DNA of 64,000 bases from a candidate division FCPU426 bacterium. Its GTDB lineage: Bacteria > Oederibacteriota > Muellerivitia > Muellerivitales > Muellerivitaceae. Where the stretch lies: NCBI GenBank assembly GCA_027452205.1, contig DAIDGV010000010.1:62001-126000 (forward strand), written 5' to 3'. This document shows positions 1-64,000 of this stretch, one piece after another (within the stretch, counting starts at the first letter, position 1; the number at the start of each line of letters is the position of its first letter). The translations under genes and the position numbers were made by a program. Under the pieces are notes generated by a model that had not been told where the DNA came from, made no database searches, and saw only the letters and a program-made list of their open reading frames with translations.

Positions 1-810
<810 letters not shown>

Positions 811-848
811 GGCGGGTCATCCGTTGTCGGTATAAACAGGAGGGTTTT

Positions 849-1130
849 ATGATCGTTTCGCTCAGCGTTGTTACCGTCCGTAAAGGCCACGAAGCACAGG
901 TGGTCAAGATCCTCAATGATTTCGTTCAAAAAGAAAAAAAGGTAAAGGGTTGCATCAAGGTCTATATGCGCAAGGCCATCGATAACGCCGACACTTTCAT
1001 GGTCTATGCCGAGTACGACACCAGGGCCAGTTTTGAGGCCGCCAATAAGCTGACCGATGACAAAGCCAAAGACAAAAAGTTCGTTTTGAAGCCCCATGTG
1101 TTGAAGGCCTTTTACGGTAATTTTGACTGA
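849..1130 (+). CDS. ABM-fold small protein (antibiotic biosynthesis monooxygenase-like), 93 aa
   Basis: The product is 93 residues, the usual size for a one-domain dimeric alpha/beta barrel of the ABM family (quinol monooxygenase, heme-degrading and related enzymes). Family-like features are the opening strand IVSLSVVTVRKGHE, the central GCIKVYMRKA and the strand TFMVYAEYDTRASFEA followed by a helix. An AGGAGGG ribosome site lies just before the ATG. The gene sits between guaB and guaA on the same strand with short gaps, so it is probably co-transcribed with purine genes, which is not a usual place for this family. Function cannot be read from the sequence; members act on diverse small aromatic or lipid substrates. 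Confidence 0.75.
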   Translation: MIVSLSVVTVRKGHEAQVVKILNDFVQKEKKVKGCIKVYMRKAIDNADTFMVYAEYDTRASFEAANKLTDDKAKDKKFVLKPHVLKAFYGNFD

Positions 1131-1175
1131 TCCTTTGGGACAGTCATTCCGTCTTATCCCCTTTTGGAGTCCCCT

Positions 1176-2726
1176 TTGAAAAACGATACGATCATCGTCC
1201 TTGATTTTGGAGCGCAATACAGCCAGCTCATCGCCCGCCGGGTGCGGGAATCCAAGGTCTATTGCGAGATCCTGCCTTTCAACGCGACGGTCGATCAGAT
1301 CCTGGCCAAGGCCCCCAAAGGAATCATCCTGTCCGGCGGCCCGGCCAGCGTTTACGCCAAGGGAGCTCCCCATATTTCTGAAGAGATATTTGATCTGGGC
1401 ATTCCCATGTTGGGCATTTGCTACGGCATGCAGCTCATTTCCCACGCCCTCCACGGCAAGGTGCAGAAAGCCCACAAACGGGAATTCGGTCTGGCCCCCT
1501 TGAAGGTGAAGGCGAAACACGCCCTTTTCTCTGGGATCCCCTCGGTCATGAACGCCTGGATGAGCCATGGCGACCACGTGACGAAACTTCCGGCGGGATT
1601 CAAGGTGCTGGCTTCCACTTCCAACTGCCACTTGGCCGCGGCGGGCAATGACCAAAGACAAATTTATGGGATCCAGTTCCATCCTGAAGTGGTCCACACA
1701 CAGAAGGGAACCAAGCTTATCGAGAATTTCGTCCGCAAGATCTGCGGAGCCAAGCCCACTTGGAGCATGGATTCCTACGAAAAGCTGGCTATCGAGCAGA
1801 TTCGCGAACAGGTCGGTAAGGGCCGGGTCATTTGCGGCGTTTCGGGCGGGGTGGATTCCACCGTGGCGGCGGCGCTCATCCACCGGGCCATCGGAAAGCA
1901 ACTTTCCTGTGTTTTCGTGAACAACGGCGTCCTGCGCAAGGGCGAAGCCGAGCAGGTCGTTTCAATGTTCAAGGATCAATTGCGCATCCCAATGACCTAC
2001 GTCAATTCGGAAGCTGTTTTCTTAAAGCTGCTCGATGGGGTCAGTGAACCCGAGAAAAAACGGAAGATCATCGGCAATACCTTCATCCGCATTTTTGAAC
2101 AGACATCGAAAGAATTGGAACGCAAACAAGGACCTTTTGATTTTCTGGCCCAGGGGACCCTTTATCCCGATGTCATTGAAAGCGTTTCCGTGAAGGGGCC
2201 TTCAGCGGTCATCAAGAGCCATCACAATGTGGGCGGTCTGCCCAAGGATATGAAGTTCAAATTGGTCGAACCCCTGCGCGAATTGTTCAAAGATGAGGTC
2301 CGTGAGTTGGGCGCGCGGCTGCGTATCCCCAAAGAGCTGCTCTGGCGCCAGCCTTTCCCAGGCCCGGGTTTGGCAGTTCGTTTATTGGGACCTATTACCA
2401 AGGAACGCCTGGACATCTTGCGGGAAGCGGACGCGATCGTGACCGAAGAGATCCAAAAGGCCGGGCTTTATTACTCCATTTGGCAGTCCTTCGCGGTGCT
2501 GACCCCGATCAAGTCGGTGGGGGTCATGGGGGATGAGCGTACTTATGAGAATGTCTGCGCGATCCGCGCCGTGCATTCGACCGACGCCATGACGGCGGAT
2601 TGGGTCAAATTGCCTTACGACCTGATGGGCCGCATTTCGAACCGCATCATCAATGAAGTGCGCGGCATTAACCGGGTTGTTTATGACATCACCAGTAAAC
2701 CCCCCGGTACGATCGAATGGGAGTAG
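1176..2726 (+). CDS. guaA: GMP synthase (glutamine-hydrolysing)
   Basis: GMP synthase converts XMP to GMP using ATP and ammonia from glutamine. The N-terminal class I amidotransferase domain carries LSGGPASVY, the nucleophile elbow GICYGMQL with Cys near residue 82, and the FHPEV histidine. The ATP pyrophosphatase domain follows with the P-loop VSGGVDST, and the C-terminal dimerisation domain ends in the typical KPPGTIEWE. At 516 residues it has normal length. I chose TTG at 1176 because GGAG at 1166-1169 lies seven bases ahead of it and the protein then starts with the family-like KNDTIIVLDFGAQ; a TTG four codons earlier overlaps that ribosome site. It is the last gene of the presumed guaB operon. 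Confidence 0.97.
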   Translation: MKNDTIIVLDFGAQYSQLIARRVRESKVYCEILPFNATVDQILAKAPKGIILSGGPASVYAKGAPHISEEIFDLGIPMLGICYGMQLISHALHGKVQKAHKREFGLAPLKVKAKHALFSGIPSVMNAWMSHGDHVTKLPAGFKVLASTSNCHLAAAGNDQRQIYGIQFHPEVVHTQKGTKLIENFVRKICGAKPTWSMDSYEKLAIEQIREQVGKGRVICGVSGGVDSTVAAALIHRAIGKQLSCVFVNNGVLRKGEAEQVVSMFKDQLRIPMTYVNSEAVFLKLLDGVSEPEKKRKIIGNTFIRIFEQTSKELERKQGPFDFLAQGTLYPDVIESVSVKGPSAVIKSHHNVGGLPKDMKFKLVEPLRELFKDEVRELGARLRIPKELLWRQPFPGPGLAVRLLGPITKERLDILREADAIVTEEIQKAGLYYSIWQSFAVLTPIKSVGVMGDERTYENVCAIRAVHSTDAMTADWVKLPYDLMGRISNRIINEVRGINRVVYDITSKPPGTIEWE

Positions 2727-2868
2727 GGTTTTAAGGCTTAAAGTCAGGCCATTCCCTCCTTTTATTCCTTTATAATCCCCTCATGTACCAATTTACCGAT
2801 AAGAAAACCTATTTATTGAAATTGGCACAATGCCGATCCCTTATGTTCTTTTTTGAAAGAAAATCGGC

Positions 2869-5800
2869 ATGAATCGTCCGCTTTTCGTCCATCTCCATCT
2901 TCATAGCCAATTCAGCCTGTTAGAAAGCACCGTGCGGCTAGAACCGCTCATGGTGCGGCTTAAAGAATTGCATATGCCGGCGGTCGCCCTGACCGACCGA
3001 TCGAACCTGTTCGGGGCCATTGCTTTCTATCAAAGCGCCCTGGAACACGGCTTGAAGCCCATTATGGGTTGCGAGATATGGATTTCTTCCAACACCCGGG
3101 CCAAGGCACCGGGCCGCCCGGATATCGCTTATCCACTGGTCCTTTTGGCGGAGAATGAGACGGGTTTCAAGAACCTGATGAGACTTTCGTCCGAGAGTTA
3201 CCTGGGGGACTATGTCCAAACGCCCCACGTGAACCGGGCCTTTTTGGCCAGCCACCGGGAGGGGCTTATCGCGCTTTCGGGCGGGGAATTCGGCGAGATC
3301 GACCGGTTGATCCTCAAGGATGAGGCGCCCGAAGCCCTGCGGGTGGCCGAGGAATATCAAGAGATCTTCGGCAAGGACCATTTCTTTCTCGAGATACAAC
3401 AACATCACCAAGCTTATGACCCCAAACTGCGCCAGGCCTTGATCGACCTGTCGGCCAAGACCGCCATTCCCCTAGTGGCGACCAACGGGGTCCGTTATCT
3501 TAAAAAAGAAGAAGCGGATTTTCATGAGGTCCTGCTTTGTTTGGGCCGGGGGGAAGTACTTTCGGACCCCAAACATTTCTCCATGGGCACATCCGAGTAT
3601 TACCTGAAGAGCGCCGCAGAAATGACCGAGGCTTTCGCCGACGTGCCGGGCGCGGTCGAAAGGACGCTTCAGATCACGGAACGCTGCAATATCACCCTTG
3701 AGTTCGGAAAGACCCACATGCCCGCCTTTCCAGTGCCGGAGAAAGGTCTGGATGAAGCGGCCTATTTGGAAAAGATCTGCCAGCAAGGGGTTGTGCGCCG
3801 TTATGGCGAAAAAGCCTCGGACGCAGTGGTTCAAAACCGTCTAAAGGAAGAGCTGAGTATCATCCACAAGACCGGCTTCAGCGGTTATTTCCTCATCGTC
3901 TGGGATTTCATCGCTAAGGCCCGGCAAAAGGGCATCCCCGTAGGACCGGGCCGTGGTTCGGCGGCGGGCAGTTTGGTCTCCTACGTCACCGGCATCACCG
4001 ACGTGGACCCGATCAAATATGACCTTCTTTTTGAACGGTTCATCAATCCGGAACGGGTCAGCGCGCCGGATATCGACGTGGACGTTTGCGACCAGCGCCG
4101 GGGCGAGGTGCTGCAATACATGACCAATACCTATGGCAAGGATCACGTGGCTTCCATCGTCACTTTCGGGACCATGGCGGCCAAGGCGGTCATCCGGGAC
4201 GTAGGCCGGGTACTGGAGGTTCCATTACCGGAAGTTGACCGGATCGCCAAGCTCATCCCCTGGGAACCGAAGATCACCCTGGAAGACGCTTTAGAACGAG
4301 TGCCCGAACTGCGCGCGGTGACCCAGGAACATGGCCCGAACCGCCGGTTATGGGATGTCTCAAGGGCCTTGGAGGGCCTGGTGCGGCACGTTTCGACCCA
4401 CGCGGCGGGCATCATCATCGGCAATGAGCCTCTTTTAGAAAGTATCCCGGTCTGCCGGGGCAGCGCGGATGAAACCCTTAGCCAATACGACATGAACGCC
4501 CTGAAGGAAGTGGGTCTCCTCAAGTTGGATATTTTGGGACTACGCACGCTGAGCGTCATTGACGACACTTTGAAGGCCGTCGAGAAGCGCCGGGGCGAGA
4601 AAGTGGACCTTTCGGCCATTTCCCTGGAGGATGCGACGACCTACCAAATGCTAAGGGCGGCCAAGACCGCGGGGGTCTTCCAGTTGGAATCCCGGGGGAT
4701 GCGGGACTATATCCGCAAATTGGAACCGTCCGAGCTGGAAGACCTGATCGCCTTGAACGCCCTTTACCGGCCCGGGCCTTTGGGTTCGGACATGGTGGAC
4801 GACTTCATCCACCGCAAAAAGGGTCTGGTAAAGGTGCAATATCTTCATCCCAAGCTGGAGCCGATCCTAAAAACGACCTATGGGGTCATCGTTTATCAAG
4901 AACAGGTTATGCGGATCGCCAAGGAACTAGCGGGATTCAGTCTGGGCCAGGCGGACTTGTTGCGCCGGGCGATGGGCAGCAAGAACTCCGAAAAAATGGA
5001 GCAAATGCGCAACCGGTTCCTATCGGGCGCAAAAGAGAACAAGATACCCGAAGAGACCGCGGACGCCATTTTCGACCACATGGCCAAATTCGCCGGATAC
5101 GGGTTCAATAAATCCCACAGCGCGGCCTATGCCTTGCTCGCTTACCAAACCGCCTACCTCAAGACGCATTACACGCCCGAGTTCATGGCGGCGCTTTTGA
5201 CCAGTGAGTCGGGGAACCAGGATAAGGTCTCCCAATATGCCTTCGAGTGTAAAAAGCTAGGCATCACCCTGTTGCCGCCGGACGTGAACGAAAGCGGCGA
5301 TGTTTTTGAGGCCGACGCCAAGGGTAATATCCGATTTACCCTTTCGGCCATCAAGAATGTCGGTACCCCCTCGGTGGAAGCTGTCCTAAAGGCCCGTCAA
5401 AGCGGGCCTTTCAAGTCCCTTTCGGATTTTTGCCAGCGGGTCGATCTGAAGAGTTTCACACCTAAGATGCTCGAGTGCCTGATCGCGGTCGGGTCATTCG
5501 ATTTTACCGGTGTTTCCCGGACGGCCTTGAAAGCCGCGGCAGAAAAGGTGTTCCGGAAAGCTCAGGTCGATCAAGTGGACTCCCAAAAGGGACAGACCTC
5601 GCTCTTTGGCGGAGAGTCGACCGCGGTGGAGTCGTTACCGGAAGTGGCCGAAGAATCCCCGGCCCAGATCCTGATGGCCGAAAAAGAGATCCTCGGGTTC
5701 TATCTTTCGGGACATCCCTTGTCGGAGCATGAATGGGAATTGGAACATTATGTGACGGCCCTGCACGAACTGGAGGAACTGCCCGATGGCAAAGAAGTGC

Positions 5801-6291
5801 GGGTAGCGGGACTTATCCGCGGTCTTTCCAAGAGCATGGCGAAAAAGAGCAAAGAACTTTATGCCCGGTTCACCCTGGAAGACCTGCATTCCCACGTGGA
5901 GGTGCTGGCTTGGCCGGAAGTGTTCCGCAAGAACCAAGCCCTTTTAGCGAAGGATAAGCTCATTGGCCTCAAGGGACGGTTGGACAAGACCGGGGACCGC
6001 ATCCAGATCATCGCCCAGGACGTGATCGACATGAACGAAATGGCGGTGAAATGGGCCAAGGGTGTCAAATTGACCCTGAACGTGGTCGGGTTGGACGAGA
6101 CCTTGCTTCCGAAAGTGAAGGCCATCTGCGAAAAGCATCCGGGCCAAGCAAAGGTCTACTTCCATATGCAGACGACCCATCATGGTTTGATGGTCTTGGA
6201 GGCGGAAGGGCTCTTGGTCAAGCCTTCCAAGGCTTTTTACAACGAGGTTCAGACCCTATTGGGTGACGATAGCGTGGAGATCGAACTTTAA
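2869..6291 (+). CDS. dnaE: DNA polymerase III alpha subunit
   Basis: This is the replicative polymerase catalytic subunit, 1140 residues, near the usual 1100-1160 for DnaE. The N-terminal PHP domain begins with FVHLHLHSQFSLLES. The C-family polymerase core shows GPGRGSAAGSLVSY and the metal-binding APDIDVDVCDQRRGE motif (two catalytic aspartates), the thumb/fingers region with NALYRPGPLGSDM, and the GYGFNKSHSAAYALLAYQTAYLK block. Helix-hairpin-helix and OB-fold segments follow (VRVAGLIRGLSKSMAKK). No proofreading exonuclease insert is present, so this is DnaE rather than PolC. The 142 bp upstream holds a TATAAT at 2771-2776 with no good -35 box. It converges with the next gene, leaving only three bases between stops. 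Confidence 0.97.
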   Translation: MNRPLFVHLHLHSQFSLLESTVRLEPLMVRLKELHMPAVALTDRSNLFGAIAFYQSALEHGLKPIMGCEIWISSNTRAKAPGRPDIAYPLVLLAENETGFKNLMRLSSESYLGDYVQTPHVNRAFLASHREGLIALSGGEFGEIDRLILKDEAPEALRVAEEYQEIFGKDHFFLEIQQHHQAYDPKLRQALIDLSAKTAIPLVATNGVRYLKKEEADFHEVLLCLGRGEVLSDPKHFSMGTSEYYLKSAAEMTEAFADVPGAVERTLQITERCNITLEFGKTHMPAFPVPEKGLDEAAYLEKICQQGVVRRYGEKASDAVVQNRLKEELSIIHKTGFSGYFLIVWDFIAKARQKGIPVGPGRGSAAGSLVSYVTGITDVDPIKYDLLFERFINPERVSAPDIDVDVCDQRRGEVLQYMTNTYGKDHVASIVTFGTMAAKAVIRDVGRVLEVPLPEVDRIAKLIPWEPKITLEDALERVPELRAVTQEHGPNRRLWDVSRALEGLVRHVSTHAAGIIIGNEPLLESIPVCRGSADETLSQYDMNALKEVGLLKLDILGLRTLSVIDDTLKAVEKRRGEKVDLSAISLEDATTYQMLRAAKTAGVFQLESRGMRDYIRKLEPSELEDLIALNALYRPGPLGSDMVDDFIHRKKGLVKVQYLHPKLEPILKTTYGVIVYQEQVMRIAKELAGFSLGQADLLRRAMGSKNSEKMEQMRNRFLSGAKENKIPEETADAIFDHMAKFAGYGFNKSHSAAYALLAYQTAYLKTHYTPEFMAALLTSESGNQDKVSQYAFECKKLGITLLPPDVNESGDVFEADAKGNIRFTLSAIKNVGTPSVEAVLKARQSGPFKSLSDFCQRVDLKSFTPKMLECLIAVGSFDFTGVSRTALKAAAEKVFRKAQVDQVDSQKGQTSLFGGESTAVESLPEVAEESPAQILMAEKEILGFYLSGHPLSEHEWELEHYVTALHELEELPDGKEVRVAGLIRGLSKSMAKKSKELYARFTLEDLHSHVEVLAWPEVFRKNQALLAKDKLIGLKGRLDKTGDRIQIIAQDVIDMNEMAVKWAKGVKLTLNVVGLDETLLPKVKAICEKHPGQAKVYFHMQTTHHGLMVLEAEGLLVKPSKAFYNEVQTLLGDDSVEIEL

Positions 6292-6294
6292 CCG

Positions 6295-8637
6295 TTATTT
6301 CCGGCTTGCCGCGAGAAGTTGGTCCAAATTTTGGATCGAGGGGTTCTTGTAAGGGTCTGGATGGAGCGATCCGACCGTTTCAAAATCCGACAAGGCTTTC
6401 TTCCGCTGGTTTTCCGATAAATAAAGCAATCCCCGGCAGTAATAGGCTTCCGCGCTCAGGGTATTCCCCCGAATGGCTTCGGCAATATGGTCAAAGGCCG
6501 CTGTCTTTTCGCCCGCCCGATATTCATCAAAGGCCATTTGAGCCATGATCTTGGCGCTAAAGGTGGGGTCCAGCGCGAAAGCCCGCTGGGTTTCCTGCTG
6601 GGCTTGCTTCTTTTGTCCCGTCTTCTCCAAAGCCAGCACCCAATTGAGCCGAAAAAAGGGGCTGGAAGGCGCCTGGTCGACCGACCGGCGATAAGCGGCC
6701 TCAGCTTGGGGCCAAGCATGGGGATCGGCGGTGGCCAAAGTGGAATAAATACGGCCTTCGTCGTTAGAGTAATAAGCATTGGCCGGGCTCATACGAACCG
6801 CCTTTTGATAATAAGTCAAAGCCTTGTCCAATCCATCGGCGGCTTGAGCTGGAATAGCCCGGGCCCTTTCTTCATAGGCCAAACCAGCGTAAAGGGTGTA
6901 TTTCACATCCCAAGGAAAAAGCTGAAAAGCCCTTTGCGTGTAGTGAATTTGGTTCGTCGAGTAATAATCCACGGCCTCCTTGGAGGTTTGGGAGTTCCTG
7001 GCTTTTAAGGCCGACGAAAAATCGTCGCTCTTGGCGAAAGCGATGTCCGCCGCCAGCCGGCGGAGGGGGAAGAAGAGGATAAAACCGATCAATAAGACCA
7101 AAATTGAACGGTAAATCACTATTCCTGAGCCTGACGCAGGCTTCGAATAGGCCTCGGGATCGTCCTTTTTCTCTAAATGGCCTACGATGGCCAATAAAAA
7201 GAACCAGATCAAATTGATCGCAGCCACACCGAAGCTAAAAAGATTCTGGACCTGGTAAGCGAAAGCGGAAGCCAAGAGCGCGATCAAGATCCAATGGGTG
7301 TTTTCTTTGTGTCCGCGATAAAGCTTTACCCAAACCGATAAAAAAACGAATAAAAGGACAATATAGGAGGCCAGACCGATCAGCCCACTGGTAGCCGCGA
7401 TCTGTAAAAGTTCGTTATGCGCCATCCGGGAGCTGGTAAAGAGACCATCGATCTGATTGAAATCGATCCCACAATAATGGGGAAAGGCGATCTTGAAAGT
7501 ATCCAAACCAACTCCAAAAATCGGATTAGCTTTGATGATGGAGATAGCCGGTCTCCAGATATGAAGACGGGATTCAGCGAGACTTTGGGGAATATGAAGC
7601 ATTGAATCGCCCAACCGTTGCAGAAAAGACCAACCGAACACCAATAAAAAGAGACCGAGCGCCAACATTGCGGTCACGAACGGTAGTTTGGGTAAAGATA
7701 TCCAGGCTTGACGGCACCGTTCAAGAATGGACTTTTCTTGGAACCCCAAAAATATCCACAAAAGCCCTCCCAAGAAGGCGGCTAAGAAGCCTCCGCGGCT
7801 GCCGGTACTCAAAAGACCAAGGAGAAGAACGGTGCCCACGAAAAAACGGAAGGCCCAAGACCGAAAACGAGCGGCTTGAATACAAAAGAAAGATAAAAGG
7901 AAAAGTCCCAGTACGCGCGTGATGAAGCCGAAGTCATTCGAAGGGGAAAGGTTGAGAAAAGACTGACCTTTGATGGTCGCTAAAAAGAGAAGCCCAAGAG
8001 AAATGATCAATAGAATGACCGAAGCGGGCGAAAAAACAGGTTTTTGTTCGGGCTCCGCTTCGTTCTTTTCAAAACAAAGGGTCAAAAAGAGGGGGATAGC
8101 CATAGCAATATAGGCCGAAAGGAAATTGGGGTTGCCCAAAGCGGCGAATTCACGGGTGGTATTGACCGAATTGGGGTTCCATTGGACGAAGTCGAATTGA
8201 AAATGCTGGGCGATCGCGTGAAGGGAAGAAAGAAAAGCGCCTAGAACAATGAAGTAAAAGACCCGGCGGATCGAAGCGGGGTCCAAAACCGAGATAAAGA
8301 TCAGGTACCAAGCTAGATAGGTTAAAAGCGTGTAAAGCCCGGCGAAGTTCTCGTAATCGCCGACAAGACTGGTTTGCCAGCTTAAGCTGATCGCGGGGAG
8401 GCAAGCGAGGGCCTGGGTAGCCACAAAAAGGACCAGAAAGAGGGTTGTTTTTCCCGACAGAACGATATTTTCGGAAAAAAGTAGAAAAAAGAGAAGGGGA
8501 AGAGCCGCCAAAGCGATAAAAGTGAGTTTCGACAGCTCAAATTGATCGTGGGATGGCGTGAACAACAACAAAGGGGTCAAAAGAAAAACGGTGGAGAGTG
8601 AGAGCGGGACAAGAGTTCGTTTTATTTTTTCGTGCAT
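6295..8637 (-). CDS. O-antigen ligase-like polytopic membrane protein with C-terminal TPRs
   Basis: The 780-residue product has roughly a dozen hydrophobic segments in its first 480 residues, then a soluble region. The membrane part carries the O-antigen ligase/polymerase (Wzy_C/WaaL) signatures: STGSRGGFLAAFLGG, GVGLDTFKIAFPHYCG and AHNELLQIAATSGLIGL. The C-terminal third has TPR-like helices, for example KALTYYQKAVRMSPANAYYSND. Such ligase-TPR proteins join or polymerise surface glycans at the periplasmic face of the inner membrane; which glycan cannot be told. It stands alone, not in a visible polysaccharide cluster, although galE lies about 3 kb away. Start is the first ATG; no strong ribosome site is seen. 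Confidence 0.85.
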   Translation of the reverse strand: MHEKIKRTLVPLSLSTVFLLTPLLLFTPSHDQFELSKLTFIALAALPLLFFLLFSENIVLSGKTTLFLVLFVATQALACLPAISLSWQTSLVGDYENFAGLYTLLTYLAWYLIFISVLDPASIRRVFYFIVLGAFLSSLHAIAQHFQFDFVQWNPNSVNTTREFAALGNPNFLSAYIAMAIPLFLTLCFEKNEAEPEQKPVFSPASVILLIISLGLLFLATIKGQSFLNLSPSNDFGFITRVLGLFLLSFFCIQAARFRSWAFRFFVGTVLLLGLLSTGSRGGFLAAFLGGLLWIFLGFQEKSILERCRQAWISLPKLPFVTAMLALGLFLLVFGWSFLQRLGDSMLHIPQSLAESRLHIWRPAISIIKANPIFGVGLDTFKIAFPHYCGIDFNQIDGLFTSSRMAHNELLQIAATSGLIGLASYIVLLFVFLSVWVKLYRGHKENTHWILIALLASAFAYQVQNLFSFGVAAINLIWFFLLAIVGHLEKKDDPEAYSKPASGSGIVIYRSILVLLIGFILFFPLRRLAADIAFAKSDDFSSALKARNSQTSKEAVDYYSTNQIHYTQRAFQLFPWDVKYTLYAGLAYEERARAIPAQAADGLDKALTYYQKAVRMSPANAYYSNDEGRIYSTLATADPHAWPQAEAAYRRSVDQAPSSPFFRLNWVLALEKTGQKKQAQQETQRAFALDPTFSAKIMAQMAFDEYRAGEKTAAFDHIAEAIRGNTLSAEAYYCRGLLYLSENQRKKALSDFETVGSLHPDPYKNPSIQNLDQLLAASRK

Positions 8638-8733
8638 GAGGATCGTCCGAAAAATTTAATTTCACGAAAAAATTCTGGAGCGCGCGAGTGAACGAAAAGT
8701 ATTTGTTTATCAAGCTGAAAATCGATTTTGCCC

Positions 8734-8761
8734 TTGACACTATAGTCGATAGTTTTATACT
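8734..8761 (+). promoter_or_regulatory. Sigma-70-type promoter ahead of speE-like gene, in the 8638-8948 gap
   Basis: Within the 311-bp AT-rich gap between divergent genes, TTGACA at 8734-8739 and TATACT at 8756-8761 are separated by 16 bp, a near-consensus vegetative promoter facing the polyamine genes. It would give a leader of about 180 nt before the ATG at 8949. The leader contains AT-rich runs and a poly-purine GGAG at 8934-8937. I see no riboswitch that I recognise and no convincing small gene. The opposite-facing promoter of the ligase-like gene was not identifiable. Confidence 0.6.
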
Positions 8762-8948
8762 TGAAAAATAATTCTCGTAAAATTTTATTGCTTGAACGAT
8801 TAAAAATTTTCTCGAGGAGTTCTTTCAAGCCGACCGACACCACGAAGGCCCTTTTCTGGCGCCTTTCACCACAAGATCGAAAAAACGCGGAAATCCACGA
8901 ATAAAATTTTATTTTATTTCCGGCCGCCCGAATGGAGACGAGTTCTTT

Positions 8949-9893
8949 ATGTCCGACACTATCAATCCACATTGGCACATTGAATTTTATGCCCCTGATG
9001 AAGCCCATATGCGGGGCATCTCCAAGATATACGCTTCCGAGCAGACCCCCTTCCAAAAAGTTGAAGTGATCCAATCCACCCACTATGGCAAATGCCTCAT
9101 TTTGGACGGCTATATGCAGTCCGCCCAACTGGATGAGTTCATCTATCACGAAAATCTGGTGCATCCGGCCATGGTCAGCTGTCCCAACCCCAAGAAAGTC
9201 GCCATCATTGGCGGCGGTGAGGGAGCTACCTTATATGAGGTTCTTCGCCATAAAACGGTCGAACGCTGCTGGATGATCGATATCGACCAGCGCATCGTGG
9301 AACTTTGTGACGAATATATGCCGGAGTGGCACCGGGGAGCCTTTAAGGACAAGCGGACCACCCTTTTGTTCGAGGATGGCCGTAAGTTCCTGGAGAACAG
9401 CAAAGAAAAGTTCGACGTGATCATCATCGATATCCCGGAACCGGTGGAAGAAGGGCCGGCTTACCTGCTTTATACGGAAGAGTTCTACCGGATGGTCTCT
9501 GAAAAGCTCAATGATGGGGGTATGGTGGCCCTTCAGTCGGGCTGCTCGGCCGAAAAAGAACTGCGTTGCTTGGCGGCCATCCATAACACCCTCAAAAAAG
9601 TGTTCCCGATCGTCTATTCCTGGCCGGCGAACGTGCCTTCTTTCGACATTCCTTGGAGTTTTACCATGGCTTCGAAGACCGTGGACCCCAAGAAGCTCAA
9701 ACGCGAGGACGTCAATCGTATCTTGAAGGAACGCGGCGTCGGGGAATTGCGCTATTATGACGGGGAAACCCACGAGGGTATTTTTTATATCCCGAAATAC
9801 CTCCGCGACGGGTTCGTGAGATTAACCGAGACCATCCGGGACGACAAGCCTTTGGCTTATAAGTTCTTGGGTGAGGAGAAAAACTCGAAATAA
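8949..9893 (+). CDS. speE: Spermidine synthase-family aminopropyltransferase
   Basis: The enzyme transfers an aminopropyl group from decarboxylated S-adenosylmethionine to an amine acceptor. At 314 residues it has an N-terminal beta hairpin domain and a Rossmann core. Visible motifs are HYGKCLILDGYMQSA, the cofactor site IIGGGEGATLYEVLRH, the acidic MIDIDQRIVELC, and DIPEPVEEGPAYLLYTEEFY. The last motif departs from the DSSDP form of ordinary spermidine synthases and resembles the DLADPVEGGP-type seen in thermospermine-like enzymes, so the acceptor may not be putrescine. The next gene starts directly after the stop codon, giving a tight two-gene unit with a decarboxylase. Family certain, substrate uncertain. 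Confidence 0.9.
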   Translation: MSDTINPHWHIEFYAPDEAHMRGISKIYASEQTPFQKVEVIQSTHYGKCLILDGYMQSAQLDEFIYHENLVHPAMVSCPNPKKVAIIGGGEGATLYEVLRHKTVERCWMIDIDQRIVELCDEYMPEWHRGAFKDKRTTLLFEDGRKFLENSKEKFDVIIIDIPEPVEEGPAYLLYTEEFYRMVSEKLNDGGMVALQSGCSAEKELRCLAAIHNTLKKVFPIVYSWPANVPSFDIPWSFTMASKTVDPKKLKREDVNRILKERGVGELRYYDGETHEGIFYIPKYLRDGFVRLTETIRDDKPLAYKFLGEEKNSK

Positions 9894-11420
9894 ATGTCCA
9901 TCTTCGACGGGCAGGATAAAACCCCGCTTTATGACGCCGTCGTTGGCTATGCCAACGAGAATAAGATCTCATTCCACACGCCCGGCCATAAACACGGGAA
10001 GGGGATCGCCAAGAATTTTCGTCAGTTCGTCGGCGAGAAAGTGTTCCGCCTGGACCTGTCGGTCATGAGCGAGGTGGATTCGCTCCACGAACCGAGTACG
10101 GTCATCAAAGAAGCCCAAGTGCTGGCGGCCCAGGCCTATGGGGCCGATTATTCTTTCTTCCTCGTCAATGGAACCACCGGCGGCAACCAGGCCATGATCC
10201 TGGCGGTCTGCAATCCCGGCGACAAGCTCATCATTCCCCGTAACGCCCACAAATCGGTCATCTCGGCGGTCATCCTGGCGGGCGTGGAACCGGTTTACAT
10301 GATGCCGAAGATCGATCCGGGCACGGATTTGATCCTGAATCTGACCCCGGAACAGGTCGAAGAGACCTTGCGCCAGAATCCCGACGCTAAAGCGGTCCTG
10401 ATCACGAACCCCACTTATTTTGGCCTCACGACGGATATCGAGGCCATTGCCGAAATCGTACACCGTTACGACAAGATCCTGTTGGTCGACGAGGCCCACG
10501 GCGGTCATTTGCATTTCAACTCGGGTCTTCCCAAGTCCGCCATCGATTCGGGCGCGGACATGTGTGTTCAATCCACCCACAAACATTTGGCGGCCCTTAG
10601 CCAGGGTTCCATGCTCCATGTGAAGGGTGTGCGGGTGGATATCATGCGGCTCAAGACCACGCTGCAGATGCTCCAGACCACCAGTCCCTCTTATATCATC
10701 CTGGCCTCCTTGGATATTTCCCGCTATCAAATGGTTCATGAAGGCGAACAGATGCTGTCCGACGTCATCAAGATGTGCGAGGAAGCCCGCAAAGACATCA
10801 ACACCATCCCCGGGCTCTCTTGTTTGACCCGGGAAACGGTCCAGAAATTCCCCGGTTTGGACCTGGATGTGACCAAGTTGACCATCTCGACCAAAGGGTT
10901 GCCTTGCTCGGGGTATGACATGGCCAAGATCCTGAATTCCGAATATGACATCCAGACCGAAATGGCGGACTTCCAGAACGTCCTTTTGTTCGTTTCGGCG
11001 GGGAATACCCCTAAAGAACTCAAAAAGTTCGTGGCAGCCTTGCGGAAGATCGTCGTGGATTATAAAGATATGTTCATCAACCAAAAGAAGCGCAAAAGCA
11101 TCCTTTTCCCGACCTTCGTGCCGCATAAAGAGATAAATCCCCGTGAGGCCCTCAATAAACTGACCCGCAAGATCCCCTTCAAACGGTCGGTGGGCAAGGT
11201 TTGCGCCGAGATCGTCTGCCCTTATCCGCCGGGAATCCCGGTGCTTTGTCCCGGTGAGGTGATCACCCAAGAGATCTATACCTACCTGATGAACGTCCTT
11301 GATTCAGGTGCCCGTATCAACGGCCAGTCGGATGCCCGGTTACAGACCATCAAGGTCTTGGAAGACGAGACCGCAGCCGTTCCCGCAGACCAGAAAAAGC
11401 TGTTCGTTGTCGGGGAATAG
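9894..11420 (+). CDS. Orn/Lys/Arg decarboxylase family protein (fold type I, PLP)
   Basis: This 508-residue PLP enzyme decarboxylates a basic amino acid to a polyamine precursor. The PLP lysine lies in QSTHKHLAALSQGSMLH, the cofactor aspartate in LLVDEAHGGHL, and an early FHTPGHKHGKG motif is typical of the short group that includes Bacillus SpeA. The C-terminal domain shows CPYPPGIPVLCPGE. The ATG follows the aminopropyltransferase stop codon without any gap, so the two are translationally coupled. Arginine is the most likely substrate for this short subgroup, giving agmatine, but lysine or ornithine cannot be excluded from sequence. No agmatinase, N-carbamoylputrescine or AdoMet decarboxylase gene is present here. 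Confidence 0.9.
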   Translation: MSIFDGQDKTPLYDAVVGYANENKISFHTPGHKHGKGIAKNFRQFVGEKVFRLDLSVMSEVDSLHEPSTVIKEAQVLAAQAYGADYSFFLVNGTTGGNQAMILAVCNPGDKLIIPRNAHKSVISAVILAGVEPVYMMPKIDPGTDLILNLTPEQVEETLRQNPDAKAVLITNPTYFGLTTDIEAIAEIVHRYDKILLVDEAHGGHLHFNSGLPKSAIDSGADMCVQSTHKHLAALSQGSMLHVKGVRVDIMRLKTTLQMLQTTSPSYIILASLDISRYQMVHEGEQMLSDVIKMCEEARKDINTIPGLSCLTRETVQKFPGLDLDVTKLTISTKGLPCSGYDMAKILNSEYDIQTEMADFQNVLLFVSAGNTPKELKKFVAALRKIVVDYKDMFINQKKRKSILFPTFVPHKEINPREALNKLTRKIPFKRSVGKVCAEIVCPYPPGIPVLCPGEVITQEIYTYLMNVLDSGARINGQSDARLQTIKVLEDETAAVPADQKKLFVVGE

Positions 11421-11438
11421 TCCTTTCAAGGAAACGAA

Positions 11439-12443
11439 TTGAAAAAGAAAACCGTTCTGATCACCGGTGGGGCCGGGTATATCGGCAGCCACGCGGCCAA
11501 AGAGGCCGAGCGATCCGGCTTCACACCCGTCATTTTTGACAATCTTTCGGCCGGACACAAATGGGCGATCCAGTCCGGTAAATTCGTCAAAGGGGACCTG
11601 GCGGACCGGGCAGCCTTGGTCCGTGTCCTGCGCCGTTACAGACCCGTGGCGGTCATGCATTTCGCCTCCCACATCAGTGTGGGCGAGTCGGTGGTCGATC
11701 CCCAAAAATACTACAAAGACAACCTGGGCAACGCGCTGAACCTTTTCTCGGCCATGCTCCAGGAAAAGGTGATGTACTTCGTCCTTTCCTCCACCGCGGC
11801 GGTCTATGGCGACCCGATCCAAGTGCCTATCCCGGAGGACCATCCCAAGAATCCAGTCAATCCTTACGGCGATTCCAAATATATCCTTGAGCGTATCCTG
11901 ACCTCTTACGACCAGGCTTATGGCCTCAAGTCCACTTTTTTGCGTTATTTCAACGCCTCGGGAGCGGACGCTTCGGGCAAGCTGGGTGAGGCCCATGCCC
12001 CGGAAACCCATTTGATCCCGTTGGTGCTGGACGCGGTGGCGGGTCTGCGGAAAGAGATCACGGTCTTCGGGACGGACTATCCCACGCCGGACGGTACCTG
12101 CATCCGGGACTATATCCATGTGACCGACCTGGCGGCGGTGCACTTTTTGGCCCTGAAGCACATGATGAAGACCGGCAAGAGCGACTTTTTCAATTTGGGG
12201 ACGGGCAAAGGTTATTCGGTCAAAGAAGTGATCGATGAGACCGAAAGGGTGACGGGTCTGAAGGTGCCGGTGAAATACGGCCTGAGGCGCGCGGGTGATC
12301 CGCCCCGGTTAGTGGCCGAGTCCAAGAAGGCCCAAAAGGTCCTGGGTTGGAAACCGAAGCAATCATCGCTCAAGACGATCCTCGCTACGGCCTGGAAATG
12401 GCACCAATATTTCCACAGCTCGGCTTTCTCTCAAAAACACTGA
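11439..12443 (+). CDS. galE: UDP-glucose 4-epimerase
   Basis: An extended short-chain dehydrogenase that interconverts UDP-glucose and UDP-galactose, feeding surface glycan synthesis and galactose use. The 334-residue product has the NAD motif GGAGYIGSHA, the catalytic LSSTAAVYG, YGDSKYILE (Tyr-x3-Lys), the substrate loop TFLRYFNASGADASGKLGEAH and the C-terminal GDPPRL region. The start is TTG at 11439 behind AAGGAAA. It lies 18 bp after the decarboxylase gene on the same strand and may be read from the same transcript. It converges with orn with a 4-bp gap. Related NDP-sugar epimerases with slightly different sugars are possible but the motifs fit GalE best. Confidence 0.93.
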   Translation: MKKKTVLITGGAGYIGSHAAKEAERSGFTPVIFDNLSAGHKWAIQSGKFVKGDLADRAALVRVLRRYRPVAVMHFASHISVGESVVDPQKYYKDNLGNALNLFSAMLQEKVMYFVLSSTAAVYGDPIQVPIPEDHPKNPVNPYGDSKYILERILTSYDQAYGLKSTFLRYFNASGADASGKLGEAHAPETHLIPLVLDAVAGLRKEITVFGTDYPTPDGTCIRDYIHVTDLAAVHFLALKHMMKTGKSDFFNLGTGKGYSVKEVIDETERVTGLKVPVKYGLRRAGDPPRLVAESKKAQKVLGWKPKQSSLKTILATAWKWHQYFHSSAFSQKH

Positions 12444-12447
12444 GCTC

Positions 12448-12999
12448 CTAGGGCTGTTTGAAAACCATCTTCCGATAGAACTTCAATTCTTCCACGGTCT
12501 CCAAAATATCGTCCAAAGCCTTGTGCTTTTGTTTCTTTTGGGGCGATTGGAACGCTGGGCCGTACCAACGTTTGACCAATTCCTTGATGGTGCTCACATC
12601 GACCAAGCGGTAATGCAGGTAGCTCTCCAGGTCCTTCATATATTCAATGAGGAAACGCCGGTCCTGGTAAATGGTGTTACCGCAAAGCGGGCTGGTCTTG
12701 GCTTTGACATGTTGGGAGATGAAGGCCAAGGTCTGCTTTTCGGCCTCTTCCAATGTGACCGTGGATTCTTGGACTTGTTTGATAAGACCGGATTCCCCGT
12801 GATGTTTCTTGTTCCAGTCGTCCATGACGTCCAAGACCGATTGGGGCTGGTGAATGACCAGGGAAGGGCCCTGGGCGATCAAATTGAGGTCCTTGTCGGT
12901 GACGAGGGAAGCGATCTCGATAATGACGCAGGTCTTGGGGTCCAGACCGGTCATTTCCAGGTCCATCCAAACCAGATTGGTGTCGTTGTGGTCGGCCAT
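12448..12999 (-). CDS. orn: Oligoribonuclease (DEDDh exonuclease)
   Basis: Orn degrades 2-5 nt RNA fragments, including pGpG, to mononucleotides in the cytosol. The 183-residue protein shows the DEDDh residues: WMDLEMTGLDPKTCVIIEIA (Asp, Glu), the middle SYLHYRLVDVSTIKEL (Asp), and HKALDDILETVEEL (His, Asp). The GNTIYQDRRFL segment corresponds to the family's GNSIGQDRRFL, here with Thr-Ile-Tyr in place of Ser-Ile-Gly. The gene is the last of a minus-strand run after the ACT-domain gene and def, 38 bp downstream of def. Confidence 0.95.
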   Translation of the reverse strand: MADHNDTNLVWMDLEMTGLDPKTCVIIEIASLVTDKDLNLIAQGPSLVIHQPQSVLDVMDDWNKKHHGESGLIKQVQESTVTLEEAEKQTLAFISQHVKAKTSPLCGNTIYQDRRFLIEYMKDLESYLHYRLVDVSTIKELVKRWYGPAFQSPQKKQKHKALDDILETVEELKFYRKMVFKQP

Positions 13000-13037
13000 G
13001 AGAGTCCTTTATGGGAGAAGGTGAAGACTGGACTGCA

Positions 13038-13550
13038 TTATAGGGGCTGGGACGGGGCTTTTCTTCTTTCAAAAAGGTCCTTGGAGGACCGGATCCGGTC
13101 TAGAAACAAGATCCCGTCCAAATGGTCCAACTCATGCTGGATCGCGACGGCCTCAAAGTTCGAACTGACCATTTCAAAGGGGTTTAGGTCCCCGTCCAAA
13201 GCCCTGAACCTTATCTTTTGGGCGCGTTTGACGTTGGCCAAAAGGTCCGGAAAGCTCAAACAACCTTCCCGGCTCACCTTCCATTGGCTCGATTCCAGGA
13301 TGACCGGGTTGACCAGTTTCAACAGACCATGATTTTCTTCCGCCCGGGCGGAGCGGGAAACGTCCACGATCAGGCAGCGGTAGGCGTGGCCCAACTGGGG
13401 CGCCGCCAGGCCCACGCAGCCGGCGTGGTGGTCCATCGTGTCCATCATGTCCCGCAGCACGGACAAAAGCTGGGGGTCTTTCGGGTCCGACTCGGCTACT
13501 TTGGTCTTCAAGAAGGGGTGGGGGTAGGTGAGGACCGGCAGAACGGGCAT
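13038..13550 (-). CDS. def: Peptide deformylase
   Basis: Peptide deformylase removes the formyl group from nascent proteins at the ribosome. All three family motifs are present and intact: GLAAPQLG, EGCLSFPD (metal Cys) and QHELDHLDG (metal His pair and catalytic Glu). Length, 170 residues, is normal. The ATG follows the stop codon of the ACT-domain gene directly (TAA then ATG on the minus strand), so translation is coupled. A second, frameshifted deformylase lies at 16537-17086; this one is therefore the probable working copy. Confidence 0.95.
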   Translation of the reverse strand: MPVLPVLTYPHPFLKTKVAESDPKDPQLLSVLRDMMDTMDHHAGCVGLAAPQLGHAYRCLIVDVSRSARAEENHGLLKLVNPVILESSQWKVSREGCLSFPDLLANVKRAQKIRFRALDGDLNPFEMVSSNFEAVAIQHELDHLDGILFLDRIRSSKDLFERRKAPSQPL

Positions 13551-14090
13551 TTACAATTCGTCCGTCTCGACCGGGTTCAGGGTGGCTTCCACCTGGATCT
13601 CTTTCTTCAAAGAATCCACTTCCTTTTCGAAGGCTTGGACCGTCTTGAAGTTGTCGATCTCCACGTCTAAGGTCAGGGAATAGAGCTGAACGCCGTTATT
13701 GTCGGTCACGTGGGTGCGAAGGTCGGTAATGTTGATTCCCAGGTCCGAGGCGGCCTTGGCGAAACGATAGACGATGCCTGGATGGTCCACGCCGTAAACG
13801 ACCAAGGTGTAAGGCAGTTTGGGCGGGCGTTGCGGGGCCGCAGGCGGCGATTCCCGTAAGGTGAAGGAAAGACCCAACTCGTTCATGACGGGGGTGACAG
13901 CCTTTTTCAGCGTCTCCCAGTCCTGATCGGCGGGGGCGGAGACCAAGAGCAGGATAGCGAAGTCACCTTTCAACTGGGTCATGCTGGAATCTTCCAGGTT
14001 GCATCCCAACTCGAAAAAGGATTTAGCCAGGGCGGTCACGATACCGGGCCTATCTTGGCCCACCGCGGATAATTCGAAGAACTTTCTCAT
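13551..14090 (-). CDS. Double ACT-domain regulator (GcvR-like)
   Basis: The 179-residue protein is two ACT domains in tandem: the first opens with FFELSAVGQDRPGIVTALAKSF, the second with LVVYGVDHPGIVYRFAKA. This is the architecture of GcvR, the glycine-cleavage-system accessory repressor, and of related amino-acid-sensing regulators. No DNA-binding domain is seen, so any regulation would be by protein-protein contact. The ribosome site AAGGAG precedes the ATG. It heads the unit ACT-def-orn. Ligand and target are unknown; the name GcvR-like reflects domain layout only. Confidence 0.75.
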   Translation of the reverse strand: MRKFFELSAVGQDRPGIVTALAKSFFELGCNLEDSSMTQLKGDFAILLLVSAPADQDWETLKKAVTPVMNELGLSFTLRESPPAAPQRPPKLPYTLVVYGVDHPGIVYRFAKAASDLGINITDLRTHVTDNNGVQLYSLTLDVEIDNFKTVQAFEKEVDSLKKEIQVEATLNPVETDEL

Positions 14091-14121
14091 TTCGGCTCCT
14101 TAGAACGGCATGGCAAATAAA

Positions 14122-14152
14122 AAGGACGACCCTATTTTATGGGGTCGTCCTT
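14122..14152 (-). terminator. Intrinsic terminator of the 592-aa orphan gene
   Basis: Perfect 11-bp stem (AAGGACGACCC at 14122-14132, GGGTCGTCCTT at 14142-14152) with a 9-nt loop. Read on the minus strand it is followed by TTTTTATTTG, so it ends transcription of the gene at 14184-15962 before the ACT-domain gene. Confidence 0.85.
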
Positions 14153-14183
14153 CAGAAAACAGCCTGGGAAACCGAAAAGTTGC

Positions 14184-15962
14184 TTAGCCCCGTCCAAAGA
14201 TACGGGTAATGGCGAATTCGGCGTTATCGGCGAACATTTTGGAGGCCTGTTGGTCGATCTTCAGCGAGGCCGCGATCAAGGCCTTGGCCGCGTCCACATC
14301 GCCCTTGACGAAGGAAAGGATAGATTCCTTGGCCTCGCCCGGTTCGGTCTGGGAGATCAACTTCAGGATCGCCGCGATGTTCTTTTCGACCTGGTCGAAA
14401 TGGATGTACTTGAGCATGATGTTGATCTTGCGCTTACTGATCTTGGGGTTGGGCGCGGTGCCGTTGGCGATGGCGCTCATGAAGTCCACATAGTCGTTCA
14501 CGGTGTCCTCGCGGCTGGCGGTGTCCTGCATGCTCTGGGTGGAGACCATGCTGAACTTCTTGTCGGACCCGGTCCACTTGACCTTGGTGTTCTTCTCGAT
14601 TTTCCCGACGTAATCGCCCATGAAGGTGCCCACCTTCACCTCGCCCCGGTAGTCATAGATGTTGTCCTTGGTCAGGTAAAGGGCGCAAAGCTTGAGGACC
14701 TGAACGTCCACGGGTGTGAAGTTCATCACCGGGCCCCGGCGGATCTGCTCGCCGGAAACCAAGGCCATGATGAAACGGTCGTCGAAGAAGTCCACGTAGT
14801 TACGCAGGGGTTCCAGCACGATGGTGGGTACGATGTATTTTCCCTCGAAATCCTTGGGGAAGAGGTTGGTGTGGATCTTGAGGATCTTCTCCAAAGAAGC
14901 GGTGACGTTCTCTTTGCTGCAAAGGCGTTCATTGAAATTCTCACCCTCGGTGAATTGTTTCGAGACCATGATCCGGGAGGCGCTGAAGGGCACTTTCAAG
15001 GGATGGGCTTCGGCGGCACGCACGGTGGCGCCGTTGGTGCTGTCCACGTCGCCTTTGATCAGCGAGACGGCGTTCGCGTTGAAGAGGGGACCGCCGACAG
15101 TGGCCACCGGGGCCGAGTTGTCGATCTTGGCGATATCGTTCATGGTCTTGACCATTAATTGGTGTTTTTCCATGACGGCTTTGCTGTTCTCGACCACCTT
15201 GGCGATATGGCTTTGGATCTCCTCGGTCCACTTCGCCAGGCCCGTGCCGGCGTCGCCCACCTTGCCCTCGAAAGCCTGCAGGATGGCTTTTTCCTGGGGG
15301 CTGGCCGAATCGCCCTTGCTCCAGGCGGTGGAGACCTTCTTGAGCAGCTCAATGGCGGTCTTGGCGTTCTTAATGGAATTCTCGTTTAAGGCCGTCAGGG
15401 CTTTGGGGAAGAACATATCGATTTGATTGACCGCTGAACCGATCTCGGCCCGGGATTGTTCCAGCTTGCGCTTAAGTTCGTCGCGCATGCGTTTTTGGTC
15501 CTGGGGTGAATTACGGAGGGCTTTTTTGCGGTCGTCACCCAAGGACATGGGCAAAAGCTCGCTTTTGGCGATGGCGGTAAATTTATCCATGACCGTGAAG
15601 ACAGGAAATGGGCTTTCAACCGGGGCTGAAAATGATTTTAGGAGTTGGTCATAAAAAGGAGCGGGTAAAAGGATCATATCCTTGGGCCCCTTTTCCAGCT
15701 GGACGGTGATCTTAAAATCGATGGCCCCGGTGCAAAGGAAGGTGACTTGGTGGGGGTTCAGTTCGTTCAGTTTGTTTGCCACCAAGAAGTCGACGAGGGC
15801 ATTGAAGGAAAGCCGTAATTTGTCCGCGCGATATTTTTCGGCGGTAACGGAAGGGTCCGTGTCGTTGGCGAAGATCATGATGCCGTCTTCGACCGCTTTA
15901 CGGGTCTCGTCATCGACCCCCTTCAACAATTCTTCGAAATTGGTTCCGGTCACGTTGGGCAT
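14184..15962 (-). CDS. Unrecognised 592-residue soluble protein
   Basis: I do not recognise this protein. It lacks a signal peptide and membrane segments, so it should be cytosolic. The N-terminal 100 residues look alpha/beta with helix-rich parts (EELLKGVDDETRKAVEDG). Residues about 155-290 are strongly charged and helical, with likely coiled coil (KRMRDELKRKLEQSRAEI). The rest is mixed, with a segment SRIMVSKQFTEGENFNERL and a basic helix ISKRKINIMLKYIHFDQ. I chose ATG at 15962 because GGAGG lies eleven bases upstream; a TTG six codons earlier would overlap that site. It is a single-gene transcript with its own terminator. Codon use matches its neighbours, so it looks native. Confidence 0.8.
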   Translation of the reverse strand: MPNVTGTNFEELLKGVDDETRKAVEDGIMIFANDTDPSVTAEKYRADKLRLSFNALVDFLVANKLNELNPHQVTFLCTGAIDFKITVQLEKGPKDMILLPAPFYDQLLKSFSAPVESPFPVFTVMDKFTAIAKSELLPMSLGDDRKKALRNSPQDQKRMRDELKRKLEQSRAEIGSAVNQIDMFFPKALTALNENSIKNAKTAIELLKKVSTAWSKGDSASPQEKAILQAFEGKVGDAGTGLAKWTEEIQSHIAKVVENSKAVMEKHQLMVKTMNDIAKIDNSAPVATVGGPLFNANAVSLIKGDVDSTNGATVRAAEAHPLKVPFSASRIMVSKQFTEGENFNERLCSKENVTASLEKILKIHTNLFPKDFEGKYIVPTIVLEPLRNYVDFFDDRFIMALVSGEQIRRGPVMNFTPVDVQVLKLCALYLTKDNIYDYRGEVKVGTFMGDYVGKIEKNTKVKWTGSDKKFSMVSTQSMQDTASREDTVNDYVDFMSAIANGTAPNPKISKRKINIMLKYIHFDQVEKNIAAILKLISQTEPGEAKESILSFVKGDVDAAKALIAASLKIDQQASKMFADNAEFAITRIFGRG

Positions 15963-16046
15963 AAGGGGTTTGGCCTCCAAAGGTTGATCCGCAAGAAGCA
16001 GGATTATAACAGTTTTTTACCATCGCTTTACAAACGGAAAGCGAGG

Positions 16047-16511
16047 TTATTTTAATTGGGAAGGGTCGAGAGAACGAAGGTATTTCCAGTCGGACAGACG
16101 CTCGAAAGCCACGATCCCAGAAGTGGGAAAAGCGATGTGGGGAAAGTGATCCGACCCAGTGACTAATAAAGATGACAACTCTTCCAACAAGGGCTGGTGG
16201 CTGACAAGCAAAAGATTACCTTTTTGGTTTTCAAGGATGGTTGGGTAGAGACTGTCCACGTCGCCGTCCAAGGACAGGTTCTCGGTCTCGATGAAGTTCT
16301 CGGCGGAGATACCCAGGACCTCTTGATAGATCTGGGCGGTTTGAAAGGCTCGGGTCTTGGGACTGTACCAGATCTGGGCAACGTTGGGGTTGGACTGGAC
16401 GAAAGCTTCGGCGACCAAGCGGGTTTGGGCGCGGCCCAAGTCGGTCAATCCAGAAGGTTGGTCGGCGGATGGTTTGGCGGCTTGCCCATGGCGGGCCAGA
16501 TAAAGGATCAT
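16047..16511 (-). CDS. SixA-like histidine phosphatase
   Basis: A compact histidine phosphatase of 154 residues, the size of SixA (phosphohistidine phosphatase). The catalytic YLARHGQA with the phospho-accepting His is at the N-terminus; the second active-site His is in LLLVSHQPLL. The fragment SGLTDLGRAQTRLVAEA between them is typical of SixA and its relatives. It lies 25 bp downstream of the broken def copy, on the same strand. SixA in E. coli dephosphorylates phosphohistidine proteins of the nitrogen PTS; no such partner is visible here. Confidence 0.85.
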   Translation of the reverse strand: MILYLARHGQAAKPSADQPSGLTDLGRAQTRLVAEAFVQSNPNVAQIWYSPKTRAFQTAQIYQEVLGISAENFIETENLSLDGDVDSLYPTILENQKGNLLLVSHQPLLEELSSLLVTGSDHFPHIAFPTSGIVAFERLSDWKYLRSLDPSQLK

Positions 16512-16536
16512 CCTTCGCCCTTAACTCGAAATGGTC

Positions 16537-17086
16537 CTATTTCTTGTCCTTCACGTTACTTTTGAAACGACGGTTGAACTCATCCAGATGGGTCCAGGTC
16601 TTGAGGTCGCTCATCCGGTCCACATAAAAAAGACCGTTCAAGTGGTCGATCTCATGCTGGACGATCCGGGCCTCGAAACCATGGACGGTCTTGCGGATCT
16701 TCTTGCCTTCGGGGGTGACCGCTTCAAAGGTGACCCATTCGGAGCGGGGAACCACACCTCTAAAACCGGGAATGCTCAAGCATCCTTCCCAACCATTCTC
16801 CATTCGTTTCGAGTATTTGACAATGCGGGCGTTCAAATAAGTTTGCAGGAGGACGGAGTTCACCTTGGGATAGCGCTTGTTGCTGTCGCATTCCATGACG
16901 AAAGCCCGTTGGTTGACCCCCCACTTGATTGGCGGCTAAGCCTACGCCGTTGGCCCAATACATGGTCTTTACCATATTGTTTAGAAAAGCCCGGAAACTT
17001 TTGTTACGGATAAGGGTCTTTGTTACGTTTTTTATTTTTGTTCGAAGGACCGGATGGCCGATGCGGGTGATCTTTAGTTTTTTCAT
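16537..17086 (-). pseudogene. def: Second peptide deformylase, broken by a +1 frameshift in a G6 run
   Basis: Two overlapping frames together spell a whole deformylase. The first, from ATG at 17086, contains MKKLKITRIGHPVLR and NGVGLAANQVGG (motif 1). It then loses the frame, and the continuation, RAFVMECDSNKRYP, WEGCLSIPG (motif 2) and QHEIDHLNGLFYVDRM (motif 3), is one base away. The break falls in six consecutive C bases at 16917-16922 (G6 on the coding strand); five would restore GVNQRAF. Everything else is conserved, including all catalytic residues. It could be a recent mutation, slippage-based phase variation, or a sequencing or assembly error. A functional def at 13038-13550 may make this copy dispensable. 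Confidence 0.85.
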
Positions 17087-17181
17087 AAAAGGGCTTTCAT
17101 TTATGGGAATGTGCCGCTCAAACCAATTGTTTTATAAGGGAAAACGAATAGACTAAACGCCAATCTAAAAAGAGGTCCTTC

Positions 17182-18588
17182 ATGTCCAACCATTTTATTT
17201 CATTTCCCGACAATTTCCTATGGGGTGCCGCGACCAGCTCTTTCCAGATCGAAGGTTATCCTTTGGCGGACGGGGCCGGAAAAAGTAATTGGTATGAATG
17301 GACAAAGACCCCGGGCCGCATCGAGAACGGCCAGGACGCCGATATCGCCATCGATCATTACCACCAATACAAGACCGACGTAGCCCTGATGAAACAAATG
17401 GGGCTGAAGACCTACCGCTTTTCCATCTCCTGGCCCCGGATCATCCCCGAAAGGGGAAAGGTGAACGAGAAGGGTTTGGATTTTTACCGCCGTTTGGTCG
17501 ATGAACTGCTGCAAGCGGGCATCACGCCCAACGCCACCTTGTTCCATTGGGAAGTGCCGACCTGGGCCAAGGGTGAATGGACGAACCGGGAAACCGCACT
17601 GGCCTTTAAAGAATACGCTGAGGTAGTTTTCAAGGCTTTGGGGGACAAGGTGCCGATGTGGGCTACTTTGAACGAACCCCAGATCGTCGCCGAGATCGGT
17701 TATTTGCAAAAATTCTTCCCGCCGGGAAAGGCTGACCGGGCTGGCTATGCCAAGGTCGTCCATCATCTGAATCTCGCCCATGGGTTGGCGGTAAAGGCTT
17801 ACCGGGACCTGGGTTTCAAAGGTCAGATCGGTGTGGTGCTGGCCCTTTGCCCTTGGAAGACCAAGAACGACGATCCCGTAGCCAAGGCGTATGCGGATAA
17901 AATGTGGGACCTGCACGCTGACGCTTTTTTGGGACCGGTGATGGGTAAAGGTTATCCCTCCTTCCTTTTTGAATTCACCGGGGACGACCCGAAGGCTTAT
18001 GAAAAAGACATGCCGATCATTTCCCAGCCCATCGACTTTTTAGGCATCAACCATTACAACCCCAACTACGCCGCTTACGCGCCGGGTGCCAACATTTTTG
18101 ATAACGATTGGGCGATGAAGGATGGTATTCCGACCAATGACCTTGGCTGGCCGGTGGACCCCGAGGCTTTTTATGATCTTTTGGTCTATCTGTGGGAACG
18201 GTATGGCGTCAAACAGTTGTTTGTGACCGAGAATGGTTTTCCCACCCGGGAATCGAAACGCACCGCCGAGGAATTGATTGAGGATGACGTGCGCGTTCAC
18301 TATTACGGTACCTATTTACAGCAAGCCCAACGAGCCATCCAAGCGGGCGTGCCCTTGAAGGGCTATTATGCCTGGTCCCTCTTCGACAATTTCGAGTGGT
18401 GCTTTGGTTATGACCCACGCTTTGGGCTCATCCACGTGGACTTCAAGACGCTCAAGCGTACTTTCAAAAAGAGCGCCGATTGGTACAAGCAGGTCATCGC
18501 GCAGAACGGATTCGACCCGGCCTTGCTGCCCAAGGACCCCGATTATCCCATCTATCACGACGAGGGTGTCCGGGCGAAGACCTTTTAA
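17182..18588 (+). CDS. bglA: GH1 beta-glucosidase
   Basis: A 468-residue glycoside hydrolase family 1 enzyme, cytosolic as no signal peptide is visible, hydrolysing beta-glucosides such as cellobiose. Family signatures are FLWGAATSSFQIEGYP near the N-terminus, the acid/base motif ATLNEPQ, the nucleophile motif VTENGFPT, and the aglycone-side SLFDNFEWCFGYDPRFGL. The nucleophile motif is usually TENG[AI]; here it is TENGF, within known variation. An AAAGAGGT ribosome site precedes the ATG. No sugar transporter or regulator lies next to it. Beta-galactosidase or fucosidase side activity is common in the family, so the natural sugar is not fixed. Confidence 0.93.
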   Translation: MSNHFISFPDNFLWGAATSSFQIEGYPLADGAGKSNWYEWTKTPGRIENGQDADIAIDHYHQYKTDVALMKQMGLKTYRFSISWPRIIPERGKVNEKGLDFYRRLVDELLQAGITPNATLFHWEVPTWAKGEWTNRETALAFKEYAEVVFKALGDKVPMWATLNEPQIVAEIGYLQKFFPPGKADRAGYAKVVHHLNLAHGLAVKAYRDLGFKGQIGVVLALCPWKTKNDDPVAKAYADKMWDLHADAFLGPVMGKGYPSFLFEFTGDDPKAYEKDMPIISQPIDFLGINHYNPNYAAYAPGANIFDNDWAMKDGIPTNDLGWPVDPEAFYDLLVYLWERYGVKQLFVTENGFPTRESKRTAEELIEDDVRVHYYGTYLQQAQRAIQAGVPLKGYYAWSLFDNFEWCFGYDPRFGLIHVDFKTLKRTFKKSADWYKQVIAQNGFDPALLPKDPDYPIYHDEGVRAKTF

Positions 18589-18595
18589 AATAGGC

Positions 18596-20743
18596 TTATG
18601 AAGCGGGTTTGAAGGCCTGAGTGGGGACGAATTCGAAACGGTCCGCTGCGGGTGGTTTCCACAAAAGGTTCAGGATCGTGTCTACCCCGGATGTTTTTTT
18701 GAAATGCGCCTCCAAAGAATGGGCGCCTTTCTTTAAAAATATTTTCTCGTCTTTTCGCTCGGCGGTCAGCACTTTTTTTCCATCCAAGCTCATCTCAAAA
18801 GTATCACTGGTCAAGGCGGTCCATTCATAAATACCGTCCTTTGGGGCGATCAAGCTCCCGGACCAATGAACGGCCAAAGGTGGGAATTCCGCGAAGGGAA
18901 AGTCATTGCGGAAGGTGAAGTTGAGGATCGGGTCTCTTTGGACCACAACAGGTGTACCTTTTTCCTCGGCTGAATGGTAATAGGTCCCGGTTAAACCCGA
19001 GGCGAAGGGATGGCGCGCCAACCGCTTTAGACCTGCGGCCACTGAAGGGGCGGGGATCGCGTAAAGGGCCGCGATAGGGTTTCCGCTCAGGTCCTTGAAG
19101 AACTCGGTGGTCCCGCCGGGATAGAGGCCCTGAAAAAGCCTTAAAGCGCCCCAATGGCCTTCCTCAAAGAACAGGCAGACACCCTTTCGGGGGTCCTTGG
19201 GTTTTAAATAGATCGAGTTAGGCAAACGCCACGAGCTGACCTGGGAGAAAATGTCATAGTCCAAGAAAGAAATTTGGAAATTGCCGTAAAACTTTTGGCA
19301 AAGCAGGCATTCGTGGTCCGGAGCGTAGTATCGCAAGCGGCCAGCCACCCAGCTATCCTCGGCCCCGCCCAACACCCGCCAACAATCCGGGTTCTTTGCT
19401 TGGATATCGAAATATTCATGAGCGTTCTGGCCCAGTGCGAAAACCAACAGGGCTCCCAGAACCGTTACCCGAACCAAGCGAGGCACGATGGTCTTCGTTC
19501 TTTCGAAAAGATCGGCCAATAGTTGTCCGGCGATCCAAAGGGCAAAGGGAAGGCTCCCAATGAGCCGGCTCGCGTGACGGCTGTCGATGGATAAAAAGGC
19601 GGGCAAAAGAAATAACGCAAAACCGACGAGCGGATAAAAATACCGCTTTTCTTTCCAGTGAAAGAGTGAATAGATAATGCCAGGTATCAGCAAAGCCCCG
19701 GTGATATTGTCCAATTGCGGGTAATTGGGAATGTTGTGATAAGGCCACCAATCGCCCTGCCGGTTAAAGACCAATAAGGTCTCGGTCAAGTGGTTCCAAA
19801 CGCCCAACCAGCCCTTCTCGATGAACAATTGTGGAAAGGCCAAAAGCTGTTTTTCCCGAAAGCTCAGGCCTTGGTCTTGAACGATGTGCCAGAGCATCGG
19901 GGACGCGAAAACCAGGAAAGTGCCAAAGAGCAGGGCGACGTTTTTGAGAAACACGCCCTTTTCGTTGGAACGGGAACATTCATAAAGGCCATAGATCAGT
20001 ATCAATACCGGTAAAAACTTCAGGTCCTGATAAGAATAAAGGCTGACCGCCAGGGCCAATCCGCAGGCAAAGAAGATCCCGCTTTTGGAAGTAGAGACCG
20101 CCCAGACCCAGAGGGCCAAAGTGAGAGCGATATAGAAGGGAACCTCAATGGCGGGGTGCCCATCCCGGCTATAGGTCAAGAACCAGCGGCTGACCGCCAA
20201 TAGGAAAAGCGAGGTCATCGCGGCGCTTTGGCCCGACAAGGAAGCGCAGAAGGCGTAAAAGAACACCAGGGTTAGGATGCTGATGAAGACACTGTAGAGA
20301 AAGAAAGATATCTGGGATGGCGCCACCAGGTGGAACCAGGCGTCCAGGGTGTAATAGGTGCTGGGCACGCAAACAGGCCATTTGAAAATTTCTTTAAAAG
20401 GGAACCAATTTTCTTTTGCCATGCGCTCCACGGTCAGGGCCAAATGGCCCTCGTCGGGGAAGATCCCGGCGGGAAATTGGTCCAAGTGATAGACCCGCAG
20501 GAAAAAGGCCAGGATCAGAATGCCGATCAAGCCGGCATATTCCCGCGCCGGGGAAAGAGTTGTGGGTGTGGAGGTTTTGGGATCCCGAAATAGACGCAGA
20601 AGTTGGTACCCGGCGAGGGCAAAAAAGAAAAGACCCAGGGGTAATGTCCAGGATTGGTTTTTTTGGACCAGAAAAAACTGACCCTGTCCGGCCAAGAACA
20701 AAAGGGCCAGGAAGGACCCGGTTTTCAAAATGGTTTTGTTCAA
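18596..20743 (-). CDS. GT39-like membrane glycosyltransferase with C-terminal PA14 domain
   Basis: The 715-residue protein has about a dozen membrane segments followed by a soluble C-terminal region. The N-terminal half resembles the PMT/ArnT-like (GT39/GT83) superfamily that uses lipid-linked sugars: an acidic loop after the first segments (DQFPAGIFPDEGHLAL). Residues about 590-710 form a PA14-like beta domain: SGLTGTYYHSAEEK, VHWSGSLIAPKDGIYEWTA, DTFEMSLDGKKVL and LKKGAHSLEAHFKK. PA14 usually binds carbohydrate. I chose TTG at 20743 (AAAGG seven bases upstream), because a longer reading would overlap the divergent neighbour at 20840. The combination suggests a periplasmic glycan-facing tail; the acceptor is unknown. 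Confidence 0.75.
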   Translation of the reverse strand: MNKTILKTGSFLALLFLAGQGQFFLVQKNQSWTLPLGLFFFALAGYQLLRLFRDPKTSTPTTLSPAREYAGLIGILILAFFLRVYHLDQFPAGIFPDEGHLALTVERMAKENWFPFKEIFKWPVCVPSTYYTLDAWFHLVAPSQISFFLYSVFISILTLVFFYAFCASLSGQSAAMTSLFLLAVSRWFLTYSRDGHPAIEVPFYIALTLALWVWAVSTSKSGIFFACGLALAVSLYSYQDLKFLPVLILIYGLYECSRSNEKGVFLKNVALLFGTFLVFASPMLWHIVQDQGLSFREKQLLAFPQLFIEKGWLGVWNHLTETLLVFNRQGDWWPYHNIPNYPQLDNITGALLIPGIIYSLFHWKEKRYFYPLVGFALFLLPAFLSIDSRHASRLIGSLPFALWIAGQLLADLFERTKTIVPRLVRVTVLGALLVFALGQNAHEYFDIQAKNPDCWRVLGGAEDSWVAGRLRYYAPDHECLLCQKFYGNFQISFLDYDIFSQVSSWRLPNSIYLKPKDPRKGVCLFFEEGHWGALRLFQGLYPGGTTEFFKDLSGNPIAALYAIPAPSVAAGLKRLARHPFASGLTGTYYHSAEEKGTPVVVQRDPILNFTFRNDFPFAEFPPLAVHWSGSLIAPKDGIYEWTALTSDTFEMSLDGKKVLTAERKDEKIFLKKGAHSLEAHFKKTSGVDTILNLLWKPPAADRFEFVPTQAFKPAS

Positions 20744-20839
20744 GCAGGCGCCTTTGGCACAGGAATGAAGACCGATTTTAACATGAATGCGGGGTCCTTT
20801 TGGGTTTTCGCGCTCGATCCGGCTTGATACACTTGGGGC

Positions 20840-22480
20840 ATGAACGGCCCAAAGCCCCTTTACTGGTTCCTCCTTTTCGCCCTTCTCTTTTCCGTTCAAG
20901 TGATACCGAGATTGACCCAAGACTCGTTGGTGAGCGATGAGAATCTCGATATGGTCGATGGTTTTTTTTATTGGCAGGGCGATGTCCTCGCGACGGGAGA
21001 ACATCCACCCCTCTCGAAAGCCCTTCAGGGGCTTCCTTCGCGGTTCATGGGTCTCAGGACCCAGACCCGGCTAGGTTTTGCCGGAACGCCGATCAGGGAC
21101 GCTTACTTTTTGACGGTCCTCAACCGGGATTATTTTGAAGATATCGTCTTTTGGTCCCGTCTTGTCACCTTCCTTTTTGGATTGGGTTTGGGTTTCGTTC
21201 TTTTTTCGGTTTTTCGGGAAAGCTCCACGGTCTTTGTGTTGACCCTTTTGACGCTATGGGCTTTCGAACCCTCTTTTCTGGCCTATTCGGGTTTTGCCCT
21301 GTCGGATATGCCGGTCACCTTTTTCTTTTTCGCGACGGTCTGGCGATTTGAAAAAACGCTAAAGGGTTCATCCCTTGGATCGAGCTTGCTGACGGGCCTT
21401 TTGGCCGGTATGGCCATTACCACCAAGTTCACAGCCTTGATTCTGTTGCCGGTCTTGGTTGTTTTGGAGGTCCAGTCGGCTTGGGCGGACCCCGGCCGTT
21501 TTTCCTGGATGACACTGGGCCGCCGTTGGGCAGTGGGTATCCTGGGCGCTCTCGTGTGGATCGGTCTCCTTTATTTACCTGGCACCCTAGCTTTGTCGGG
21601 ACACCCCTGGCCTTGGGTCCTCTTTATGGATGGCTTGCGGGATGTTTCGCGGAGTTTTTCTCATTTTTATTATTTCAGGGGTGGACTGAGTTCCAGCAAC
21701 CATTGGGATTATTATCCTGTGACGTTCCTGCTCAAATCGCCCATCGGGTTCCTGGTCCTCTTTTTCACCGGTCTTGCCTTGATGCTGGCGGGAAGGAAAC
21801 GGATACCCATCTGGCAGGTCGCGCCTATTCCTTTTTTCTTTCTGGCCTTTTTGTTCTTTCACGACGTGGGACTAAGGATGATCCTACCCATTTATCCCTT
21901 TTGCCTCTTGGTCGCGGCCCAGGCGGGGCAATGGATGACCGGTGAGGATCGGCCGAAATTAACCCTCTGGACATTGATCTGGGCGGGGCTTCTTGTTTTT
22001 CAGGTCTACAGTGTGGGGAGCCGTTTTCCGGCACAAGTAAGTTACTTTAATGAACTGATCCAGCCGGATCAAAGGCTCTATTGGCTGGGAGACTCGAACC
22101 TGGATATCGGCCAGGATACCAAGCGGCTGGCCGAGGCGGCGAAAACGCGGGGATGGCGCCACGTAAAATTAGCTTATTTTGGGACGGATGACCCGAAGCT
22201 TTACGGCATGGATTGGTCCTATTGGACACAGGAGGACTTGAAGGGGCCTCAGAGTGGCTGGTTTTACGCTGTCAATGATGAGTTCTTACAGATGGGTCCC
22301 GCTTACACGCCGGCAGCCGCTCTCATTGGAAAAAGCTGGATCGCGAATAGGCCGCCCGACGGGACCGTCGGGGATACCTGGAGATACTATGAAATACCCG
22401 GCCCCCTGCTCAAGGATAGTTCTCCCGCTATCGCTTCCGCGCCCTTCTTCATCGACCAAAGAACGGTTTTAACCAAGTAG
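20840..22480 (+). CDS. GT39-like polytopic glycosyltransferase (PMT superfamily)
   Basis: A 546-residue membrane protein with about ten to twelve hydrophobic segments. The first periplasmic loop has the acidic catalytic-type motif SDENLDMVDGFFYWQGD and then GEHPPLSKALQGLP, as in dolichyl-phosphate-mannose or undecaprenyl-phosphate-sugar dependent transferases. SGFALSDMPVTFFFFATV and TTKFTALILLPVLVV fit the same group. It is transcribed away from the other GT39-like gene, with only 96 bp between their starts, so the pair may share regulation and act on the same glycan. The final 130 residues are soluble. Donor and acceptor cannot be inferred. Confidence 0.8.
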   Translation: MNGPKPLYWFLLFALLFSVQVIPRLTQDSLVSDENLDMVDGFFYWQGDVLATGEHPPLSKALQGLPSRFMGLRTQTRLGFAGTPIRDAYFLTVLNRDYFEDIVFWSRLVTFLFGLGLGFVLFSVFRESSTVFVLTLLTLWAFEPSFLAYSGFALSDMPVTFFFFATVWRFEKTLKGSSLGSSLLTGLLAGMAITTKFTALILLPVLVVLEVQSAWADPGRFSWMTLGRRWAVGILGALVWIGLLYLPGTLALSGHPWPWVLFMDGLRDVSRSFSHFYYFRGGLSSSNHWDYYPVTFLLKSPIGFLVLFFTGLALMLAGRKRIPIWQVAPIPFFFLAFLFFHDVGLRMILPIYPFCLLVAAQAGQWMTGEDRPKLTLWTLIWAGLLVFQVYSVGSRFPAQVSYFNELIQPDQRLYWLGDSNLDIGQDTKRLAEAAKTRGWRHVKLAYFGTDDPKLYGMDWSYWTQEDLKGPQSGWFYAVNDEFLQMGPAYTPAAALIGKSWIANRPPDGTVGDTWRYYEIPGPLLKDSSPAIASAPFFIDQRTVLTK

Positions 22481-22650
22481 TTCTGAATTTTTGTGATCGG
22501 GCAAGGTATGGCAAACCCTAGGTTCCTTGTCCCGACTATCCGTGGGCAGAGGCCTTTTCTCCTGCTCAGGATCGAAATCCCAAGTGTAAAATAAGCATCA
22601 TTGTTTGCCTTGATCGCCGGGATCCAACTTTCTGTAAAGGGATGGGGCGA

Positions 22651-25600
22651 ATGCCGGTATTTCTTTTCAGCGACATCGAAGGTTCCACCCAAAAATGGGA
22701 AACATACCGTGATCTCATGGCCAAGGCTTTGGCGGCCCATGACGAGATCATGCTCTCCTGTATGAACCGTTTCGGGGGAAAGATCATCAAGAATACCGGC
22801 GACGGCGTTTTTGCCATGTTCGAGAACCGGTCGGCCCTGCAATGCGCTTTGATCCTGCAAGAAGAGGTCGGTAAAGTGGATTGGAGCGAGGTCAAGGGTC
22901 TCAAGGTGCGGCTGGGTCTGCACGCCGGGGAGGCCGAAAAGCGCGGGGAGGATTATTTTGGACCCGTGATCAATCGCACCGCCCGCATCCTAGCGACGGG
23001 CTGGGGTGGCCAGATCGTCCTGACCCCGGATGTCTTGAGCGCTTCCACAATGCCCGAAGGCGCCGAGGCGGAGCAATTGGGGACTCATTTACTGAAAGAC
23101 CTTCCCGACCCCCAGCCCCTGCTGGGATTGGTCCATAAGGCCGATCCCGAGAAATTTCCCCCGCTCCGATCCTTAAGCTCCCGACCGAACAACCTGCCGC
23201 CTCAAAGTACTCCTTTTTTTGGCCGTGAAAAAGAACGCCAACAGATCGCAGACCATTTGAAAGATCCAACTTGTCGCTTGCTCACCCTGGCGGGACAGGG
23301 GGGAATGGGAAAAACCCGTCTGGCCCTACAAGCGGCTGAAGATGCATTGGATCATTTCAAGGACGGTGTCTATTTCGTTCCCCTAGCGCCCGTTGCCAAT
23401 CCAGAAGATCTGGTCTCGACCATTGGCGGGGTCCTCGGGTTTTCGTTTGTCGGTGAATCCGACCGCAATCAACAGTTGATCCGTTATTTGAAAGACCGTT
23501 CCATGCTACTCGTTCTGGATAATTTCGAGCATCTTTTGCCCGGGGCGGCCTTTGTCGGCGAAATGCTGGACCAATCGCCCAAGATCAAGGCCATTGTGTC
23601 ATCCCGTTCCCATTTGGGACTTCCGGCGGAATGGGTCATGGAATTGACGGGGTTGTCCTGCCCCGATGGAACGCAAAACTCATCCGTGGAAAGTTCCGAC
23701 GCGGTCCAATTCTTCGTCGCCTGCGCGAAGCGGTTAAAGGCTGGTTTCGTTCTGGCGGAAGCGGACGTCCCGGAGGTTTTTCATATCTGCCGGTTGGTCG
23801 ATGGGGTGCCGTTGGGTATCGAGTTGGCGGCGGCTTGGATCCAGACCCTTTCCTGCAAAGGGATCCGAGAAGAAGTCGAAAAAAACATCGATTTTCTCGC
23901 TTCCAAAAGCCAGGGACGACCGGAGAGGCATCAATCGATCCGGGCGGTTTTCGAGTATTCCTGGAAGATCCTGAGCGAGGAAGAACAGCTCGCTCTTTGT
24001 TCGATGTCGATCTTTCGGGGCGGCTTTTTGCGCGATGCCGCGGAAAAAATAACCGGCAGTTCCTTGATCTTGCTTTCGGCCTTATTGGATAAATCCCTCT
24101 TGAAGAAAAGTCCCTCGGACCGGTTCGAGATGCACGAGTTGATCCGGCAATTCGCCGAGGAAAAGCTCAAAACCTTAGCGGTTGTCCATCGATCCGTTCG
24201 GGACAGGCACGCGGACTATTTCTGCGATTTTGTGGCGGTCCGGGAAAAGAAGCTTGTTGGTTCGACCGAACGAGAAGGGCTTCAAGAGATCGATAACGAA
24301 AGCGATAATGTCCGCGTCGCCTGGTCTTGGGTGGTCGAAAAAAGGGATGCCCGCCTGATAGACCGGGTCTGTAACGCTTTGTTCGAGTTTTTCGAGGGCA
24401 AAGCCTTGGCCCGGGAGGGGGAAGATACTTTTGGCCTGGCTGCCGCGGCTTTTTCGGCGCCCGAGTGCCAAGATTCGCCGGAAGCCCAGCTTGTTCTATC
24501 CAAGATGGTGGCCCGGCAAGGTTGGTTCCTTTATCAGCAGGGACGCATTGAAAAAGCCGAGGCTTTGATGAAGGAAGGTTTGGCCTTGTCCCGAAAACTC
24601 AAAAAAGACAAGGAAACCGGAGAATGCCTTCACTTTCTCTGCGCGCTCTATTCTTTTCAAAGAAAGATGGACCAACAAGAGACCTGCGCGAAGGAAAGTT
24701 ACGGCATCTTCAGCCGTCTTGAGGATGATCTCTGCGTTGGGTGGTCCTTGTTCCATTTGGCCCAGAAGCCAAAACAGGACCAAAATAATGAGCTGGCTAA
24801 AAGTTATTTTTTAAAGAGCCTCGAACTTTTTCGCAAAGTGGGATACGGGGATGGAATGGCCTGGAACCTCGTCAGCTTGGGCCAGATCGCCATGCAGGGA
24901 CGGGAATTCGACGCCGCTAAGAAATACTTCAATGAGAGTCTTTCGATCTTCGAGCGGACCGGCAATAAGATCTCCTCGGGAATGATCTTATTGGAACTGG
25001 CCCATCTTCATGAGGACATCGAAGACTACGAACCGGCCTATCAATTAGCCAAACAAGCTTATGAATCCTTCCAGACCTCGAATAACCGTTTGAGGTTGGC
25101 TTGGGCCCAGCTTTATTGCACCGACAGCGCTTTCAATATGGGCCGGTGGGAAGACTCTCTCAACGCGGGTCAGGATGCTTTGCGTCTTTTCGCCGAGGAA
25201 GAGGACAAGGTCGGGCAGGGTTGGACCTACGCAAACCTATGCCGGGCCCATAACCAGGGCGGGCAATTCGAGGAAGGCCTTAATTACGGTCGAAAAGGGT
25301 TGGATATATTCACGCGCCTGGGCGATAAAGAAGGAATGTGCGGTTGTCAGTACCACTTGGCCTTTTCCGAGATAGGTTTGCAGCACTTGAAAGAAGCCGA
25401 AGAGCTCTTTTTTTCCGCGCTCAGGAACGGATTGGCCCGAAAGATCCATTGGCGCATCATGGACGCCCTTTTTGGCGTGGCCCTCATCAAGGATAAGACC
25501 GGAAACCCCTCTTTGAGCCTGTTTATCGCGTGGATCTTGATCAAGGACGAGGCGATCGGTAAGGACATGAAAAGCCGGACTTCCAAATTGATCGCAGACC

Positions 25601-25719
25601 TACAAGCTAAATTAAAAAAGTCCGAAATGAAGGTCGTTGAAGAGAAGATCAAGCCTTTTACGACCGATACCTTGGCAGTCCAACTCCTGGCCCAACGGGA
25701 AAGCCAAGTCCGAGGCTGA
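22651..25719 (+). CDS. Class III nucleotide cyclase - AAA/STAND ATPase - TPR fusion protein
   Basis: A signalling protein of about 1022 residues. Residues 1-165 are a class III adenylate/guanylate cyclase domain: FLFSDIEGSTQ (metal Asp), IIKNTGDGVFAMF (substrate Lys and second metal Asp) and GPVINRTARIL (transition-state Asn and Arg), so it is probably active. A STAND-type ATPase follows: AGQGGMGKTRLAL (Walker A) and LLVLDNFEHLL (Walker B). The C-terminal 400 residues are TPR-like repeats, e.g. AMQGREFDAAKKYFNESLSI. No membrane segment or DNA-binding domain is seen. I prefer ATG 22651 because AAAGG at 22636-22640 is well spaced for it; ATG 22642 is too close. The helical repeats would sense a partner that switches the cyclase. 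Confidence 0.88.
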   Translation: MPVFLFSDIEGSTQKWETYRDLMAKALAAHDEIMLSCMNRFGGKIIKNTGDGVFAMFENRSALQCALILQEEVGKVDWSEVKGLKVRLGLHAGEAEKRGEDYFGPVINRTARILATGWGGQIVLTPDVLSASTMPEGAEAEQLGTHLLKDLPDPQPLLGLVHKADPEKFPPLRSLSSRPNNLPPQSTPFFGREKERQQIADHLKDPTCRLLTLAGQGGMGKTRLALQAAEDALDHFKDGVYFVPLAPVANPEDLVSTIGGVLGFSFVGESDRNQQLIRYLKDRSMLLVLDNFEHLLPGAAFVGEMLDQSPKIKAIVSSRSHLGLPAEWVMELTGLSCPDGTQNSSVESSDAVQFFVACAKRLKAGFVLAEADVPEVFHICRLVDGVPLGIELAAAWIQTLSCKGIREEVEKNIDFLASKSQGRPERHQSIRAVFEYSWKILSEEEQLALCSMSIFRGGFLRDAAEKITGSSLILLSALLDKSLLKKSPSDRFEMHELIRQFAEEKLKTLAVVHRSVRDRHADYFCDFVAVREKKLVGSTEREGLQEIDNESDNVRVAWSWVVEKRDARLIDRVCNALFEFFEGKALAREGEDTFGLAAAAFSAPECQDSPEAQLVLSKMVARQGWFLYQQGRIEKAEALMKEGLALSRKLKKDKETGECLHFLCALYSFQRKMDQQETCAKESYGIFSRLEDDLCVGWSLFHLAQKPKQDQNNELAKSYFLKSLELFRKVGYGDGMAWNLVSLGQIAMQGREFDAAKKYFNESLSIFERTGNKISSGMILLELAHLHEDIEDYEPAYQLAKQAYESFQTSNNRLRLAWAQLYCTDSAFNMGRWEDSLNAGQDALRLFAEEEDKVGQGWTYANLCRAHNQGGQFEEGLNYGRKGLDIFTRLGDKEGMCGCQYHLAFSEIGLQHLKEAEELFFSALRNGLARKIHWRIMDALFGVALIKDKTGNPSLSLFIAWILIKDEAIGKDMKSRTSKLIADLQAKLKKSEMKVVEEKIKPFTTDTLAVQLLAQRESQVRG

Positions 25720-25891
25720 ACGACCGAGGTCTTTGCCGATCTTCATGACGGCGCTCATAGGCTTTATCCCCCATCCGGTCCATCCTTGAATCAGAGACAG
25801 GGCCTATTGAAAGAGCCCATTTTTGGTCCTAATTTGGCCTTGTTTTCAATTTAAAGAACCCGGCCAAAAGGCCCGGGTAAAGGAACAGATC

Positions 25892-28489
25892 ATGGATATC
25901 AACCAATTTACTCTTAACGCCCAGAACGCGGTGCAGGCCGCCCAAAGCCTGGCCAGCGAACATGGCAACCCGCAGGTGGATAACGAACACTTGTTCCTGG
26001 CTCTTTTGCGCCAAGAAGAAAGCGTTGTCGATCCTATTTTGAAAAAGATCGGTGTCGAGCCCTCGGCGCTGGAAAAGAGCTTGGAAAAAGACATCCAGGG
26101 CCTGCCCAAAGTGGAAGGCGGGGGACAACTTTATATTTCTCCCCGCTTAGGCAAGGCGCTGGACGCCGCACACAAAGAAGCGGACAAGATGAAGGACGAG
26201 TATGTCTCGACCGAGCATTTGCTCCTGGCCCTTTTGGACGCGCCCGGCGCCCAAGGCCATCCCGAAGACTGGGGCGTGAAGAAGCTGGTCAAACAGCATG
26301 GTCTGAACCGGGACAAAGTTCTCTCCGCTCTGGCCGATGTGCGGGGCAATACCCGGGTGACGGACCAGAATCCTGAAGCCAAGTATGAATCCCTCAAAAA
26401 ATACGGTAAAGACCTGACGGACCTGGCCCGTCGCGGCAAATTGGACCCGGTCATTGGCCGGGATGAGGAAATCCGCCGGGTCATCCAAGTCCTGTCCCGC
26501 CGCACCAAGAACAATCCTGTGCTTATCGGCGAACCCGGTGTGGGTAAGACCGCCATTGTGGAAGGTTTGGCTAATCGCATCGTTTCGGGTGACGTGCCCG
26601 AAGGGCTCAAGGGTAAAAAGGTCATTTCGCTGGATCTGTCGGCCATGGTCGCTGGGGCCAAGTTCCGGGGCGAATTTGAGGACCGTTTGAAAGCCTTCTT
26701 AAAGGATGTCACGGCCAGCGAAGGCCAGATCATCCTTTTTATCGACGAACTGCATACCCTGGTAGGCGCGGGGGCCGCCGAAGGCTCTATGGACGCCAGC
26801 AATATGCTCAAGCCCGCTTTGGCCCGGGGTGAACTGCGCGCGGTGGGCGCCACCACGCTGAACGAATACCGTAAATATATCGAAAAGGATTCGGCTTTAG
26901 AGCGCCGTTTCCAGCAGGTCATGGTGGGCGAACCCAGCGTGCCCGATACCATTTCCATCCTGCGGGGTCTCAAAGAACGATACGAACTCCATCACGGTGT
27001 TCGTATCCAAGACGCGGCTTTAGTGGCGGCGGCGGTGCTTTCGAACCGCTATATCACCACCCGTTTTTTGCCGGATAAGGCTATCGATCTGATCGATGAG
27101 GCGGCCTCTAAACTGCGTATCGAGATCGATTCCATGCCCGTCGAACTGGACGAGGTGGAACGCAAGATCCGCCAACTCGAGATCGAAAAACAGGCCCTTC
27201 AAAAAGAAAAGGACGAGGCTTCCAAAGACCGCCTGGCTAAGCTGGAAAAAGAAATGGCGGACCTCAAAGAGGGTTCGTCCCAAATGAAGGCCCAATGGCA
27301 GGTCGAAAAGAAGTCCATTCAAGAGCTGCGTAAGCTGAAAGAGGAAGTGGACAACCTGAAAGTGGCGGAGACCAAGTTCGAACGCGAAGGCAAGTTGGAT
27401 AAAGTGGCCGAACTGCGTTACGACCTGCTGCCCAAAGCGCAAAAGCGCCTGAAAGACCTGGAAGATAAGCTGGCCGAGATCCAGAAAAAGGGCGGCATGC
27501 TCAAAGAAGAGGTCACGGACCAAGAAATCGCCGAAGTAGTGGCCAAATGGACGGGTATCCCTATCTCCAAAATGATGGAAGGGGAAACCCAGAAGCTCAT
27601 CCATCTCGAAGACGCTTTGACCAAGCGGGTCGTGGGGCAGAACGAGGCGGTGGTGGCTGTGGCTAACGCCATTCGCCGGTCCCGTTCAGGCCTGGGCGAT
27701 CCCAACCGGCCTTTAGGCTCATTTCTCTTTGTGGGGCCGACGGGCGTGGGTAAGACTGAACTGGCGAAAGCCTTGGCAGGTTACCTGTTCGACGATGAAA
27801 AGATGATGGTGCGTATCGACATGAGTGAATATATGGAAAAACACTCGGTCTCGCGCCTGGTGGGCGCCCCTCCGGGCTATGTGGGCTATGACGAAGGCGG
27901 TCAATTGACCGAGGCGGTTCGCCGTCGGCCTTATAGTGTGGTTTTGTTCGATGAGGTCGAAAAGGCCCATGCCGATGTGTTCAATATCCTGCTCCAAGTC
28001 TTGGATGACGGTCGTTTGACCGACAGCCAGGGCCGGGTGGTGGATTTCAAGAACACCGTACTCATCATGACCAGCAATATCGCTTCCCAGGCCATCATGG
28101 AAGCCAAGAAGACCGATGAACAGCTCAAGGACGCCCTGCAGAAGGAATTGCGGCAGTTCTTCCGCCCTGAGTTCCTCAACCGGGTGGACGATATCGTCAT
28201 TTTCCATCGCTTGGGCGAAAGCCAGATCGAGTCCATCGTGAACATCCAATTGGAAAGCCTGCGCAACCGCTTGGCCGACAAGAAGATCACGCTGGAAATG
28301 TCCAAAGGCGCCTTGGTTTACCTGGCCGAGAGGGGCTATGACCCGGTCTATGGGGCCCGGCCTTTGAAACGGCTTATTCAGCACGACCTCATCGACAAGC
28401 TGGCCTTAAAACTGCTCGACGGGGAGATCCGAGAGAACCAGGCTGTTCATGTGGAAGTAGGCAAAGACGGGGAACTGGTCATTAAGTAA
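25892..28489 (+). CDS. clpB: ATP-dependent disaggregase ClpB
   Basis: ClpB rescues aggregated proteins together with DnaK. The 865-residue product has the full layout: Clp N-domain from residue 1 to about 145, first AAA+ domain with [13 protein letters not shown] and [13 protein letters not shown], the coiled-coil middle domain (residues about 410-530, [20 protein letters not shown]) that separates ClpB from ClpA/ClpC, and the second AAA+ domain with [14 protein letters not shown] and LFDEVEKAH. The start is ATG 25892 behind AAAGGAA. The gap upstream has no CIRCE element and no clear heat-shock promoter. The gene is monocistronic as far as visible. Confidence 0.97.
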
Positions 28490-28548
28490 GGATGGCCTGC
28501 ACTCCGAAGTTCCAGGAGCGTAGGAAGGGAGGGAAAGAAGACCGAGCC

Positions 28549-28641
28549 GTGAAGGTGGATACCAGCATGGAAGGCGAGTTGATTTTTTTGATCCGCCATG
28601 CCGAGAGGAGTCTTAATCATGCGTTCCGCAACCGGTGCTGA
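28549..28641 (+). pseudogene. Possible N-terminal remnant of a histidine phosphatase
   Basis: A short frame from GTG 28549 reads ELIFLIRHAERSLNHAF and then stops at 28641. The LIRHAER piece matches the start of phosphoglycerate mutase/histidine phosphatase proteins (strand followed by the catalytic RHG/RHA). It overlaps the 5' end of the following SRPBCC gene in another frame. It may be what is left of a gene truncated when the next gene arrived. Only about 30 codons are available, so chance resemblance is quite possible. Confidence 0.25.
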
Positions 28642-29077
28642 ACCCACAAGAATCCAAAGAAACGATTCGATACTTCTCTCGGCAAGCCTGGAGAAGGTTT
28701 TCCAAACACTGCTGGACCTTCATTCTTATACACAATGGTGGCCCAAGACCTTCAATTTCAAGGTGTTGGATCCAGGACCGGTCCAAGTAGGAACCCGCAT
28801 GTGGGTTTCGAACGAGGGGTTCGTCTGGTGGTGGTGCAAGGTTGTCGCGATACAGGAAAACCAAAAGATCGCCTTTCGTTACGAGCATGGCGCGTGGGAA
28901 GGGGATACGGAATGGATTCTTACGCCCGAACCCGGGGGCGTCCGGGTGACATACTCCGTTGATATTCAGCCGGGATCATTTTGGTTGAGAGGCCTGGCGC
29001 GGATCGTGAACCTTGGTAAGATGCATTCGAAGCAGATGAACGTCATCTTGGAAGGCCTCAAAGGCTATCTTCGCTAA
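28619..29077 (+). CDS. SRPBCC (START-like) fold small protein
   Basis: A 152-residue single-domain protein with the helix-grip pattern of polyketide cyclase/dehydrase-like proteins: an opening strand IQRNDSILLSASLEKVFQTLLDLHSYTQWW, middle strands MWVSNEGFVWWWCKVVAI, and a long C-terminal helix MHSKQMNVILEGLKGYL. Such domains bind hydrophobic ligands; some are enzymes, many are uncharacterised. I chose ATG 28619 because GAGGAG lies at 28605-28610; an in-frame ATG seven codons earlier is less well placed. Ligand unknown. Confidence 0.75.
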   Translation: MRSATGAEPTRIQRNDSILLSASLEKVFQTLLDLHSYTQWWPKTFNFKVLDPGPVQVGTRMWVSNEGFVWWWCKVVAIQENQKIAFRYEHGAWEGDTEWILTPEPGGVRVTYSVDIQPGSFWLRGLARIVNLGKMHSKQMNVILEGLKGYLR

Positions 29078-29263
29078 AATACTTTAGGCGAATGATCGGC
29101 CAGGAAGTATCCCTTCGTTCTTGTCGGTGTTCTTTATCTAACAAGCTCCAATAACATCAAAGCCTTAAAGCCAAAGAAACTTGGATCTTTCTTTTTCAGG
29201 CCTGCGCAGGGTCATGGTCCGCTGTTAGAGGGCTTTGTAGTATCGATAGCAGAGGTGGCTTAC

Positions 29264-29860
29264 ATGAAAACGACCGTGATCTTCCTGCTGGCTGTTCTTT
29301 TACTGGTGGCGGTGGCCTTTATTTCTTATATCAACTCGGGACCTACCGCGGATGATTTTTCCTATCTCAAGCAGCCCCGGCTGACGGATAAAGCGGATGA
29401 AAAGGTGCTCGTGATCGAGTTGACCGGGGACCCGAATGTGGTCGCCAAAGACGCTTTTACAGCCCTCTTTAAAACTTATTTTCAGTCAGGGGGATCGGGT
29501 TCCCATATGCCGAGCCCTAAAGCCCGGTGGGGCAATATCTTGTCCTCCCCAAAATCCAAATGGATCGGGCAATATTCGTTACCCGCGCCAGTGACCGAGA
29601 TCCCAGCGGGTAAGGGCGATCCCCGGGTTAAATTGACGACATGGCAATATGGCCAAGTGGCGGAGATCTTGAATGTAGGTCCTTATAGTAAGGAAGCGCC
29701 CAAGATCGAAGAACTGCTCTTGTTCATCAAAGAGAAGGGCTTCGAGGTCGTTGGCGATCATGAAGAAGAATATATCCGGGGCCCGAAAATGTTCGGCTTA
29801 GGCGACCCTCAAAAATACCTGACGATCATTCGTTATCGGGTAAAAACGAAAAAGCATTAA
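29264..29860 (+). CDS. GyrI-like small-molecule-binding protein with N-terminal membrane anchor
   Basis: The product (198 residues from ATG 29264, AGAGGTGG upstream) starts with one hydrophobic segment, TVIFLLAVLLLVAVAFISY, an anchor or uncleaved signal. The rest resembles the GyrI-like/effector-binding (SOUL-like) fold: ILNVGPYSKEAPKIEELLLFIKEKGFEVV, then GDHEEEYIRGP and the closing strand KYLTIIRYRV. The GPYxxxxPxxxxL stretch is characteristic of the GyrI-like domain. It would face the periplasm. No AraC-type DNA-binding domain is attached. Ligand unknown. Confidence 0.75.
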   Translation: MKTTVIFLLAVLLLVAVAFISYINSGPTADDFSYLKQPRLTDKADEKVLVIELTGDPNVVAKDAFTALFKTYFQSGGSGSHMPSPKARWGNILSSPKSKWIGQYSLPAPVTEIPAGKGDPRVKLTTWQYGQVAEILNVGPYSKEAPKIEELLLFIKEKGFEVVGDHEEEYIRGPKMFGLGDPQKYLTIIRYRVKTKKH

Positions 29861-29887
29861 AGTGGAGATGGATGCGAAAAATGGAAA

Positions 29888-30940
29888 CTAGTGGTCTCTG
29901 CCCAGTAATTTGGACAAAGTCTTGGTTCTCAACAGGTTTTGAACAGGCGCGAGTAAGTTGTTCTTGAACCACCGTTCATTCCACGGTGTTTTCGAAGATT
30001 TCTTATCCTGCGCCTTTTCTTTTTTGTGAGGGTTTCGAACCTCGTTCTCCAGCATCGTGGTCGTGATCATACTCAACAAGCAATAGCTTAAAAAGTAATA
30101 GAAGCCGAAGAACAGGTTCGCCTGGGTGGACTTGTTCGCACGGATAGCGAAGTTGGAGAGCAGGATGGCCGCCACAAAGACGTCCGCCATGGACCATTTG
30201 CTGATGGCATGCAGGAATTGGGCGATCTTTAACTTGTTCGGTAAAGAACGAACCTCAAGAACCAGAAGGGTCAATGCGGCCTTTGTTAAGGGGATGAGTA
30301 TGCTAAAGATGGTCAAACAAACGGCGACGATCCAATAACTGGAACCGTAGAGTTCGGCAATGACGCCGAAGATGCTTCTCACCTCGTAATGCAGAACGAA
30401 AGGAGGGAAGACGGTCGTGACCGGGCTGACGACCAGCACCATGGCCGGGGCCAAAATGCCGGTCACTAGAAAAGCCAATGAGATGATGGTGAGGGCGAAG
30501 ATGTGATGGGCCCTTGTTAAAGTGGGTTCGGTCACCGTGAGGCCGAAATAGGTCAGGCTGAACAATAGGAGGAGTAGCGACCAAGCACGCGCTATCCTTG
30601 CCTCGCTTTTTTCCAGTTGTTCGATGAAAGGAATGTCGTCCAACGCCATTCGGGCCGCTTTCTCCGGCGGGATCTTGAACTGTTGGTTGATGGATGGCGC
30701 GAAGAAGTCCTTGATGATGGGTCCCAGGAAAGGGTGCTGGGTAGTGATCTCTTTCCAAACCGCGACCTCTTTGACCGCTCCGTTATTTTGAAGGTTGTTG
30801 GTGTCGTAAGCTTTTTGTAAGTAATCTATTTCGGTGTCGGTATGTCGGATGGTCATGCAGGTGGGCAGAAAGATCAGCAGAAGATAGACCAAAGCCATCA
30901 TTCGGTGGGTCGTCAGAGGCAGGCGAATGTGTTTTTTCAT
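29888..30940 (-). CDS. PqiA-like (paraquat-inducible protein A family) membrane protein
   Basis: A 350-residue inner-membrane protein with a hydrophobic N-terminus, a periplasmic loop (about residues 33-115), then five or so membrane segments. The hallmark is AISKWSMADVFVAAILLSNFA, matching the WSMxDVF signature of PqiA. The C-terminal tail is basic and cytosolic. In proteobacteria PqiA works with PqiB, an MCE protein, in lipid transport between membranes; no MCE gene is seen here, and the long loop is not typical of PqiA, so function may differ. It is convergent with the GyrI-like gene. Confidence 0.75.
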   Translation of the reverse strand: MKKHIRLPLTTHRMMALVYLLLIFLPTCMTIRHTDTEIDYLQKAYDTNNLQNNGAVKEVAVWKEITTQHPFLGPIIKDFFAPSINQQFKIPPEKAARMALDDIPFIEQLEKSEARIARAWSLLLLLFSLTYFGLTVTEPTLTRAHHIFALTIISLAFLVTGILAPAMVLVVSPVTTVFPPFVLHYEVRSIFGVIAELYGSSYWIVAVCLTIFSILIPLTKAALTLLVLEVRSLPNKLKIAQFLHAISKWSMADVFVAAILLSNFAIRANKSTQANLFFGFYYFLSYCLLSMITTTMLENEVRNPHKKEKAQDKKSSKTPWNERWFKNNLLAPVQNLLRTKTLSKLLGRDH

Positions 30941-31051
30941 ATCGAATAGTCCTTGAGCTTGATAGGACCTTCCGCAGACAACACCTGAAACCTTCTCTCT
31001 TCATAGCCTACTCCCTTTTTTTGAACTTGGAATCAGGGGGCCGCTGAATAG

Positions 31052-31088
31052 AAAAGGCCATTTCGGTCATTGACCGAAATGGCCTTTT
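31052..31088 (-). terminator. Long perfect hairpin terminator of the PL7-like gene
   Basis: Eighteen bases at 31052-31069 (starting AAAAGGCCATTT) are exactly repeated in reverse complement at 31071-31088, with a one-base centre. On the minus strand the right-hand arm ends in TTTT after a GC-rich stem, placed 25 bp behind the stop of the lyase-like gene. It is unusually long and perfect for a terminator and could act in both directions. Confidence 0.8.
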
Positions 31089-31113
31089 GTTCGAATAGCC
31101 TTAAGCGAAAAGC

Positions 31114-33117
31114 TTATTTGTGAACAATGACCGCCGAGCCGATCTCCACGATGGAATAAGGCGTGGTCGAAACCGAGCCCGCTACCGCACTTTGGTCATA
31201 GTTACCGGCCTTAAAGTAGAACTGGCTTCCACTTACGGTTGAACTGAGGGTTTTGGAGAAGACCTGTTGGCCGTTAATGGTCACCTTGGCCACGCCGCCC
31301 GTCAGCGCCAGCTGATAGGTATAGGCCGTATTCATTGGCACATAAGCGGTGGTCTGGGTGGGATAGCCACCGCTGCCCTTGACCTCTTCATAGAACACCT
31401 TAAAGCCGCCCAAACTCTTCGAGTATTGCAGTTCGACCAGGGTGCCTTCGTTGTTGTTGAAGATCTGACCGACCGTAGTTGTATCCCCATCGATCAAGGT
31501 GACCTTTCCGGCTACGGTCAGGGTATTGGTGCCGCTGGCTCCCCAAGTGCTTTCCTCGTGCATTTCGCAGCGTGGATGCTTCGACCCGGAGGTAGTGATA
31601 CCGGTCTTAGTGTCCATATAGGCCTGCCAGCCATCACTGGCACGGTAGAAATAGGCGTCCGAATTACCGGCTTCTAACCAGGTGTTCGACCGGGTCGTGG
31701 GGCTGGTACCCGAACCGCTGGGTTCTTGCAGGTACCACTGCGAGAAATTGATGTTCAGGCCCGAAGAAGTGGGGGTCGCCGTGGGCGGTACGGGAGTGTG
31801 GGTAAAGGTGGGTGTGGCTGTCTTGGTGAAGGTATTGGTAGGCGTGTTTGTCCAAGTGGGGGTGTTGGTAATGGTGTAGGTGTTGGTCGCTGTGCCCGTC
31901 CAGGTCGAGGTGAAAGTGTTGGTAATGGTCGGTGAGTTAGTGGCCGTATAGGTGTTGGTAAAGGTGTTCGTTACCGTCGGCGTAGGCGCTGATCCCAAGG
32001 TCAAATTCTGAACGGTCAAAGAACCGCTTCCGCCGGTGCCGATATAAGCCCCGTAATTGTTCAAGCTGGTCACCGCTGCGCGGAATTTGAAGCCTGTCCC
32101 AATGGTTTGGTAAGAGCCGGTGCCTTGCTTGACCGCAATGTCATAGGTTTGAGCAGCCATGTGAATAGTCAGAAGGAAGCTGTAAACGGTATTCGCGCTG
32201 TAGTGAATGGCCGTTGAAGGGCCCGCGTAACCGCCGACTGTTCCGTTATAGGCGTCGATATCACCGGAGGCATTAAAACGCACCAAGTTTGAAAAGCTGG
32301 TGTAAGCGGTTTTGGCGCCATTCGACAAAGCAACTACGGCATTATTCGGCGCGGCGGAGATCGAAGCGTCAAAGCTGATCGAGAAGTCGCCGGTTTGATT
32401 CGCGAAAGAAGCGTTCGCCCAAGCACCGCCCGCGTTGGCCGTCAGGCCGGTGGAAACGCTGGTCCAGGTCGGGGTGGCGGTGAAAGAGGGGGTGGATGTC
32501 GGCGTTGGGGTAAGGATGCTAAAGCCGCTCACGGTCAAAGAACCGCTTCCGCCGCTGGTGCTGACAAAGGCGCCATAGTCGTTCAAGGAAGTGGCTGACG
32601 CGCGGAACTTAAGGCCGGTTCCTATCACCCTGCCGTTCACTATGGCGTCATAAGTTTGGGTTTTCGGATGCACCGTTAATACAAAGGCGTAAGCCGTTCC
32701 GGCGCTGTAGGCAACCGGGGTCGAAGGGCCGATATAACCAGCGGCGGCTCCATCGTAAGCGTCAATGTCGCCCGAGGTGTTGAAACGCACCAAGGCGGCG
32801 AAGCTGGCGTAAGCGGTCTGGGCTCCGTTGCCCAGGGCGATGATGGCGTTCGTGGGAGCCGTGGAAACCGAAGCGGTAAAGTTGACCGTGAAGTCGCTGG
32901 TCTGGTTGGTGAAGGAAGTATTCACCCAAGCGCCACCTGCCGTGGCAGTGACCGCCGAGCCGCTGACCGTCGCCGCTTTGATGGAAGTGCTTGCGGTGTC
33001 ATTGGCGACAGTGGTAGGGAGTGCCTTCTTGCCGCAGCTCCAAAGGGAAAGGGGAATGACCGCCAAAAGAAGAACCAACCCCAACCCGATCTTTTTTTCC
33101 GTAAGCGCTTTGTTCAT
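31114..33117 (-). CDS. Surface lipoprotein with two tandem beta domains and an alginate lyase (PL7)-like domain
   Basis: A 667-residue exported protein. Residues 1-28 form a lipoprotein signal ending LSLWSC. Two related domains of about 150 residues follow (58-203 and 223-375), sharing GGAWxNxSFxNQTxDF, TAYxSFxxLVRFNxSGDIDAY and GSGSLTV; they look like lectin/laminin-G-type sandwiches. A Thr/Pro linker (376-452) leads to a PL7 alginate_lyase2-like domain (453-667) with PRCEMHE, VGQIFNN and FYFKAGNYDQ. The middle PL7 motif is normally Q[IV]H; here the catalytic His is Phe. Start ATG 33117 has AGGAG upstream. Likely role: binding or cleaving acidic polysaccharide at the cell surface. Confidence 0.85.
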   Translation of the reverse strand: MNKALTEKKIGLGLVLLLAVIPLSLWSCGKKALPTTVANDTASTSIKAATVSGSAVTATAGGAWVNTSFTNQTSDFTVNFTASVSTAPTNAIIALGNGAQTAYASFAALVRFNTSGDIDAYDGAAAGYIGPSTPVAYSAGTAYAFVLTVHPKTQTYDAIVNGRVIGTGLKFRASATSLNDYGAFVSTSGGSGSLTVSGFSILTPTPTSTPSFTATPTWTSVSTGLTANAGGAWANASFANQTGDFSISFDASISAAPNNAVVALSNGAKTAYTSFSNLVRFNASGDIDAYNGTVGGYAGPSTAIHYSANTVYSFLLTIHMAAQTYDIAVKQGTGSYQTIGTGFKFRAAVTSLNNYGAYIGTGGSGSLTVQNLTLGSAPTPTVTNTFTNTYTATNSPTITNTFTSTWTGTATNTYTITNTPTWTNTPTNTFTKTATPTFTHTPVPPTATPTSSGLNINFSQWYLQEPSGSGTSPTTRSNTWLEAGNSDAYFYRASDGWQAYMDTKTGITTSGSKHPRCEMHEESTWGASGTNTLTVAGKVTLIDGDTTTVGQIFNNNEGTLVELQYSKSLGGFKVFYEEVKGSGGYPTQTTAYVPMNTAYTYQLALTGGVAKVTINGQQVFSKTLSSTVSGSQFYFKAGNYDQSAVAGSVSTTPYSIVEIGSAVIVHK

Positions 33118-33183
33118 GGCACAGACTCCTGTCTCAAATTGACGGCTTGGCGGGCTTGTTAAAACGTTATCATTTTGGATTAA

Positions 33184-33197
33184 TACAAACGTTTGTA
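33184..33197. promoter_or_regulatory. Palindromic operator-like site upstream of the PL7-like gene
   Basis: TACAAACGTTTGTA is a perfect 14-bp palindrome, 67 bp before the ATG of the lyase-like gene, in a 331-bp gene-free stretch (33118-33448). The ACAAACGTTTGT core resembles LacI- or GntR-type operators for sugar regulators. No such regulator gene is in the window. I could not place reliable -35 and -10 boxes; the rest of the gap holds nothing recognisable. Confidence 0.45.
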
Positions 33198-33448
33198 CGC
33201 AATTCGCCGAGTTCAAGTTTAGGCCTAAATACGAGAATCCCTAGGGATGTTTTATGCTCAAAATTGATATCTTGCGACTGGAATTGATCTTGTCGGGTCT
33301 TTTGGCCCCGGTAGGGGGCTTCGAGGGTTTTATGGGCCTTGGGTTAGAATGAGACCTCTGGCCTGAGGTTTCAAACCGAAGGCCGCGATTTGAGTGTGCC
33401 AATCCCAAGATATAAAGGATTGGTGCAAATTTGGAGGGGAGTTTCTGA

Positions 33449-34012
33449 ATGCCTGATTATAAGAAAGCTTACGTCACCGTTATGGTCGATGACCTCGACA
33501 AGTCGGTGGAGTTCTACGGCAGTCTCTTAGGTCTATATGAGGATCTGCGGTTCGGCGACAGCTGGGCCGAAATGACCACGAAGGGCATCACCATTGGCCT
33601 TCACCCCAAGAAGATCGGGGCCCGGCCCAATTATGGCGCCTCCGCAAACTCCGGCTCCTCGGCCGGGCGCAACCAAACCGCGTCCCTCGACTTGAAGGTC
33701 GAGGGACAGGTGGCCCCTCACGGCACTTCTTCAAGTTCCAGTTCTTCCGCTAGCGCCAGCGCTTCGGTTAGCTCCAGCACCTCGGCAGGGCACGACCAAA
33801 AGTCTTTCTTTTCCTTAAAGGTCGAAGGCAAGGTGGCCCACCCAGCCCCGCCCCAACTGTCCATCGGATTCGAGGTGGAAGATATCTGTAAGACCGCGAA
33901 AGAACTAGAAGCCAAGGGCATCCGGTTCCACTTCCAAGAGAACGATGTGAACATCCTGGCTTTCTTCGTGGACCCGGATGGAACCCCGCTTTATTTAACG
34001 CAGGTACGGTAA
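33449..34012 (+). CDS. VOC/glyoxalase-fold protein with a serine/alanine-rich insert
   Basis: A 187-residue protein whose two ends form a vicinal-oxygen-chelate module: YVTVMVDDLDKSVEFYGSLL with TKGITIGLHP (residues 5-55) and SIGFEVEDICKTAKELEAKG with FFVDPDGTPLYLTQ (137-187). Between them is an 80-residue low-complexity insert with a Ser/Ala tract (93-112). The tract is flanked by two copies of a segment of about 20 residues (71-89 and 112-130): SAG[RH][ND]Q followed by LKVEG[QK]VA. VOC members include glyoxalases and fosfomycin/bleomycin resistance proteins; the metal ligands are not clear here. GGAGGGG precedes the ATG. The insert is unusual for the family. Confidence 0.75.
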   Translation: MPDYKKAYVTVMVDDLDKSVEFYGSLLGLYEDLRFGDSWAEMTTKGITIGLHPKKIGARPNYGASANSGSSAGRNQTASLDLKVEGQVAPHGTSSSSSSSASASASVSSSTSAGHDQKSFFSLKVEGKVAHPAPPQLSIGFEVEDICKTAKELEAKGIRFHFQENDVNILAFFVDPDGTPLYLTQVR

Positions 34013-34026
34013 CGTTTGGCCTCATC

Positions 34027-34125
34027 ATGATGGGTATATTCACCGAAAAGCCGGATATGAAGCCCCATCAGGCCCCGGCCCCGTCGAAGGATTCGGATAG
34101 GAAGTTGTATGAAGAGTTGCGGTAA
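34027..34125 (+). CDS. Possible 32-residue peptide or gene remnant
   Basis: A short frame (MMGIFTEKPDMKPHQ to the end KLYEELR) lies just after the VOC gene and before the AT-rich block. Its base composition matches the GC-rich chromosome, not the AT-rich neighbour. No good ribosome site precedes it. It may be the tail of a gene cut at the edge of an inserted segment, or chance. Confidence 0.2.
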   Translation: MMGIFTEKPDMKPHQAPAPSKDSDRKLYEELR

Positions 34126-34156
34126 GCAATGTGTGTGAAAACGAATATTTCTTAGC

Positions 34157-35752
34157 TTACCAGTCGGATGTTTCTGATTCGCCAACGTTTCTTATTAAAT
34201 CGACGTGACCTTGGATCAGGGGGAAAATTACGTCTACGATTTTAAAAGGATTATTTTTGTCGTAGCTTGTGGCGTCGACAATAACATCGGCAAGTTTATG
34301 CTTATTGCCGGTATAAATATCGGGAAGACTTATTTCTGTTATCCAAATTAAATCTGGATATTGGTTTAAACGAGTTCTTTCTGCAACTTGTAATTGAGAA
34401 CCGGTCGGGACAATAAATTTCTCAACGTAGCTAATATATTCTTCCCTTTTTTGGAGAATTGTTCTGGCTACGATGTCTGCTGAGTTGATGGCTTTAATAA
34501 CTCTGGGGTTCCATTTTGGGCCCAGTTGCAAACGGCCAGTCACTATCAAAAACTTAAAGTTTTTAATGGCGATTTGCTCTGCATCATAACCAGGTAATAT
34601 TACTTTATCCGGCACAATAACGATGGCCATTGTTGCGTGGAGATTTGGGTTTTTTGCTGGAACAACTAAGTTTCTTAGGTTCTCTACGGGAAGTGTGCTG
34701 TAAATTCCGAAATTGTCATCGTTGATTATAAAGTGGTCGGTATAAGAAGCTGCGTTTATATATTCTGTAATTGGATATCCGCCATACATTTTATGAGCTT
34801 TTGGTGCCCAACGGTCCGAGTTCATCGTGTGGCCTATGATTGTTACCACGTGCGATAGCGAATTGTTACTATTTAGGTTCCAGCCTTGCACACCCAGAAT
34901 AATCGGACATCTTGATTCTATGAATGGATATAAGTAGTGGTCGTAGTCAATTCCTGGATTTTGCGTGAAGTTAAGTTCTAACACATTAACTCCAAAATGT
35001 TTTGCAACTGTCTTTATTTCGATTAGTGAAAGACCATTATCTAGGGTGGGAGTTCCACTGTAGTGTCCAAGTTTTCTTTTTGTTAAATCGATACCCAGGT
35101 GTTCATTAATATCCTTGTTTGTTATTTTTGTTGTAGTCCAAGGCGCGCTGTTTACAGCCATCCTTAAACAAGCGTGAGCGCAAACATTTGTGAGGTCGTT
35201 CTGTTGAGCGAAAAAACTTCCGATTATTTTAAAGTTTTTTGCCGTTATTGAATCGTTTCCGAGGGAGGTTTTAAATTCTCTGACAGTGTGAAAGTAGTAA
35301 TTCATCAATGGTTCTTTATCGCTTGAACCATCCTTTTTTAAAAAAGGTATTCGGACTACGGCTTCATGTAGTTTGCTTCGCTTTCTTTCATTTGGGTCTG
35401 GCAATGTGAAAGTGGTTATGACGGTATATCCCAAGATTGTTTCGTCATTTAATTCAGAATCATTCCAATTGCCGGAGGTTGGCCAGACGCTAAAAAAAGT
35501 TAGTCTTGTGACTCGAAGATCGACTGTTCCGCCACAACGAGTTTCGGCAGCGCTTTTTTCATATATTAGTTCAGCGTTTAGTTCCAACTCCTCTTCTACG
35601 CAGCATTGTGCGTTCATTTTTCGCATCAAGGTTAAGAAACGATGCATTGGGGGATTGTTTGGCGACAATCTATCGGCTGTGTCAAAGAACGAGCAATTTG
35701 ATTGATCGCACTTAGTTGTTGTCGGTGTTGCTTTTGATTTACCGTTTTCCAT
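34157..35752 (-). CDS. C39-like papain-fold cysteine peptidase domain in a 531-residue AT-rich protein
   Basis: I do not recognise the whole protein, but its middle matches the peptidase C39-like pattern. Residues 182-200 read AQQNDLTNVCAHACLRM, close to the C39 form Q-x(5-6)-C-GPACLxM, making Cys191 the likely nucleophile. LSHVVTIIGHT supplies His (301 or 308), and HFIINDDNFG the third residue. Residues 1-170 include several cysteines (CDQSNC, AQCC, RCGG); residues 360-531 are mixed alpha/beta. There is no signal peptide, membrane segment or ABC-transporter fusion. GAGG precedes the ATG. The gene is clearly richer in A+T than its neighbours, a sign of transfer. A 64-residue peptide gene lies just upstream on the same strand. 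Confidence 0.65.
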   Translation of the reverse strand: MENGKSKATPTTTKCDQSNCSFFDTADRLSPNNPPMHRFLTLMRKMNAQCCVEEELELNAELIYEKSAAETRCGGTVDLRVTRLTFFSVWPTSGNWNDSELNDETILGYTVITTFTLPDPNERKRSKLHEAVVRIPFLKKDGSSDKEPLMNYYFHTVREFKTSLGNDSITAKNFKIIGSFFAQQNDLTNVCAHACLRMAVNSAPWTTTKITNKDINEHLGIDLTKRKLGHYSGTPTLDNGLSLIEIKTVAKHFGVNVLELNFTQNPGIDYDHYLYPFIESRCPIILGVQGWNLNSNNSLSHVVTIIGHTMNSDRWAPKAHKMYGGYPITEYINAASYTDHFIINDDNFGIYSTLPVENLRNLVVPAKNPNLHATMAIVIVPDKVILPGYDAEQIAIKNFKFLIVTGRLQLGPKWNPRVIKAINSADIVARTILQKREEYISYVEKFIVPTGSQLQVAERTRLNQYPDLIWITEISLPDIYTGNKHKLADVIVDATSYDKNNPFKIVDVIFPLIQGHVDLIRNVGESETSDW

Positions 35753-35770
35753 ATGTCCTCAAACAAAAAA

Positions 35771-35797
35771 ACCCGCAATTGCTTGCGGGTTTTTTTG
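35771..35797 (-). terminator. Intrinsic terminator/attenuator between the 64-aa gene and the peptidase gene
   Basis: ACCCGCAA (35771-35778), loop TTGC, TTGCGGGT (35783-35790), with A6 on one side and T7 on the other, so it can act on both strands. It lies 18 bp after the 64-residue gene's stop and 19 bp before the peptidase start, so the peptide would be made in excess and the peptidase by read-through or its own promoter. Confidence 0.85.
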
Positions 35798-35814
35798 TTA
35801 ATTAGTACTGCATC

Positions 35815-36009
35815 TTAGTAGTTTAACGGCTCACCTAAAATCCATTGGGTCTTTTCAGAACGTTCACGCCAGTCGAAAAGATTTTGGAGAAGTTCCTGTT
35901 CTTTTTGACTAGATTCGACTTTGATTTGTCCCGCAGTTAGGGACAAGATACAAACATTGCTAGCTTCTTGTGTGACTTCTACATGCGAGCTCCGAGACTT
36001 ACTCTCCAT
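35815..36009 (-). CDS. 64-residue peptide upstream of the C39-like peptidase
   Basis: ATG 36009 has a strong GAGGAGG site seven bases upstream, which fixes the start. The peptide begins MESKSRSSHVEVTQEAS and ends WILGEPLNY; it has a central strand-like NVCILSLTAGQIKVE and a helical half KEQELLQNLFDWRER. No double-glycine leader, signal peptide or membrane segment is present. It resembles no family I know. The layout, a small strongly translated peptide, a terminator, then a C39-like protease on the same strand, suggests a substrate or partner of the protease; this is inference. The 230 bp upstream is very AT-rich, with a possible TTGCAA/TTAATA promoter. Confidence 0.6.
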   Translation of the reverse strand: MESKSRSSHVEVTQEASNVCILSLTAGQIKVESSQKEQELLQNLFDWRERSEKTQWILGEPLNY

Positions 36010-36242
36010 CTGGGGGCCTCCTCTTGAAGAAAGGGGGGTATTAAGACATTTCAACCCCTTAATTGCAAGCCGATTTTTTGCAAAATCTAGCTAATATAAT
36101 AACCACAATTAATGATTTCATCCAAGAGAATAAGGGCCAAAAAGTCTTAAGTTTTCAGGTTTTTTCTTGTTATTTTCTCAGTTTGATTCATATAGTTTTC
36201 TTTAGTTTTTGTTAAGAGTTTAATACTAAAAAGGTATCAAAA

Positions 36243-36824
36243 ATGCCCCGAAATACTTCAACCATCTCCTTTAAATCCCATCTCGACTTTGAAAAGTGGC
36301 TCGCCAAGAACGGCTCCAAATCTGCGGGCATTTGGCTGAAGATCTTCAAAAAGCACACGGGCAAGGCTACGGTGACCTATGCCGAGGCCTTAGATGTGGC
36401 CCTTTGCTATGGCTGGATCGACGGGCAAAAGAATAAGCACGACGATAAGGCCTGGTTGCAAAGATTCACCCCCAGGCGGCCTAAAAGCGGCTGGTCGAAG
36501 ACCAATACCAAGCATATAGCCCGGCTTATCAAAGAGGGGCGTATGAAGCCCGCGGGTTTAAAAGAGGTGGCCGAGGCCAAGAAAGATGGCCGCTGGAAGA
36601 ATGCCTACCACCCCCAAAGCACCGCTACCTTTCCACCCGAGTTCCTCAAGATGGTCGCCAAGAACCCCAAAGCCCAGGCCTTTTTGGACAAGCTGGACCG
36701 GGTGAACCGCTATGCCATGATCTATCGGCTTCAAACCACCAAAAGACCCGAAAACAAGGCTAAGAAGATGGAACTGTACCTTCAGATGCTGGCCAAGGGC
36801 CAACGCCTCCGCCCGATTATATAG
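36243..36824 (+). CDS. YdeI/OmpD-associated family protein
   Basis: A 193-residue protein of the YdeI/OmdA group. Recognisable stretches are FEKWLAKNGSKSAGIWLKIFKK, TVTYAEALDVALCYGWIDGQ, FTPRRPKSGWSKTNTKHIARLI and the C-terminal PPEFLKMVAKNPKAQAFLDKL domain. Homologues are widespread; some have been linked to bacteriocin or peptide tolerance, but the biochemical role is not settled. Length is typical. The upstream 230 bp is the AT-rich region shared with the divergent peptide gene, and no good ribosome site precedes the ATG. Downstream starts the palindrome array. Confidence 0.85.
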   Translation: MPRNTSTISFKSHLDFEKWLAKNGSKSAGIWLKIFKKHTGKATVTYAEALDVALCYGWIDGQKNKHDDKAWLQRFTPRRPKSGWSKTNTKHIARLIKEGRMKPAGLKEVAEAKKDGRWKNAYHPQSTATFPPEFLKMVAKNPKAQAFLDKLDRVNRYAMIYRLQTTKRPENKAKKMELYLQMLAKGQRLRPII

Positions 36825-36848
36825 TTAGGTAGGGGCTGGTTAGGGCTC

Positions 36849-37433
36849 GATTTTACCAACCGTTGGTAAATCAGCCGCCCCCAAGGCCCAAGTTTTTGGG
36901 AATCTCAAAAACCTACCCCCTGGTTTTACGCAACTTGCGTAAAACATCCCCCTGGCTCCCCGGTTTTACCAACCGTTGGTAAAACCACCCCGGTCGTTCT
37001 TTGGTAGCTGAAGAATCTTCAGTTTTGCGTCCACTTTTGACACCGGCGGTGTCACTAAGGTCAAAAATATAGGTTTTTGGCGATGGGACCAGGCCACTAG
37101 GCAGACCAAAAGGTCAAAGTTTGAACCTTTTACTTGGTCTTGCGTCCAATTAAGTTACTTCCCGTAACTTTTGACCCTCCTCAAGAGCCCAGTTTTACCA
37201 ACGGTTGGTAAAACCACCCGGCCAATCGTTAAATGTTTTAACGATTCGGGGGTCTCAAGGCGACTCAAATGTTCAGAGTCTGAACGTTAGACTGGCCCAT
37301 CGTTAACCGAGTTAACGCCTGGGGGCTGGATAGGGCCCAGTTTTATGACTGGGTTATAAATGCAAACCTCGGTTTTACGAAGCCTTCGTAAAACCGCCCC
37401 GTCAAAGGGTGTCCATTCTTCAGCGGCTGAAGA
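36849..37433. repeat. Array of 15 phased short palindromes (non-coding)
   Basis: Fifteen inverted repeats lie in 585 bp of the gene-free stretch 36825-37590. Centres: 36861, 36893/4, 36934, 36974, 37015, 37046, 37119, 37161, 37203, 37235, 37278, 37309, 37351, 37383, 37425. Steps are 31-33 or 40-43 bp, once 73. Nine have a single central base and perfect arms of 7-12 bp, e.g. arms GTTTTACGCAA (36923-36933), GGTTTTACCAAC (36962-36973), CTGAAGA (37008-37014), TGACACCG (37038-37045), GGTTTTACGAAG (37371-37382), TCTTCAGC (37417-37424). Three (37235, 37309, 37351) have 3-bp centres; that at 37351 includes one G-T pair; the one at 37119 is imperfect. TTTTAC-type units are followed by runs of C. Many stops in all frames argue against coding. 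Confidence 0.9.
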
Positions 37434-37590
37434 GTCAGGTCTATCCCCATTTAGCCAGTGTCCAAAAATTGCTATTTTTTTTGCGGGTTCCTTATATTGT
37501 GCCATCCCCAATAGCGATAATCTATATCCACTCGAACGGCTGCCCCCGGACCTGTTGTGGCTTCAAATACAACATTCACTGGGGGATTCC

Positions 37591-38067
37591 ATGGCCATTT
37601 TCATGAAAACAAAATCTGAAGCTGATTTTTTAAAAGAAGTCAGCCTTTTCGACGGTATTGAAGACAGCGCCTTAAGCCAGATCTTTCGACTGGGCAAAGT
37701 GAAAAACTTTAAAGCCGGCGAGACCATCATTCACGAAGGCCAAAAGGGCGGCAACGTCCACATCGTCATTACGGGCCAGGTTGAAATTTCCAAAAACGTA
37801 AAAGAATCCGACAAGAGAAAATTCTTGGCCAAAGTTGGACGTGGGTCCATTTTTGGTGAAATGAGCGTCTTCGACGGCGCGCCCTACGCGGCCACGGTGG
37901 CGGCCACCGAGGATTGTTCGGTTTGTGTGATCCAAGGCGAGGATTTCAAAACTTTTCTGAGGAACAACCCGAACCTGGCCTATGGGGTTTTCTGCACTTT
38001 GATCAATTTGATCTCAAGTCGTTTGCGGCGGACCAACCAGGCCCTTTCGCTTTTAGAATTTAATTAG
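37591..38067 (+). CDS. Cyclic-nucleotide-binding (CAP_ED) domain protein without HTH
   Basis: A 158-residue protein made of one cNMP-binding beta-roll: FDGIEDSALSQIFRLGKVKNF, the turn GETIIHEGQKGGNVHIVITGQVEI, and the phosphate-binding cassette GSIFGEMSVFDGAPYAATVAA, with Gly-Glu and an Ala-Ala where ligand-binding Crp proteins have Arg-Ser/Thr. It ends in a helix (ISSRLRRTNQALSLLEF) with no DNA-binding domain. ATG 37591 has GGGGGA just upstream. The promoter must lie in or next to the palindrome array, so the array may control it. The YAATVAA variation in the cassette makes cyclic nucleotide binding uncertain. A paralogue is at 56890-57345. Confidence 0.85.
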   Translation: MAIFMKTKSEADFLKEVSLFDGIEDSALSQIFRLGKVKNFKAGETIIHEGQKGGNVHIVITGQVEISKNVKESDKRKFLAKVGRGSIFGEMSVFDGAPYAATVAATEDCSVCVIQGEDFKTFLRNNPNLAYGVFCTLINLISSRLRRTNQALSLLEFN

Positions 38068-38141
38068 GGATTTAAATACTTCGTTTTCTAAAACGAAAAA
38101 AGTCTCAGAAATATTTTTTGACCGCCGATCAAGACAGATGG

Positions 38142-38182
38142 ACGCCGATAAAACCTTTTTTTCAAATTTTCCTTATCGGCGT
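38142..38182. repeat. Stem-loop in the 38068-38373 gap
   Basis: ACGCCGATAA (38142-38151) and TTATCGGCGT (38173-38182) form a perfect 10-bp stem with a T-rich 21-nt loop. A smaller inverted repeat, TTCGTTTT/AAAACGAA, lies at about 38081-38098. Neither is followed by a convincing T run, so their role as terminators of the cNMP-binding gene is unsure. The remainder of this 306-bp stretch contains only an arginine-rich minus-strand frame (38183-38377) that I do not accept as a gene. Confidence 0.4.
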
Positions 38183-38373
38183 TTATTGTACGGGTTGCTT
38201 TAAACTCCTTATTTTTACGACGAACACCCTGTCTGCTTCTGGCGGAACGGTCATACGACGCTTGGCACCATGACCATGGCGACCATTGGGAAGAGAAGCG
38301 CCGGGACGACCACGACCGTCCGGGGTATTGAGGTCTAGCGAAAGCGGACGGTTTCGGGAACGCGATGAACGGT

Positions 38374-38550
38374 TCAAGGCTTATAGATGATCAAGGCCTT
38401 GATATACATCGAAGTGGCTCCGACGATCCACCCGGCAAAGAAAATGGCGACCAGCTTCGCCTGTTCGGGACCGCGGATGTACCAAATAAACCCCCAAACG
38501 GCCACCATGATGATAGCGACCGCGATGAAGTAACCGATAAATGGTTTCAA
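38374..38550 (-). CDS. 58-residue two-helix membrane protein
   Basis: Below usual gene-calling length. TTG at 38550 has GGAGG seven bases upstream. The peptide begins MKPFIGYFIAVAIIMVAVWG and continues FIWYIRGPEQAKLVAIFFAGWIVGATSMYIKALIIYKP: two hydrophobic helices joined by a short polar turn RGPEQAK. All 59 codons are open and the hydrophobic pattern is clear, so I consider it real. Function unknown. It lies in a stretch of small membrane-protein genes close to the proton ATPase, on the opposite strand. Confidence 0.65.
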   Translation of the reverse strand: MKPFIGYFIAVAIIMVAVWGFIWYIRGPEQAKLVAIFFAGWIVGATSMYIKALIIYKP

Positions 38551-38664
38551 GTTCGAACCTCCACGGTGTTCAGTTTAGGCATGATAATTTTTTGCCCTGT
38601 GTTCAGGGACTGTTGAGATCCGGCATCAACACACTAGAATTAAATAAAGGGGCCGAGAGTGGGT

Positions 38665-38916
38665 TTACTTTTTTCCAACAAAATAGTTGTAGACCCAGGC
38701 GAAGAACCATCCGCCCACCGCGCCGTCCACCAAACCGTAACCCAAGCCGATCAAACTGCCCAGTGGACTGATGTCATAACCCCGGTAAATATGGCCAAGG
38801 ACGAACAGGTCGTGGGTTGAACCCTCGAAAAGAATGACCCACCAGGTGAGGAAGAAAACACCGAAGCCCCAGATCAAGCCGCAAGTTAAAGCAAGAGCTT
38901 TCAAGTTCAATTTCAT
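38665..38916 (-). CDS. 83-residue membrane protein, holin-like hypothetical
   Basis: The peptide starts MKLNLKALALTCGLIWGFGVFFLTWW and has a second membrane segment SPLGSLIGLGYGLVDGAVGGWFFAWVYNYF. The Gly-rich second helix ending in WxYNYF resembles a widespread small protein often labelled bacteriophage holin in databases without proof. The AAGGAGG site eight bases before ATG 38916 is excellent. No endolysin or phage gene is nearby, so a lysis role is unlikely. It and the 58-residue protein are both on the minus strand, 114 bp apart, and could be one transcript. Confidence 0.75.
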   Translation of the reverse strand: MKLNLKALALTCGLIWGFGVFFLTWWVILFEGSTHDLFVLGHIYRGYDISPLGSLIGLGYGLVDGAVGGWFFAWVYNYFVGKK

Positions 38917-39105
38917 CGTTATTGCCTCCTTGTTGATCCATCTTTTTTAGATCATAGGTGTTAAATCCATTGGAGACCATGTCCTCGGTCATCTAAGAAG
39001 TCGATCGTTAACCTTAATCTTGGTTCAACCGCTTGTTTCATAAGAGGTACAAGGTCTATACCAAAAGCAGCGCTGGTTTCATTAAAAGCAGGCAAAGGAA
39101 GATCA

Positions 39106-41637
39106 ATGGAACCCTCAAATCAAACGAACCCTGGTCTGACCCAAGCTGAAGCCGCTGAAAAACTGCAACAATTCGGTTTCAATGAAATTTCAGAAAAGAA
39201 AACGAACCCCCTATTAAAATTCCTGACCTATTTCTGGGGTCCCATTCCTTGGATGATCGAGGCGGCGGTGATCCTTTCGGCCTTGGTCCGGCATTGGGCG
39301 GATTTTTTCATCATATTCACGCTCCTGGCCGCCAACGCGGTGGTTGGTTTTTGGGAAGAGTTCCAGGCGGGTAACGCGGTGGAGGCTTTGAAAGCCAAAC
39401 TGGCGCTCAAAGCCCGGGTGAAACGGGACGGCGAATGGAAGGTGATCCCGTCCAGGGAACTGGTGCCGGGCGACTGGATAAGACTGCGTTTGGGCGACAT
39501 TGTCCCCGCGGACGCGAACTTGACGGATGGCGGTCCGGTGGAATTGGACCAATCGGCCCTGACGGGTGAATCCCTTCCGGTGACCCGTGAAAAGAGCGGG
39601 GTGCTTTATTCCGGTTCCATCGTTCGCCGGGGTGAGGCGGACGCCCAGGTAACCGCCACCGGCGTGAAGACCTTTTTCGGGAAAACCGCCCAATTGGTGC
39701 AGGACGCCCATACGACCAGCCATTTCCAAAAGGCAGTTCTCAAGATAGGGAATTACCTGATCCTGATGGCGGTGGTATTGGTCGTGCTTATCTTGACCGT
39801 GGCCCTTTTCCGGGGCGATCCCATGATGACCACCTTACAGTTCGCTTTGGTCCTGACCGTGGCGGCCATCCCCGTGGCGATGCCGACGGTGCTTTCGGTC
39901 ACCATGGCGGTGGGCTCCCGGCTTTTGGCCCTCAAACAGGCCATTGTCACCCGCCTGACCGCCATTGAGGAACTGGCGGGGATGGACATCCTTTGCTCGG
40001 ACAAGACCGGCACCCTGACCCAAAATAAACTCACATTGGGCGATCCTTTCGCGGTGGATGGCGCAACCCCGGCCTTAGTCGTTCAAGCGGCGGCTTTGGC
40101 TTCCCGGGCGGAAGACCAAGACCCCCTGGACCTGGCGGTCTTGAGCGGGATCAAAGCGGAAGAATTGAAAGGTTTCCAGGTAACGGCTTTTCGGCCTTTT
40201 GACCCGGTGAGTAAAAGGACCGAAGCCACGGTGAAGCCGGCGTCGGGCGCGAGCTTTCAAGTGACCAAGGGCGCCGCCCAAGCGGTTCTCGAATTGACGG
40301 GAAATGACCCGGCCCTCAAGGCAAGGGTGGAAGAGGCGGTGAATGTTTTTGCGGGCCGGGGTTTTAAATCACTGGGGGTGGCCAAAAAAGAAGGCCAGGG
40401 ACCTTGGAAGCTTTTGGGGGTCCTGCCTTTGTTCGATCCGCCCCGGGAAGATTCCAAAACGACTTTGGGAACAGCCCGGGCGATGGGCGTGAAGGTGAAG
40501 ATGGTCACCGGCGACCAGTTGGCCATCGCCAAAGAGACCGCGAAGCAATTAGGGATGGGCTCCGAAATACTGGAAGCGGGAAGTTTGACCAAAGCCGAGG
40601 GGGCCGTGGATCTGATCGAAAAGGCCGACGGGTTCGCCCAGGTCTTTCCCGAGCACAAGTTTCACATCGTGGAAAGCCTTCAAAAGTCCGGGCATATCGT
40701 GGGGATGACCGGGGATGGGGTCAACGACGCCCCGGCTCTGAAAAAGGCCGATTGCGGTATCGCGGTCTCCGGCGCCACCGATGCCGCCCGCGCGGCGGCG
40801 GCCATTGTCCTGCTGACACCCGGCCTTTCGGTCATCATCGACGCGATCAAGGAAAGCCGGCGTATCTTCCAGCGGATGAACAGTTACGCTATTTACCGGA
40901 TCACCGAGACCATCCGGGTCCTTCTTTTCATGACCCTTTCCATTCTCATCTTCAACTTCTATCCGGTCACGGCGGTCATGATCGTGCTTTTAGCCATCTT
41001 GAACGATGGCGCTATCCTGTCCATCGCCTATGACAACGTGAAGTTCAACCAGAACCCGGAGGCTTGGAACATGAAGATCGTTCTGGGAGTGGCCAGTGTC
41101 CTGGGATTGGCGGGGGTGGCGGCTTCTTTTGGTCTCTTTTATCTGGGCGAGAAGGTCTTCCATTTCGACCGGGAATTCATCCAGTCCCTGATGTACCTCA
41201 AACTTTCAGTGGCGGGCCATATGACCATCTTTGTCACCCGCACCCGGGGGCCCTTTTGGTCCCACAAACCGGCGAAGGCGCTTTTAGGCGCGGTGCTGGG
41301 CACCCAGGTTTTAGCGACCTTGTTCGCGGTCTATGGCGTGCTGATGTCGCCCATCGGCTGGGGTTGGGCCCTGGCGGTTTGGGGATATGCCTTGGTCTGG
41401 TTCTTGGTGAATGACCGGATCAAACTGGCCGCCTACCAAATATTCGACCCGGCGGCGGCGGTCTTTTTGCCGGGGAGCGACGCGGACTATCAGGCCCAGG
41501 TCCAACGCAGGGCCCAGGCTATTTACGTGCGGGGAGGCCGCCGGGAAGGCCGGGCTTTGCAGGATTGGCTGCAGGCGAAGCGGGAGATCCGTGAAGAGGA
41601 AAGCAAAAGATCGGGGAAGGAACGGGATAAAAAATGA
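39106..41637 (+). CDS. P-type (P3A) proton-efflux ATPase
   Basis: An 843-residue plasma-membrane H+-ATPase of the fungal/plant-like P3A class, pumping protons out of the cell. The order is complete: N-terminal cation-ATPase domain (TQAEAAEKLQQFGFNEI), actuator with DQSALTGESLPVT, phosphorylation motif CSDKTGTLTQNKL, nucleotide domain with KGAAQAVLEL, hinge MTGDGVNDAPALKKADCG and about ten membrane segments. The C-terminal tail is short and basic, without the long plant regulatory tail. An AGGAAG site precedes the ATG. P3A pumps are less common in bacteria than F-type enzymes and are often tied to acid tolerance or archaeal-like energetics. It is a single gene here. Confidence 0.92.
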   Translation: MEPSNQTNPGLTQAEAAEKLQQFGFNEISEKKTNPLLKFLTYFWGPIPWMIEAAVILSALVRHWADFFIIFTLLAANAVVGFWEEFQAGNAVEALKAKLALKARVKRDGEWKVIPSRELVPGDWIRLRLGDIVPADANLTDGGPVELDQSALTGESLPVTREKSGVLYSGSIVRRGEADAQVTATGVKTFFGKTAQLVQDAHTTSHFQKAVLKIGNYLILMAVVLVVLILTVALFRGDPMMTTLQFALVLTVAAIPVAMPTVLSVTMAVGSRLLALKQAIVTRLTAIEELAGMDILCSDKTGTLTQNKLTLGDPFAVDGATPALVVQAAALASRAEDQDPLDLAVLSGIKAEELKGFQVTAFRPFDPVSKRTEATVKPASGASFQVTKGAAQAVLELTGNDPALKARVEEAVNVFAGRGFKSLGVAKKEGQGPWKLLGVLPLFDPPREDSKTTLGTARAMGVKVKMVTGDQLAIAKETAKQLGMGSEILEAGSLTKAEGAVDLIEKADGFAQVFPEHKFHIVESLQKSGHIVGMTGDGVNDAPALKKADCGIAVSGATDAARAAAAIVLLTPGLSVIIDAIKESRRIFQRMNSYAIYRITETIRVLLFMTLSILIFNFYPVTAVMIVLLAILNDGAILSIAYDNVKFNQNPEAWNMKIVLGVASVLGLAGVAASFGLFYLGEKVFHFDREFIQSLMYLKLSVAGHMTIFVTRTRGPFWSHKPAKALLGAVLGTQVLATLFAVYGVLMSPIGWGWALAVWGYALVWFLVNDRIKLAAYQIFDPAAAVFLPGSDADYQAQVQRRAQAIYVRGGRREGRALQDWLQAKREIREEESKRSGKERDKK

Positions 41638-41776
41638 TCTATCCCCACGACTTTAGGCCGACCTACGGATCGGGTATATCAACTAAGAACCTGATGAAGA
41701 AGTAAAATAACAGCCGTTCAAGAATCCATTCGATCCAAGGGCGGTCTTGGGCGGAAAAGATGTGAATTTTTTGAGG

Positions 41777-41791
41777 CCGGACCCGGTCCGG
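41777..41791. promoter_or_regulatory. Palindrome upstream of the hpt-like gene
   Basis: CCGGACC, one base, GGTCCGG: a perfect 7-bp inverted repeat with a single central base, 18 bp before the TTG start of the next gene. It is preceded by T6. It could be an operator; its form (odd centre) is like the units of the 36.9-37.4 kb array, but sequence differs. Confidence 0.3.
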
Positions 41792-41809
41792 ACATAGGGA
41801 AGAACCGAC

Positions 41810-42400
41810 TTGAAAACCCCTCAAAACATCCTATTCACCGAAGTCCAGGTCCAAAGGGCGGTCGATGAGGTTTCCCAAGCGATCCTGATTTGGCTGGATG
41901 AAACCAAGGCCCAGGGCCTGAACTTGGTTTCCGTCCTGGAAGGCGCCAAACCCTTTACCCGGGACCTGATGGACCGGTTGCAAAAGTCCCGGCCGGGGCT
42001 GGACCTGCGTCTTCATGAGGTGCGGGTCAAAGCCACCGAGGGTATCCGCCTTTTAACCGAACGGCAGTGGCAGATGGGCCATTTAGAGGGTAAGGATCTT
42101 TGGCTCTATCCCATCCTCTTGGTCGATGACCTAGTGGATTCCGGCGTAACTCTTTTGGCGCTCAAAGGGGCCATTACGGCCCAAGGACATAAGGAAGTGC
42201 GCACCGCGGTCATGGTGCGCAAATTCGGCGCCCAGAGCGGCCCGGTGGATTTTTGCGGATTGGAACTGAATTGGGACCACCAAACCTTGGCCAAAAGGGG
42301 TCTCAAAGACTGTTGGCTATTCGGCTATGGCATGGACAACGACGGCCAATACCGGGACCTGCGCCATATCGAAGGCTTGGACATCCCGCTGGTGCCTTGA
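41810..42400 (+). CDS. hpt: Hypoxanthine phosphoribosyltransferase-like protein
   Basis: A type I phosphoribosyltransferase of 196 residues that salvages hypoxanthine/guanine with PRPP. The PRPP loop is PILLVDDLVDSGVTLLALKG (two Asp, then Ser-Gly-x-Thr). The flexible-loop region LHEVRVKATEG and the C-terminal WLFGYGMDNDGQYRDLRHIEGLDIP, which holds the base-binding aromatic and Asp, match Hpt. The N-terminal SVLEGAKPFTRDLMDRL is also typical. The start is TTG at 41810 after GGGAAGA. With guaA/guaB at the other end of the window this gives both synthesis and salvage of GMP. Xanthine as substrate is possible. Confidence 0.85.
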   Translation: MKTPQNILFTEVQVQRAVDEVSQAILIWLDETKAQGLNLVSVLEGAKPFTRDLMDRLQKSRPGLDLRLHEVRVKATEGIRLLTERQWQMGHLEGKDLWLYPILLVDDLVDSGVTLLALKGAITAQGHKEVRTAVMVRKFGAQSGPVDFCGLELNWDHQTLAKRGLKDCWLFGYGMDNDGQYRDLRHIEGLDIPLVP

Positions 42401-42567
42401 GCCCGAGGAACAGGAATTGGCTCCTGGAATGCTCCGGTCAGGTCGCTTTTTTTGACCCATTTCGATCCTTGCCACCAGGCCCCCTTTTAAGAAATCTCTT
42501 TTCAATGTTCAATTAATGGGGAAAACATGGTTAAATATGCGGAAATTTGACCCCTCTGGAGGCTGAC

Positions 42568-43224
42568 GTGGCAAAGAAAGCAACCGCTAATAAGAAAACC
42601 GCGAAGGGAGCGGCCAAACCGCAAACGCTCTCGGAAAAGTTCCAAAAGCTGAGCATGGGACAAAAGGTCGGTTTGAGCGTCGTGGCGATCATCGTTCTGT
42701 TCTTTGGATATGTTTCGATCCAGCCGAACGAATACATCGTGGAGCGCCAGATCACGATCGAGGCCCCGGCGGCCCGCGTGTTCCCTCATATCAACGACTT
42801 CCACAACTGGGCTTTCTGGTATCCCTGGGCCAAAATGGACCCGAACCAGACCGTGACCATCGAAGGCAAGGCCGGCGTGGGTTCGAGCTACCACTGGTCG
42901 GGCAATGACAAGGTGGGCGAAGGCACCATCACCATCACCAACAGCGTCGAGGATTCGGAGATCGACTTTGATGTCGATATCACGAAACCCGCGCCGATGA
43001 AGAAAAAGATGACCTTCCTTTTCGCCCTGAATCCCGCGGATAGCAAGCCGACCAACAACAAGGAAACGGGTATCAAGTGGCGTATTACGGGGAAGAACAC
43101 CTTCATGGATAAGTTGAACCAACAATTCGTGAGCTTGGACGATACCTTGGGCAAGACCTTCCAAAGGGGCTTGGAGTGGATCAAAGTCGCTACTCAACCA
43201 GGTTATCAGACCAACGAACAATAG
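42568..43224 (+). CDS. Membrane-anchored SRPBCC-fold protein
   Basis: The 218-residue product has a Lys/Ala-rich cytosolic N-terminus (AKKATANKKTAKGAAK), one membrane segment (VGLSVVAIIVLFFGYVSI) and an SRPBCC/polyketide-cyclase-like domain: YIVERQITIEAPAARVFPHINDFHNWAFWYPWAKMD, then SYHWSGNDKVGEGTITIT and a final helix FQRGLEWIKVA. The domain closely follows the form often found fused to GyrI-like domains. Start GTG 42568 has GGAGG five bases upstream. It resembles in topology the GyrI-like anchored protein at 29264. Ligand unknown. Confidence 0.8.
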   Translation: MAKKATANKKTAKGAAKPQTLSEKFQKLSMGQKVGLSVVAIIVLFFGYVSIQPNEYIVERQITIEAPAARVFPHINDFHNWAFWYPWAKMDPNQTVTIEGKAGVGSSYHWSGNDKVGEGTITITNSVEDSEIDFDVDITKPAPMKKKMTFLFALNPADSKPTNNKETGIKWRITGKNTFMDKLNQQFVSLDDTLGKTFQRGLEWIKVATQPGYQTNEQ

Positions 43225-43249
43225 TACCGATCTAAAATAGTCCGTTCTT

Positions 43250-43279
43250 AAAAAGGGCCCTCTAAGGGCCCTTTTTTTT
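43250..43279 (+). terminator. Intrinsic terminator after the SRPBCC gene
   Basis: AAAAAGGGCCC (43250-43260), loop TCTAA, GGGCCC (43266-43271) followed by eight T residues. A strong rho-independent terminator for the plus-strand gene ending at 43224. Confidence 0.93.
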
Positions 43280-43422
43280 GTCTCTTTTCAACCCTAATTA
43301 AGATGGTTTTGCCAGGAAATAATGACCCAAGGTTTCGTCTAAAGAAAGTGTCATTCTGTTGCCGTCCCTTGTTCTTTTATCGGTGAAGACGCTAAGATTT
43401 AAATCATTTTCAAGGAGAGGTC

Positions 43423-43935
43423 ATGCGTTCGTTCGTTGGGATCTTATGTTTTTTAATGTTTTCCACCGTCTTGGCGGGAGATCTGACGGTCGCGACCGTC
43501 GATATGCAGCGATTGTTCAAGGAATACCCCGGCACCGCTCCGGCCCAGAGTGAATTGGAGAAATGGATCGCCCAACGAAAACAAGACCTGGAGGCTGACC
43601 AGCAAGTTTCGGTCGAACTTCAAAAAGAACTGACCAACCCCAAGGGTCATTTGACGGCGGAGGCGCGGAAAGTAAAAGAAGAGCAATTCCAAGAAAGTTC
43701 CCAAGATTTCGATAAAGAAAGGAACGATGTTCAAACGGAATTGGCCAACCGGCAGGCGGACATGACCCAGAACCTGGTCACCCAGATCAAAGCGGTGGTG
43801 GCCCAGGTAGCCCAGCAAGAAGGTGTAGACCTGGTTTTGGATTCGGCGGATACCGCCGCGATCCGTAATGGCAAGGACTTGACCGAGGAAGTCCTGAAGA
43901 AGTTCACCAAACCGGCGACAGGCGAAAATCCCTAA
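43423..43935 (+). CDS. OmpH/Skp-family periplasmic chaperone
   Basis: A 170-residue exported protein with a signal peptide ending near residue 18 (FLMFSTVLAG). The mature part starts LTVATVDMQRLFKEYPGTAPAQSELE, the family's VDMQKVFxxY opening, then a long charged coiled coil (KWIAQRKQDLEAD, DFDKERNDVQTELANRQAD) and the closing KAVVAQVAQQEGVDLVLDSADTAAIR. Skp proteins are trimeric and hold unfolded outer-membrane proteins in the periplasm. An AAGGAG site precedes the ATG. It is not next to bamA or lpxD, unlike proteobacterial skp, so it may be a secondary member. Confidence 0.88.
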   Translation: MRSFVGILCFLMFSTVLAGDLTVATVDMQRLFKEYPGTAPAQSELEKWIAQRKQDLEADQQVSVELQKELTNPKGHLTAEARKVKEEQFQESSQDFDKERNDVQTELANRQADMTQNLVTQIKAVVAQVAQQEGVDLVLDSADTAAIRNGKDLTEEVLKKFTKPATGENP

Positions 43936-43965
43936 CGCCGGACCAGCAGTCTTTTCGACCTTGCC

Positions 43966-46362
43966 TTATTCCTTGGCCTCGACCGACACCGTGTAATCCG
44001 TCTTTTCCCACTGATCGCCCTGGGGCCAGTAAAAGGTAAAGACTACCTGGCCTCCTTGGGGTAACCCGTCGGTCGGCAGGTCGGCGATGTGCATGCCCAG
44101 GCCCGTGTCCCGGGTGGGGACATCCTGGACCGTCTTCCAATTATCCGAACTCCAATGGATGACCGCCGGTGTCAGGGACTCGATCCTCAGTTTTTTACCG
44201 GACGTGATGGAACGGATCTTATGGTTGAACCGCCAACTGGCCAGATCGGATCGGGTCTTGTCGGTCAGGTAACGCTTGATGGTTTGGGGCGGCATATCGA
44301 AGACCTTTTGGTCCACGAGGGAACGGTTCAGCTTTAAATATTCGGCGTGGGCCCAAACCAGGGGCATGGCCGAACCGGAAGGCCTTCCGAAAAAGAGCTC
44401 CCGGGAAGGAATATCCTTCGAGTCCCAAACTTGCTCGGGGATCAAGTGGCCGTCATTGGCGAAAGACCCCATGGCGACGACCAGTTTTTCGGCGTCTTGC
44501 CAGTGGCCCGCGGCCATCTCGTAATGGGCGCGCTCGCCGGTCAAAAGCGGCCAGCCCCGGCCGATGCCGGTGCCGTCAAAGGGACTGCCATCCTCGTGCT
44601 CCCCATATCCGTCGTCGTTATAACGGTGCCAAACCGGCCCCTGGGGTGTCTGTGTCGTCAATAAAGCGTCGATGACCTTGAGGGTGTTCAGGACGCGGGG
44701 GTCCTTGGCGTCCCGTAAGCCGAAACGAACGAAGGCCAGCGCGTCGGGACAGATCAAGTGGCTGGCCGGCAGGATGTTCTTTCCCAAAGGCACGTTCTTG
44801 ACCATCACGGAACCCTCCGCTTGGTCCATCGCGTTCTCGGCCACGATGCGCACGTAGTAACCGGATACCTTGAATCGTTCGCACCAATCGGTGTTCGAGG
44901 CGTAAAGCCATCTTTCGATGGAATCGTTCCAAATATCGGCGGTCTGCCGCAGGTAATCCGCCGTTCGGGGCTCGCCGTTCAGGTCGGCGTGATCCGCCGC
45001 GGCCAGGAGGGCGGCGATCTGCGCGGCGATGGTAAAGGGGGTATAGCCGGGGTCTTCTTCCCAACGGTCCTGTTGGCTGACGGGACCGTTCTGTACGATA
45101 AAACAGGCCGCCTTACGGATCATGGGCCAATAATGGGCCGCCCGGTCCGGGGTGAGGACCTTCTCACGAAAGGCTTGGTCCACCAAAAGGATGGGAAGGG
45201 CGGTCTCGTCCATTTGGATGCCGTTCCAATAAGAGGAGCCGTCCAGCCACATGTTCTGGGACCAATGACCGTCCTCTTTTTGGGTGGCCTGCAGATAACG
45301 GATGGCCCTCAGGGCATCGGCCCTGGCGCCGATGGCCAGGAAAGCCCCGGCGGTCTCGACCATGTCGCGGGTCCAAACCAGATGGTAGCCGCCCAGGTCG
45401 TTGTCGCCCTTTGAAAAACCCCAGGGGATCGCCAGGCTGGCGATGAGGCCGCCGGGGGTCGCTTTGGATTCGTGGACCCGCAGGACGGACATGCTGGTGA
45501 TCAGGAGGTCTTTCGAAAATCCGGGTGCCTTTTTTAAAAAAGGCACGGTCTTGAACCAGCTATTCCAACCATCGCTATATTCCTTCTCGATCTCGGAGAA
45601 GTCCTTGCCCAAGCTGGCCAAGGCATTCTGGGCTGCCTCATCGGGATTGCGTCCGAACCCCAAGGCCAGCACGAATTCCCCCTGGGAGGCGGTAAGGTCG
45701 ATCTCGGCGGTCATGGCGACGTTGCCGTTCTCGGCGCGGGTATAGTTCCACGTCATTTTTTTATTCTTTTGAATATCCTGCCAGCCGTCCGAAACGCCGA
45801 CAAAACCCACGGAACTCCTCAAAAAGGGCGTCGAGCAAGCCAAGGCCATGGAACTGCCATCCCGTTGGGCCATGAGCAGGGGTATGCCGTCGTAGGTCTC
45901 TACCCAGGCGGTGTTGCCGTAGCCTTGATTGGCCAAATGGGGCGAGACCAGAAGATAAAGATGATGGTCGGATAGGGATCCCTTTTTGGGAGTGAACTTG
46001 GTTTTTTGCAATACGGTGTCCCGCTGGGGGTCCGTCAGGATGGTCTTTTCGATCTGGTAATGGTCGCAGCTGTTGGTCAGTTGAAAAGCGGCGACGTCCT
46101 GCGTGATCGGGCGGACGACCGAGACAGTGTCGCGTTTTTCCTCCGAGAAAAGGCCGTTGCCGTCGGTGACCAGCATGCCCATGTCGCGGGTACAGGCTTT
46201 GTCGATATCCGGATAATAGATCTCGTTGAAGATGCCGTGGCTCAAGGTGAAACAGACCCGGCTTTTTTCGCTCAAGGCGGTGCCGACGGCGCTTTTGGCG
46301 CTGGAGGTCCAGCGGGGAGGGATGCCGGGTTGGCCCGGGGCGAATCGTTGGGGTTCGTTCAT
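43966..46362 (-). CDS. GH15 glucoamylase
   Basis: A 798-residue glucan 1,4-alpha-glucosidase releasing glucose from starch- or glycogen-like chains. The N-terminal beta-sandwich begins PRFAPGQPGIPPRW-like (QRFAPGQPGIPPRWTSSAKS) and has SRVCFTLSHGIFNEIYYPD. The alpha/alpha barrel shows GGYHLVWTRDMVETAGAFLA, SSYWNGIQMDETALPILL and GRGWPLLTGERAHYEMAAG. About 90 C-terminal residues form an extra beta domain. There is no signal peptide, so it probably acts inside the cell. Start ATG 46362 has GGAG five bases upstream. It follows the glucose dehydrogenase gene by 28 bp on the same strand, so its product, glucose, would be the neighbour's substrate. Confidence 0.92.
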   Translation of the reverse strand: MNEPQRFAPGQPGIPPRWTSSAKSAVGTALSEKSRVCFTLSHGIFNEIYYPDIDKACTRDMGMLVTDGNGLFSEEKRDTVSVVRPITQDVAAFQLTNSCDHYQIEKTILTDPQRDTVLQKTKFTPKKGSLSDHHLYLLVSPHLANQGYGNTAWVETYDGIPLLMAQRDGSSMALACSTPFLRSSVGFVGVSDGWQDIQKNKKMTWNYTRAENGNVAMTAEIDLTASQGEFVLALGFGRNPDEAAQNALASLGKDFSEIEKEYSDGWNSWFKTVPFLKKAPGFSKDLLITSMSVLRVHESKATPGGLIASLAIPWGFSKGDNDLGGYHLVWTRDMVETAGAFLAIGARADALRAIRYLQATQKEDGHWSQNMWLDGSSYWNGIQMDETALPILLVDQAFREKVLTPDRAAHYWPMIRKAACFIVQNGPVSQQDRWEEDPGYTPFTIAAQIAALLAAADHADLNGEPRTADYLRQTADIWNDSIERWLYASNTDWCERFKVSGYYVRIVAENAMDQAEGSVMVKNVPLGKNILPASHLICPDALAFVRFGLRDAKDPRVLNTLKVIDALLTTQTPQGPVWHRYNDDGYGEHEDGSPFDGTGIGRGWPLLTGERAHYEMAAGHWQDAEKLVVAMGSFANDGHLIPEQVWDSKDIPSRELFFGRPSGSAMPLVWAHAEYLKLNRSLVDQKVFDMPPQTIKRYLTDKTRSDLASWRFNHKIRSITSGKKLRIESLTPAVIHWSSDNWKTVQDVPTRDTGLGMHIADLPTDGLPQGGQVVFTFYWPQGDQWEKTDYTVSVEAKE

Positions 46363-46390
46363 GATCTCTCCGTCCGATCTTTTTATAAGG

Positions 46391-47173
46391 TCAACCACCG
46401 TGGGAAAAGTCGGGATAGTCCGTCATGCCGCCGTCCACGAATACGGTGCGGCCGGTCACATAGGAAGCCGCGTCGGAAGCCATGATGGCCACCATTTGCG
46501 CGACTTCTTTGGGCTCGCCGATACGGTCGAGGGGGATCTTTTCCAGCAGGTCCTTCATGTTGTCGGGATCGCTCCAGACGGACCTGTTGATGGGGGTGCG
46601 GATCGCCCCCGGCGCGATGGAAAGCACCCTGACGCCCAACGGCGCGGCTTCCTGGGCCAGGGTTTTGGTGAGCATGCTCACCGCGGCCTTACTGGCGGTA
46701 TAGGCGCTGTAACCCGACCAGGCGATTTCCTCATGAACCGAACTGACATTCACGATGACCCCGCTTTTTTGCGCGGTCATCCGTTTGAGGGCCTCCCGGG
46801 CGCAATGGTAAGCGCCGAAAAGGTTGATCTCGATGACCTTTTTCCAAGCGGCGATATCGCTCTCCCAGGCCAGGGCATGGGCGCCGTCGATACCGGCGTT
46901 GTTGACCAAAAGGTCCAATCCACCCCAGGTTTTGTCGATGGCGGCGAACATGCCGGTCACGGCTTGCGGGTCGGAAACGTCCGCCAACAGGGCCAAAGCC
47001 TCCCCTTTTTGGCTTTTTATTTTTTGGACAAGGGCCTCAGCGGCCTCGGGATGGCCTACATAATTGACCGCCACTTTCGCGCCGGCTTCGGCCAGGGCCA
47101 ATACGACCGCCTCGCCGATGCCGGAATTACCGCCGGTCACCAGCGCCCGCTTACCATCCAATCGAATATCCAT
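46391..47173 (-). CDS. Glucose 1-dehydrogenase (short-chain dehydrogenase)
   Basis: A 260-residue SDR with GGNSGIGEAVVLALA (cofactor loop), NNAGIDG, the catalytic Ser in VNVSSVHEEIAWSG and Tyr-Lys in YTASK. The stretch PGAIRTPINRSVWSDP and the end YVTGRTVFVDGGMTDYPDF closely follow Bacillus glucose 1-dehydrogenase, better than fatty-acid reductases of the same fold. It oxidises beta-D-glucose to gluconolactone with NAD(P)+. Start ATG 47173 has GAGGTGG upstream. It heads an operon with glucoamylase. The 295-bp gap upstream (47174-47468) shows no recognisable element. Confidence 0.85.
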   Translation of the reverse strand: MDIRLDGKRALVTGGNSGIGEAVVLALAEAGAKVAVNYVGHPEAAEALVQKIKSQKGEALALLADVSDPQAVTGMFAAIDKTWGGLDLLVNNAGIDGAHALAWESDIAAWKKVIEINLFGAYHCAREALKRMTAQKSGVIVNVSSVHEEIAWSGYSAYTASKAAVSMLTKTLAQEAAPLGVRVLSIAPGAIRTPINRSVWSDPDNMKDLLEKIPLDRIGEPKEVAQMVAIMASDAASYVTGRTVFVDGGMTDYPDFSHGG

Positions 47174-47468
47174 CTTGACCACCTCGCGTCATGATTAAAG
47201 TTCAAAAGGCTAAAGAAGCCGCTAACAGCGTTCATTAGGACGACGGAGAATAGGGTATGAGACAAGTTCTTGATTAGCTATAGGGCAAATCCGCTTTTCG
47301 GTTAGGGAATGATCGGGGCAAGTCCCTGAACGACCCGATACCTTTACCCTAGAGCCTGAAACGACATCATTTCAATCCCCATAGCTCTTTTGCCCATATG
47401 GTAAATGTCTTTGCTTTTTGATCTTTCACCTTTATCCTTACCCCTCCAATTCTTCCCAAAGGACCCCT

Positions 47469-49295
47469 GTGGCCATCCTGCTGAGCTGTCAAAATCTATC
47501 CAAAAGCTTCGGCGCCAGGCCGCTTTTCGAGAACCTTTCTTTTGGCCTTTTTGAGGGCCAACGCACGGGCTTGATCGGCCCCAACGGCACGGGCAAATCA
47601 ACCCTGCTCAAGATATTGGCGGGCTTGGAAAAACCCGACGAGGGCATCTTGGCGCCCCGCAAGGGTTTGCGGGTGGGCTATCTGTCCCAACAGGACCGCT
47701 TTGAGAACCCGGATAACGAATTGACGGTACACCGCGCTTTGACCCAGGGACTTCAGGGTTTGGGTTTGGAAGACTATGAAGTGGACATGAAGGCCGATAT
47801 GGGCCTGGACATGGCGGGGTTCAAGGACCCGGACCAAAAGGTGGCGGCACTGTCCGGCGGTTGGCGCAAACGGCTGGCCATTTTGACCCAGGTTTTGCGG
47901 GAACCGGACCTTCTGTTATTGGATGAACCGACGAACCATTTGGACCTGGAAGGTGTTCTGTGGCTGGAATCCTTCATGGAAACCTTAGAGACATCCTTTT
48001 TGGTGGTTACCCATGACCGCCGGTTCCTGGAAAAGGTCAGTAACCGGGTGATCGAACTGAACAAGCGATATCCCGAAGGCTATTTCAGCAACGAGGGCAA
48101 TTACAGCAAGTTCCTCGAAAAACGCGAGGACCTCTTTAACACCCAAGCCAAGCATGAGGACACCGCCGCCAATCTGGTTCGCCGGGAGATCGAATGGCTG
48201 CGCCGGGGGCCGAAAGCCCGCCAGACCAAGCAACAGGCCCGTATTGACCGGGCTGGGGAGCTGATGGACGAATTGGGCGAGCTGAAGTATCGCAATTCCC
48301 AGGGCCGCAACGTGGATATCGACTTCACCAGCAGCGGGCGGCAAACCCAGCGCTTGGTGGCCATTTCCAAAGTAAGCAAAAGTTTAGGCGGGCGAAAACT
48401 CTTTGGTCCCTTGGACCTACTCTTGACCCCCGGCGATAAGCTGGGCCTTTTAGGGGAGAACGGCAGCGGAAAGAGCACTCTGCTCAAGCTTTTGGCCGGT
48501 GAATTACAGCCGGACTCAGGCACGGTGAAGCAGGCGGAAAAGCTGCGTATCGTGACCTTTGACCAGCACCGGGACCAGTTGGACCTGAACCAAACCCTGC
48601 GCCAAGCCCTTTGCGAAAGGGGCGATTATGTCTATTTCCGTGAAAGCCCCGTGCATGTGGCCAGTTGGGCCGCGCGGTTCTTGTTCAGCAAAGAACAGTT
48701 GGACCGCCCCCTGAACCGCTTTTCGGGCGGGGAACAGGCCCGGGTCTTGATCGCCCGGTTGATGTTGAAGCCCGCGGACCTATTGTTCTTGGACGAACCG
48801 ACGAACGACCTGGATATCCCCTCGCTGGAAGTATTGGAACAGAACCTTTTAGAGTTCCCGGGAGCTTTGGTCTTGGTCACTCATGATCGTTATTTGCTCG
48901 ATAGCGTCAGCCGCCAGATATTGGCCTTGGATGGCAAAGGCAACGCGGATTTCTTCGCGGACCTGTCCCAATGGGAAGAAGTCCGGGCCCAAAACCCGGC
49001 CCCTTCGGCCCCGGAAGTGAAGCCGGTGAAGGTGGAAGCTCCCAAACCGGCCGAAAAAACCAAATCGGTTTTGACCGGCAAAGAACAGAAAGAACTCAAT
49101 GGGATCGAGGTGGTCATTCACACCGCCGAGGAAAAGCTGAAGGCCGCCCAGGCGGACCTGGAAAACCCCGCTCATGGGAACAATGTTTCCAAGCTGTTGG
49201 AACTGCAAAAAGCGGTCGATGCCCAAAAAGCTGAAGTAGCCGCCCTTTATCAGCGCTGGGAAGAGCTGGAAGCCAAGCAAAAAGCCGGCCAATAA
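47469..49295 (+). CDS. uup: ABC-F ATPase, Uup type
   Basis: A soluble 608-residue protein with two ABC domains and no membrane part, acting on ribosomes or DNA structures rather than transport. Domain 1: GPNGTGKSTLLK, LSGGWRKRLAI, LLLDEPTNHLD. Domain 2: GENGSGKSTLLK, FSGGEQARVLIARLML, LFLDEPTNDLD. The P-site linker lies between (RREIEWLRRGPKARQTKQQAR). A C-terminal coiled-coil domain (residues about 540-608) is characteristic of Uup. I chose GTG 47469, after AAAGGA, because the protein then starts VAILLSCQNLSKSFG like its family. Confidence 0.92.
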   Translation: MAILLSCQNLSKSFGARPLFENLSFGLFEGQRTGLIGPNGTGKSTLLKILAGLEKPDEGILAPRKGLRVGYLSQQDRFENPDNELTVHRALTQGLQGLGLEDYEVDMKADMGLDMAGFKDPDQKVAALSGGWRKRLAILTQVLREPDLLLLDEPTNHLDLEGVLWLESFMETLETSFLVVTHDRRFLEKVSNRVIELNKRYPEGYFSNEGNYSKFLEKREDLFNTQAKHEDTAANLVRREIEWLRRGPKARQTKQQARIDRAGELMDELGELKYRNSQGRNVDIDFTSSGRQTQRLVAISKVSKSLGGRKLFGPLDLLLTPGDKLGLLGENGSGKSTLLKLLAGELQPDSGTVKQAEKLRIVTFDQHRDQLDLNQTLRQALCERGDYVYFRESPVHVASWAARFLFSKEQLDRPLNRFSGGEQARVLIARLMLKPADLLFLDEPTNDLDIPSLEVLEQNLLEFPGALVLVTHDRYLLDSVSRQILALDGKGNADFFADLSQWEEVRAQNPAPSAPEVKPVKVEAPKPAEKTKSVLTGKEQKELNGIEVVIHTAEEKLKAAQADLENPAHGNNVSKLLELQKAVDAQKAEVAALYQRWEELEAKQKAGQ

Positions 49296-49400
49296 ACAGT
49301 CATTTTAATCTTTTGAAAAATCGAACGCGGGCCTCTTCCGAACCGGCCTGGGATTGCCTAGGATTAAAAAGCAGTCCCATTCATCAGTAAAGGAACGAAC

Positions 49401-49646
49401 ATGAACAATCTTTTTATGGTGATCGTGGTAGGTATCCTTGCGGGCTGGTTGGCGGGCCGTATCCAAAAGGGCAAGGGTTTTGGGTTGGTCGGCAATTTGG
49501 TGGTGGGCATCCTGGGGTCGGTCTTTGGGAATTGGCTTTTTTGGCAGTTGGGTTTCGTGACCTATGGCTTTATCGCCAATGTGGTGGTGGCGGTGATCGG
49601 CGCGTTGGTCATTTTGTGGGTCGTCGGTTTGTTGGCCCATCGCTGA
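49401..49646 (+). CDS. GlsB/YeaQ/YmgE (transglycosylase-associated) small membrane protein
   Basis: An 81-residue protein with three hydrophobic segments. The signature GILAGWLAGRIQKGKGFGLVGNLVVGILGSVFGNWL matches this stress-linked family. Despite the family name no transglycosylase activity is known. AAAGGAAC precedes the ATG. It is followed at 23 bp by an exported charged protein, suggesting a common envelope-stress unit. Confidence 0.9.
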   Translation: MNNLFMVIVVGILAGWLAGRIQKGKGFGLVGNLVVGILGSVFGNWLFWQLGFVTYGFIANVVVAVIGALVILWVVGLLAHR

Positions 49647-49669
49647 AAGACATAAAGAAAGGAACCGTC

Positions 49670-50068
49670 ATGAAAAAACATCTCGTTTTTGCGTCGGTCA
49701 TTTTCCTGCTAACGGCAGGTTCGGTCTGGGCCCAAGCGCCGACCAACCAAAAGATCCAAAAGGATACGGAACAGCTCAAGAAGGACTATGAACAAAAGGT
49801 GAGCCATGACCTGAAGGTCTTGGGGCATAGGATCCATAAGCTAAAAAGCCGGACGGACAAAAAGCTGGATTCGGACCTGAAAAAAGAACAAGCGGACCTG
49901 GAAAAACAAAAGAAAGCCGCGGACAAGCAATTGGCGGACCTGGCGGCCTCGACCGGGGATGCCTGGAAAGACCTGCGTCATGGCATGGACAAGGCGGTGA
50001 AGGACCTGGGGACCGCGGTGGATCAGGCGGCCGCGCAGTTCAAGGCCACGCCGGTTCCGGCAAAATAG
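49670..50068 (+). CDS. Exported charged helical protein, 132 aa
   Basis: Signal peptide KKHLVFASVIFLLTAGSVWAQA, cut after Ala near residue 21, then an almost entirely helical Lys/Asp/Glu-rich mature part with heptad-like spacing (TEQLKKDYEQKVSHDLKVLGHRI, KKAADKQLADLAASTGDAWKDL). It resembles apolipophorin- or Skp-like periplasmic coiled-coil proteins in character only; I do not recognise a family. AAAGGAAC lies before the ATG. Adjacent to the GlsB-like gene. Confidence 0.8.
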   Translation: MKKHLVFASVIFLLTAGSVWAQAPTNQKIQKDTEQLKKDYEQKVSHDLKVLGHRIHKLKSRTDKKLDSDLKKEQADLEKQKKAADKQLADLAASTGDAWKDLRHGMDKAVKDLGTAVDQAAAQFKATPVPAK

Positions 50069-50075
50069 GGACCCT

Positions 50076-50732
50076 ATGAAAGTCATTCTTTTTGGCGCGA
50101 CGGGGATGATCGGGCAGGGGGTCTTGAAGGCCTGCCTAGCCGATGATGGCGTGGCCGAGATATTGGCCATTGGTCGGACCCCTTTGGGCGAGTCCCATGC
50201 CAAACTCAAAGAGTTGATGCATAACGACTTCAGCGACTTTTCTTCGATCGAGCCCCGCTTGTCCGGCTATGACGCTTGTTATTTCTGCCTGGGGGTTTCC
50301 TCGGCGGGAATGAGCGAGGAAAAATACCGGCAGATCACTTATGGCTTCGCCATGGCGGCGGCCCAAGCGCTTTCCAAATTGAACCCCAACATGACCTTCA
50401 TCTACATTTCAGGCATGGGCGCGGATAGCACGGAGAAGGGATCGGTCATGTGGGCGCGGGTGCGCGGCAAGCTGGAGAATGACCTTTTGAAACTTCCTTT
50501 CAAGGCCTATGTGTTCCGTCCCGGGGGCGTGGAGCCCATGGACGGCATCCAGCCGAAGAATAAGTGGCTGAAGGCGCTCCTGAAAGTGATGGGGCCTTTC
50601 ATTCCGTTGTTGAAACGCCTGTTCCCCGACTACATCACCTCGACCCGGCAGATCGGAAAGGGGATGCTGGAAGTGACCCGTCACGGGTCCGACCAAAAGA
50701 TATTCGAGTGCAAGGACATCAACGGGCTATGA
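50076..50732 (+). CDS. NAD(P)-binding Rossmann protein (atypical SDR, YbjT/HTATIP2-like)
   Basis: The 218-residue protein opens with KVILFGATGMIGQGVLKACL, a GxTGxxG nucleotide loop of atypical SDRs. Later landmarks are YDACYFCLGVSSAGM, FIYISGMGADSTEKGSVMWARVRGKLENDL (where the usual Tyr-x3-Lys is replaced by an ARVRGK segment) and FRPGGVEPMDG. The pattern fits the HTATIP2/oxidoreductase-like subgroup; substrate unknown. Its stop overlaps the ATG of clpS (ATGA), so the two are translationally coupled, although no functional link is known. Confidence 0.82.
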   Translation: MKVILFGATGMIGQGVLKACLADDGVAEILAIGRTPLGESHAKLKELMHNDFSDFSSIEPRLSGYDACYFCLGVSSAGMSEEKYRQITYGFAMAAAQALSKLNPNMTFIYISGMGADSTEKGSVMWARVRGKLENDLLKLPFKAYVFRPGGVEPMDGIQPKNKWLKALLKVMGPFIPLLKRLFPDYITSTRQIGKGMLEVTRHGSDQKIFECKDINGL

Positions 50733-51016
50733 AAACCTTGTCGCAAATTTTCATCGAGACCGAAACGACCCCTTCGGTGGAGCTTGGCAACCCCTGGCAG
50801 GTGCTCTTGTTCAACGACGAGGTCCATACCTTCGATGAGGTCATCCTACAGATCCAAAAAGCGACAGGTTATTCCCTGGAAAGGGCCGTGGAGTTGACCT
50901 TGATGGTACACAACAATGGCAGGGCCCTGGTCTATGTGGGCGATAAGGAAAAGTGCGAAAGGGTCGCCGCTATCCTCAACCAGATCCAACTGACCACGAT
51001 CGTGGAAAAGACCTGA
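50729..51016 (+). CDS. clpS: ClpS adaptor protein
   Basis: ClpS delivers N-degron substrates to ClpAP/ClpCP. The 95-residue protein has WQVLLFNDEVHTFDEVILQIQKATG (the NDD/E-type substrate pocket, here FNDEVHTFDEV), YSLERAVELTLMVHNNGRALVYVGDKEKCE and the closing IQLTTIVE. The flexible N-terminal arm is present. The start ATG overlaps the upstream stop. No clpA or clpC lies in the window; clpB at 25892 is not its partner. Confidence 0.93.
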   Translation: MKTLSQIFIETETTPSVELGNPWQVLLFNDEVHTFDEVILQIQKATGYSLERAVELTLMVHNNGRALVYVGDKEKCERVAAILNQIQLTTIVEKT

Positions 51017-51102
51017 CCGATCTATTTTTAATAAAGATATCTATCGGGGAGCCGTGTCCCTAGGATGGACCCGCTGAGTCGCACAAACCACTCGGAGGGA
51101 CT

Positions 51103-51216
51103 ATGACCAAGAAAAAAGGGAAGAAGAAGGCGAAGACCGAATTTACCGTTCAACGGATCGCTCGGAAAAAGACCCGGCATTTGAAGGCTGCCGCGACCGA
51201 AACCGCCGGCAAGTAA
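51103..51216 (+). CDS. 37-residue highly basic peptide
   Basis: Below usual gene-calling length. ATG 51103 follows GGAGGGA at 51094-51100. The peptide is MTKKKGKKKAKTEFTVQRIA then RKKTRHLKAAATETAGK: 14 of 37 residues are Lys or Arg, with no membrane segment. It might bind RNA, DNA or ribosomes. A bidirectional terminator follows at once, as expected for the end of a transcript. Spacing of the ribosome site is a little short. Confidence 0.5.
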   Translation: MTKKKGKKKAKTEFTVQRIARKKTRHLKAAATETAGK

Positions 51217-51231
51217 GACACCGCACAATAA

Positions 51232-51265
51232 AAAAGCCCCTGAGGTTTTCACCCCAGGGGCTTTT
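51232..51265 (-). terminator. Intrinsic terminator of cspA (bidirectional)
   Basis: A long stem (AAAAGCCCCTGAGG against CCCCAGGGGCTTTT, one mismatch) with a T6 tract on the minus strand and T4 on the plus strand. It serves cspA on the minus strand and probably the small basic peptide gene on the plus strand. Confidence 0.9.
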
Positions 51266-51282
51266 ATTTACGAAAAGATCAG

Positions 51283-51483
51283 TTAGATCTTAACGACGTT
51301 CTCAGCCTTAAGACCCTTGTCGCCGCGAGCAATTTCGAATTCCACGCGATCCCCTTCGTTCAGGGACTTATAACCTTCAGCTTGGATGGCCGAATGGTGA
51401 ACGAATACGTCTTCACCACCGTCCTGGGCGATAAAACCAAAACCTTTTTCATTCTTAAACCACTTCACAGTTCCTTGCGGCAT
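51283..51483 (-). CDS. cspA: Cold-shock domain protein (CspA family)
   Basis: A 66-residue single cold-shock domain: [15 protein letters not shown] holds RNP1 (KGFGFI) and [10 protein letters not shown] holds RNP2 (VFVHH). It binds single-stranded RNA/DNA and melts structured mRNA. Length and motifs are standard. GAGG lies about nine bases before the ATG. The 5' leader is gene-free (51484-51675) and could be the long structured leader typical of cold-shock genes, but I cannot fix its promoter. Confidence 0.96.
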
Positions 51484-51675
51484 TGTTCGAGACCTCGACT
51501 ATTTTCTAAAAATTTAACTGCACCAAGTCGATCTTTCGAAGCACCGCTTTGGAGCCACCATCCTACAGGAATTATCCTGAATGTGTGGATCGGAGGCCTA
51601 ATTAACGCATTTGTTCGAATAAACAAAGGATAAATGACGGTTTTGGCCCGGTTGGGGTCGGTGGGGCGGGGACGA

Positions 51676-52155
51676 TCAGGCCTTTTTTTGGGTCAAGGTA
51701 TGGATCATCCTGTTGATGGTCCTTTGGTTGACCGACACGCTCTTGAGATGGGCGTGATAGACCAAGCGCCCCAACTCGTTGATCATTTCGACTTTCGTGA
51801 TCCAGGCCAGGAACATGAGCTCGCTTTGATGGTTGGGGAAGTGAATCATGATCTCCATCAAGGACCGGGCATAGGTGCCGTTTTGGGTCAGGAGGACCAG
51901 TTCGGAGAGGAAAAGGTCTTTGTAGACGGCCTTGTAAAAGCTGGTCTCGATGGATCTTTTTTGAAAGTCTTTTTCGGTGGTGTCGGCGTAATAGGCGTGG
52001 TCTACGATGGCCTTGTTTTCAGGCGCGTGAATGACCCGGTAATGGGCCTTTAATGTGGCGACGACCTTGCCGTTCTCGTGCTTCTCGACCCATCCGGAGC
52101 GGTGCTCTTTCAACCATTCATCGGTGGGATTATAAATTCCGGGTATGTGCGCCAA
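51676..52155 (-). CDS. Hypothetical protein, about 159 aa
   Basis: I do not recognise this protein. It is soluble, with a mixed first half (HIPGIYNPTDEWLKEHRSGWVEKHENGKVVATLKAHYRV) and a helical second half (LSELVLLTQNGTYARSLMEIMI, KVEMINELGRLVYHAHLKS). A possible start is TTG 52155, six bases after GAGG; GTG 52200 gives 15 more residues but has no ribosome site. Codon use is like the neighbours. It is alone on its strand. Confidence 0.65.
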   Translation of the reverse strand: MAHIPGIYNPTDEWLKEHRSGWVEKHENGKVVATLKAHYRVIHAPENKAIVDHAYYADTTEKDFQKRSIETSFYKAVYKDLFLSELVLLTQNGTYARSLMEIMIHFPNHQSELMFLAWITKVEMINELGRLVYHAHLKSVSVNQRTINRMIHTLTQKKA

Positions 52156-52291
52156 ATGAAACCTCAGTGCTAAAGCGATAGGTTCCAAAGAGTTTAACAC
52201 TGGCCGGACCGATTGGAGTGGGTAGATCCATTTTAGGTGTGTTAAATTAACAGAGTCGTTCGATTGGCAGGAAAACGATGTGAGGCCTGGA

Positions 52292-52642
52292 ATGAAAAGG
52301 ATTTGGATCGTTTTGGCGTTAATCGGGTTGGTTGGGTGCGGCGTTCAAAGCCCCGCGCCCGCGGACCCGTCCTTGGTCATCGGCGGTCCCGAAGAAAAAA
52401 ACGCCGTGGCCGAAGTGAAGGCTTTGGCGGCCAAGAACGGTTATCACCCGGAAAAATATGAAGTGATCGTTCGCGTGGACAAAGACCTGGGGAACTTCCT
52501 CATATTTCTTTTTCCCAGAACCAAAGAGAAACAGGTCTTGGACCGCCGGACCGGTATTTTCGCCATCGTCAAAGCCAGCTCGGGCCAAGTGATCGAATAC
52601 AGTGATCCCGCCCACGACAAGAACAAGCCTTTAAGCCACTAA
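52292..52642 (+). CDS. Small lipoprotein, 116 aa
   Basis: Signal peptide KRIWIVLALIGLVGC with a good lipobox (LVGC), so it is a lipoprotein. The mature part has a helix NAVAEVKALAAKNGYHPEKYEV and strands EVIVRVDKD, RTGIFAIVKASSGQVIEY, reminiscent of a single cystatin/PepSY-like half-domain, not firmly assigned. GAGG is six bases before ATG 52292. It converges with the next gene. Confidence 0.78.
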   Translation: MKRIWIVLALIGLVGCGVQSPAPADPSLVIGGPEEKNAVAEVKALAAKNGYHPEKYEVIVRVDKDLGNFLIFLFPRTKEKQVLDRRTGIFAIVKASSGQVIEYSDPAHDKNKPLSH

Positions 52643-52654
52643 CTTGTCGGATCG

Positions 52655-53314
52655 TTAGTGAAAAGGATCGGCGTGAGCCGTGTCCAGTAAGAAACGCACA
52701 CCTACCCGCCCGTCAAAGACCTGGGTCGTACTCTGCCAAAAGATCAGGTGGTCCAGAGCCTCGGTATAAATGGACCAACCCCGGCCGTCCCCGATAGGAA
52801 AGTCGATCCCGGCGCCAAAGTTCATGGAAAAAAGAATGTCGTAACCACTGCTGAGGACCGGGGGCCCCGCGCCGGTAGTGACGCCCGGTGGAGGGTTGTC
52901 CACGACCAGATCAATGCCCAAGCCGGTGAAGAGATAAGGCGAGATGTTGTAGTGATGGCGGGCGTAATCCCATTTCTCGTTCAAAAAATACCATCGGGTA
53001 TCGAGGGTCAAAGAAACGTCGTCGGTGGGCTGAACGACCGGGGGTGTTTGGCTGAGGGGATGGCTCAAGGTCACGGGTTGGTTGGGCATGGTGTAGTAAT
53101 CCACCCCGAAGAAACCATCCAGGTGGTCATCGATGTTGATGCCCATCCATCCGCCGATCTCGGCGGCGGGGGCGCTGCCTGGAATGAAACCGTTCGGTTC
53201 CTCGGCGCCAGTGTGAAAGAGAAGGCTGAAATCGGGCCGGTCGGAGAAATAACCGGCGTGAACGGGCAAGGTGAGCAACAAAAGGATGGGGAGGTAACGA
53301 AGGGATCTTTTCAC
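52655..53314 (-). CDS. Outer-membrane beta-barrel-like protein, 219 aa
   Basis: Start GTG 53314; signal peptide KRSLRYLPILLLLTLPVHAG. The mature protein alternates short hydrophobic strands and polar turns (WMGINIDDHLDGFFGVDYYTM, SLTLDTRWYFLNEKWDY, NISPYLFTGLGIDLVV, FSMNFGAGIDFPI), the pattern of an eight-strand barrel of the OmpA/OprF-type or porin-like family. The last residues are polar (DTAHADPFH), not the classic C-terminal Phe/Trp. Function unknown. Confidence 0.7.
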   Translation of the reverse strand: MKRSLRYLPILLLLTLPVHAGYFSDRPDFSLLFHTGAEEPNGFIPGSAPAAEIGGWMGINIDDHLDGFFGVDYYTMPNQPVTLSHPLSQTPPVVQPTDDVSLTLDTRWYFLNEKWDYARHHYNISPYLFTGLGIDLVVDNPPPGVTTGAGPPVLSSGYDILFSMNFGAGIDFPIGDGRGWSIYTEALDHLIFWQSTTQVFDGRVGVRFLLDTAHADPFH

Positions 53315-53358
53315 GCCGTTATTCTATGCCTGAAGCAGCCGGGGGAAAAGCGGAAGCG

Positions 53359-54576
53359 TCAGCCGACCAGTCTTTTGCGGGGATGATGACCGTGTGGCCG
53401 GCGGTGGCGTTTGACCGATATCGAGTGGTGGGTGGGCGTTAGGACTTGGTTCGGCCGATGACTTTGGATGAGCAACTCATATTGTGAGATGAGACGGCCG
53501 TTGATGGCCGGCCAGTTGTAGTGTTCAGCCGTCTCCAGGGCCTTGGCCCGGAGTTTTTTGGCCCGTTCGGGACGGCTCAAAAGCCATTCGATCTGATCGG
53601 CCAAGTCCACCCCGTCATAGGGCTTTGCCAAGAGCCCATCTTCTTTGTGGTGGATGATGTCCGCCGAACCGCCCTTTTTAGCGCCGACCACCGGCAGACC
53701 GGAAGCGAAGGCCTCGAGGACCACGTTTCCGAAGGTCTCGGTGGTCGAGGGGAAAACGAAAATGTCCGAAGAGGCATAAATCTTCGACAATTCATCGCCG
53801 CTGATGAAACCGAAATAAAGGTCGTCCGGGCACTTCGCTTCCAGCACTTTCCGATAGGGACCATCGCCGGCAAACCCCAGTTTGAACTTATAACCTTTTT
53901 TGCGGAGGATCTGGGCGGCTTCGACCAATTCGCCCAGGTTCTTTTCGGCGACCAAACGGCCCACGAAAAGCAAAAGCGGGGTCTTTTTCAATCCGCGTTC
54001 AACCCGCCATTTCTCGTCCCGGTAGTTGGGAGAGAAACGGTGCCGGTCGATGCCCCGGGGCCAAAGTTGGACATCGTTAAAACCCCGGGAGACCAGCTCC
54101 AGCATCGCGCCGGGGGTGGGGGCAAATGTCATTTGACTGCGGTTGTGGAACCACCTCATGTAATTCCAGCCGTGCTGGACCGCCCAGCCAAAACCGTAGT
54201 AGGGAAAGTAATCCACAAAGTGGGTGTGATAGCCGACCACCGAGGGCAGTTTGTGACGGAAAGCGTAGTTCTGACCGTAAATGGAAATGGGCGTCGGCGC
54301 CGAAACATGGATGAGGTCCGGTTTGAAGTCGTTGAGCATCTTTTCCAGCTTCCAAACAGGCGGCAAACCGACCCGGTAATAGCGGTAAAGAGGAAAGGGA
54401 ACCCAGGGAACGTGCGTGACCCGGCCCCGCCAAGGTTCGGCGTCCAAGGGGAGGGCGGGAGAAACGATGCGGAAGTCGATGTTGTGGTGATTGAGAGTTT
54501 CGGCAAGTCGGGTGAAAGTGCGGGCGACCCCATCGGTCAGGGGTGGAAGGCTTTCGGTGAAGTAGGCGATACGCAT
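53359..54576 (-). CDS. GT4-family glycosyltransferase
   Basis: A retaining GT-B glycosyltransferase of 405 residues. The N-terminal domain begins MRIAYFTESLPPLTDGVART, the opening typical of the SQD2/MgtA-like alpha-mannosyl- and sulfoquinovosyl-transferase group; DLIHVSAPTPISIYG follows. The C-terminal donor domain has LLFVGRLVAEKNL, GDGPYRKVL and the E-x7-E motif SSDIFVFPSTTETFGNVVLEAF. It is peripheral, with no membrane helix. The likely acceptor is a lipid, giving a glycolipid. No ribosome site stands out before the ATG. Confidence 0.88.
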   Translation of the reverse strand: MRIAYFTESLPPLTDGVARTFTRLAETLNHHNIDFRIVSPALPLDAEPWRGRVTHVPWVPFPLYRYYRVGLPPVWKLEKMLNDFKPDLIHVSAPTPISIYGQNYAFRHKLPSVVGYHTHFVDYFPYYGFGWAVQHGWNYMRWFHNRSQMTFAPTPGAMLELVSRGFNDVQLWPRGIDRHRFSPNYRDEKWRVERGLKKTPLLLFVGRLVAEKNLGELVEAAQILRKKGYKFKLGFAGDGPYRKVLEAKCPDDLYFGFISGDELSKIYASSDIFVFPSTTETFGNVVLEAFASGLPVVGAKKGGSADIIHHKEDGLLAKPYDGVDLADQIEWLLSRPERAKKLRAKALETAEHYNWPAINGRLISQYELLIQSHRPNQVLTPTHHSISVKRHRRPHGHHPRKRLVG

Positions 54577-54646
54577 GGAAAGCTAACTTAATGTTGGGCT
54601 GCCGAAGGTTTGTGAAAAACCGGTAACATTTGGGTTAATTCAGGGG

Positions 54647-54828
54647 TCAGCTTCTCCAAACACTTCGGTCGAGATTGCGGTATTGAATGGCCTCTGTCCC
54701 ATTCCCGTGGAATGGGACGGCCAAGGCTTGCTCCTCGCCTAGGCGCTCGTCGCAGGTCGGCCCGGTGAAGGTTCGATCCTTTAAGAACGCCAAACACTCC
54801 GGTCGAGATTGCGGTATTGAATGGCCTC
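54647..54828 (-). repeat. Duplicated comM 3' end with an intervening 95-bp segment
   Basis: A 39-bp block at 54656-54694 recurs at 54790-54828 with one mismatch; the second lies inside comM. On the minus strand both copies code [15 protein letters not shown] and then stop. After the Trp codon they differ in bases but not in protein: AGA AGC TGA (copy at 54647) against CGT TCT TAA (comM). The intervening bases 54695-54789 include comM's last codons plus a palindrome, GTCCCATTCC/GGAATGGGAC (54696-54718, 3-bp centre). The outer copy looks like the end of another comM allele, as left by insertion or recombination at the gene end. Confidence 0.75.
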
Positions 54829-56316
54829 CGCGATATAACTCGGTTTCAAGTTTTCCTCATGATCCAGGTCGGCGATGGTGCGGGCTACCTTAAGGATACG
54901 GTCATAGGCCCGGGCCGAAAGACCGAACCTTTCCATGGCGGTCTTGAGCAAGGTTTGCGAAGGCTCGTCGAGCCCACAATATTTCCGCAAATGGCTGGTG
55001 TTCATTTGAGCGTTGCAGTGGATGCCTTCGCCTTCAAAGCGTTTTTGTTGAAGGGCCCGGGCTTGGCTGATCCTTTCCCGGATGGCAGAGGAAGGTTCGG
55101 AAAGGGTCGTGTCCGAAAGCTCTTTCCATTTGAGCGCGGGTACTTCGATGTGAAGGTCGATGCGATCGAGCAGCGGGCCCGAGATCCTCCCCAGATACTT
55201 TTGGATCTGGCTAGGGGAACAGGTGCATTCCCGTGAGGGGTCGGTGTAATAACCGCAAGGGCAGGGGTTCATGGCGGCGGCCATCATGAACTGGGCCGGG
55301 AAGCTAAGGGTGGATTGCACCCGGGAGATGGTCACTTGCCCGTCCTCCAAAGGTTGACGCAGCACCTCGAGAACGTTCTTGTTGAACTCCGGCAGCTCAT
55401 CCAAGAACAACACGCCATTGTGCGCCAAGCTGACCTCGCCGGGTTTGGGAATAGTGCCGCCGCCAATGAGGCCCGCGTCGGAAACGGTATGGTGGGGCGA
55501 CCGGAAAGCGCGGGTGGCCATGAGGGCCCGGCGCTTTGCCAGGGTTCCGGCGATGGAGTGAATGCGGGTCGTTTGGATGGCCTCTTCCAAGGATAGGGAA
55601 GGCAGGATCGTCGGAAGACGCTTGGTCAGCATGGATTTACCGGATCCGGGCGGACCTACCAGAAGGATGTTGTGCCCGCCCGCGGCGCCGATCTCCAAGG
55701 CCCGCTTGGCGTTCTCTTGGCCTTTCACGTCCGAAAAGTCGACCTTGTAGATGGAGTGCTGGCGAAATTCCTCCTCAATATCCACCTGGGCTGGTTTCAG
55801 GGTTTTGGTCCCGTTGAGGAATTCAAAGGTTTCCCGGAGGTTCTTGACTGCGTAAACAGGCACATCCTGGACCACCGCCGCTTCTTTCGCGTTCTCGGCA
55901 GGCACCAAAAGGCCTTTGATCTTGTGGTCCCGGGCGGCCAAAGCGATGGAAAGGGCCCCCCGAATAGGCCGGATCTTGCCGTCCAAGGCCAGTTCGCCCA
56001 CCAGCCAAAAACCCTCTACTTGGGCGGCGGAAAGATTGCCTGAGGCGACCAAGATACCGATGGCCATGGGCAGGTCAAAGGAAGGTCCCTCTTTTTTGGT
56101 GTCCGCCGGTGCCAAGTTGACCGTGATGCGCTGGATGGGGAAGCTGAACTGGGAGTTGGTGATGGCGCTCTTGACCCGGTCCTTGGACTCCTTGACGGCG
56201 GCGTCGGGCAGTCCTACGGTTTGAAAGGTCGGAAGACCTGGGCAAATATCCACTTCGGTCTCGACCGCGTAAGCGTCGATACCCAACAGCGCTGCGGAGC
56301 CAATGTTTGCGAGCAT
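54781..56316 (-). CDS. comM: ComM/YifB-type Mg-chelatase-like AAA+ ATPase
   Basis: The 511-residue protein has the Lon-protease-like N-terminal domain ([34 protein letters not shown]) and a chelatase AAA+ domain: Walker [17 protein letters not shown], Walker [25 protein letters not shown], then [44 protein letters not shown]. The C-terminus ends [14 protein letters not shown]. ComM is a helicase that promotes branch migration during natural transformation. Length is normal. comM is a known integration hotspot in Acinetobacter, which is relevant to the duplicated gene end next to it. Confidence 0.95.
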
Positions 56317-56516
56317 GGATTTTCCGAATTAAAAGCGTTAAATAAGGCCGGTTTTGGGGGGTATTATTCAAGGTCTTTGGCAAGAATCAAGTGAATATGG
56401 TAGTGTAAAGGCCATAAAAGGCTTGGCGAGCTCCGGGGTTTTCCTTGAAAATAGGGTCGGCGGCCATTAAGATACCGTCCCCAATAGGACAACCTCAACT
56501 AAAGACAGGTGCGATC

Positions 56517-56792
56517 ATGCCAACCAACGAAAAAGTCAAAGTCAGCGTTCACGAAAAAGAGTTCGAGATAGAGCTCACGGAAAAGCAAGGCAAGGTCTTC
56601 GCTAAGACCCATGTGAATAATTTCGGCGAGATCTCGGTAGCGGACCTGGGCGGGGGCAAAGATAAGGCCCTTAAAAATATTCAAGCCCGCATCGGAAATG
56701 TCGTTAGGGCCTTACAGTCGGACGAGGAACGTGAGAACCGCCGCAAGCAACGGGCGGAAGAGTTAGCGAACAAGCAGAACCAAAACAACTGA
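56517..56792 (+). CDS. Small charged protein, 91 aa
   Basis: ATG 56517 follows AGGTG. The peptide begins MPTNEKVKVSVHEKEFEIEL, continues with EKQGKVFAKTHVNNFGEISVADLGGGKDKALKNI and ends in a Lys/Arg/Asn-rich helix (ENRRKQRAEELANKQNQNN). It looks like one small alpha/beta domain with a basic tail, soluble. I do not recognise a family. It is monocistronic with its own terminator. Confidence 0.7.
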   Translation: MPTNEKVKVSVHEKEFEIELTEKQGKVFAKTHVNNFGEISVADLGGGKDKALKNIQARIGNVVRALQSDEERENRRKQRAEELANKQNQNN

Positions 56793-56844
56793 TAGCTGTG
56801 TTCCAGCCGCAAGGCTGGGCACTGAGGGGATCCCCCCCTCTTTG

Positions 56845-56878
56845 AAGCCTCGAATCCCCATTCGAGGCTTTTTTATTT
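56845..56878 (+). terminator. Intrinsic terminator after the 91-aa gene
   Basis: AAGCCTCGAAT (56845-56855), loop CCCC, ATTCGAGGCTT (56860-56870), then a T-rich tail (TTTTATTTTA). Perfect 11-bp stem; it ends the plus-strand transcript 50 bp behind the gene. Confidence 0.93.
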
Positions 56879-56889
56879 TACGGGTTTTT

Positions 56890-57345
56890 TTATTCGATCC
56901 AGAAGCTGATGACTTCGAGGTTCTTATTGGCTTGGCGTAAGCGGTTGGAGAGCACCTTGATGATGATATCCATCAGTTTCAAAGCGGTATGCGGATTGTC
57001 CCTGCGGAGGGTTTGATAGCCTTCCAGGGGGATCATGAAGACCGTGGAATCGGAGGTCGCTTTGACCGCCGCGGAACGGGGTTGGCCGTCCAAAAGGGCC
57101 ATTTCACCGAAGAATTCACCCGGGTTCAGTACCGCGATGGTGTTCTCCTGGTTCTTCACTTTCTTCAAGATCTTCACGGCGCCGCTCTTGATGACATACA
57201 TGCTGTCACCCTTGGAATCCTCATCGAAGATCAATTCGTCCTTTTTGTAGTTCTTTTCCTCGCCCACCGTACCCAATGCGCTCAGATCGGTACCGTCAAA
57301 GGTCTTAAAAGGGGCGTATTTGGCTAAATAAGAGACGTCGGGCAT
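56890..57345 (-). CDS. Cyclic-nucleotide-binding domain protein without HTH (second copy)
   Basis: A 151-residue single CAP_ED domain, related to the protein at 37591: YKKDELIFDEDSKGDSMYVIKSGAVKILKK, then the phosphate-binding cassette GEFFGEMALLDGQPRSAAVKA with the Arg-Ser pair normally needed to hold the cyclic phosphate. It ends with the helix VLSNRLRQANKNLEVISFW. No DNA-binding domain. It therefore looks a better ligand binder than its paralogue, whose cassette lacks Arg-Ser. It lies just upstream of the large TPR gene on the opposite end, same strand. Role: a cNMP sensor or an output adaptor of unknown partner. Confidence 0.88.
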   Translation of the reverse strand: MPDVSYLAKYAPFKTFDGTDLSALGTVGEEKNYKKDELIFDEDSKGDSMYVIKSGAVKILKKVKNQENTIAVLNPGEFFGEMALLDGQPRSAAVKATSDSTVFMIPLEGYQTLRRDNPHTALKLMDIIIKVLSNRLRQANKNLEVISFWIE

Positions 57346-57470
57346 GGGGAAGCTCCTTGGATTGTTTTAACGGATAAATTCTAGGAAGGTCCCCAAAAGA
57401 CGCAATACAAAAATAGGATTTCTTTTGAAGGGGATAGGACCGGAATTATCAGTAAATACCGGTGTGAACG

Positions 57471-59399
57471 TTAAAATTCGAAGCCGTGTTTGATGCCGGG
57501 TTTGGGTTTACCGGGATTCGGTCCTTCGGGAGCTGGCGCGGCTGGGGCCGGGGGAGGAACAGGAGCATAGTGGACCGGAGCAGGCTCGACGGCAGTCGTT
57601 TCCTCATGAACCGGAACGGCTGCGGGGGCACTCAACATTTCCACCGCCTCGAGAATATCCGATTCGGCTTCGATGCTATCGCTATTAACGTCGGTAATGG
57701 CGTTCAAGACCTCGGCGTCATCAAGCATGAATCCGTCCAGAGCGGAGGCGGGCAAAGGTTCGTCCAAGCTAAAGTTGGTGTACGTCGTATCGTTGGCCAA
57801 GTCGGCAATGGAGGTGATCCGAGCCGGGGATTCGATCGTCCGGGCCGCAGGCCGGGCAACGGGTGCCGGGATGGGTTCTTCGACGACCGGAATCTCGGGT
57901 TCGGCGACGGGTAGATGGATTTCTTCGACTGGGCTGGAGTCAATCGCAGGTTCGGGTGCGTGAACGACAGGGATTGGCGCGACCGGGGCTGCGGGAGGCT
58001 CCACCGGTTTGGGAATGGGCTTAGGCGTGGCAATAGGGGCTGGTGCAGCTGCCGGGACTGGCGGCGGAACACTGGGTTTGGGCACGGACGGCACGACAGG
58101 AGCAGGAGCCACGGAAGTAACTGGTGGCGGAGCGGCTGGGGCCGTGGCTTTTGGCGCGGCCGGGGCAGCGGAAGCTGTCGGGGCGGCGTGCGTCGGAGTG
58201 GCAGCGGCCGGGGCAGTTTCGCCTTTAGCGGCCTTGGCTTTGGCCAAGACCTGTTTCAAATATTCCTTGGGGTCGGTCATTTTCAAGCCGGCCTGGGCGG
58301 CGTGGGACGTTACCGCGGGACTGGGCTTTGCCGCGGCTTCGGTCTCGGCGGGAGAGGCGTCCTTCTTCTTGATGTCCAACTGAGCTTCGACTTCCTCAAT
58401 GGTAATCTCTTTTAAACGGGCGAACCGGCCCTTGGCCTCATCCACCATCGCGCCGGTCTCGTGGATACGGATGAACTTCTCATATTCGGCCACGGCTTTT
58501 TCGGTGATGCCCTTGTTCTCGTAAACTTGGCCCAAAATGAAGTGGGCGTTGGCGTAGCTGGGTTCCAGTTTGATGGCAACACGGTACTCGTTAATAGCTT
58601 GTTTATAGAGACGCAGTTTGTCGTAGATGAGCCCCATGGTGTTGTGCACCTTGGCGCTGGAAGGGTTCAGGGTAATGACCGCGGAGAATTGCTCCAAGGC
58701 GCTGCGCAAGTCGCCGTTCTTTTCAAAGGCGAACCCCAGGGCCATGTAGGCGGCCTCGAAACGAGGGTCGACCTTGATGGCCTCTTGGAAAGCCTTGATG
58801 GCCTTGTCCAAAAGGTCCTGCTTCACATAAAGGGTGCCCAGGTCATAGGCGCTCTTGGCCTTGTTCTTACCCGACTTGGCCGCTTCTTCCAAACGCTTCA
58901 GGGCGACTTCCATATTACCGACCGCTTCCTTATCGATCCCTAAACGGTGGTAAGACTCGGCATAGGTGGGGTCCAACTCAATGGCGATCTGGAAGACCTG
59001 CATGGCTTCCACATATTTGCCTTCGGCAAAATAAACGTTGCCCAGGTTGTTGTGGAAAGTGGCGTTCTTCGGATGGAGAGCGATGGCGTCCTCGAAGGTC
59101 TTGATCGCCTCAGGGTAACGTTCGCAACGGGCTAGGGTCAGGCCCAAATTGTTCCAGGCTTCGGAAGAGGCTTTGTCGGCGGCGATGGCTTTTTTGAAGC
59201 TTTGGATGGCCTCGTCGAACTGACCTAGGTCGGAATGAAGGAAGCCGATGGCCGAATAAGCTTCAGTGAAGTCCGGATCGACCTCGATGGCTTTTTGGAG
59301 TTCTTTGAACGCCCGAGCGCTATCGCCTTGCTGGGCCAGCTTTTGGGCGGATTCGAGCAGTTCTCTTTTTTTGTCGTCTTTTGTGCCGAAAAGCGCCAT
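57471..59399 (-). CDS. TPR-repeat protein with Pro/Ala-rich C-terminal region
   Basis: 642 residues. Residues about 1-310 contain eight or nine tetratricopeptide repeats (e.g. DFTEAYSAIGFLHSDLGQFDEAIQSFKKAI, KASSEAWNNLGLTLARCERYPEAIKTFEDAI), then a linker and a 190-residue Pro/Ala-rich, probably disordered segment (380-560). The end includes an acidic patch DGFMLDDAEVLNAITDVNSDS and the tail PGIKHGFEF. No signal peptide is seen. Such proteins scaffold complexes; here the partner is unknown. It lies between ffh and the cNMP-binding gene, all on the minus strand. Confidence 0.88.
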   Translation of the reverse strand: MALFGTKDDKKRELLESAQKLAQQGDSARAFKELQKAIEVDPDFTEAYSAIGFLHSDLGQFDEAIQSFKKAIAADKASSEAWNNLGLTLARCERYPEAIKTFEDAIALHPKNATFHNNLGNVYFAEGKYVEAMQVFQIAIELDPTYAESYHRLGIDKEAVGNMEVALKRLEEAAKSGKNKAKSAYDLGTLYVKQDLLDKAIKAFQEAIKVDPRFEAAYMALGFAFEKNGDLRSALEQFSAVITLNPSSAKVHNTMGLIYDKLRLYKQAINEYRVAIKLEPSYANAHFILGQVYENKGITEKAVAEYEKFIRIHETGAMVDEAKGRFARLKEITIEEVEAQLDIKKKDASPAETEAAAKPSPAVTSHAAQAGLKMTDPKEYLKQVLAKAKAAKGETAPAAATPTHAAPTASAAPAAPKATAPAAPPPVTSVAPAPVVPSVPKPSVPPPVPAAAPAPIATPKPIPKPVEPPAAPVAPIPVVHAPEPAIDSSPVEEIHLPVAEPEIPVVEEPIPAPVARPAARTIESPARITSIADLANDTTYTNFSLDEPLPASALDGFMLDDAEVLNAITDVNSDSIEAESDILEAVEMLSAPAAVPVHEETTAVEPAPVHYAPVPPPAPAAPAPEGPNPGKPKPGIKHGFEF

Positions 59400-59489
59400 G
59401 GGGTTCCGTTACAAGGGATGGATGAGTGAAACGGCGATCATTGTATCGCTGTTTGTTTTAGCAGGTCAATGTGAACAAAAGAAGGCTGA

Positions 59490-60908
59490 CTAGCGGCCTG
59501 GTAATCCGGGAAAGTTGCCGGGGCCGCCAGGGAAGCCACCCGGCATTCCGCCGCCCATGGGAGGGAAACCGCCTTTGCCCATGCCACCCATCAGGTTGGA
59601 GGCCTTTTGCATCATTCCGCCCTTTTTCATGACCTTTTTCATCATGTCATATTGTTTGAGGAGGGTATTCACCTCATCGGGCCGGGTACCGCTGCCTTGG
59701 GAGATGCGCCGCCGACGGGAACCGTCCAGAAGTTGGGGGAATTGGCGTTCTTTTTTGGTCATCGACAAGAGGATCGCTTCCATACGCTTGATCCGCTTGG
59801 CGTCAGGCGCTTGGGCCATCATTTGCTTCTTTTGGGCGTGGTCCCCGGGAAGCATGGAGATGATGTCTTCCATGGAGCCCATCTTGGTCAGTTGTTGGAT
59901 CTGCTCCAACATATGGTCCAGGTTGAAGTCCGAGGGTTTGGACAGTTTTTTGGTCATCTCGCTTTGGCGGGCGACCTCTTCCGCCTTTTCGATGAGGGTC
60001 AGCATATCGCCCATGCCCAGGATGCGGGAGGCCATGCGATCCGGATAGAAAGCTTCCAACCCGTCCATTTTTTCGCTGACGCCGACGAATTGGATCGGCA
60101 CACCGGTGACGGAGGTGATGGAGAAAATGGCCCCGCCGCGGGCGTCGCCATCGGCTTTGGTCAGCACCAAGCCGGTCAGGGGCAAACGGGCGTGGAAGGC
60201 CTGGGCCACTTGCACCGCGTTCTGGCCGGTCATGGCATCGACGACCAGCATGATGTTGGTTGGTTTGAGTTTTTTCTGGATCTCAGCGATCTCGTTCATC
60301 ATCTCCTCGTCGATCTGCAAGCGCCCGGCCGTATCCAGGATCAGGATATTGCAATCGTTCTGAAGGGCGGTCTTGACCGCGCGGGTGCAAACGTCCAACG
60401 CCTTCTCACCATTCTCGGGACGAAAGACAGGGACGCCGATCTCTTTCCCCAAAGTGGCTAGTTGCTCAATGGCCGCGGGGCGGACCAGGTCGGCAGCCAC
60501 CAAACCCGGTTTGCGGCCATCTTTTTTAAGCCAAGCGGCCAGTTTGGCGGCGGTGGTGGTCTTACCCGTCCCTTGAAGACCCGCTAACAAGATGAGTGTC
60601 GGGGGAGCGGGCGCGAACTTCAGCTTGTTCGCGGTCTTGTCCTTGGGGGTCAAAAGTTGGATAAGCTCTTCGTGGACGATCTTGATCATTACCTGGCCGG
60701 GGGAGAGGCTTAAAGCGACCTCTTTGCCTAAGGCCTTGACCTTGATCTTTTCGAGGAACAGTTTGGTGGTCTCGACATTGACGTCGGCCTCCAACAGCGC
60801 CAGACGGACCTCTTTGAGAGTCTCCTCGATGTTAGCCTCGGTGATCTTGCCTTGGCCGCGAAGGTTCTTGAAGACTTTTTGGATGCGATCGGTCAGATTC
60901 TCGAACAT
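59490..60908 (-). CDS. ffh: Signal recognition particle protein Ffh
   Basis: Ffh binds signal sequences and, with 4.5S RNA and FtsY, targets proteins to the membrane. The 472-residue protein has the N domain (FENLTDRIQKVFKNLRGQGKI), the G domain with GLQGTGKTTTAAKLA, DTAGRLQ and TKADGDARGG, and the M domain with the RNA-binding SRRRRISQGSGT. The C-terminal tail is Gly/Met/Pro-rich (GGMGKGGFPPMGGGMPGGF), longer and more glycine-rich than in E. coli. AAAGGAAC precedes the ATG. No SRP RNA is seen nearby. Confidence 0.96.
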   Translation of the reverse strand: MFENLTDRIQKVFKNLRGQGKITEANIEETLKEVRLALLEADVNVETTKLFLEKIKVKALGKEVALSLSPGQVMIKIVHEELIQLLTPKDKTANKLKFAPAPPTLILLAGLQGTGKTTTAAKLAAWLKKDGRKPGLVAADLVRPAAIEQLATLGKEIGVPVFRPENGEKALDVCTRAVKTALQNDCNILILDTAGRLQIDEEMMNEIAEIQKKLKPTNIMLVVDAMTGQNAVQVAQAFHARLPLTGLVLTKADGDARGGAIFSITSVTGVPIQFVGVSEKMDGLEAFYPDRMASRILGMGDMLTLIEKAEEVARQSEMTKKLSKPSDFNLDHMLEQIQQLTKMGSMEDIISMLPGDHAQKKQMMAQAPDAKRIKRMEAILLSMTKKERQFPQLLDGSRRRRISQGSGTRPDEVNTLLKQYDMMKKVMKKGGMMQKASNLMGGMGKGGFPPMGGGMPGGFPGGPGNFPGLPGR

Positions 60909-60976
60909 GCCGTTCCTTTATAGAGGGAGAAGTGGAGGGGTGATTTTAAGCTCGGTTGGCTGAAAAGAAAAGGCGC

Positions 60977-62215
60977 TTAACGGCCCTTGGGTTCGTGTTG
61001 TAACACCATAAAAGCCAATAGGGCATTGATAAGCATGAGCGTGGCCGATAGATAAAAGGGTGATCCGGGTATCTTCCAGGGGTGGGAAGGCAGGATACAG
61101 AATGCATAGATCGCCGTAAAAAGTCCGGGTCCTATGAATTCGGCGATGGCTCTCATGCTTCCGTTGGCCCCCTGGAGCTGGCCTTGTTCCTTGTAGCTGA
61201 CATGCTTGGTCATTAAGCTCAGCACGGCGCTATTGGCAAAGCCCCACAGGGCCGTCAAGGGAATGAAACAATAAAAAAAGGCCGGGCTGGGGGCCCAGCC
61301 AAAGCCGGCAAAACCCAGTAAACCGAAAAAGAGGCCCATCAACAGGGTCTTGCGTTCGCCGAAACGTTTGACCGCTGGCCGCACCAATCCGCCTTGAACG
61401 ATGCCGGTGCAAAGACCGACGACGGCCAAGCAATAACCGACATGTTTTGGGTCCCAACCATAACGATCCAGGGCATAAAGCACGAAGATGCTGGAGAAAA
61501 CGACATGGGCCAGCATGTTGATGAAATAAACGGAAGCCAAACCGAAGAGATCCCGATGGGAACGCAACAGTTTAAGGGAACCAACCGGGTTCGCCTTCTT
61601 CCAGTTGAATGGGGAACGGTGTTTTTGAGGAAGGGATTCAGGCAGCACGAAAAGACCGTAAAAGAAGTTGATCAGGCTTAAGGCCCCGGCGACCCAAAAG
61701 GGTAGTCTTGGATCAATGTCCCCAAAAATGCCGCCCAGGGTGGGGCCTAGGATGAATCCGACACTGAATGCGGCCCCGATCAGGCCGAAACCGGCGGCGC
61801 GCTCCTTGGGCGTGGTGGAATCGGCTATATAAGCGAAGGCAGTGGAGATGCTGGCGGTAGTGACGCCTGAAATGGTGCGTCCCACGAAAAGCCAACCGAT
61901 GGTGGGCGCTAAAGCCATGATGACATAATCGAAAGCGGTGCCCAGGTTCGAGATCAAAATGACGGGCCGACGTCCCACCTGGTCCGATAGGGCGCCGAAG
62001 ATGGGTGAGGCGAAGAATTGCATCAGGGCCCAAATGGTCCCAAAGAGTCCGATCATGTAGGCCGCGTTGACACTATTGCCGCCCATGAAGTTCTTGATCA
62101 AGGGTTGTAAGACCGGGATGACCAGGCCCAAGGCCAGGATGTCCAGAAGAACGGTAATGAAGATGAAAAGAAGAGCATGTTTCGTCTTGCCCTTCGCTCG
62201 TATGGTTTTGGACAC
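60977..62215 (-). CDS. TetA-like major facilitator superfamily drug/proton antiporter
   Basis: A 412-residue 12-helix transporter. The loop 2-3 motif FGALSDQVGRRPVIL and the motif C-like FGLIGAAFSVGFILGPTLGG place it with the DHA1 TetA(B)-type group; LLDILALGLVIPVLQPLI at the N-terminus is also typical. Tetracycline export is a possibility but chromosomal members of this group in unstudied bacteria often have other substrates. Start GTG 62215 follows AGGAAACACC. It lies 17 bp behind the cytochrome gene, same strand, so co-transcription is likely. Confidence 0.85.
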   Translation of the reverse strand: MSKTIRAKGKTKHALLFIFITVLLDILALGLVIPVLQPLIKNFMGGNSVNAAYMIGLFGTIWALMQFFASPIFGALSDQVGRRPVILISNLGTAFDYVIMALAPTIGWLFVGRTISGVTTASISTAFAYIADSTTPKERAAGFGLIGAAFSVGFILGPTLGGIFGDIDPRLPFWVAGALSLINFFYGLFVLPESLPQKHRSPFNWKKANPVGSLKLLRSHRDLFGLASVYFINMLAHVVFSSIFVLYALDRYGWDPKHVGYCLAVVGLCTGIVQGGLVRPAVKRFGERKTLLMGLFFGLLGFAGFGWAPSPAFFYCFIPLTALWGFANSAVLSLMTKHVSYKEQGQLQGANGSMRAIAEFIGPGLFTAIYAFCILPSHPWKIPGSPFYLSATLMLINALLAFMVLQHEPKGR

Positions 62216-62232
62216 GGTGTTTCCTGACGGGG

Positions 62233-62652
62233 TTATTTAAGCGACGCTTTTTCCTGGGCAACCCAATCAAGCAGGGTCTTGCGGTCCTTATCCGACAAAG
62301 GCGCGCCTAAATGATATTTGGCCTGTTCGTCAGGCGGCATAAAACCCTTTGAGATTTCCTTTTCCAGATGCTTGATCTGTTTAGCGAGAGGCTCGTCGTT
62401 GTTGAAAGGGAAGGTCTCGCTCATGGAAAAATCCTCGGTTCCATCGGAGATCACCTTGTTCATTTTTTTAAGGACCGAGGGACTGACATTGTCGGGCGCG
62501 CCGGTCGTGTTGTTGTGGCAGGCAAAACAGCTGTTTTGCAGGACAGGAAGAACTGTCTTTTTGAAGTCGATCTTGGGGGAAGCTTTTACCGGAACGGCTA
62601 GAAGAAATAATAGTGAAACCAAGATGACTAGGCGGTTGGGGTAAATCGACAC
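62233..62652 (-). CDS. Small exported c-type cytochrome domain protein
   Basis: Start GTG 62652 with AAGGAGG six bases upstream. Signal peptide VILVSLLFLLAVPVKASP, then a mature part with one heme-binding motif, SCFACHNN (CxxCH), in the context FKKTVLPVLQNSCFACHN, the form of DUF1549/planctomycete-type and other short cytochrome domains. A possible distal Met lies in KGFMPPDEQAKYHLGAPLSDKDRKTLLDWV. Periplasmic electron transfer or a structural role. It heads a unit with the TetA-like gene. Confidence 0.85.
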   Translation of the reverse strand: MSIYPNRLVILVSLLFLLAVPVKASPKIDFKKTVLPVLQNSCFACHNNTTGAPDNVSPSVLKKMNKVISDGTEDFSMSETFPFNNDEPLAKQIKHLEKEISKGFMPPDEQAKYHLGAPLSDKDRKTLLDWVAQEKASLK

Positions 62653-62712
62653 GGGGTTCCTCCTTGCTGAGTTTGATCGGGCGAAATTATCGCATAGGGC
62701 GCTCAAAAAAAG

Positions 62713-62743
62713 AAAAGCCGCCGGCAAAAAACCGACGGCTTTT
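62713..62743 (-). terminator. Intrinsic terminator of the outer-membrane protein gene
   Basis: Stem AAAAGCCGCCGG against CCGACGGCTTTT with one mismatch, just behind the stop at 62749 of the minus-strand gene. On that strand it is followed by a T-rich run (CTTTTTTTG). Confidence 0.85.
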
Positions 62744-62748
62744 AGACA

Positions 62749-63735
62749 TCAGGGTATCAAAAATTGGGTCCCCGCCACGTAGGTCGGGTCAACTTGTTGT
62801 ACACCATTCAACTGGGTCCAGACGGGTATTTGCACCTTGGCGTAAAGGGTGGAATTGTCCGCCAGGTTCCACCAAACGCCGGGGGTCAGGTCCAGGACCG
62901 TCCCGCCCGTATTGGGCGTGTTCCAGGTCGAACCGTCATTCGTTTTTGGGTTCAGCTCGGTATCGGACAGGGCATACCGGCCTTCCGCCGCGAATGAAAG
63001 GGCGAAATTATCACTCAACTTCAATTGCCCTTGAACGCCTCCGGTCAAGGAACTGCCAAAGGTGTACTTATAAACGGCCGAATTTGGATCACTGGTATAA
63101 GCGGTCGTGCGGATGACCGCGTTACCATTGGCGGTCAAAGTAAAACCCTCCCAGACCCGATTGAACAACAATCCGCCAGTGAAACCGTAAGCGCCCGTTC
63201 CCAATTGGGCGTGGGTATCCAGGTTCTTGTTAGTGATCAGGGACTGGAAGTTCGTGCCGCCGGTCGGGAAATAAGCCCCTAAAGATAAGGCCAAGTTCTG
63301 GTGTTGTTGGGTCCGCAAGTTGGTTTCTTGCCAAAAAAAGTAACGGAACCCGACCAAAATATCGCCGACACCGAAAGGTGTGCCGGCATCCGGGGTATCT
63401 CCGGAAGTGGATGAAGGCGTCAGCCACCAATATTTTTCCACGACCGGAAGCATGACCGAGAATACCAGGTTCGAGTTGGGGCTATAGGACAAGGTGGTGT
63501 TAAGGTTGACCTGCCTCACACTTTCCAAGTCGCCCGATCCATCATCGGTTTGAGCATTAGCGGTCAGGTAAATATTCTCGATATCCAAACGCCAACTCCC
63601 GGCCATTGGATGGGCGCTGCCTGAAGAAGCAAGGGGGTCGCCGCAACCGCAAACGGAGCAGGCTCGGGAAAAGCCAGGGAGCAGTAAAAGGAAAGATAGG
63701 GCCAATAGGCCCAAAGTATGCATCATCTTCGACAT
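62749..63735 (-). CDS. Exported outer-membrane channel-like protein with CSVCGCGDP motif
   Basis: 328 residues. Signal peptide ends LLLLPGFSRA; the mature protein begins CSVCGCGDPLASS, a Cys-rich motif also seen at the start of some metal- or phenol-related outer-membrane proteins (MetA-pathway-like). The rest is beta strands (WRLDIENIYLTANAQ, VNLNTTLSYSPNSNLVFSVMLPVV, VGFRYFFWQETNL, FGSSLTGGVQGQLKLSDNFALSFAAEGRYAL), a 12-16-strand barrel pattern. GAGGAG precedes the ATG. The Cys motif could hold a metal. Transport substrate unknown. Confidence 0.78.
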   Translation of the reverse strand: MSKMMHTLGLLALSFLLLLPGFSRACSVCGCGDPLASSGSAHPMAGSWRLDIENIYLTANAQTDDGSGDLESVRQVNLNTTLSYSPNSNLVFSVMLPVVEKYWWLTPSSTSGDTPDAGTPFGVGDILVGFRYFFWQETNLRTQQHQNLALSLGAYFPTGGTNFQSLITNKNLDTHAQLGTGAYGFTGGLLFNRVWEGFTLTANGNAVIRTTAYTSDPNSAVYKYTFGSSLTGGVQGQLKLSDNFALSFAAEGRYALSDTELNPKTNDGSTWNTPNTGGTVLDLTPGVWWNLADNSTLYAKVQIPVWTQLNGVQQVDPTYVAGTQFLIP

Positions 63736-64000
63736 TGAATTCTCCTCAAAATGGATTCGCCAACACCCCGCAAGAGGTTCGGCACAACATTTCGTTGATT
63801 AAACGAGATGGTCCATTTCAGGAGGAGGGGAGAAGTGATTTGAGGGAGGAGCAGGCAGAAACTCAAAGGTGGTGGTGAGAGGTTGGTTCAGATCGTGTCG
63901 AAATAAAAGGGGAAGTGAAGTTGGTAAGAATTTGACCGCGCTTTGGGAAAAGAAGAACTGCCTGGTGCTGTCAGGGGTACAGCCAGCCGCGAACAAGCCA
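63736..64000. other. Right-hand edge of window, no convincing gene
   Basis: The last 265 bases contain the ribosome site of the outer-membrane gene and AT/purine-rich sequence. A minus-strand frame running to the edge (63799 on, Pro/Phe-rich) has no motif or ribosome site and was not accepted. No promoter boxes of quality were found. Confidence 0.5.

Follow-up and report, generated by a model that had tools for sequence, protein, structure and literature searches.

Helically phased palindrome arrays and gene-internal palindromes of long ParB-like genes in a candidate division FCPU426 bacterium

A non-coding array of short palindromes in helical phase was confirmed at 36849-37433 of the window, the 64,000-nucleotide stretch of DNA analyzed here (contig C10:62001-126000 of a 2.89 Mb genome). 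Such arrays recurred in the same genome and in sister genomes, and they are a double-stranded DNA signal. A new feature linked to them was a palindrome at one codon position inside long ParB-like genes, most of them for proteins predicted to be membrane-anchored. The arrays may be phased sites on which dimeric, membrane-anchored proteins related to ParB, KorB, and Noc dock on one face of the DNA, a reading to which we give about an even chance and in which binding is inferred from the links between palindromes and genes.

The array was flanked by a gene for a YdeI/OmpD-associated protein (OmdA, PF13376; 36243-36824, plus strand) and a gene with a cyclic nucleotide-binding domain (PF00027; 37360-38067, plus strand), in agreement with the neighbors named in an earlier sequence-only reading, where the second gene was put forward as a possible target of the array. 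The longest open reading frame of the latter runs into the array, and its true start probably lies near 37590. Promoter-like hexamers matching the consensus occurred immediately past the array (37469-37498, plus strand), with 0.9 such matches expected by chance. From left to right, the palindromes were TTTACCAACcGTTGGTAAA (36852-36870, centre 36861, A type), GTTTTTGggaatctCAAAAAC (36892-36912, centre 36902), GTTTTACGCAAcTTGCGTAAAAC (36923-36945, centre 36934), GGTTTTACCAACcGTTGGTAAAACC (36962-36986, centre 36974, A type, recurring in arrays on contigs C2, C3, and C23), CTGAAGAaTCTTCAG (37008-37022, centre 37015), TGACACCGgCGGTGTCA (37038-37054, centre 37046), the imperfect AAAaGgTCAAAgTTTGAaCcTTT (37107-37131, centre ~37119), AAGTTACttcccGTAACTT (37152-37170, centre 37161), preceded by a linker CTTGCGTCCAATT common to other arrays, GTTTTACCAACgGTTGGTAAAAC (37192-37214, centre 37203, A type), AATCGTTAAAtgtTTTAACGATT (37224-37246, centre 37235), GTTCAGAgTCTGAAC (37271-37285, centre 37278), CGTTAACcgaGTTAACG (37301-37317, centre 37309), the imperfect TTTATgACtggGTtATAAA (37342-37360, centre ~37351), CGGTTTTACGAAGcCTTCGTAAAACCG (37370-37396, centre 37383), and TCTTCAGCgGCTGAAGA (37417-37433, centre 37425). 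Elsewhere in the window, a glyoxalase-like reading frame (33449-34012) contained a serine/alanine-rich low-complexity stretch in an apparent duplicated segment, and a reading frame of 531 aa (34157-35752) had no Pfam match.

The steps between centres were 41, 32, 40, 41, 31, 73, 42, 42, 32, 43, 31, 42, 32, and 42 bp; the sequence-only reading had listed the first two in swapped order and all others correctly. It had counted fifteen palindromes, of which a fixed-rule palindrome finder recovered 13, every one with an odd centre, the two at ~37119 and ~37351 being only imperfect. It had also described them as different in sequence; several types were indeed present, but five shared, in three versions, a core GGTTTTAC(C/G)NA..., and the TTCAG type was also represented more than once. 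Comparison with shuffled sequence, which had been proposed as a check, gave a mean of 0.66 palindromes and a maximum of 3 in dinucleotide shuffles of the array DNA (n = 200) against the 13 real ones, while a stricter score gave 6 real palindromes vs. 0.02 in shuffles. An origin by chance or as a base-composition artefact is refuted by these shuffles, and with a spacing phase matched in none of 5000 controls its probability is practically nil.

Adjacent distances between the centres of odd-centred palindromes in 13 arrays (n = 60, the effective number being lower since the arrays were located by similarity, are not an unbiased list, and are partly interrelated) showed a period of 10.5 bp with R = 0.747 and an offset of -0.04 bp, a phase reached by 0/5000 jittered controls. 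R was 0.717 with one count per distance per array, the phase was little altered by array-by-array omission, and 10.5 bp was the global maximum of R over periods of 5-40 bp. The sister genomes alone, in which the same spacing had been proposed as a further check, gave R = 0.82 at 10.5 bp (n = 24). Within the window, the detected adjacent distances had R = 0.89 at 10.5 bp, and the absolute centres over 564 bp had a best period of 10.46 bp (R = 0.78; 3/5000 jitter controls). Ordinary palindrome pairs from a genome sample had R = 0.03 (n = 74). Centres were odd in 76/82 array palindromes vs. 189/451 palindromes elsewhere. Besides three and four turns, steps also spanned five, six, or between eight and thirteen turns, so that the phasing is more than two favored unit lengths. 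Together, phasing and odd parity indicate that something on one face reads the array in its double-stranded form, and this one-face reading is well supported. The suggestion in the sequence-only reading of proteins bound on one face, or of a nucleoid or partition site, was backed by this zero-offset 10.5-bp phasing across 13 arrays in five genomes and by the association with ParB-like genes described below.

Folded RNA, the other suggestion made from the sequence, was disfavored. Transcription of the array into a non-coding RNA of many hairpins, for instance one that titrates a protein or attenuates transcription, would agree with plus-strand folding far above that of shuffles (z -11.3) and with compensating changes in the arms. 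Any palindrome array folds in this manner, however, and both strands fold well (z -6.0). The period was that of B-DNA with zero offset (R = 0.72 at 10.5 vs. 0.49 at 11, as for the A-form), centres were nearly always odd, and G-U-type mismatches were not enriched (2 G-T vs. 5 A-C in 694 pairs). No known structured RNA was matched at gathering level in Rfam (best E = 0.28) and the same palindromes lie inside coding genes, leaving a hairpin RNA very improbable.

Similarity searches identified five more arrays in the genome of the window, on C2, C3, C23 (two arrays), and C26, as well as arrays in the sister genomes G001, G004, G005, and G006. In paralogous arrays, including tandem copies, the linkers were kept and some palindromes were identical while others were wholly swapped at the same place (alignment A1). 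Symmetry and centre were retained where the inner arms had changed completely on both sides, as expected if shape is read in place of sequence. This would suit a nucleoid or structure-reading protein on short cruciform or hairpin tips that are phased for cooperative binding, the ParB-like genes being themselves targets, and the phasing at the DNA level fits as well. Nevertheless, outer arms were conserved within palindrome types (GGTTTTAC, TTGAATTG, and TTTAT), implying that sequence is read in part, and orthologous ParB-like genes keep an identical palindrome. Arms of 7-13 bp extrude poorly, which also counts against reading of DNA shape, and we regard this explanation as improbable. 

Several arrays had particular features of their own. 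At L192 3404-3575 (G004:C154), five palindromes GGTGTTAACCgGGTGAACACC spaced 42-43 bp apart formed a sopC-like tandem array that runs off the contig end. At L190 5797-5958 (G005:C45), two long palindromes with common outer arms CTATTCTTCCAATTAA and different tips surrounded an TTGAATTG-type element, with spacings of 53 and 63 bp (5 and 6 turns). The paralogous arrays of C2 and C3 (L020 6660-7050 and L022 7455-7880) adjoined RHS/YD-repeat-like reading frames and had in common a long hairpin CTAGGCCCCTGGG...CCCAGGGGCTTAG. A CRISPR origin was rejected as the palindromes differ, the spacing alternates, and identical repeats with unique spacers were not found. The REP/BIME elements with RAYT are likewise interspersed imperfect palindromes between genes, whereas here different sequences stand side by side in strict phase; the sister genome G006 has arrays but no match to PF01797 (Y1 transposase), and the exclusion of CRISPR and REP in the sequence-only reading stands. 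Neither PLSDB nor INPHARED gave a match that would point to a plasmid or phage origin. Lone copies of TTTTACCAACSGTTGGTAAAA were present in Pedobacter, Burkholderiales, and Magasanikbacteria, but they are protein codons (FLPTVGK and similar) and were set aside as probable coincidence. A copy in moeA of G005 resembled an insertion but was judged native, given almost identical codons in the moeA gene of G004.

In other FCPU426 genomes, the CCCTTATT-palindrome element was found within ParB-like reading frames. When eight genomes of the family were searched for ParB_N (PF02195), canonical ParB proteins of ~290 aa and long paralogs of ~490-880 aa were obtained. A palindrome was present at one codon position, right after the helix-turn-helix, in 16/17 long ParB-like genes (a count including C9 and the broken C23 copy of the same genome as the window, plus C108 and C43), where the 16 include one with arms of only 7 bp and one broken gene. 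No palindrome occurred at that place in the long gene G002:C329, in any of five canonical ParB genes examined (0/5), or in either of two shorter ParB-domain genes, and the distant ParB-like gene G029:C155 had none. A ParA reading frame was present at the canonical parB loci of G002 and G001. The palindrome centre fell on the second codon base in 14/14 genes measured, and synonymous recoding of the encoded peptide reached the observed symmetry with p values of 7e-5 to 2e-3 per gene. Orthologs keep one palindrome (ACTTGCGCnGCGCAAGT in G003 and G005; TTTATAACAnTGTTATAAA in G001 and G003), while paralogous genes differ in theirs, and up to ~35 extra residues were encoded at the palindrome place in some ParB-like genes and few in others. 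Neither such arrays nor gene-internal private ParB-like palindromes were described in the literature searched, for which coverage was incomplete. RES-domain and caspase-like (Peptidase_C14) genes were located beside two ParB-like genes (L077 5000-5923 and L079 4940-6766) and might indicate a toxin or defence context.

Palindromes also occurred in genes with an ORF6N domain, as perfect odd-centred palindromes at conserved SQ-I/F-V/A codons (LRSQIVTL, LISQIAIS, and LMRSQFATA) at L080 7267-7293 and 7501-7561, L074 about 8315, L145 791-819, and L239 162-188. Their sequence varied between genomes with arms of up to ~16 nt, and the upstream part of the L080 frame held two further palindromes 36 bp apart. 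As these genes, which lie in the same genomes, behave like the ParB-like genes, such palindromes may extend beyond ParB.

The linked proteins contain a ParB_N domain (PF02195) followed by a helix-turn-helix and the ParB fold. For the C3 protein, sequence matches to PDB structures of ParB, Spo0J, and Noc were obtained, and its structural model, confident for residues 1-222, matched Noc, ParB, and KorB. The palindrome codes for the end of the helix that follows the recognition helix and for the next loop. A hydrophobic, membrane-like segment was predicted in 10/12 long paralogs tested and 0/2 canonical ParB. Distances between palindromes correlated with distances between anchored helix-turn-helix segments (Mantel, rho 0.46, p<0.0002), a correlation that may reflect relatedness because distances computed from the remainder of the protein correlated too (rho 0.37). 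Viral contigs held no relative of the ParB-like protein.

Genes and arrays had segments in common. Non-coding elements were homologous to ParB-like gene segments, and the homology took in native ParB codons at either side (alignment A4); these flanks suggest a direction from gene to array. Within the genome of the window, the C24 gene matched the C23 arrays over 68 bp (90%), the C9 gene matched the C26 array over 65 bp (89%), and the ParB-like gene at contig C3:42664, encoded on the minus strand at locus L023 5478-7172, contained the window palindrome centred at 36934 over 21 bp (100%). Only ~5/15 window palindromes resembled one in a known ParB-like gene of that genome, and the G006 arrays had no match to any known ParB-like palindrome of G006.

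The native gene flanks on array elements are as found in copied gene pieces and, together with the mixing of unrelated palindromes within one array, the limited matching of window and G006 arrays to genes of their own genomes, and the palindrome-free genes G002:C329 and G029:C155, they count against docking of ParB-like proteins. The flanks favor instead a process in which recombination or a small mobile mechanism copies pieces of 20-70 bp into intergenic DNA from ParB-like genes whose palindrome sits in a tolerant loop, template switching keeps the arms complementary, and the arrays are accumulations and not platforms. Paralogous arrays in which some palindromes are unchanged and others are replaced whole inside conserved linkers point the same way, as do the ORF6N genes nearby with their comparable behavior. 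Perfect stems arise, are maintained, and are repaired through template switching (PMC8794818), and palindromes within coding sequence have precedents (PMC6649704; PARCEL, PMC2996958). The palindromes of Nematomorpha mitochondria, PARCEL, and the Rickettsia palindromic elements resemble the present ones in being perfect palindromes inside reading frames with genome dispersal, but they are not described as helically phased nor as limited to one codon position of genes for DNA-binding proteins. Copying explains the symmetry but does not predict a zero-offset 10.5-bp phase across unrelated linkers in five genomes, and it does not predict why the genes involved are confined to the ParB-like and ORF6N kinds, both of which encode DNA-binding proteins. 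No array was present in 392 kb of further DNA sampled from the genome of the window, and overall this explanation appears rather unlikely.

A ParB-like binder of the arrays was favored since the ParB-like paralogs are most closely tied to the array palindromes, and by this reasoning the chance that the binder is ParB-like is about equal to that of its being something else. In the proposed mechanism, dimers of long ParB-like paralogs, carrying a ParB N-domain, a helix-turn-helix, and in most cases a membrane segment, would dock at intervals of three or four helical turns and thus all on one face of the DNA. As nearly every long ParB-like gene holds a private palindrome and arrays hold copies of some such segments, each paralog may bind its own palindrome. 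The resulting nucleoprotein cluster of the ParB/KorB/Noc type would probably tether, silence, or insulate its locus at the membrane, and membrane tethering of the array by ParB-like proteins is suggested by the predicted segments.

A close plasmid counterpart is the F centromere sopC (parS-F, bound by SopB = ParB-F), which comprises twelve 43-bp repeats with ParB-F inverted repeats (PMC6238139). The likeness lies in a cluster of short palindromes, in sopC each serving one dimer of the ParB family, at a spacing of about four turns (43 bp), comparable to the 42-43 bp of L192, but the arrays here have differing palindromes per array, an odd centre, and steps of three or four (also five and six) turns, and they are chromosomal and away from canonical parB. 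Palindromic sites in helical register, as in a centromere, were found in all 13 arrays, whereas a single recognition sequence was not, with several palindrome types per array. We know of no centromere that mixes palindromes of unrelated sequence as the window array does. The KorB operator TTTAGC(c/g)GCTAAA of plasmid RK2 is odd-centred and is located 32-33 bp centre-to-centre from its partner operator at korAp (PMC2680271). These OB sites are similar in being odd-centred palindromes of a ParB-family protein with a comparable spacing, although they have one sequence and are scattered in promoters, unlike the arrays here. In Bacillus, the ParB paralog Noc has altered DNA specificity and carries DNA to the membrane (PMC4331003, PMC7383237). 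Noc relies on an amphipathic helix and on 16-bp sites (NBS) that are dispersed and have one sequence, compared to a membrane segment, known by prediction only, and phased arrays in which the palindromes vary here. To our knowledge, KorB has no reported private site in the codons adjacent to its own helix-turn-helix.

The palindrome system is unusual in that the sequence turns over fully while symmetry, parity, and helical register persist, both in genes and in arrays. If template switching maintains the palindromes, they would be a clear case of mutation keeping a structure inside coding genes. More tentatively, and with doubt outweighing confidence, membrane-anchored ParB paralogs may each encode their own recognition palindrome, at a set codon position next to the helix that reads DNA, co-diversify with it, and seed phased arrays of multiple specificities, which would constitute a new class of chromosome-membrane docking or silencing site. 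Should the proteins bind the palindromes encoded in their own genes, each gene would give away its own site, and the DNA-recognition codes of the ParB family could therefore be legible from sequence alone across many paralogs. If true, the arrays would represent a natural, membrane-linked binding platform of multiple specificities in an uncultured phylum.

Follow-up and report, generated by a model that had tools for sequence, protein, structure and literature searches.

Rickettsia palindromic elements are palindromes that lie in frame within genes, and the KorB consensus is odd. In ParB, the recognition helix enters the major grooves of the palindromic site and a few residues set the specificity, and the sites of both ParB and Noc are even, with a length of 16 bp (PMC7383237). 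VirB, a regulator of the ParB family, binds inverted repeats whose halves are separated by one nucleotide (PMC6410309). KorB, a CTP-dependent sliding clamp, has several operator sites and acts from both near and distant ones (PMC11790492). In nematomorph mitochondria, genes contain perfect inverted repeats (PMC6649704).

The window (the whole 64-kb stretch of DNA that was analysed) contains an array of 12 odd palindromes at 36852..37433, counted by a fixed rule of at least 7 of 8 central pairs. All 12 are centred on a single base, no strand is assigned to them, and their outer arms are of several types. Five units with TTTTAC/GTAAAA outer arms had been noticed in a preliminary description, and all are present at the positions given there: the first palindrome (36852..36870, TTTTACCAAC-C-GTTGGTAAA, centre 36861), the third (36923..36945, TTTTACGCAA-C-TTGCGTAAAA, centre 36934), the fourth (36962..36986, TTTTACCAAC-C-GTTGGTAAAA, centre 36974), the seventh (37192..37214, TTTTACCAAC-G-GTTGGTAAAA, centre 37203), and the eleventh (37370..37396, CGGTTTTACGAAG-C-CTTCGTAAAACCG, centre 37383). 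Their inner arms differ and are still complementary, as first described, and the one shortened unit is the first, cut on its right side. The C-rich run said to follow most units is found after four of the five, the first reading AAATCAGCCGCCCCC instead. That description was incomplete, since odd palindromes of other families share the stretch. These are the second palindrome (36892..36912, TTTT..AAAA type, 9 of 10 pairs, centre 36902), the fifth (37008..37022, CTGAAGA-A-TCTTCAG, centre 37015), the sixth (37038..37054, TGACACCG-G-CGGTGTCA, centre 37046), the eighth (37224..37246, AATCGTTAAATGTTTTAACGATT, centre 37235), the ninth (37268..37288, AATGTTCAGAGTCTGAACGTT, centre 37278), the tenth (37301..37317, CGTTAAC-CGA-GTTAACG, centre 37309), and the twelfth (37417..37433, TCTTCAGC-G-GCTGAAGA, centre 37425). 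A degenerate unit seen by eye, AAGTTACTT-C-CCGTAACTT at 37152..37170, falls below the counting rule. Within 36851-37395 there are six odd palindromes whose arms are 8 or longer, against a mean of 0.018 and a maximum of 1 in 500 dinucleotide shuffles, and all five occurrences of TTTTAC-N9-GTAAA in the 64-kb window lie inside the array region.

To the left of the array is a YdeI/OmdA-family gene (PF13376) at 36243..36824 on the + strand. To its right, also on the + strand, is a gene with a cyclic-nucleotide-binding domain (PF00027) at 37591..38067; its likely start is the ATG at 37591 (the mechanical open reading frame begins earlier, at 37360), and the array ends ~160 bp upstream of it. In the interval between them a weak sigma-70-like promoter match is found at 37469..37498 on the + strand, as one match where 1.9 are expected by chance. 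A local dip in G+C content (0.405 compared with about 0.53-0.55 around it) at 34001-36000 of the window spans a 531-aa open reading frame. Other long inverted repeats, for which the sites with a 1-nt centre do not account, are seen at 37025-37151 of the window, in the source-genome clusters C2, C3, C23, and C26, and at L125:1440-1600; they comprise TATTCTTCCAATTAA..TTAATTGGAAGAATA and TGCGTCCAATT..AATTGGACGC. A further one in the arrays is AAACCCTTATTT..AAATAAGGG.

The centres of the palindromes are in helical phase. The centre-to-centre spacings in the window are 41, 32, 40, 41, 31, 157, 32, 43, 31, 74, and 42 bp, near multiples of 10.5, with R(10.5) = 0.88 (n=11; p 4e-4 by simulation of random placement) and a best period of 10.5 bp in a scan of 6-20 bp. 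The degenerate unit, 115 and 42 bp from its neighbours, is also in phase. The phasing was first tested on the same arrays where it was noticed; the arrays in other genomes (R 0.69, n=22, best period 10.6) are the nearest to an independent check, and this set includes the tandem array of G002 with its repeated 94-bp spacings. For the five other arrays of the source genome R is 0.56 (n=27, best period 10.5), and for all arrays pooled it is 0.66 (n=60); these counts are not independent, because C2, C3, and C23b are partly mutual copies and the G002 spacings repeat. In the control, made of neighbouring odd palindromes of a 400-kb stretch, R is 0.01 (n=29). The period is retained with the strictest palindrome rule, at the cost of fewer spacings, and diluted by the two looser rules: R at 10.5 is then 0.53 and 0.46 for all regions, the arrays of other genomes give 0.42 and 0.28 with other best periods, and the best periods of the window become 9.2 and 9.9.

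The source genome (G000) has 2.89 Mb in 28 contigs and carries similar non-coding clusters at C2, C3, C23 (two), and C26; further ones are present in the family genomes G001, G002, G004, and G007. Four of 8 family genomes, and none of 37 other genomes of the phylum, contain the pattern AATTGT-N11-ACAATT with the AAATAAGGG frame. A broader pattern search was set aside as too degenerate, since it gave matches in 53 of 59 genomes and no fewer in the control. The exact CAAC palindrome is present in four named genomes; the copy at L072 (FCPU426) lies within a coding gene, presumably moeA-like, and the same stretch is present in G002 (L066). We took these exact matches for chance; the L072 copy is a bare palindrome with no array. 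The arrays of C2 and C3 (L005, L006) adjoin coding sequence resembling RHS/YD repeats, possibly interrupted genes. In G002 (C13; L113:607-805), arms CCCTTATTTTAATT..AATTAAAATAAGGG flank a longer inverted repeat, like the ends of a small mobile element. Another palindrome, GAGGTCACAATTTGTGACCTC, lies beside a second of similar form inside a G002 gene (C46; L112:13260-13350) that we take to be ORF6N-like, and it occurs once at C10 of the source genome (L106:13090-13116), just downstream of a ParB-like gene.

The paired change of the arms, on which the preliminary description had rested, was measured in three sets of related units. The units of the first set were gathered by the left frame alone (CCCTTATTT[GT]AATT), the loci themselves having been fetched by searches with such units; it comprises 22 of the 23 anchored type-I units, L044 being left out as a member of another family. 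In 18 of these 22 units, 10 or 11 of the 11 pairs are complementary in register, with 16 different inner arms by our count, and the other 4 have no palindrome. Overall 87.4% of the cells are paired, and the covariation score of 0.494 (0.163 when shuffled) is reached by 0 of 500 shuffles; sliding the arms by one column lowers the pairing to 38-39%. The second set, 17 distinct palindromic units from four family genomes (the 4 non-palindromic units and one duplicate left out), gives 97.9% and a score of 0.553 against 0.145 (0/500). The third set contains 17 units of the TTTTA/TTTA type from the source genome, picked from palindrome lists; its score is 0.546 against 0.178 (0/500), and its 91.5% of paired cells is biased upward because of this choice of rows, the ratio of one-sided to both-sided changes less so. 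The paired change thus stands above the shuffled and slid controls. Further pair types are no higher than in the shuffles for the second and third sets (80/500 and 281/500, respectively), and neither are pairs changed on both sides in the third (161/500). For the inner five pairs (columns 17-21 of the second set and 7-11 of the third), 56 cells are changed on both sides, 2 on one side, and 6 are unpaired. Homologues whose arms drift and lose complementarity had been named as the observation that would speak against selection for structure; one such case was found, the gene of G003.

Odd palindromes of the same kind occur inside genes. All the coding matches that carry a unit with its frame, among those examined (L013, L015, L100, L121, L132, and L135), are ParB-like. 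A profile of 16 such proteins matches the structures of Spo0J (3e-25), Noc, ParB, and KorB; its alignment has invariant G, R, and N columns. PF02195 is found in L132 and L135, and HTH_ParB in L013 below the cut-off. These accessory proteins have both a ParB N-terminal (CTPase-type) domain and a helix-turn-helix (HTH), and their palindrome-bearing loop is longer than the one in Noc and ParB. The profile was searched through the FCPU426 family genomes. Of 19 accessory genes with a legible loop (a count that leaves out G002 C45:23740, C14:394, and C24:86869, G001 C31, C54, and C13, and a fragment at G004 C10), 18 carry the palindrome just 3' of the HTH: 5/5 in G000, 5/5 in G001, 3/3 in G002, 3/3 in G004, 2/2 in G006, and 0/1 in G003. 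None of the six canonical parB genes of these genomes has such a palindrome, and nor do two further ParB_N matches of G001 (C47 and C87), which are outside the profiled family.

The embedded palindrome has its centre base at the second codon position in all 18 genes. If synonymous codons are drawn at random, an odd palindrome with arms of 8 is expected in 0.053 of 15 genes; taken by itself, the C9 gene shows a pairing at its centre that is not unusual under this null (328 of 2000). The innermost pair is mismatched in the sites of G000 C9, G000 C23, and G004 C29, and the site of G001 C109 has one G-T pair deeper in. G003 (65% complete) has kept the gene without the palindrome, and no array was found there by two DNA-similarity searches and a type-I pattern search, while G007 (84% complete) has an array and no accessory ParB-like gene detected by the profile. 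A search of viral contigs with two of the ParB-like proteins found no relatives, and a plasmid collection gave distant ParB proteins only (43 records, all with less than 80% of the query covered). The C10 gene (L106:9244-19000) stands amid apparent genes that we take to encode Fic/Doc, an XRE regulator, a cytosine methylase, a GHKL ATPase, and a Vsr-type nuclease. The C23 gene (L100) has an in-frame TGA near its start and, later on (C23:38603-38625, L100 ~18600-18625), a second palindrome with 11-bp arms, GTCGATTCCTTTAAGGAATCGAC. This is missing at that place in the C9 paralogue with no insertion needed, and looks like a local gain.

The sequence of the embedded palindrome follows that of the recognition helix. 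In 153 pairs made from 18 related palindrome-bearing genes (which excludes the gene of G003), palindrome similarity correlates with HTH identity with rho 0.51 and with the rest of the protein with 0.26. By segment, the values are 0.51 for the recognition helix, 0.17 for the 36 residues upstream, 0.26 farther upstream, 0.16 for the helix between HTH and palindrome, 0.18 downstream, and 0.12 far downstream. With four flanking segments held constant, r is 0.48 for the HTH and 0.49 for the recognition helix (p 3e-4 each, the smallest value possible from 3000 permutations), and the upstream and downstream flank segments show no partial correlation with the palindrome (p 0.82 and 0.83). After removal of three near-duplicate genes, the HTH given the rest of the protein still has p 4e-4. 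Local gene conversion is a poor alternative here, since the segments nearer to the palindrome do not correlate. The palindromes are also kept at third codon positions: those of G006 C143 and G004 C56 are identical at 7/7 of them and the flanks at 24/44, and for G002 C70 and G006 C102 the values are 7/7 and 29/44.

Embedded sites are related to the array units in different degrees. The ParB-like gene at C3:42666 contains a site whose 19 bp recur letter for letter in the GCAA-C-TTGC unit of the window (36925-36943), and no other mismatch-free copy is present in the source genome. Four of the five ParB-like genes of this genome have a counterpart of their site in the non-coding arrays that agrees at 15-16 of 16 arm letters; the best array match of the fifth, at C10, is no better than 12, and none of 11 foreign sites reaches 15 in the source-genome arrays. 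The ninth palindrome of the window has a 14/16 arm match to the site of a ParB-like gene of another genome (G004:C29). Most array units, for example the commonest, CAAC, have no cognate ParB-like gene in the source genome, and the C10 site, like the TAACA sites of G004 and of G006, has no copy outside its own gene, so that arrays are not needed for every site. Since some non-coding units share the ParB coding flanks, copying may account for part of the agreement between genes and arrays. By our own reading of sequences and open reading frames, some arrays (L149 and L112) include in-frame ParB coding remnants, and on these grounds arrays may have grown by copying of gene segments or from decayed genes. 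One of them is a tandem array of G002 (L112:12000-12560), whose units are ~94 and 136 bp apart and whose ParB-like coding remnants contain in-frame stops.

Taken together with the literature on ParB, VirB, and KorB, the kinship of the accessory proteins to Spo0J, Noc, ParB, and KorB leads us to read the palindromes as probable members of an array of candidate binding sites for diverging ParB-like proteins (ParB/Noc/KorB/VirB superfamily). They would be dyad-symmetric sites in duplex DNA, each half-site contacted by the HTH of a different subunit of a dimer; a change of specificity would then alter both arms at once. In the window, sites of several specificities would be lined up in non-coding DNA whole helical turns apart, which would place the bound dimers on one face. 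The accessory genes would carry their own site in the reading frame, within the lengthened loop that follows the HTH directly, and the protein and the site it recognises would thus move as one unit.

The units could instead be selfish palindromic elements of the Rickettsia kind with no host function, which have spread between genes and have also entered, in frame, a loop of the parB-like genes that tolerates them. The in-frame placement in a loop longer than that of Noc and ParB, the frames shared by coding and non-coding units, and the 4 of 22 anchored units without a palindrome agree with such elements, but the coding matches with unit and frame, among those examined, are ParB-like genes, and neither the dependence on the recognition helix nor the 10.5-bp phasing fits them. 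In addition, the arms still match each other where they have changed completely, while Rickettsia elements reportedly lose the identity of their repeats (PMC6649704). We consider this origin unlikely.

Conversion of one arm by the other, in which template switching at quasi-palindromes copies arm onto arm, would give concerted change without selection. It predicts neither the correlation with the HTH nor the helical phasing, and odd palindromes are not in excess over 400 kb of the source genome (10 whose arms reach 8, one Markov simulation giving 8); in our view it is improbable. Such conversion was proposed for nematomorph mitochondria (PMC6649704), and it would account for the near-binary perfection of the arms with very few one-sided intermediates, as for the insertion-free gain in the C23 gene with respect to its C9 paralogue.

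The third alternative, a hairpin in RNA or single-stranded DNA (a structured RNA, an attenuator, or a recombination site), is the one nearest to the preliminary description, where the paired change was taken as selection for a structure rather than for one sequence. The change itself is real, the complementarity is strong, and C-rich runs follow some units; the innermost pair, the phasing, and the conserved third positions argue against the rest of that claim. The symmetry extends to the 1-nt centre. All 13 distinct rows of the third set have a complementary pair next to the centre base, in three forms, and in the second set this pair is Watson-Crick in 15/17 and G-U in 2; a hairpin is unfit to explain it, because this innermost covarying pair cannot form across a 1-nt loop. 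Among palindromes with arms of at least 7 in 14 array regions (6,479 bp), 48/74 have a 1-nt centre and 68/74 an odd one, while centres are mixed in the 400-kb control stretch of the source genome (53/288 with a 1-nt centre). One-sided (G-U) intermediates are almost absent among the units, the few wobble-like mispairs of type-I units fall on both strands, no Rfam 15 match at gathering score is found in the window, and 10.5-bp phasing is a property of duplex DNA. A hairpin selected for its structure is therefore not supported, and we regard the alternative as very unlikely. The covariation of the innermost pair, the near absence of one-sided changes, and the 10.5-bp spacing point to duplex DNA with protein sites along one of its faces; the sequence of the palindromes matters, and they probably form a set of dyad protein sites with diverged specificity. 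As a caution, covarying arms alone are no proof of a selected hairpin. Finally, REP/BIME-type repeats mobilised by a Y1 transposase (RAYT) are scarcely credible, for although the units are palindromic and partly intergenic and Y1 transposases are present in 6/8 family genomes, the unit-rich G001 has no Y1 match, none of the units is found in the flanks of 9 Y1 loci examined, and units also lie within coding sequence.

On the reading as ParB-type sites, we infer from the sequences that the ParB-like proteins bind the palindromes, and the bound proteins may be loading platforms or regulators, acting for example by spreading, repression, or anti-silencing near the gene with the cyclic-nucleotide-binding domain. 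ParB-type sites as such are already known. The wider proposal, for and against which we see an even balance, is a natural radiation of ParB-type specificity within a single bacterial family, with cognate sites in the HTH-coding region of each accessory gene, protein and site forming one unit, and phased mixed arrays acting as shared loading platforms or switchboards. In titles and abstracts of open-licence papers, where other wording may hide related work, we found neither a recognition-helix-matched site of a probable binder inside its own gene across a gene family nor mixed arrays in helical register. If the proposal is true, ~15 natural pairs of ParB-like protein and site would be available for following the divergence of DNA-binding specificity, a subject already studied by comparing ParB with Noc (PMC7383237). 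The genes provide the case of a reading frame that contains its own probable binding site, and the mixed arrays in helix register suggest several ParB-like proteins acting jointly on one platform in an uncultured phylum.

With respect to the known systems, the array palindromes share the geometry of VirB sites, being near-perfect inverted repeats around one spacer nucleotide. The accessory proteins share the ParB fold with both KorB-OB of plasmid RK2 and VirB-virS of Shigella; the sites described here differ in diverging strongly within one genome, in forming helically phased mixed arrays, and in having one copy in the protein's own gene. The canonical ParB-parS and Noc-NBS systems likewise have a palindromic site, and a few residues are enough to switch the specificity of their HTH (PMC7383237). 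Their sites are even, of 16 bp and near TGTTTCAC-GTGAAACA, whereas those of the array have single-base centres and other sequences, and the canonical parB genes here have no in-gene palindrome. No Y1 transposase linked to the units, as in REP/RAYT systems, was found among the 9 loci examined. Like the nematomorph mitochondrial genes, the ParB-like genes have palindromes in coding sequence, but the nematomorph ones are much longer, occur in many genes, and have no known protein partner (PMC6649704). The ParB-like genes do contain palindromes in frame, in the manner of the Rickettsia elements; in contrast to these, the palindromes are confined to one gene family among the matches examined, are matched to the HTH, and retain their complementarity.
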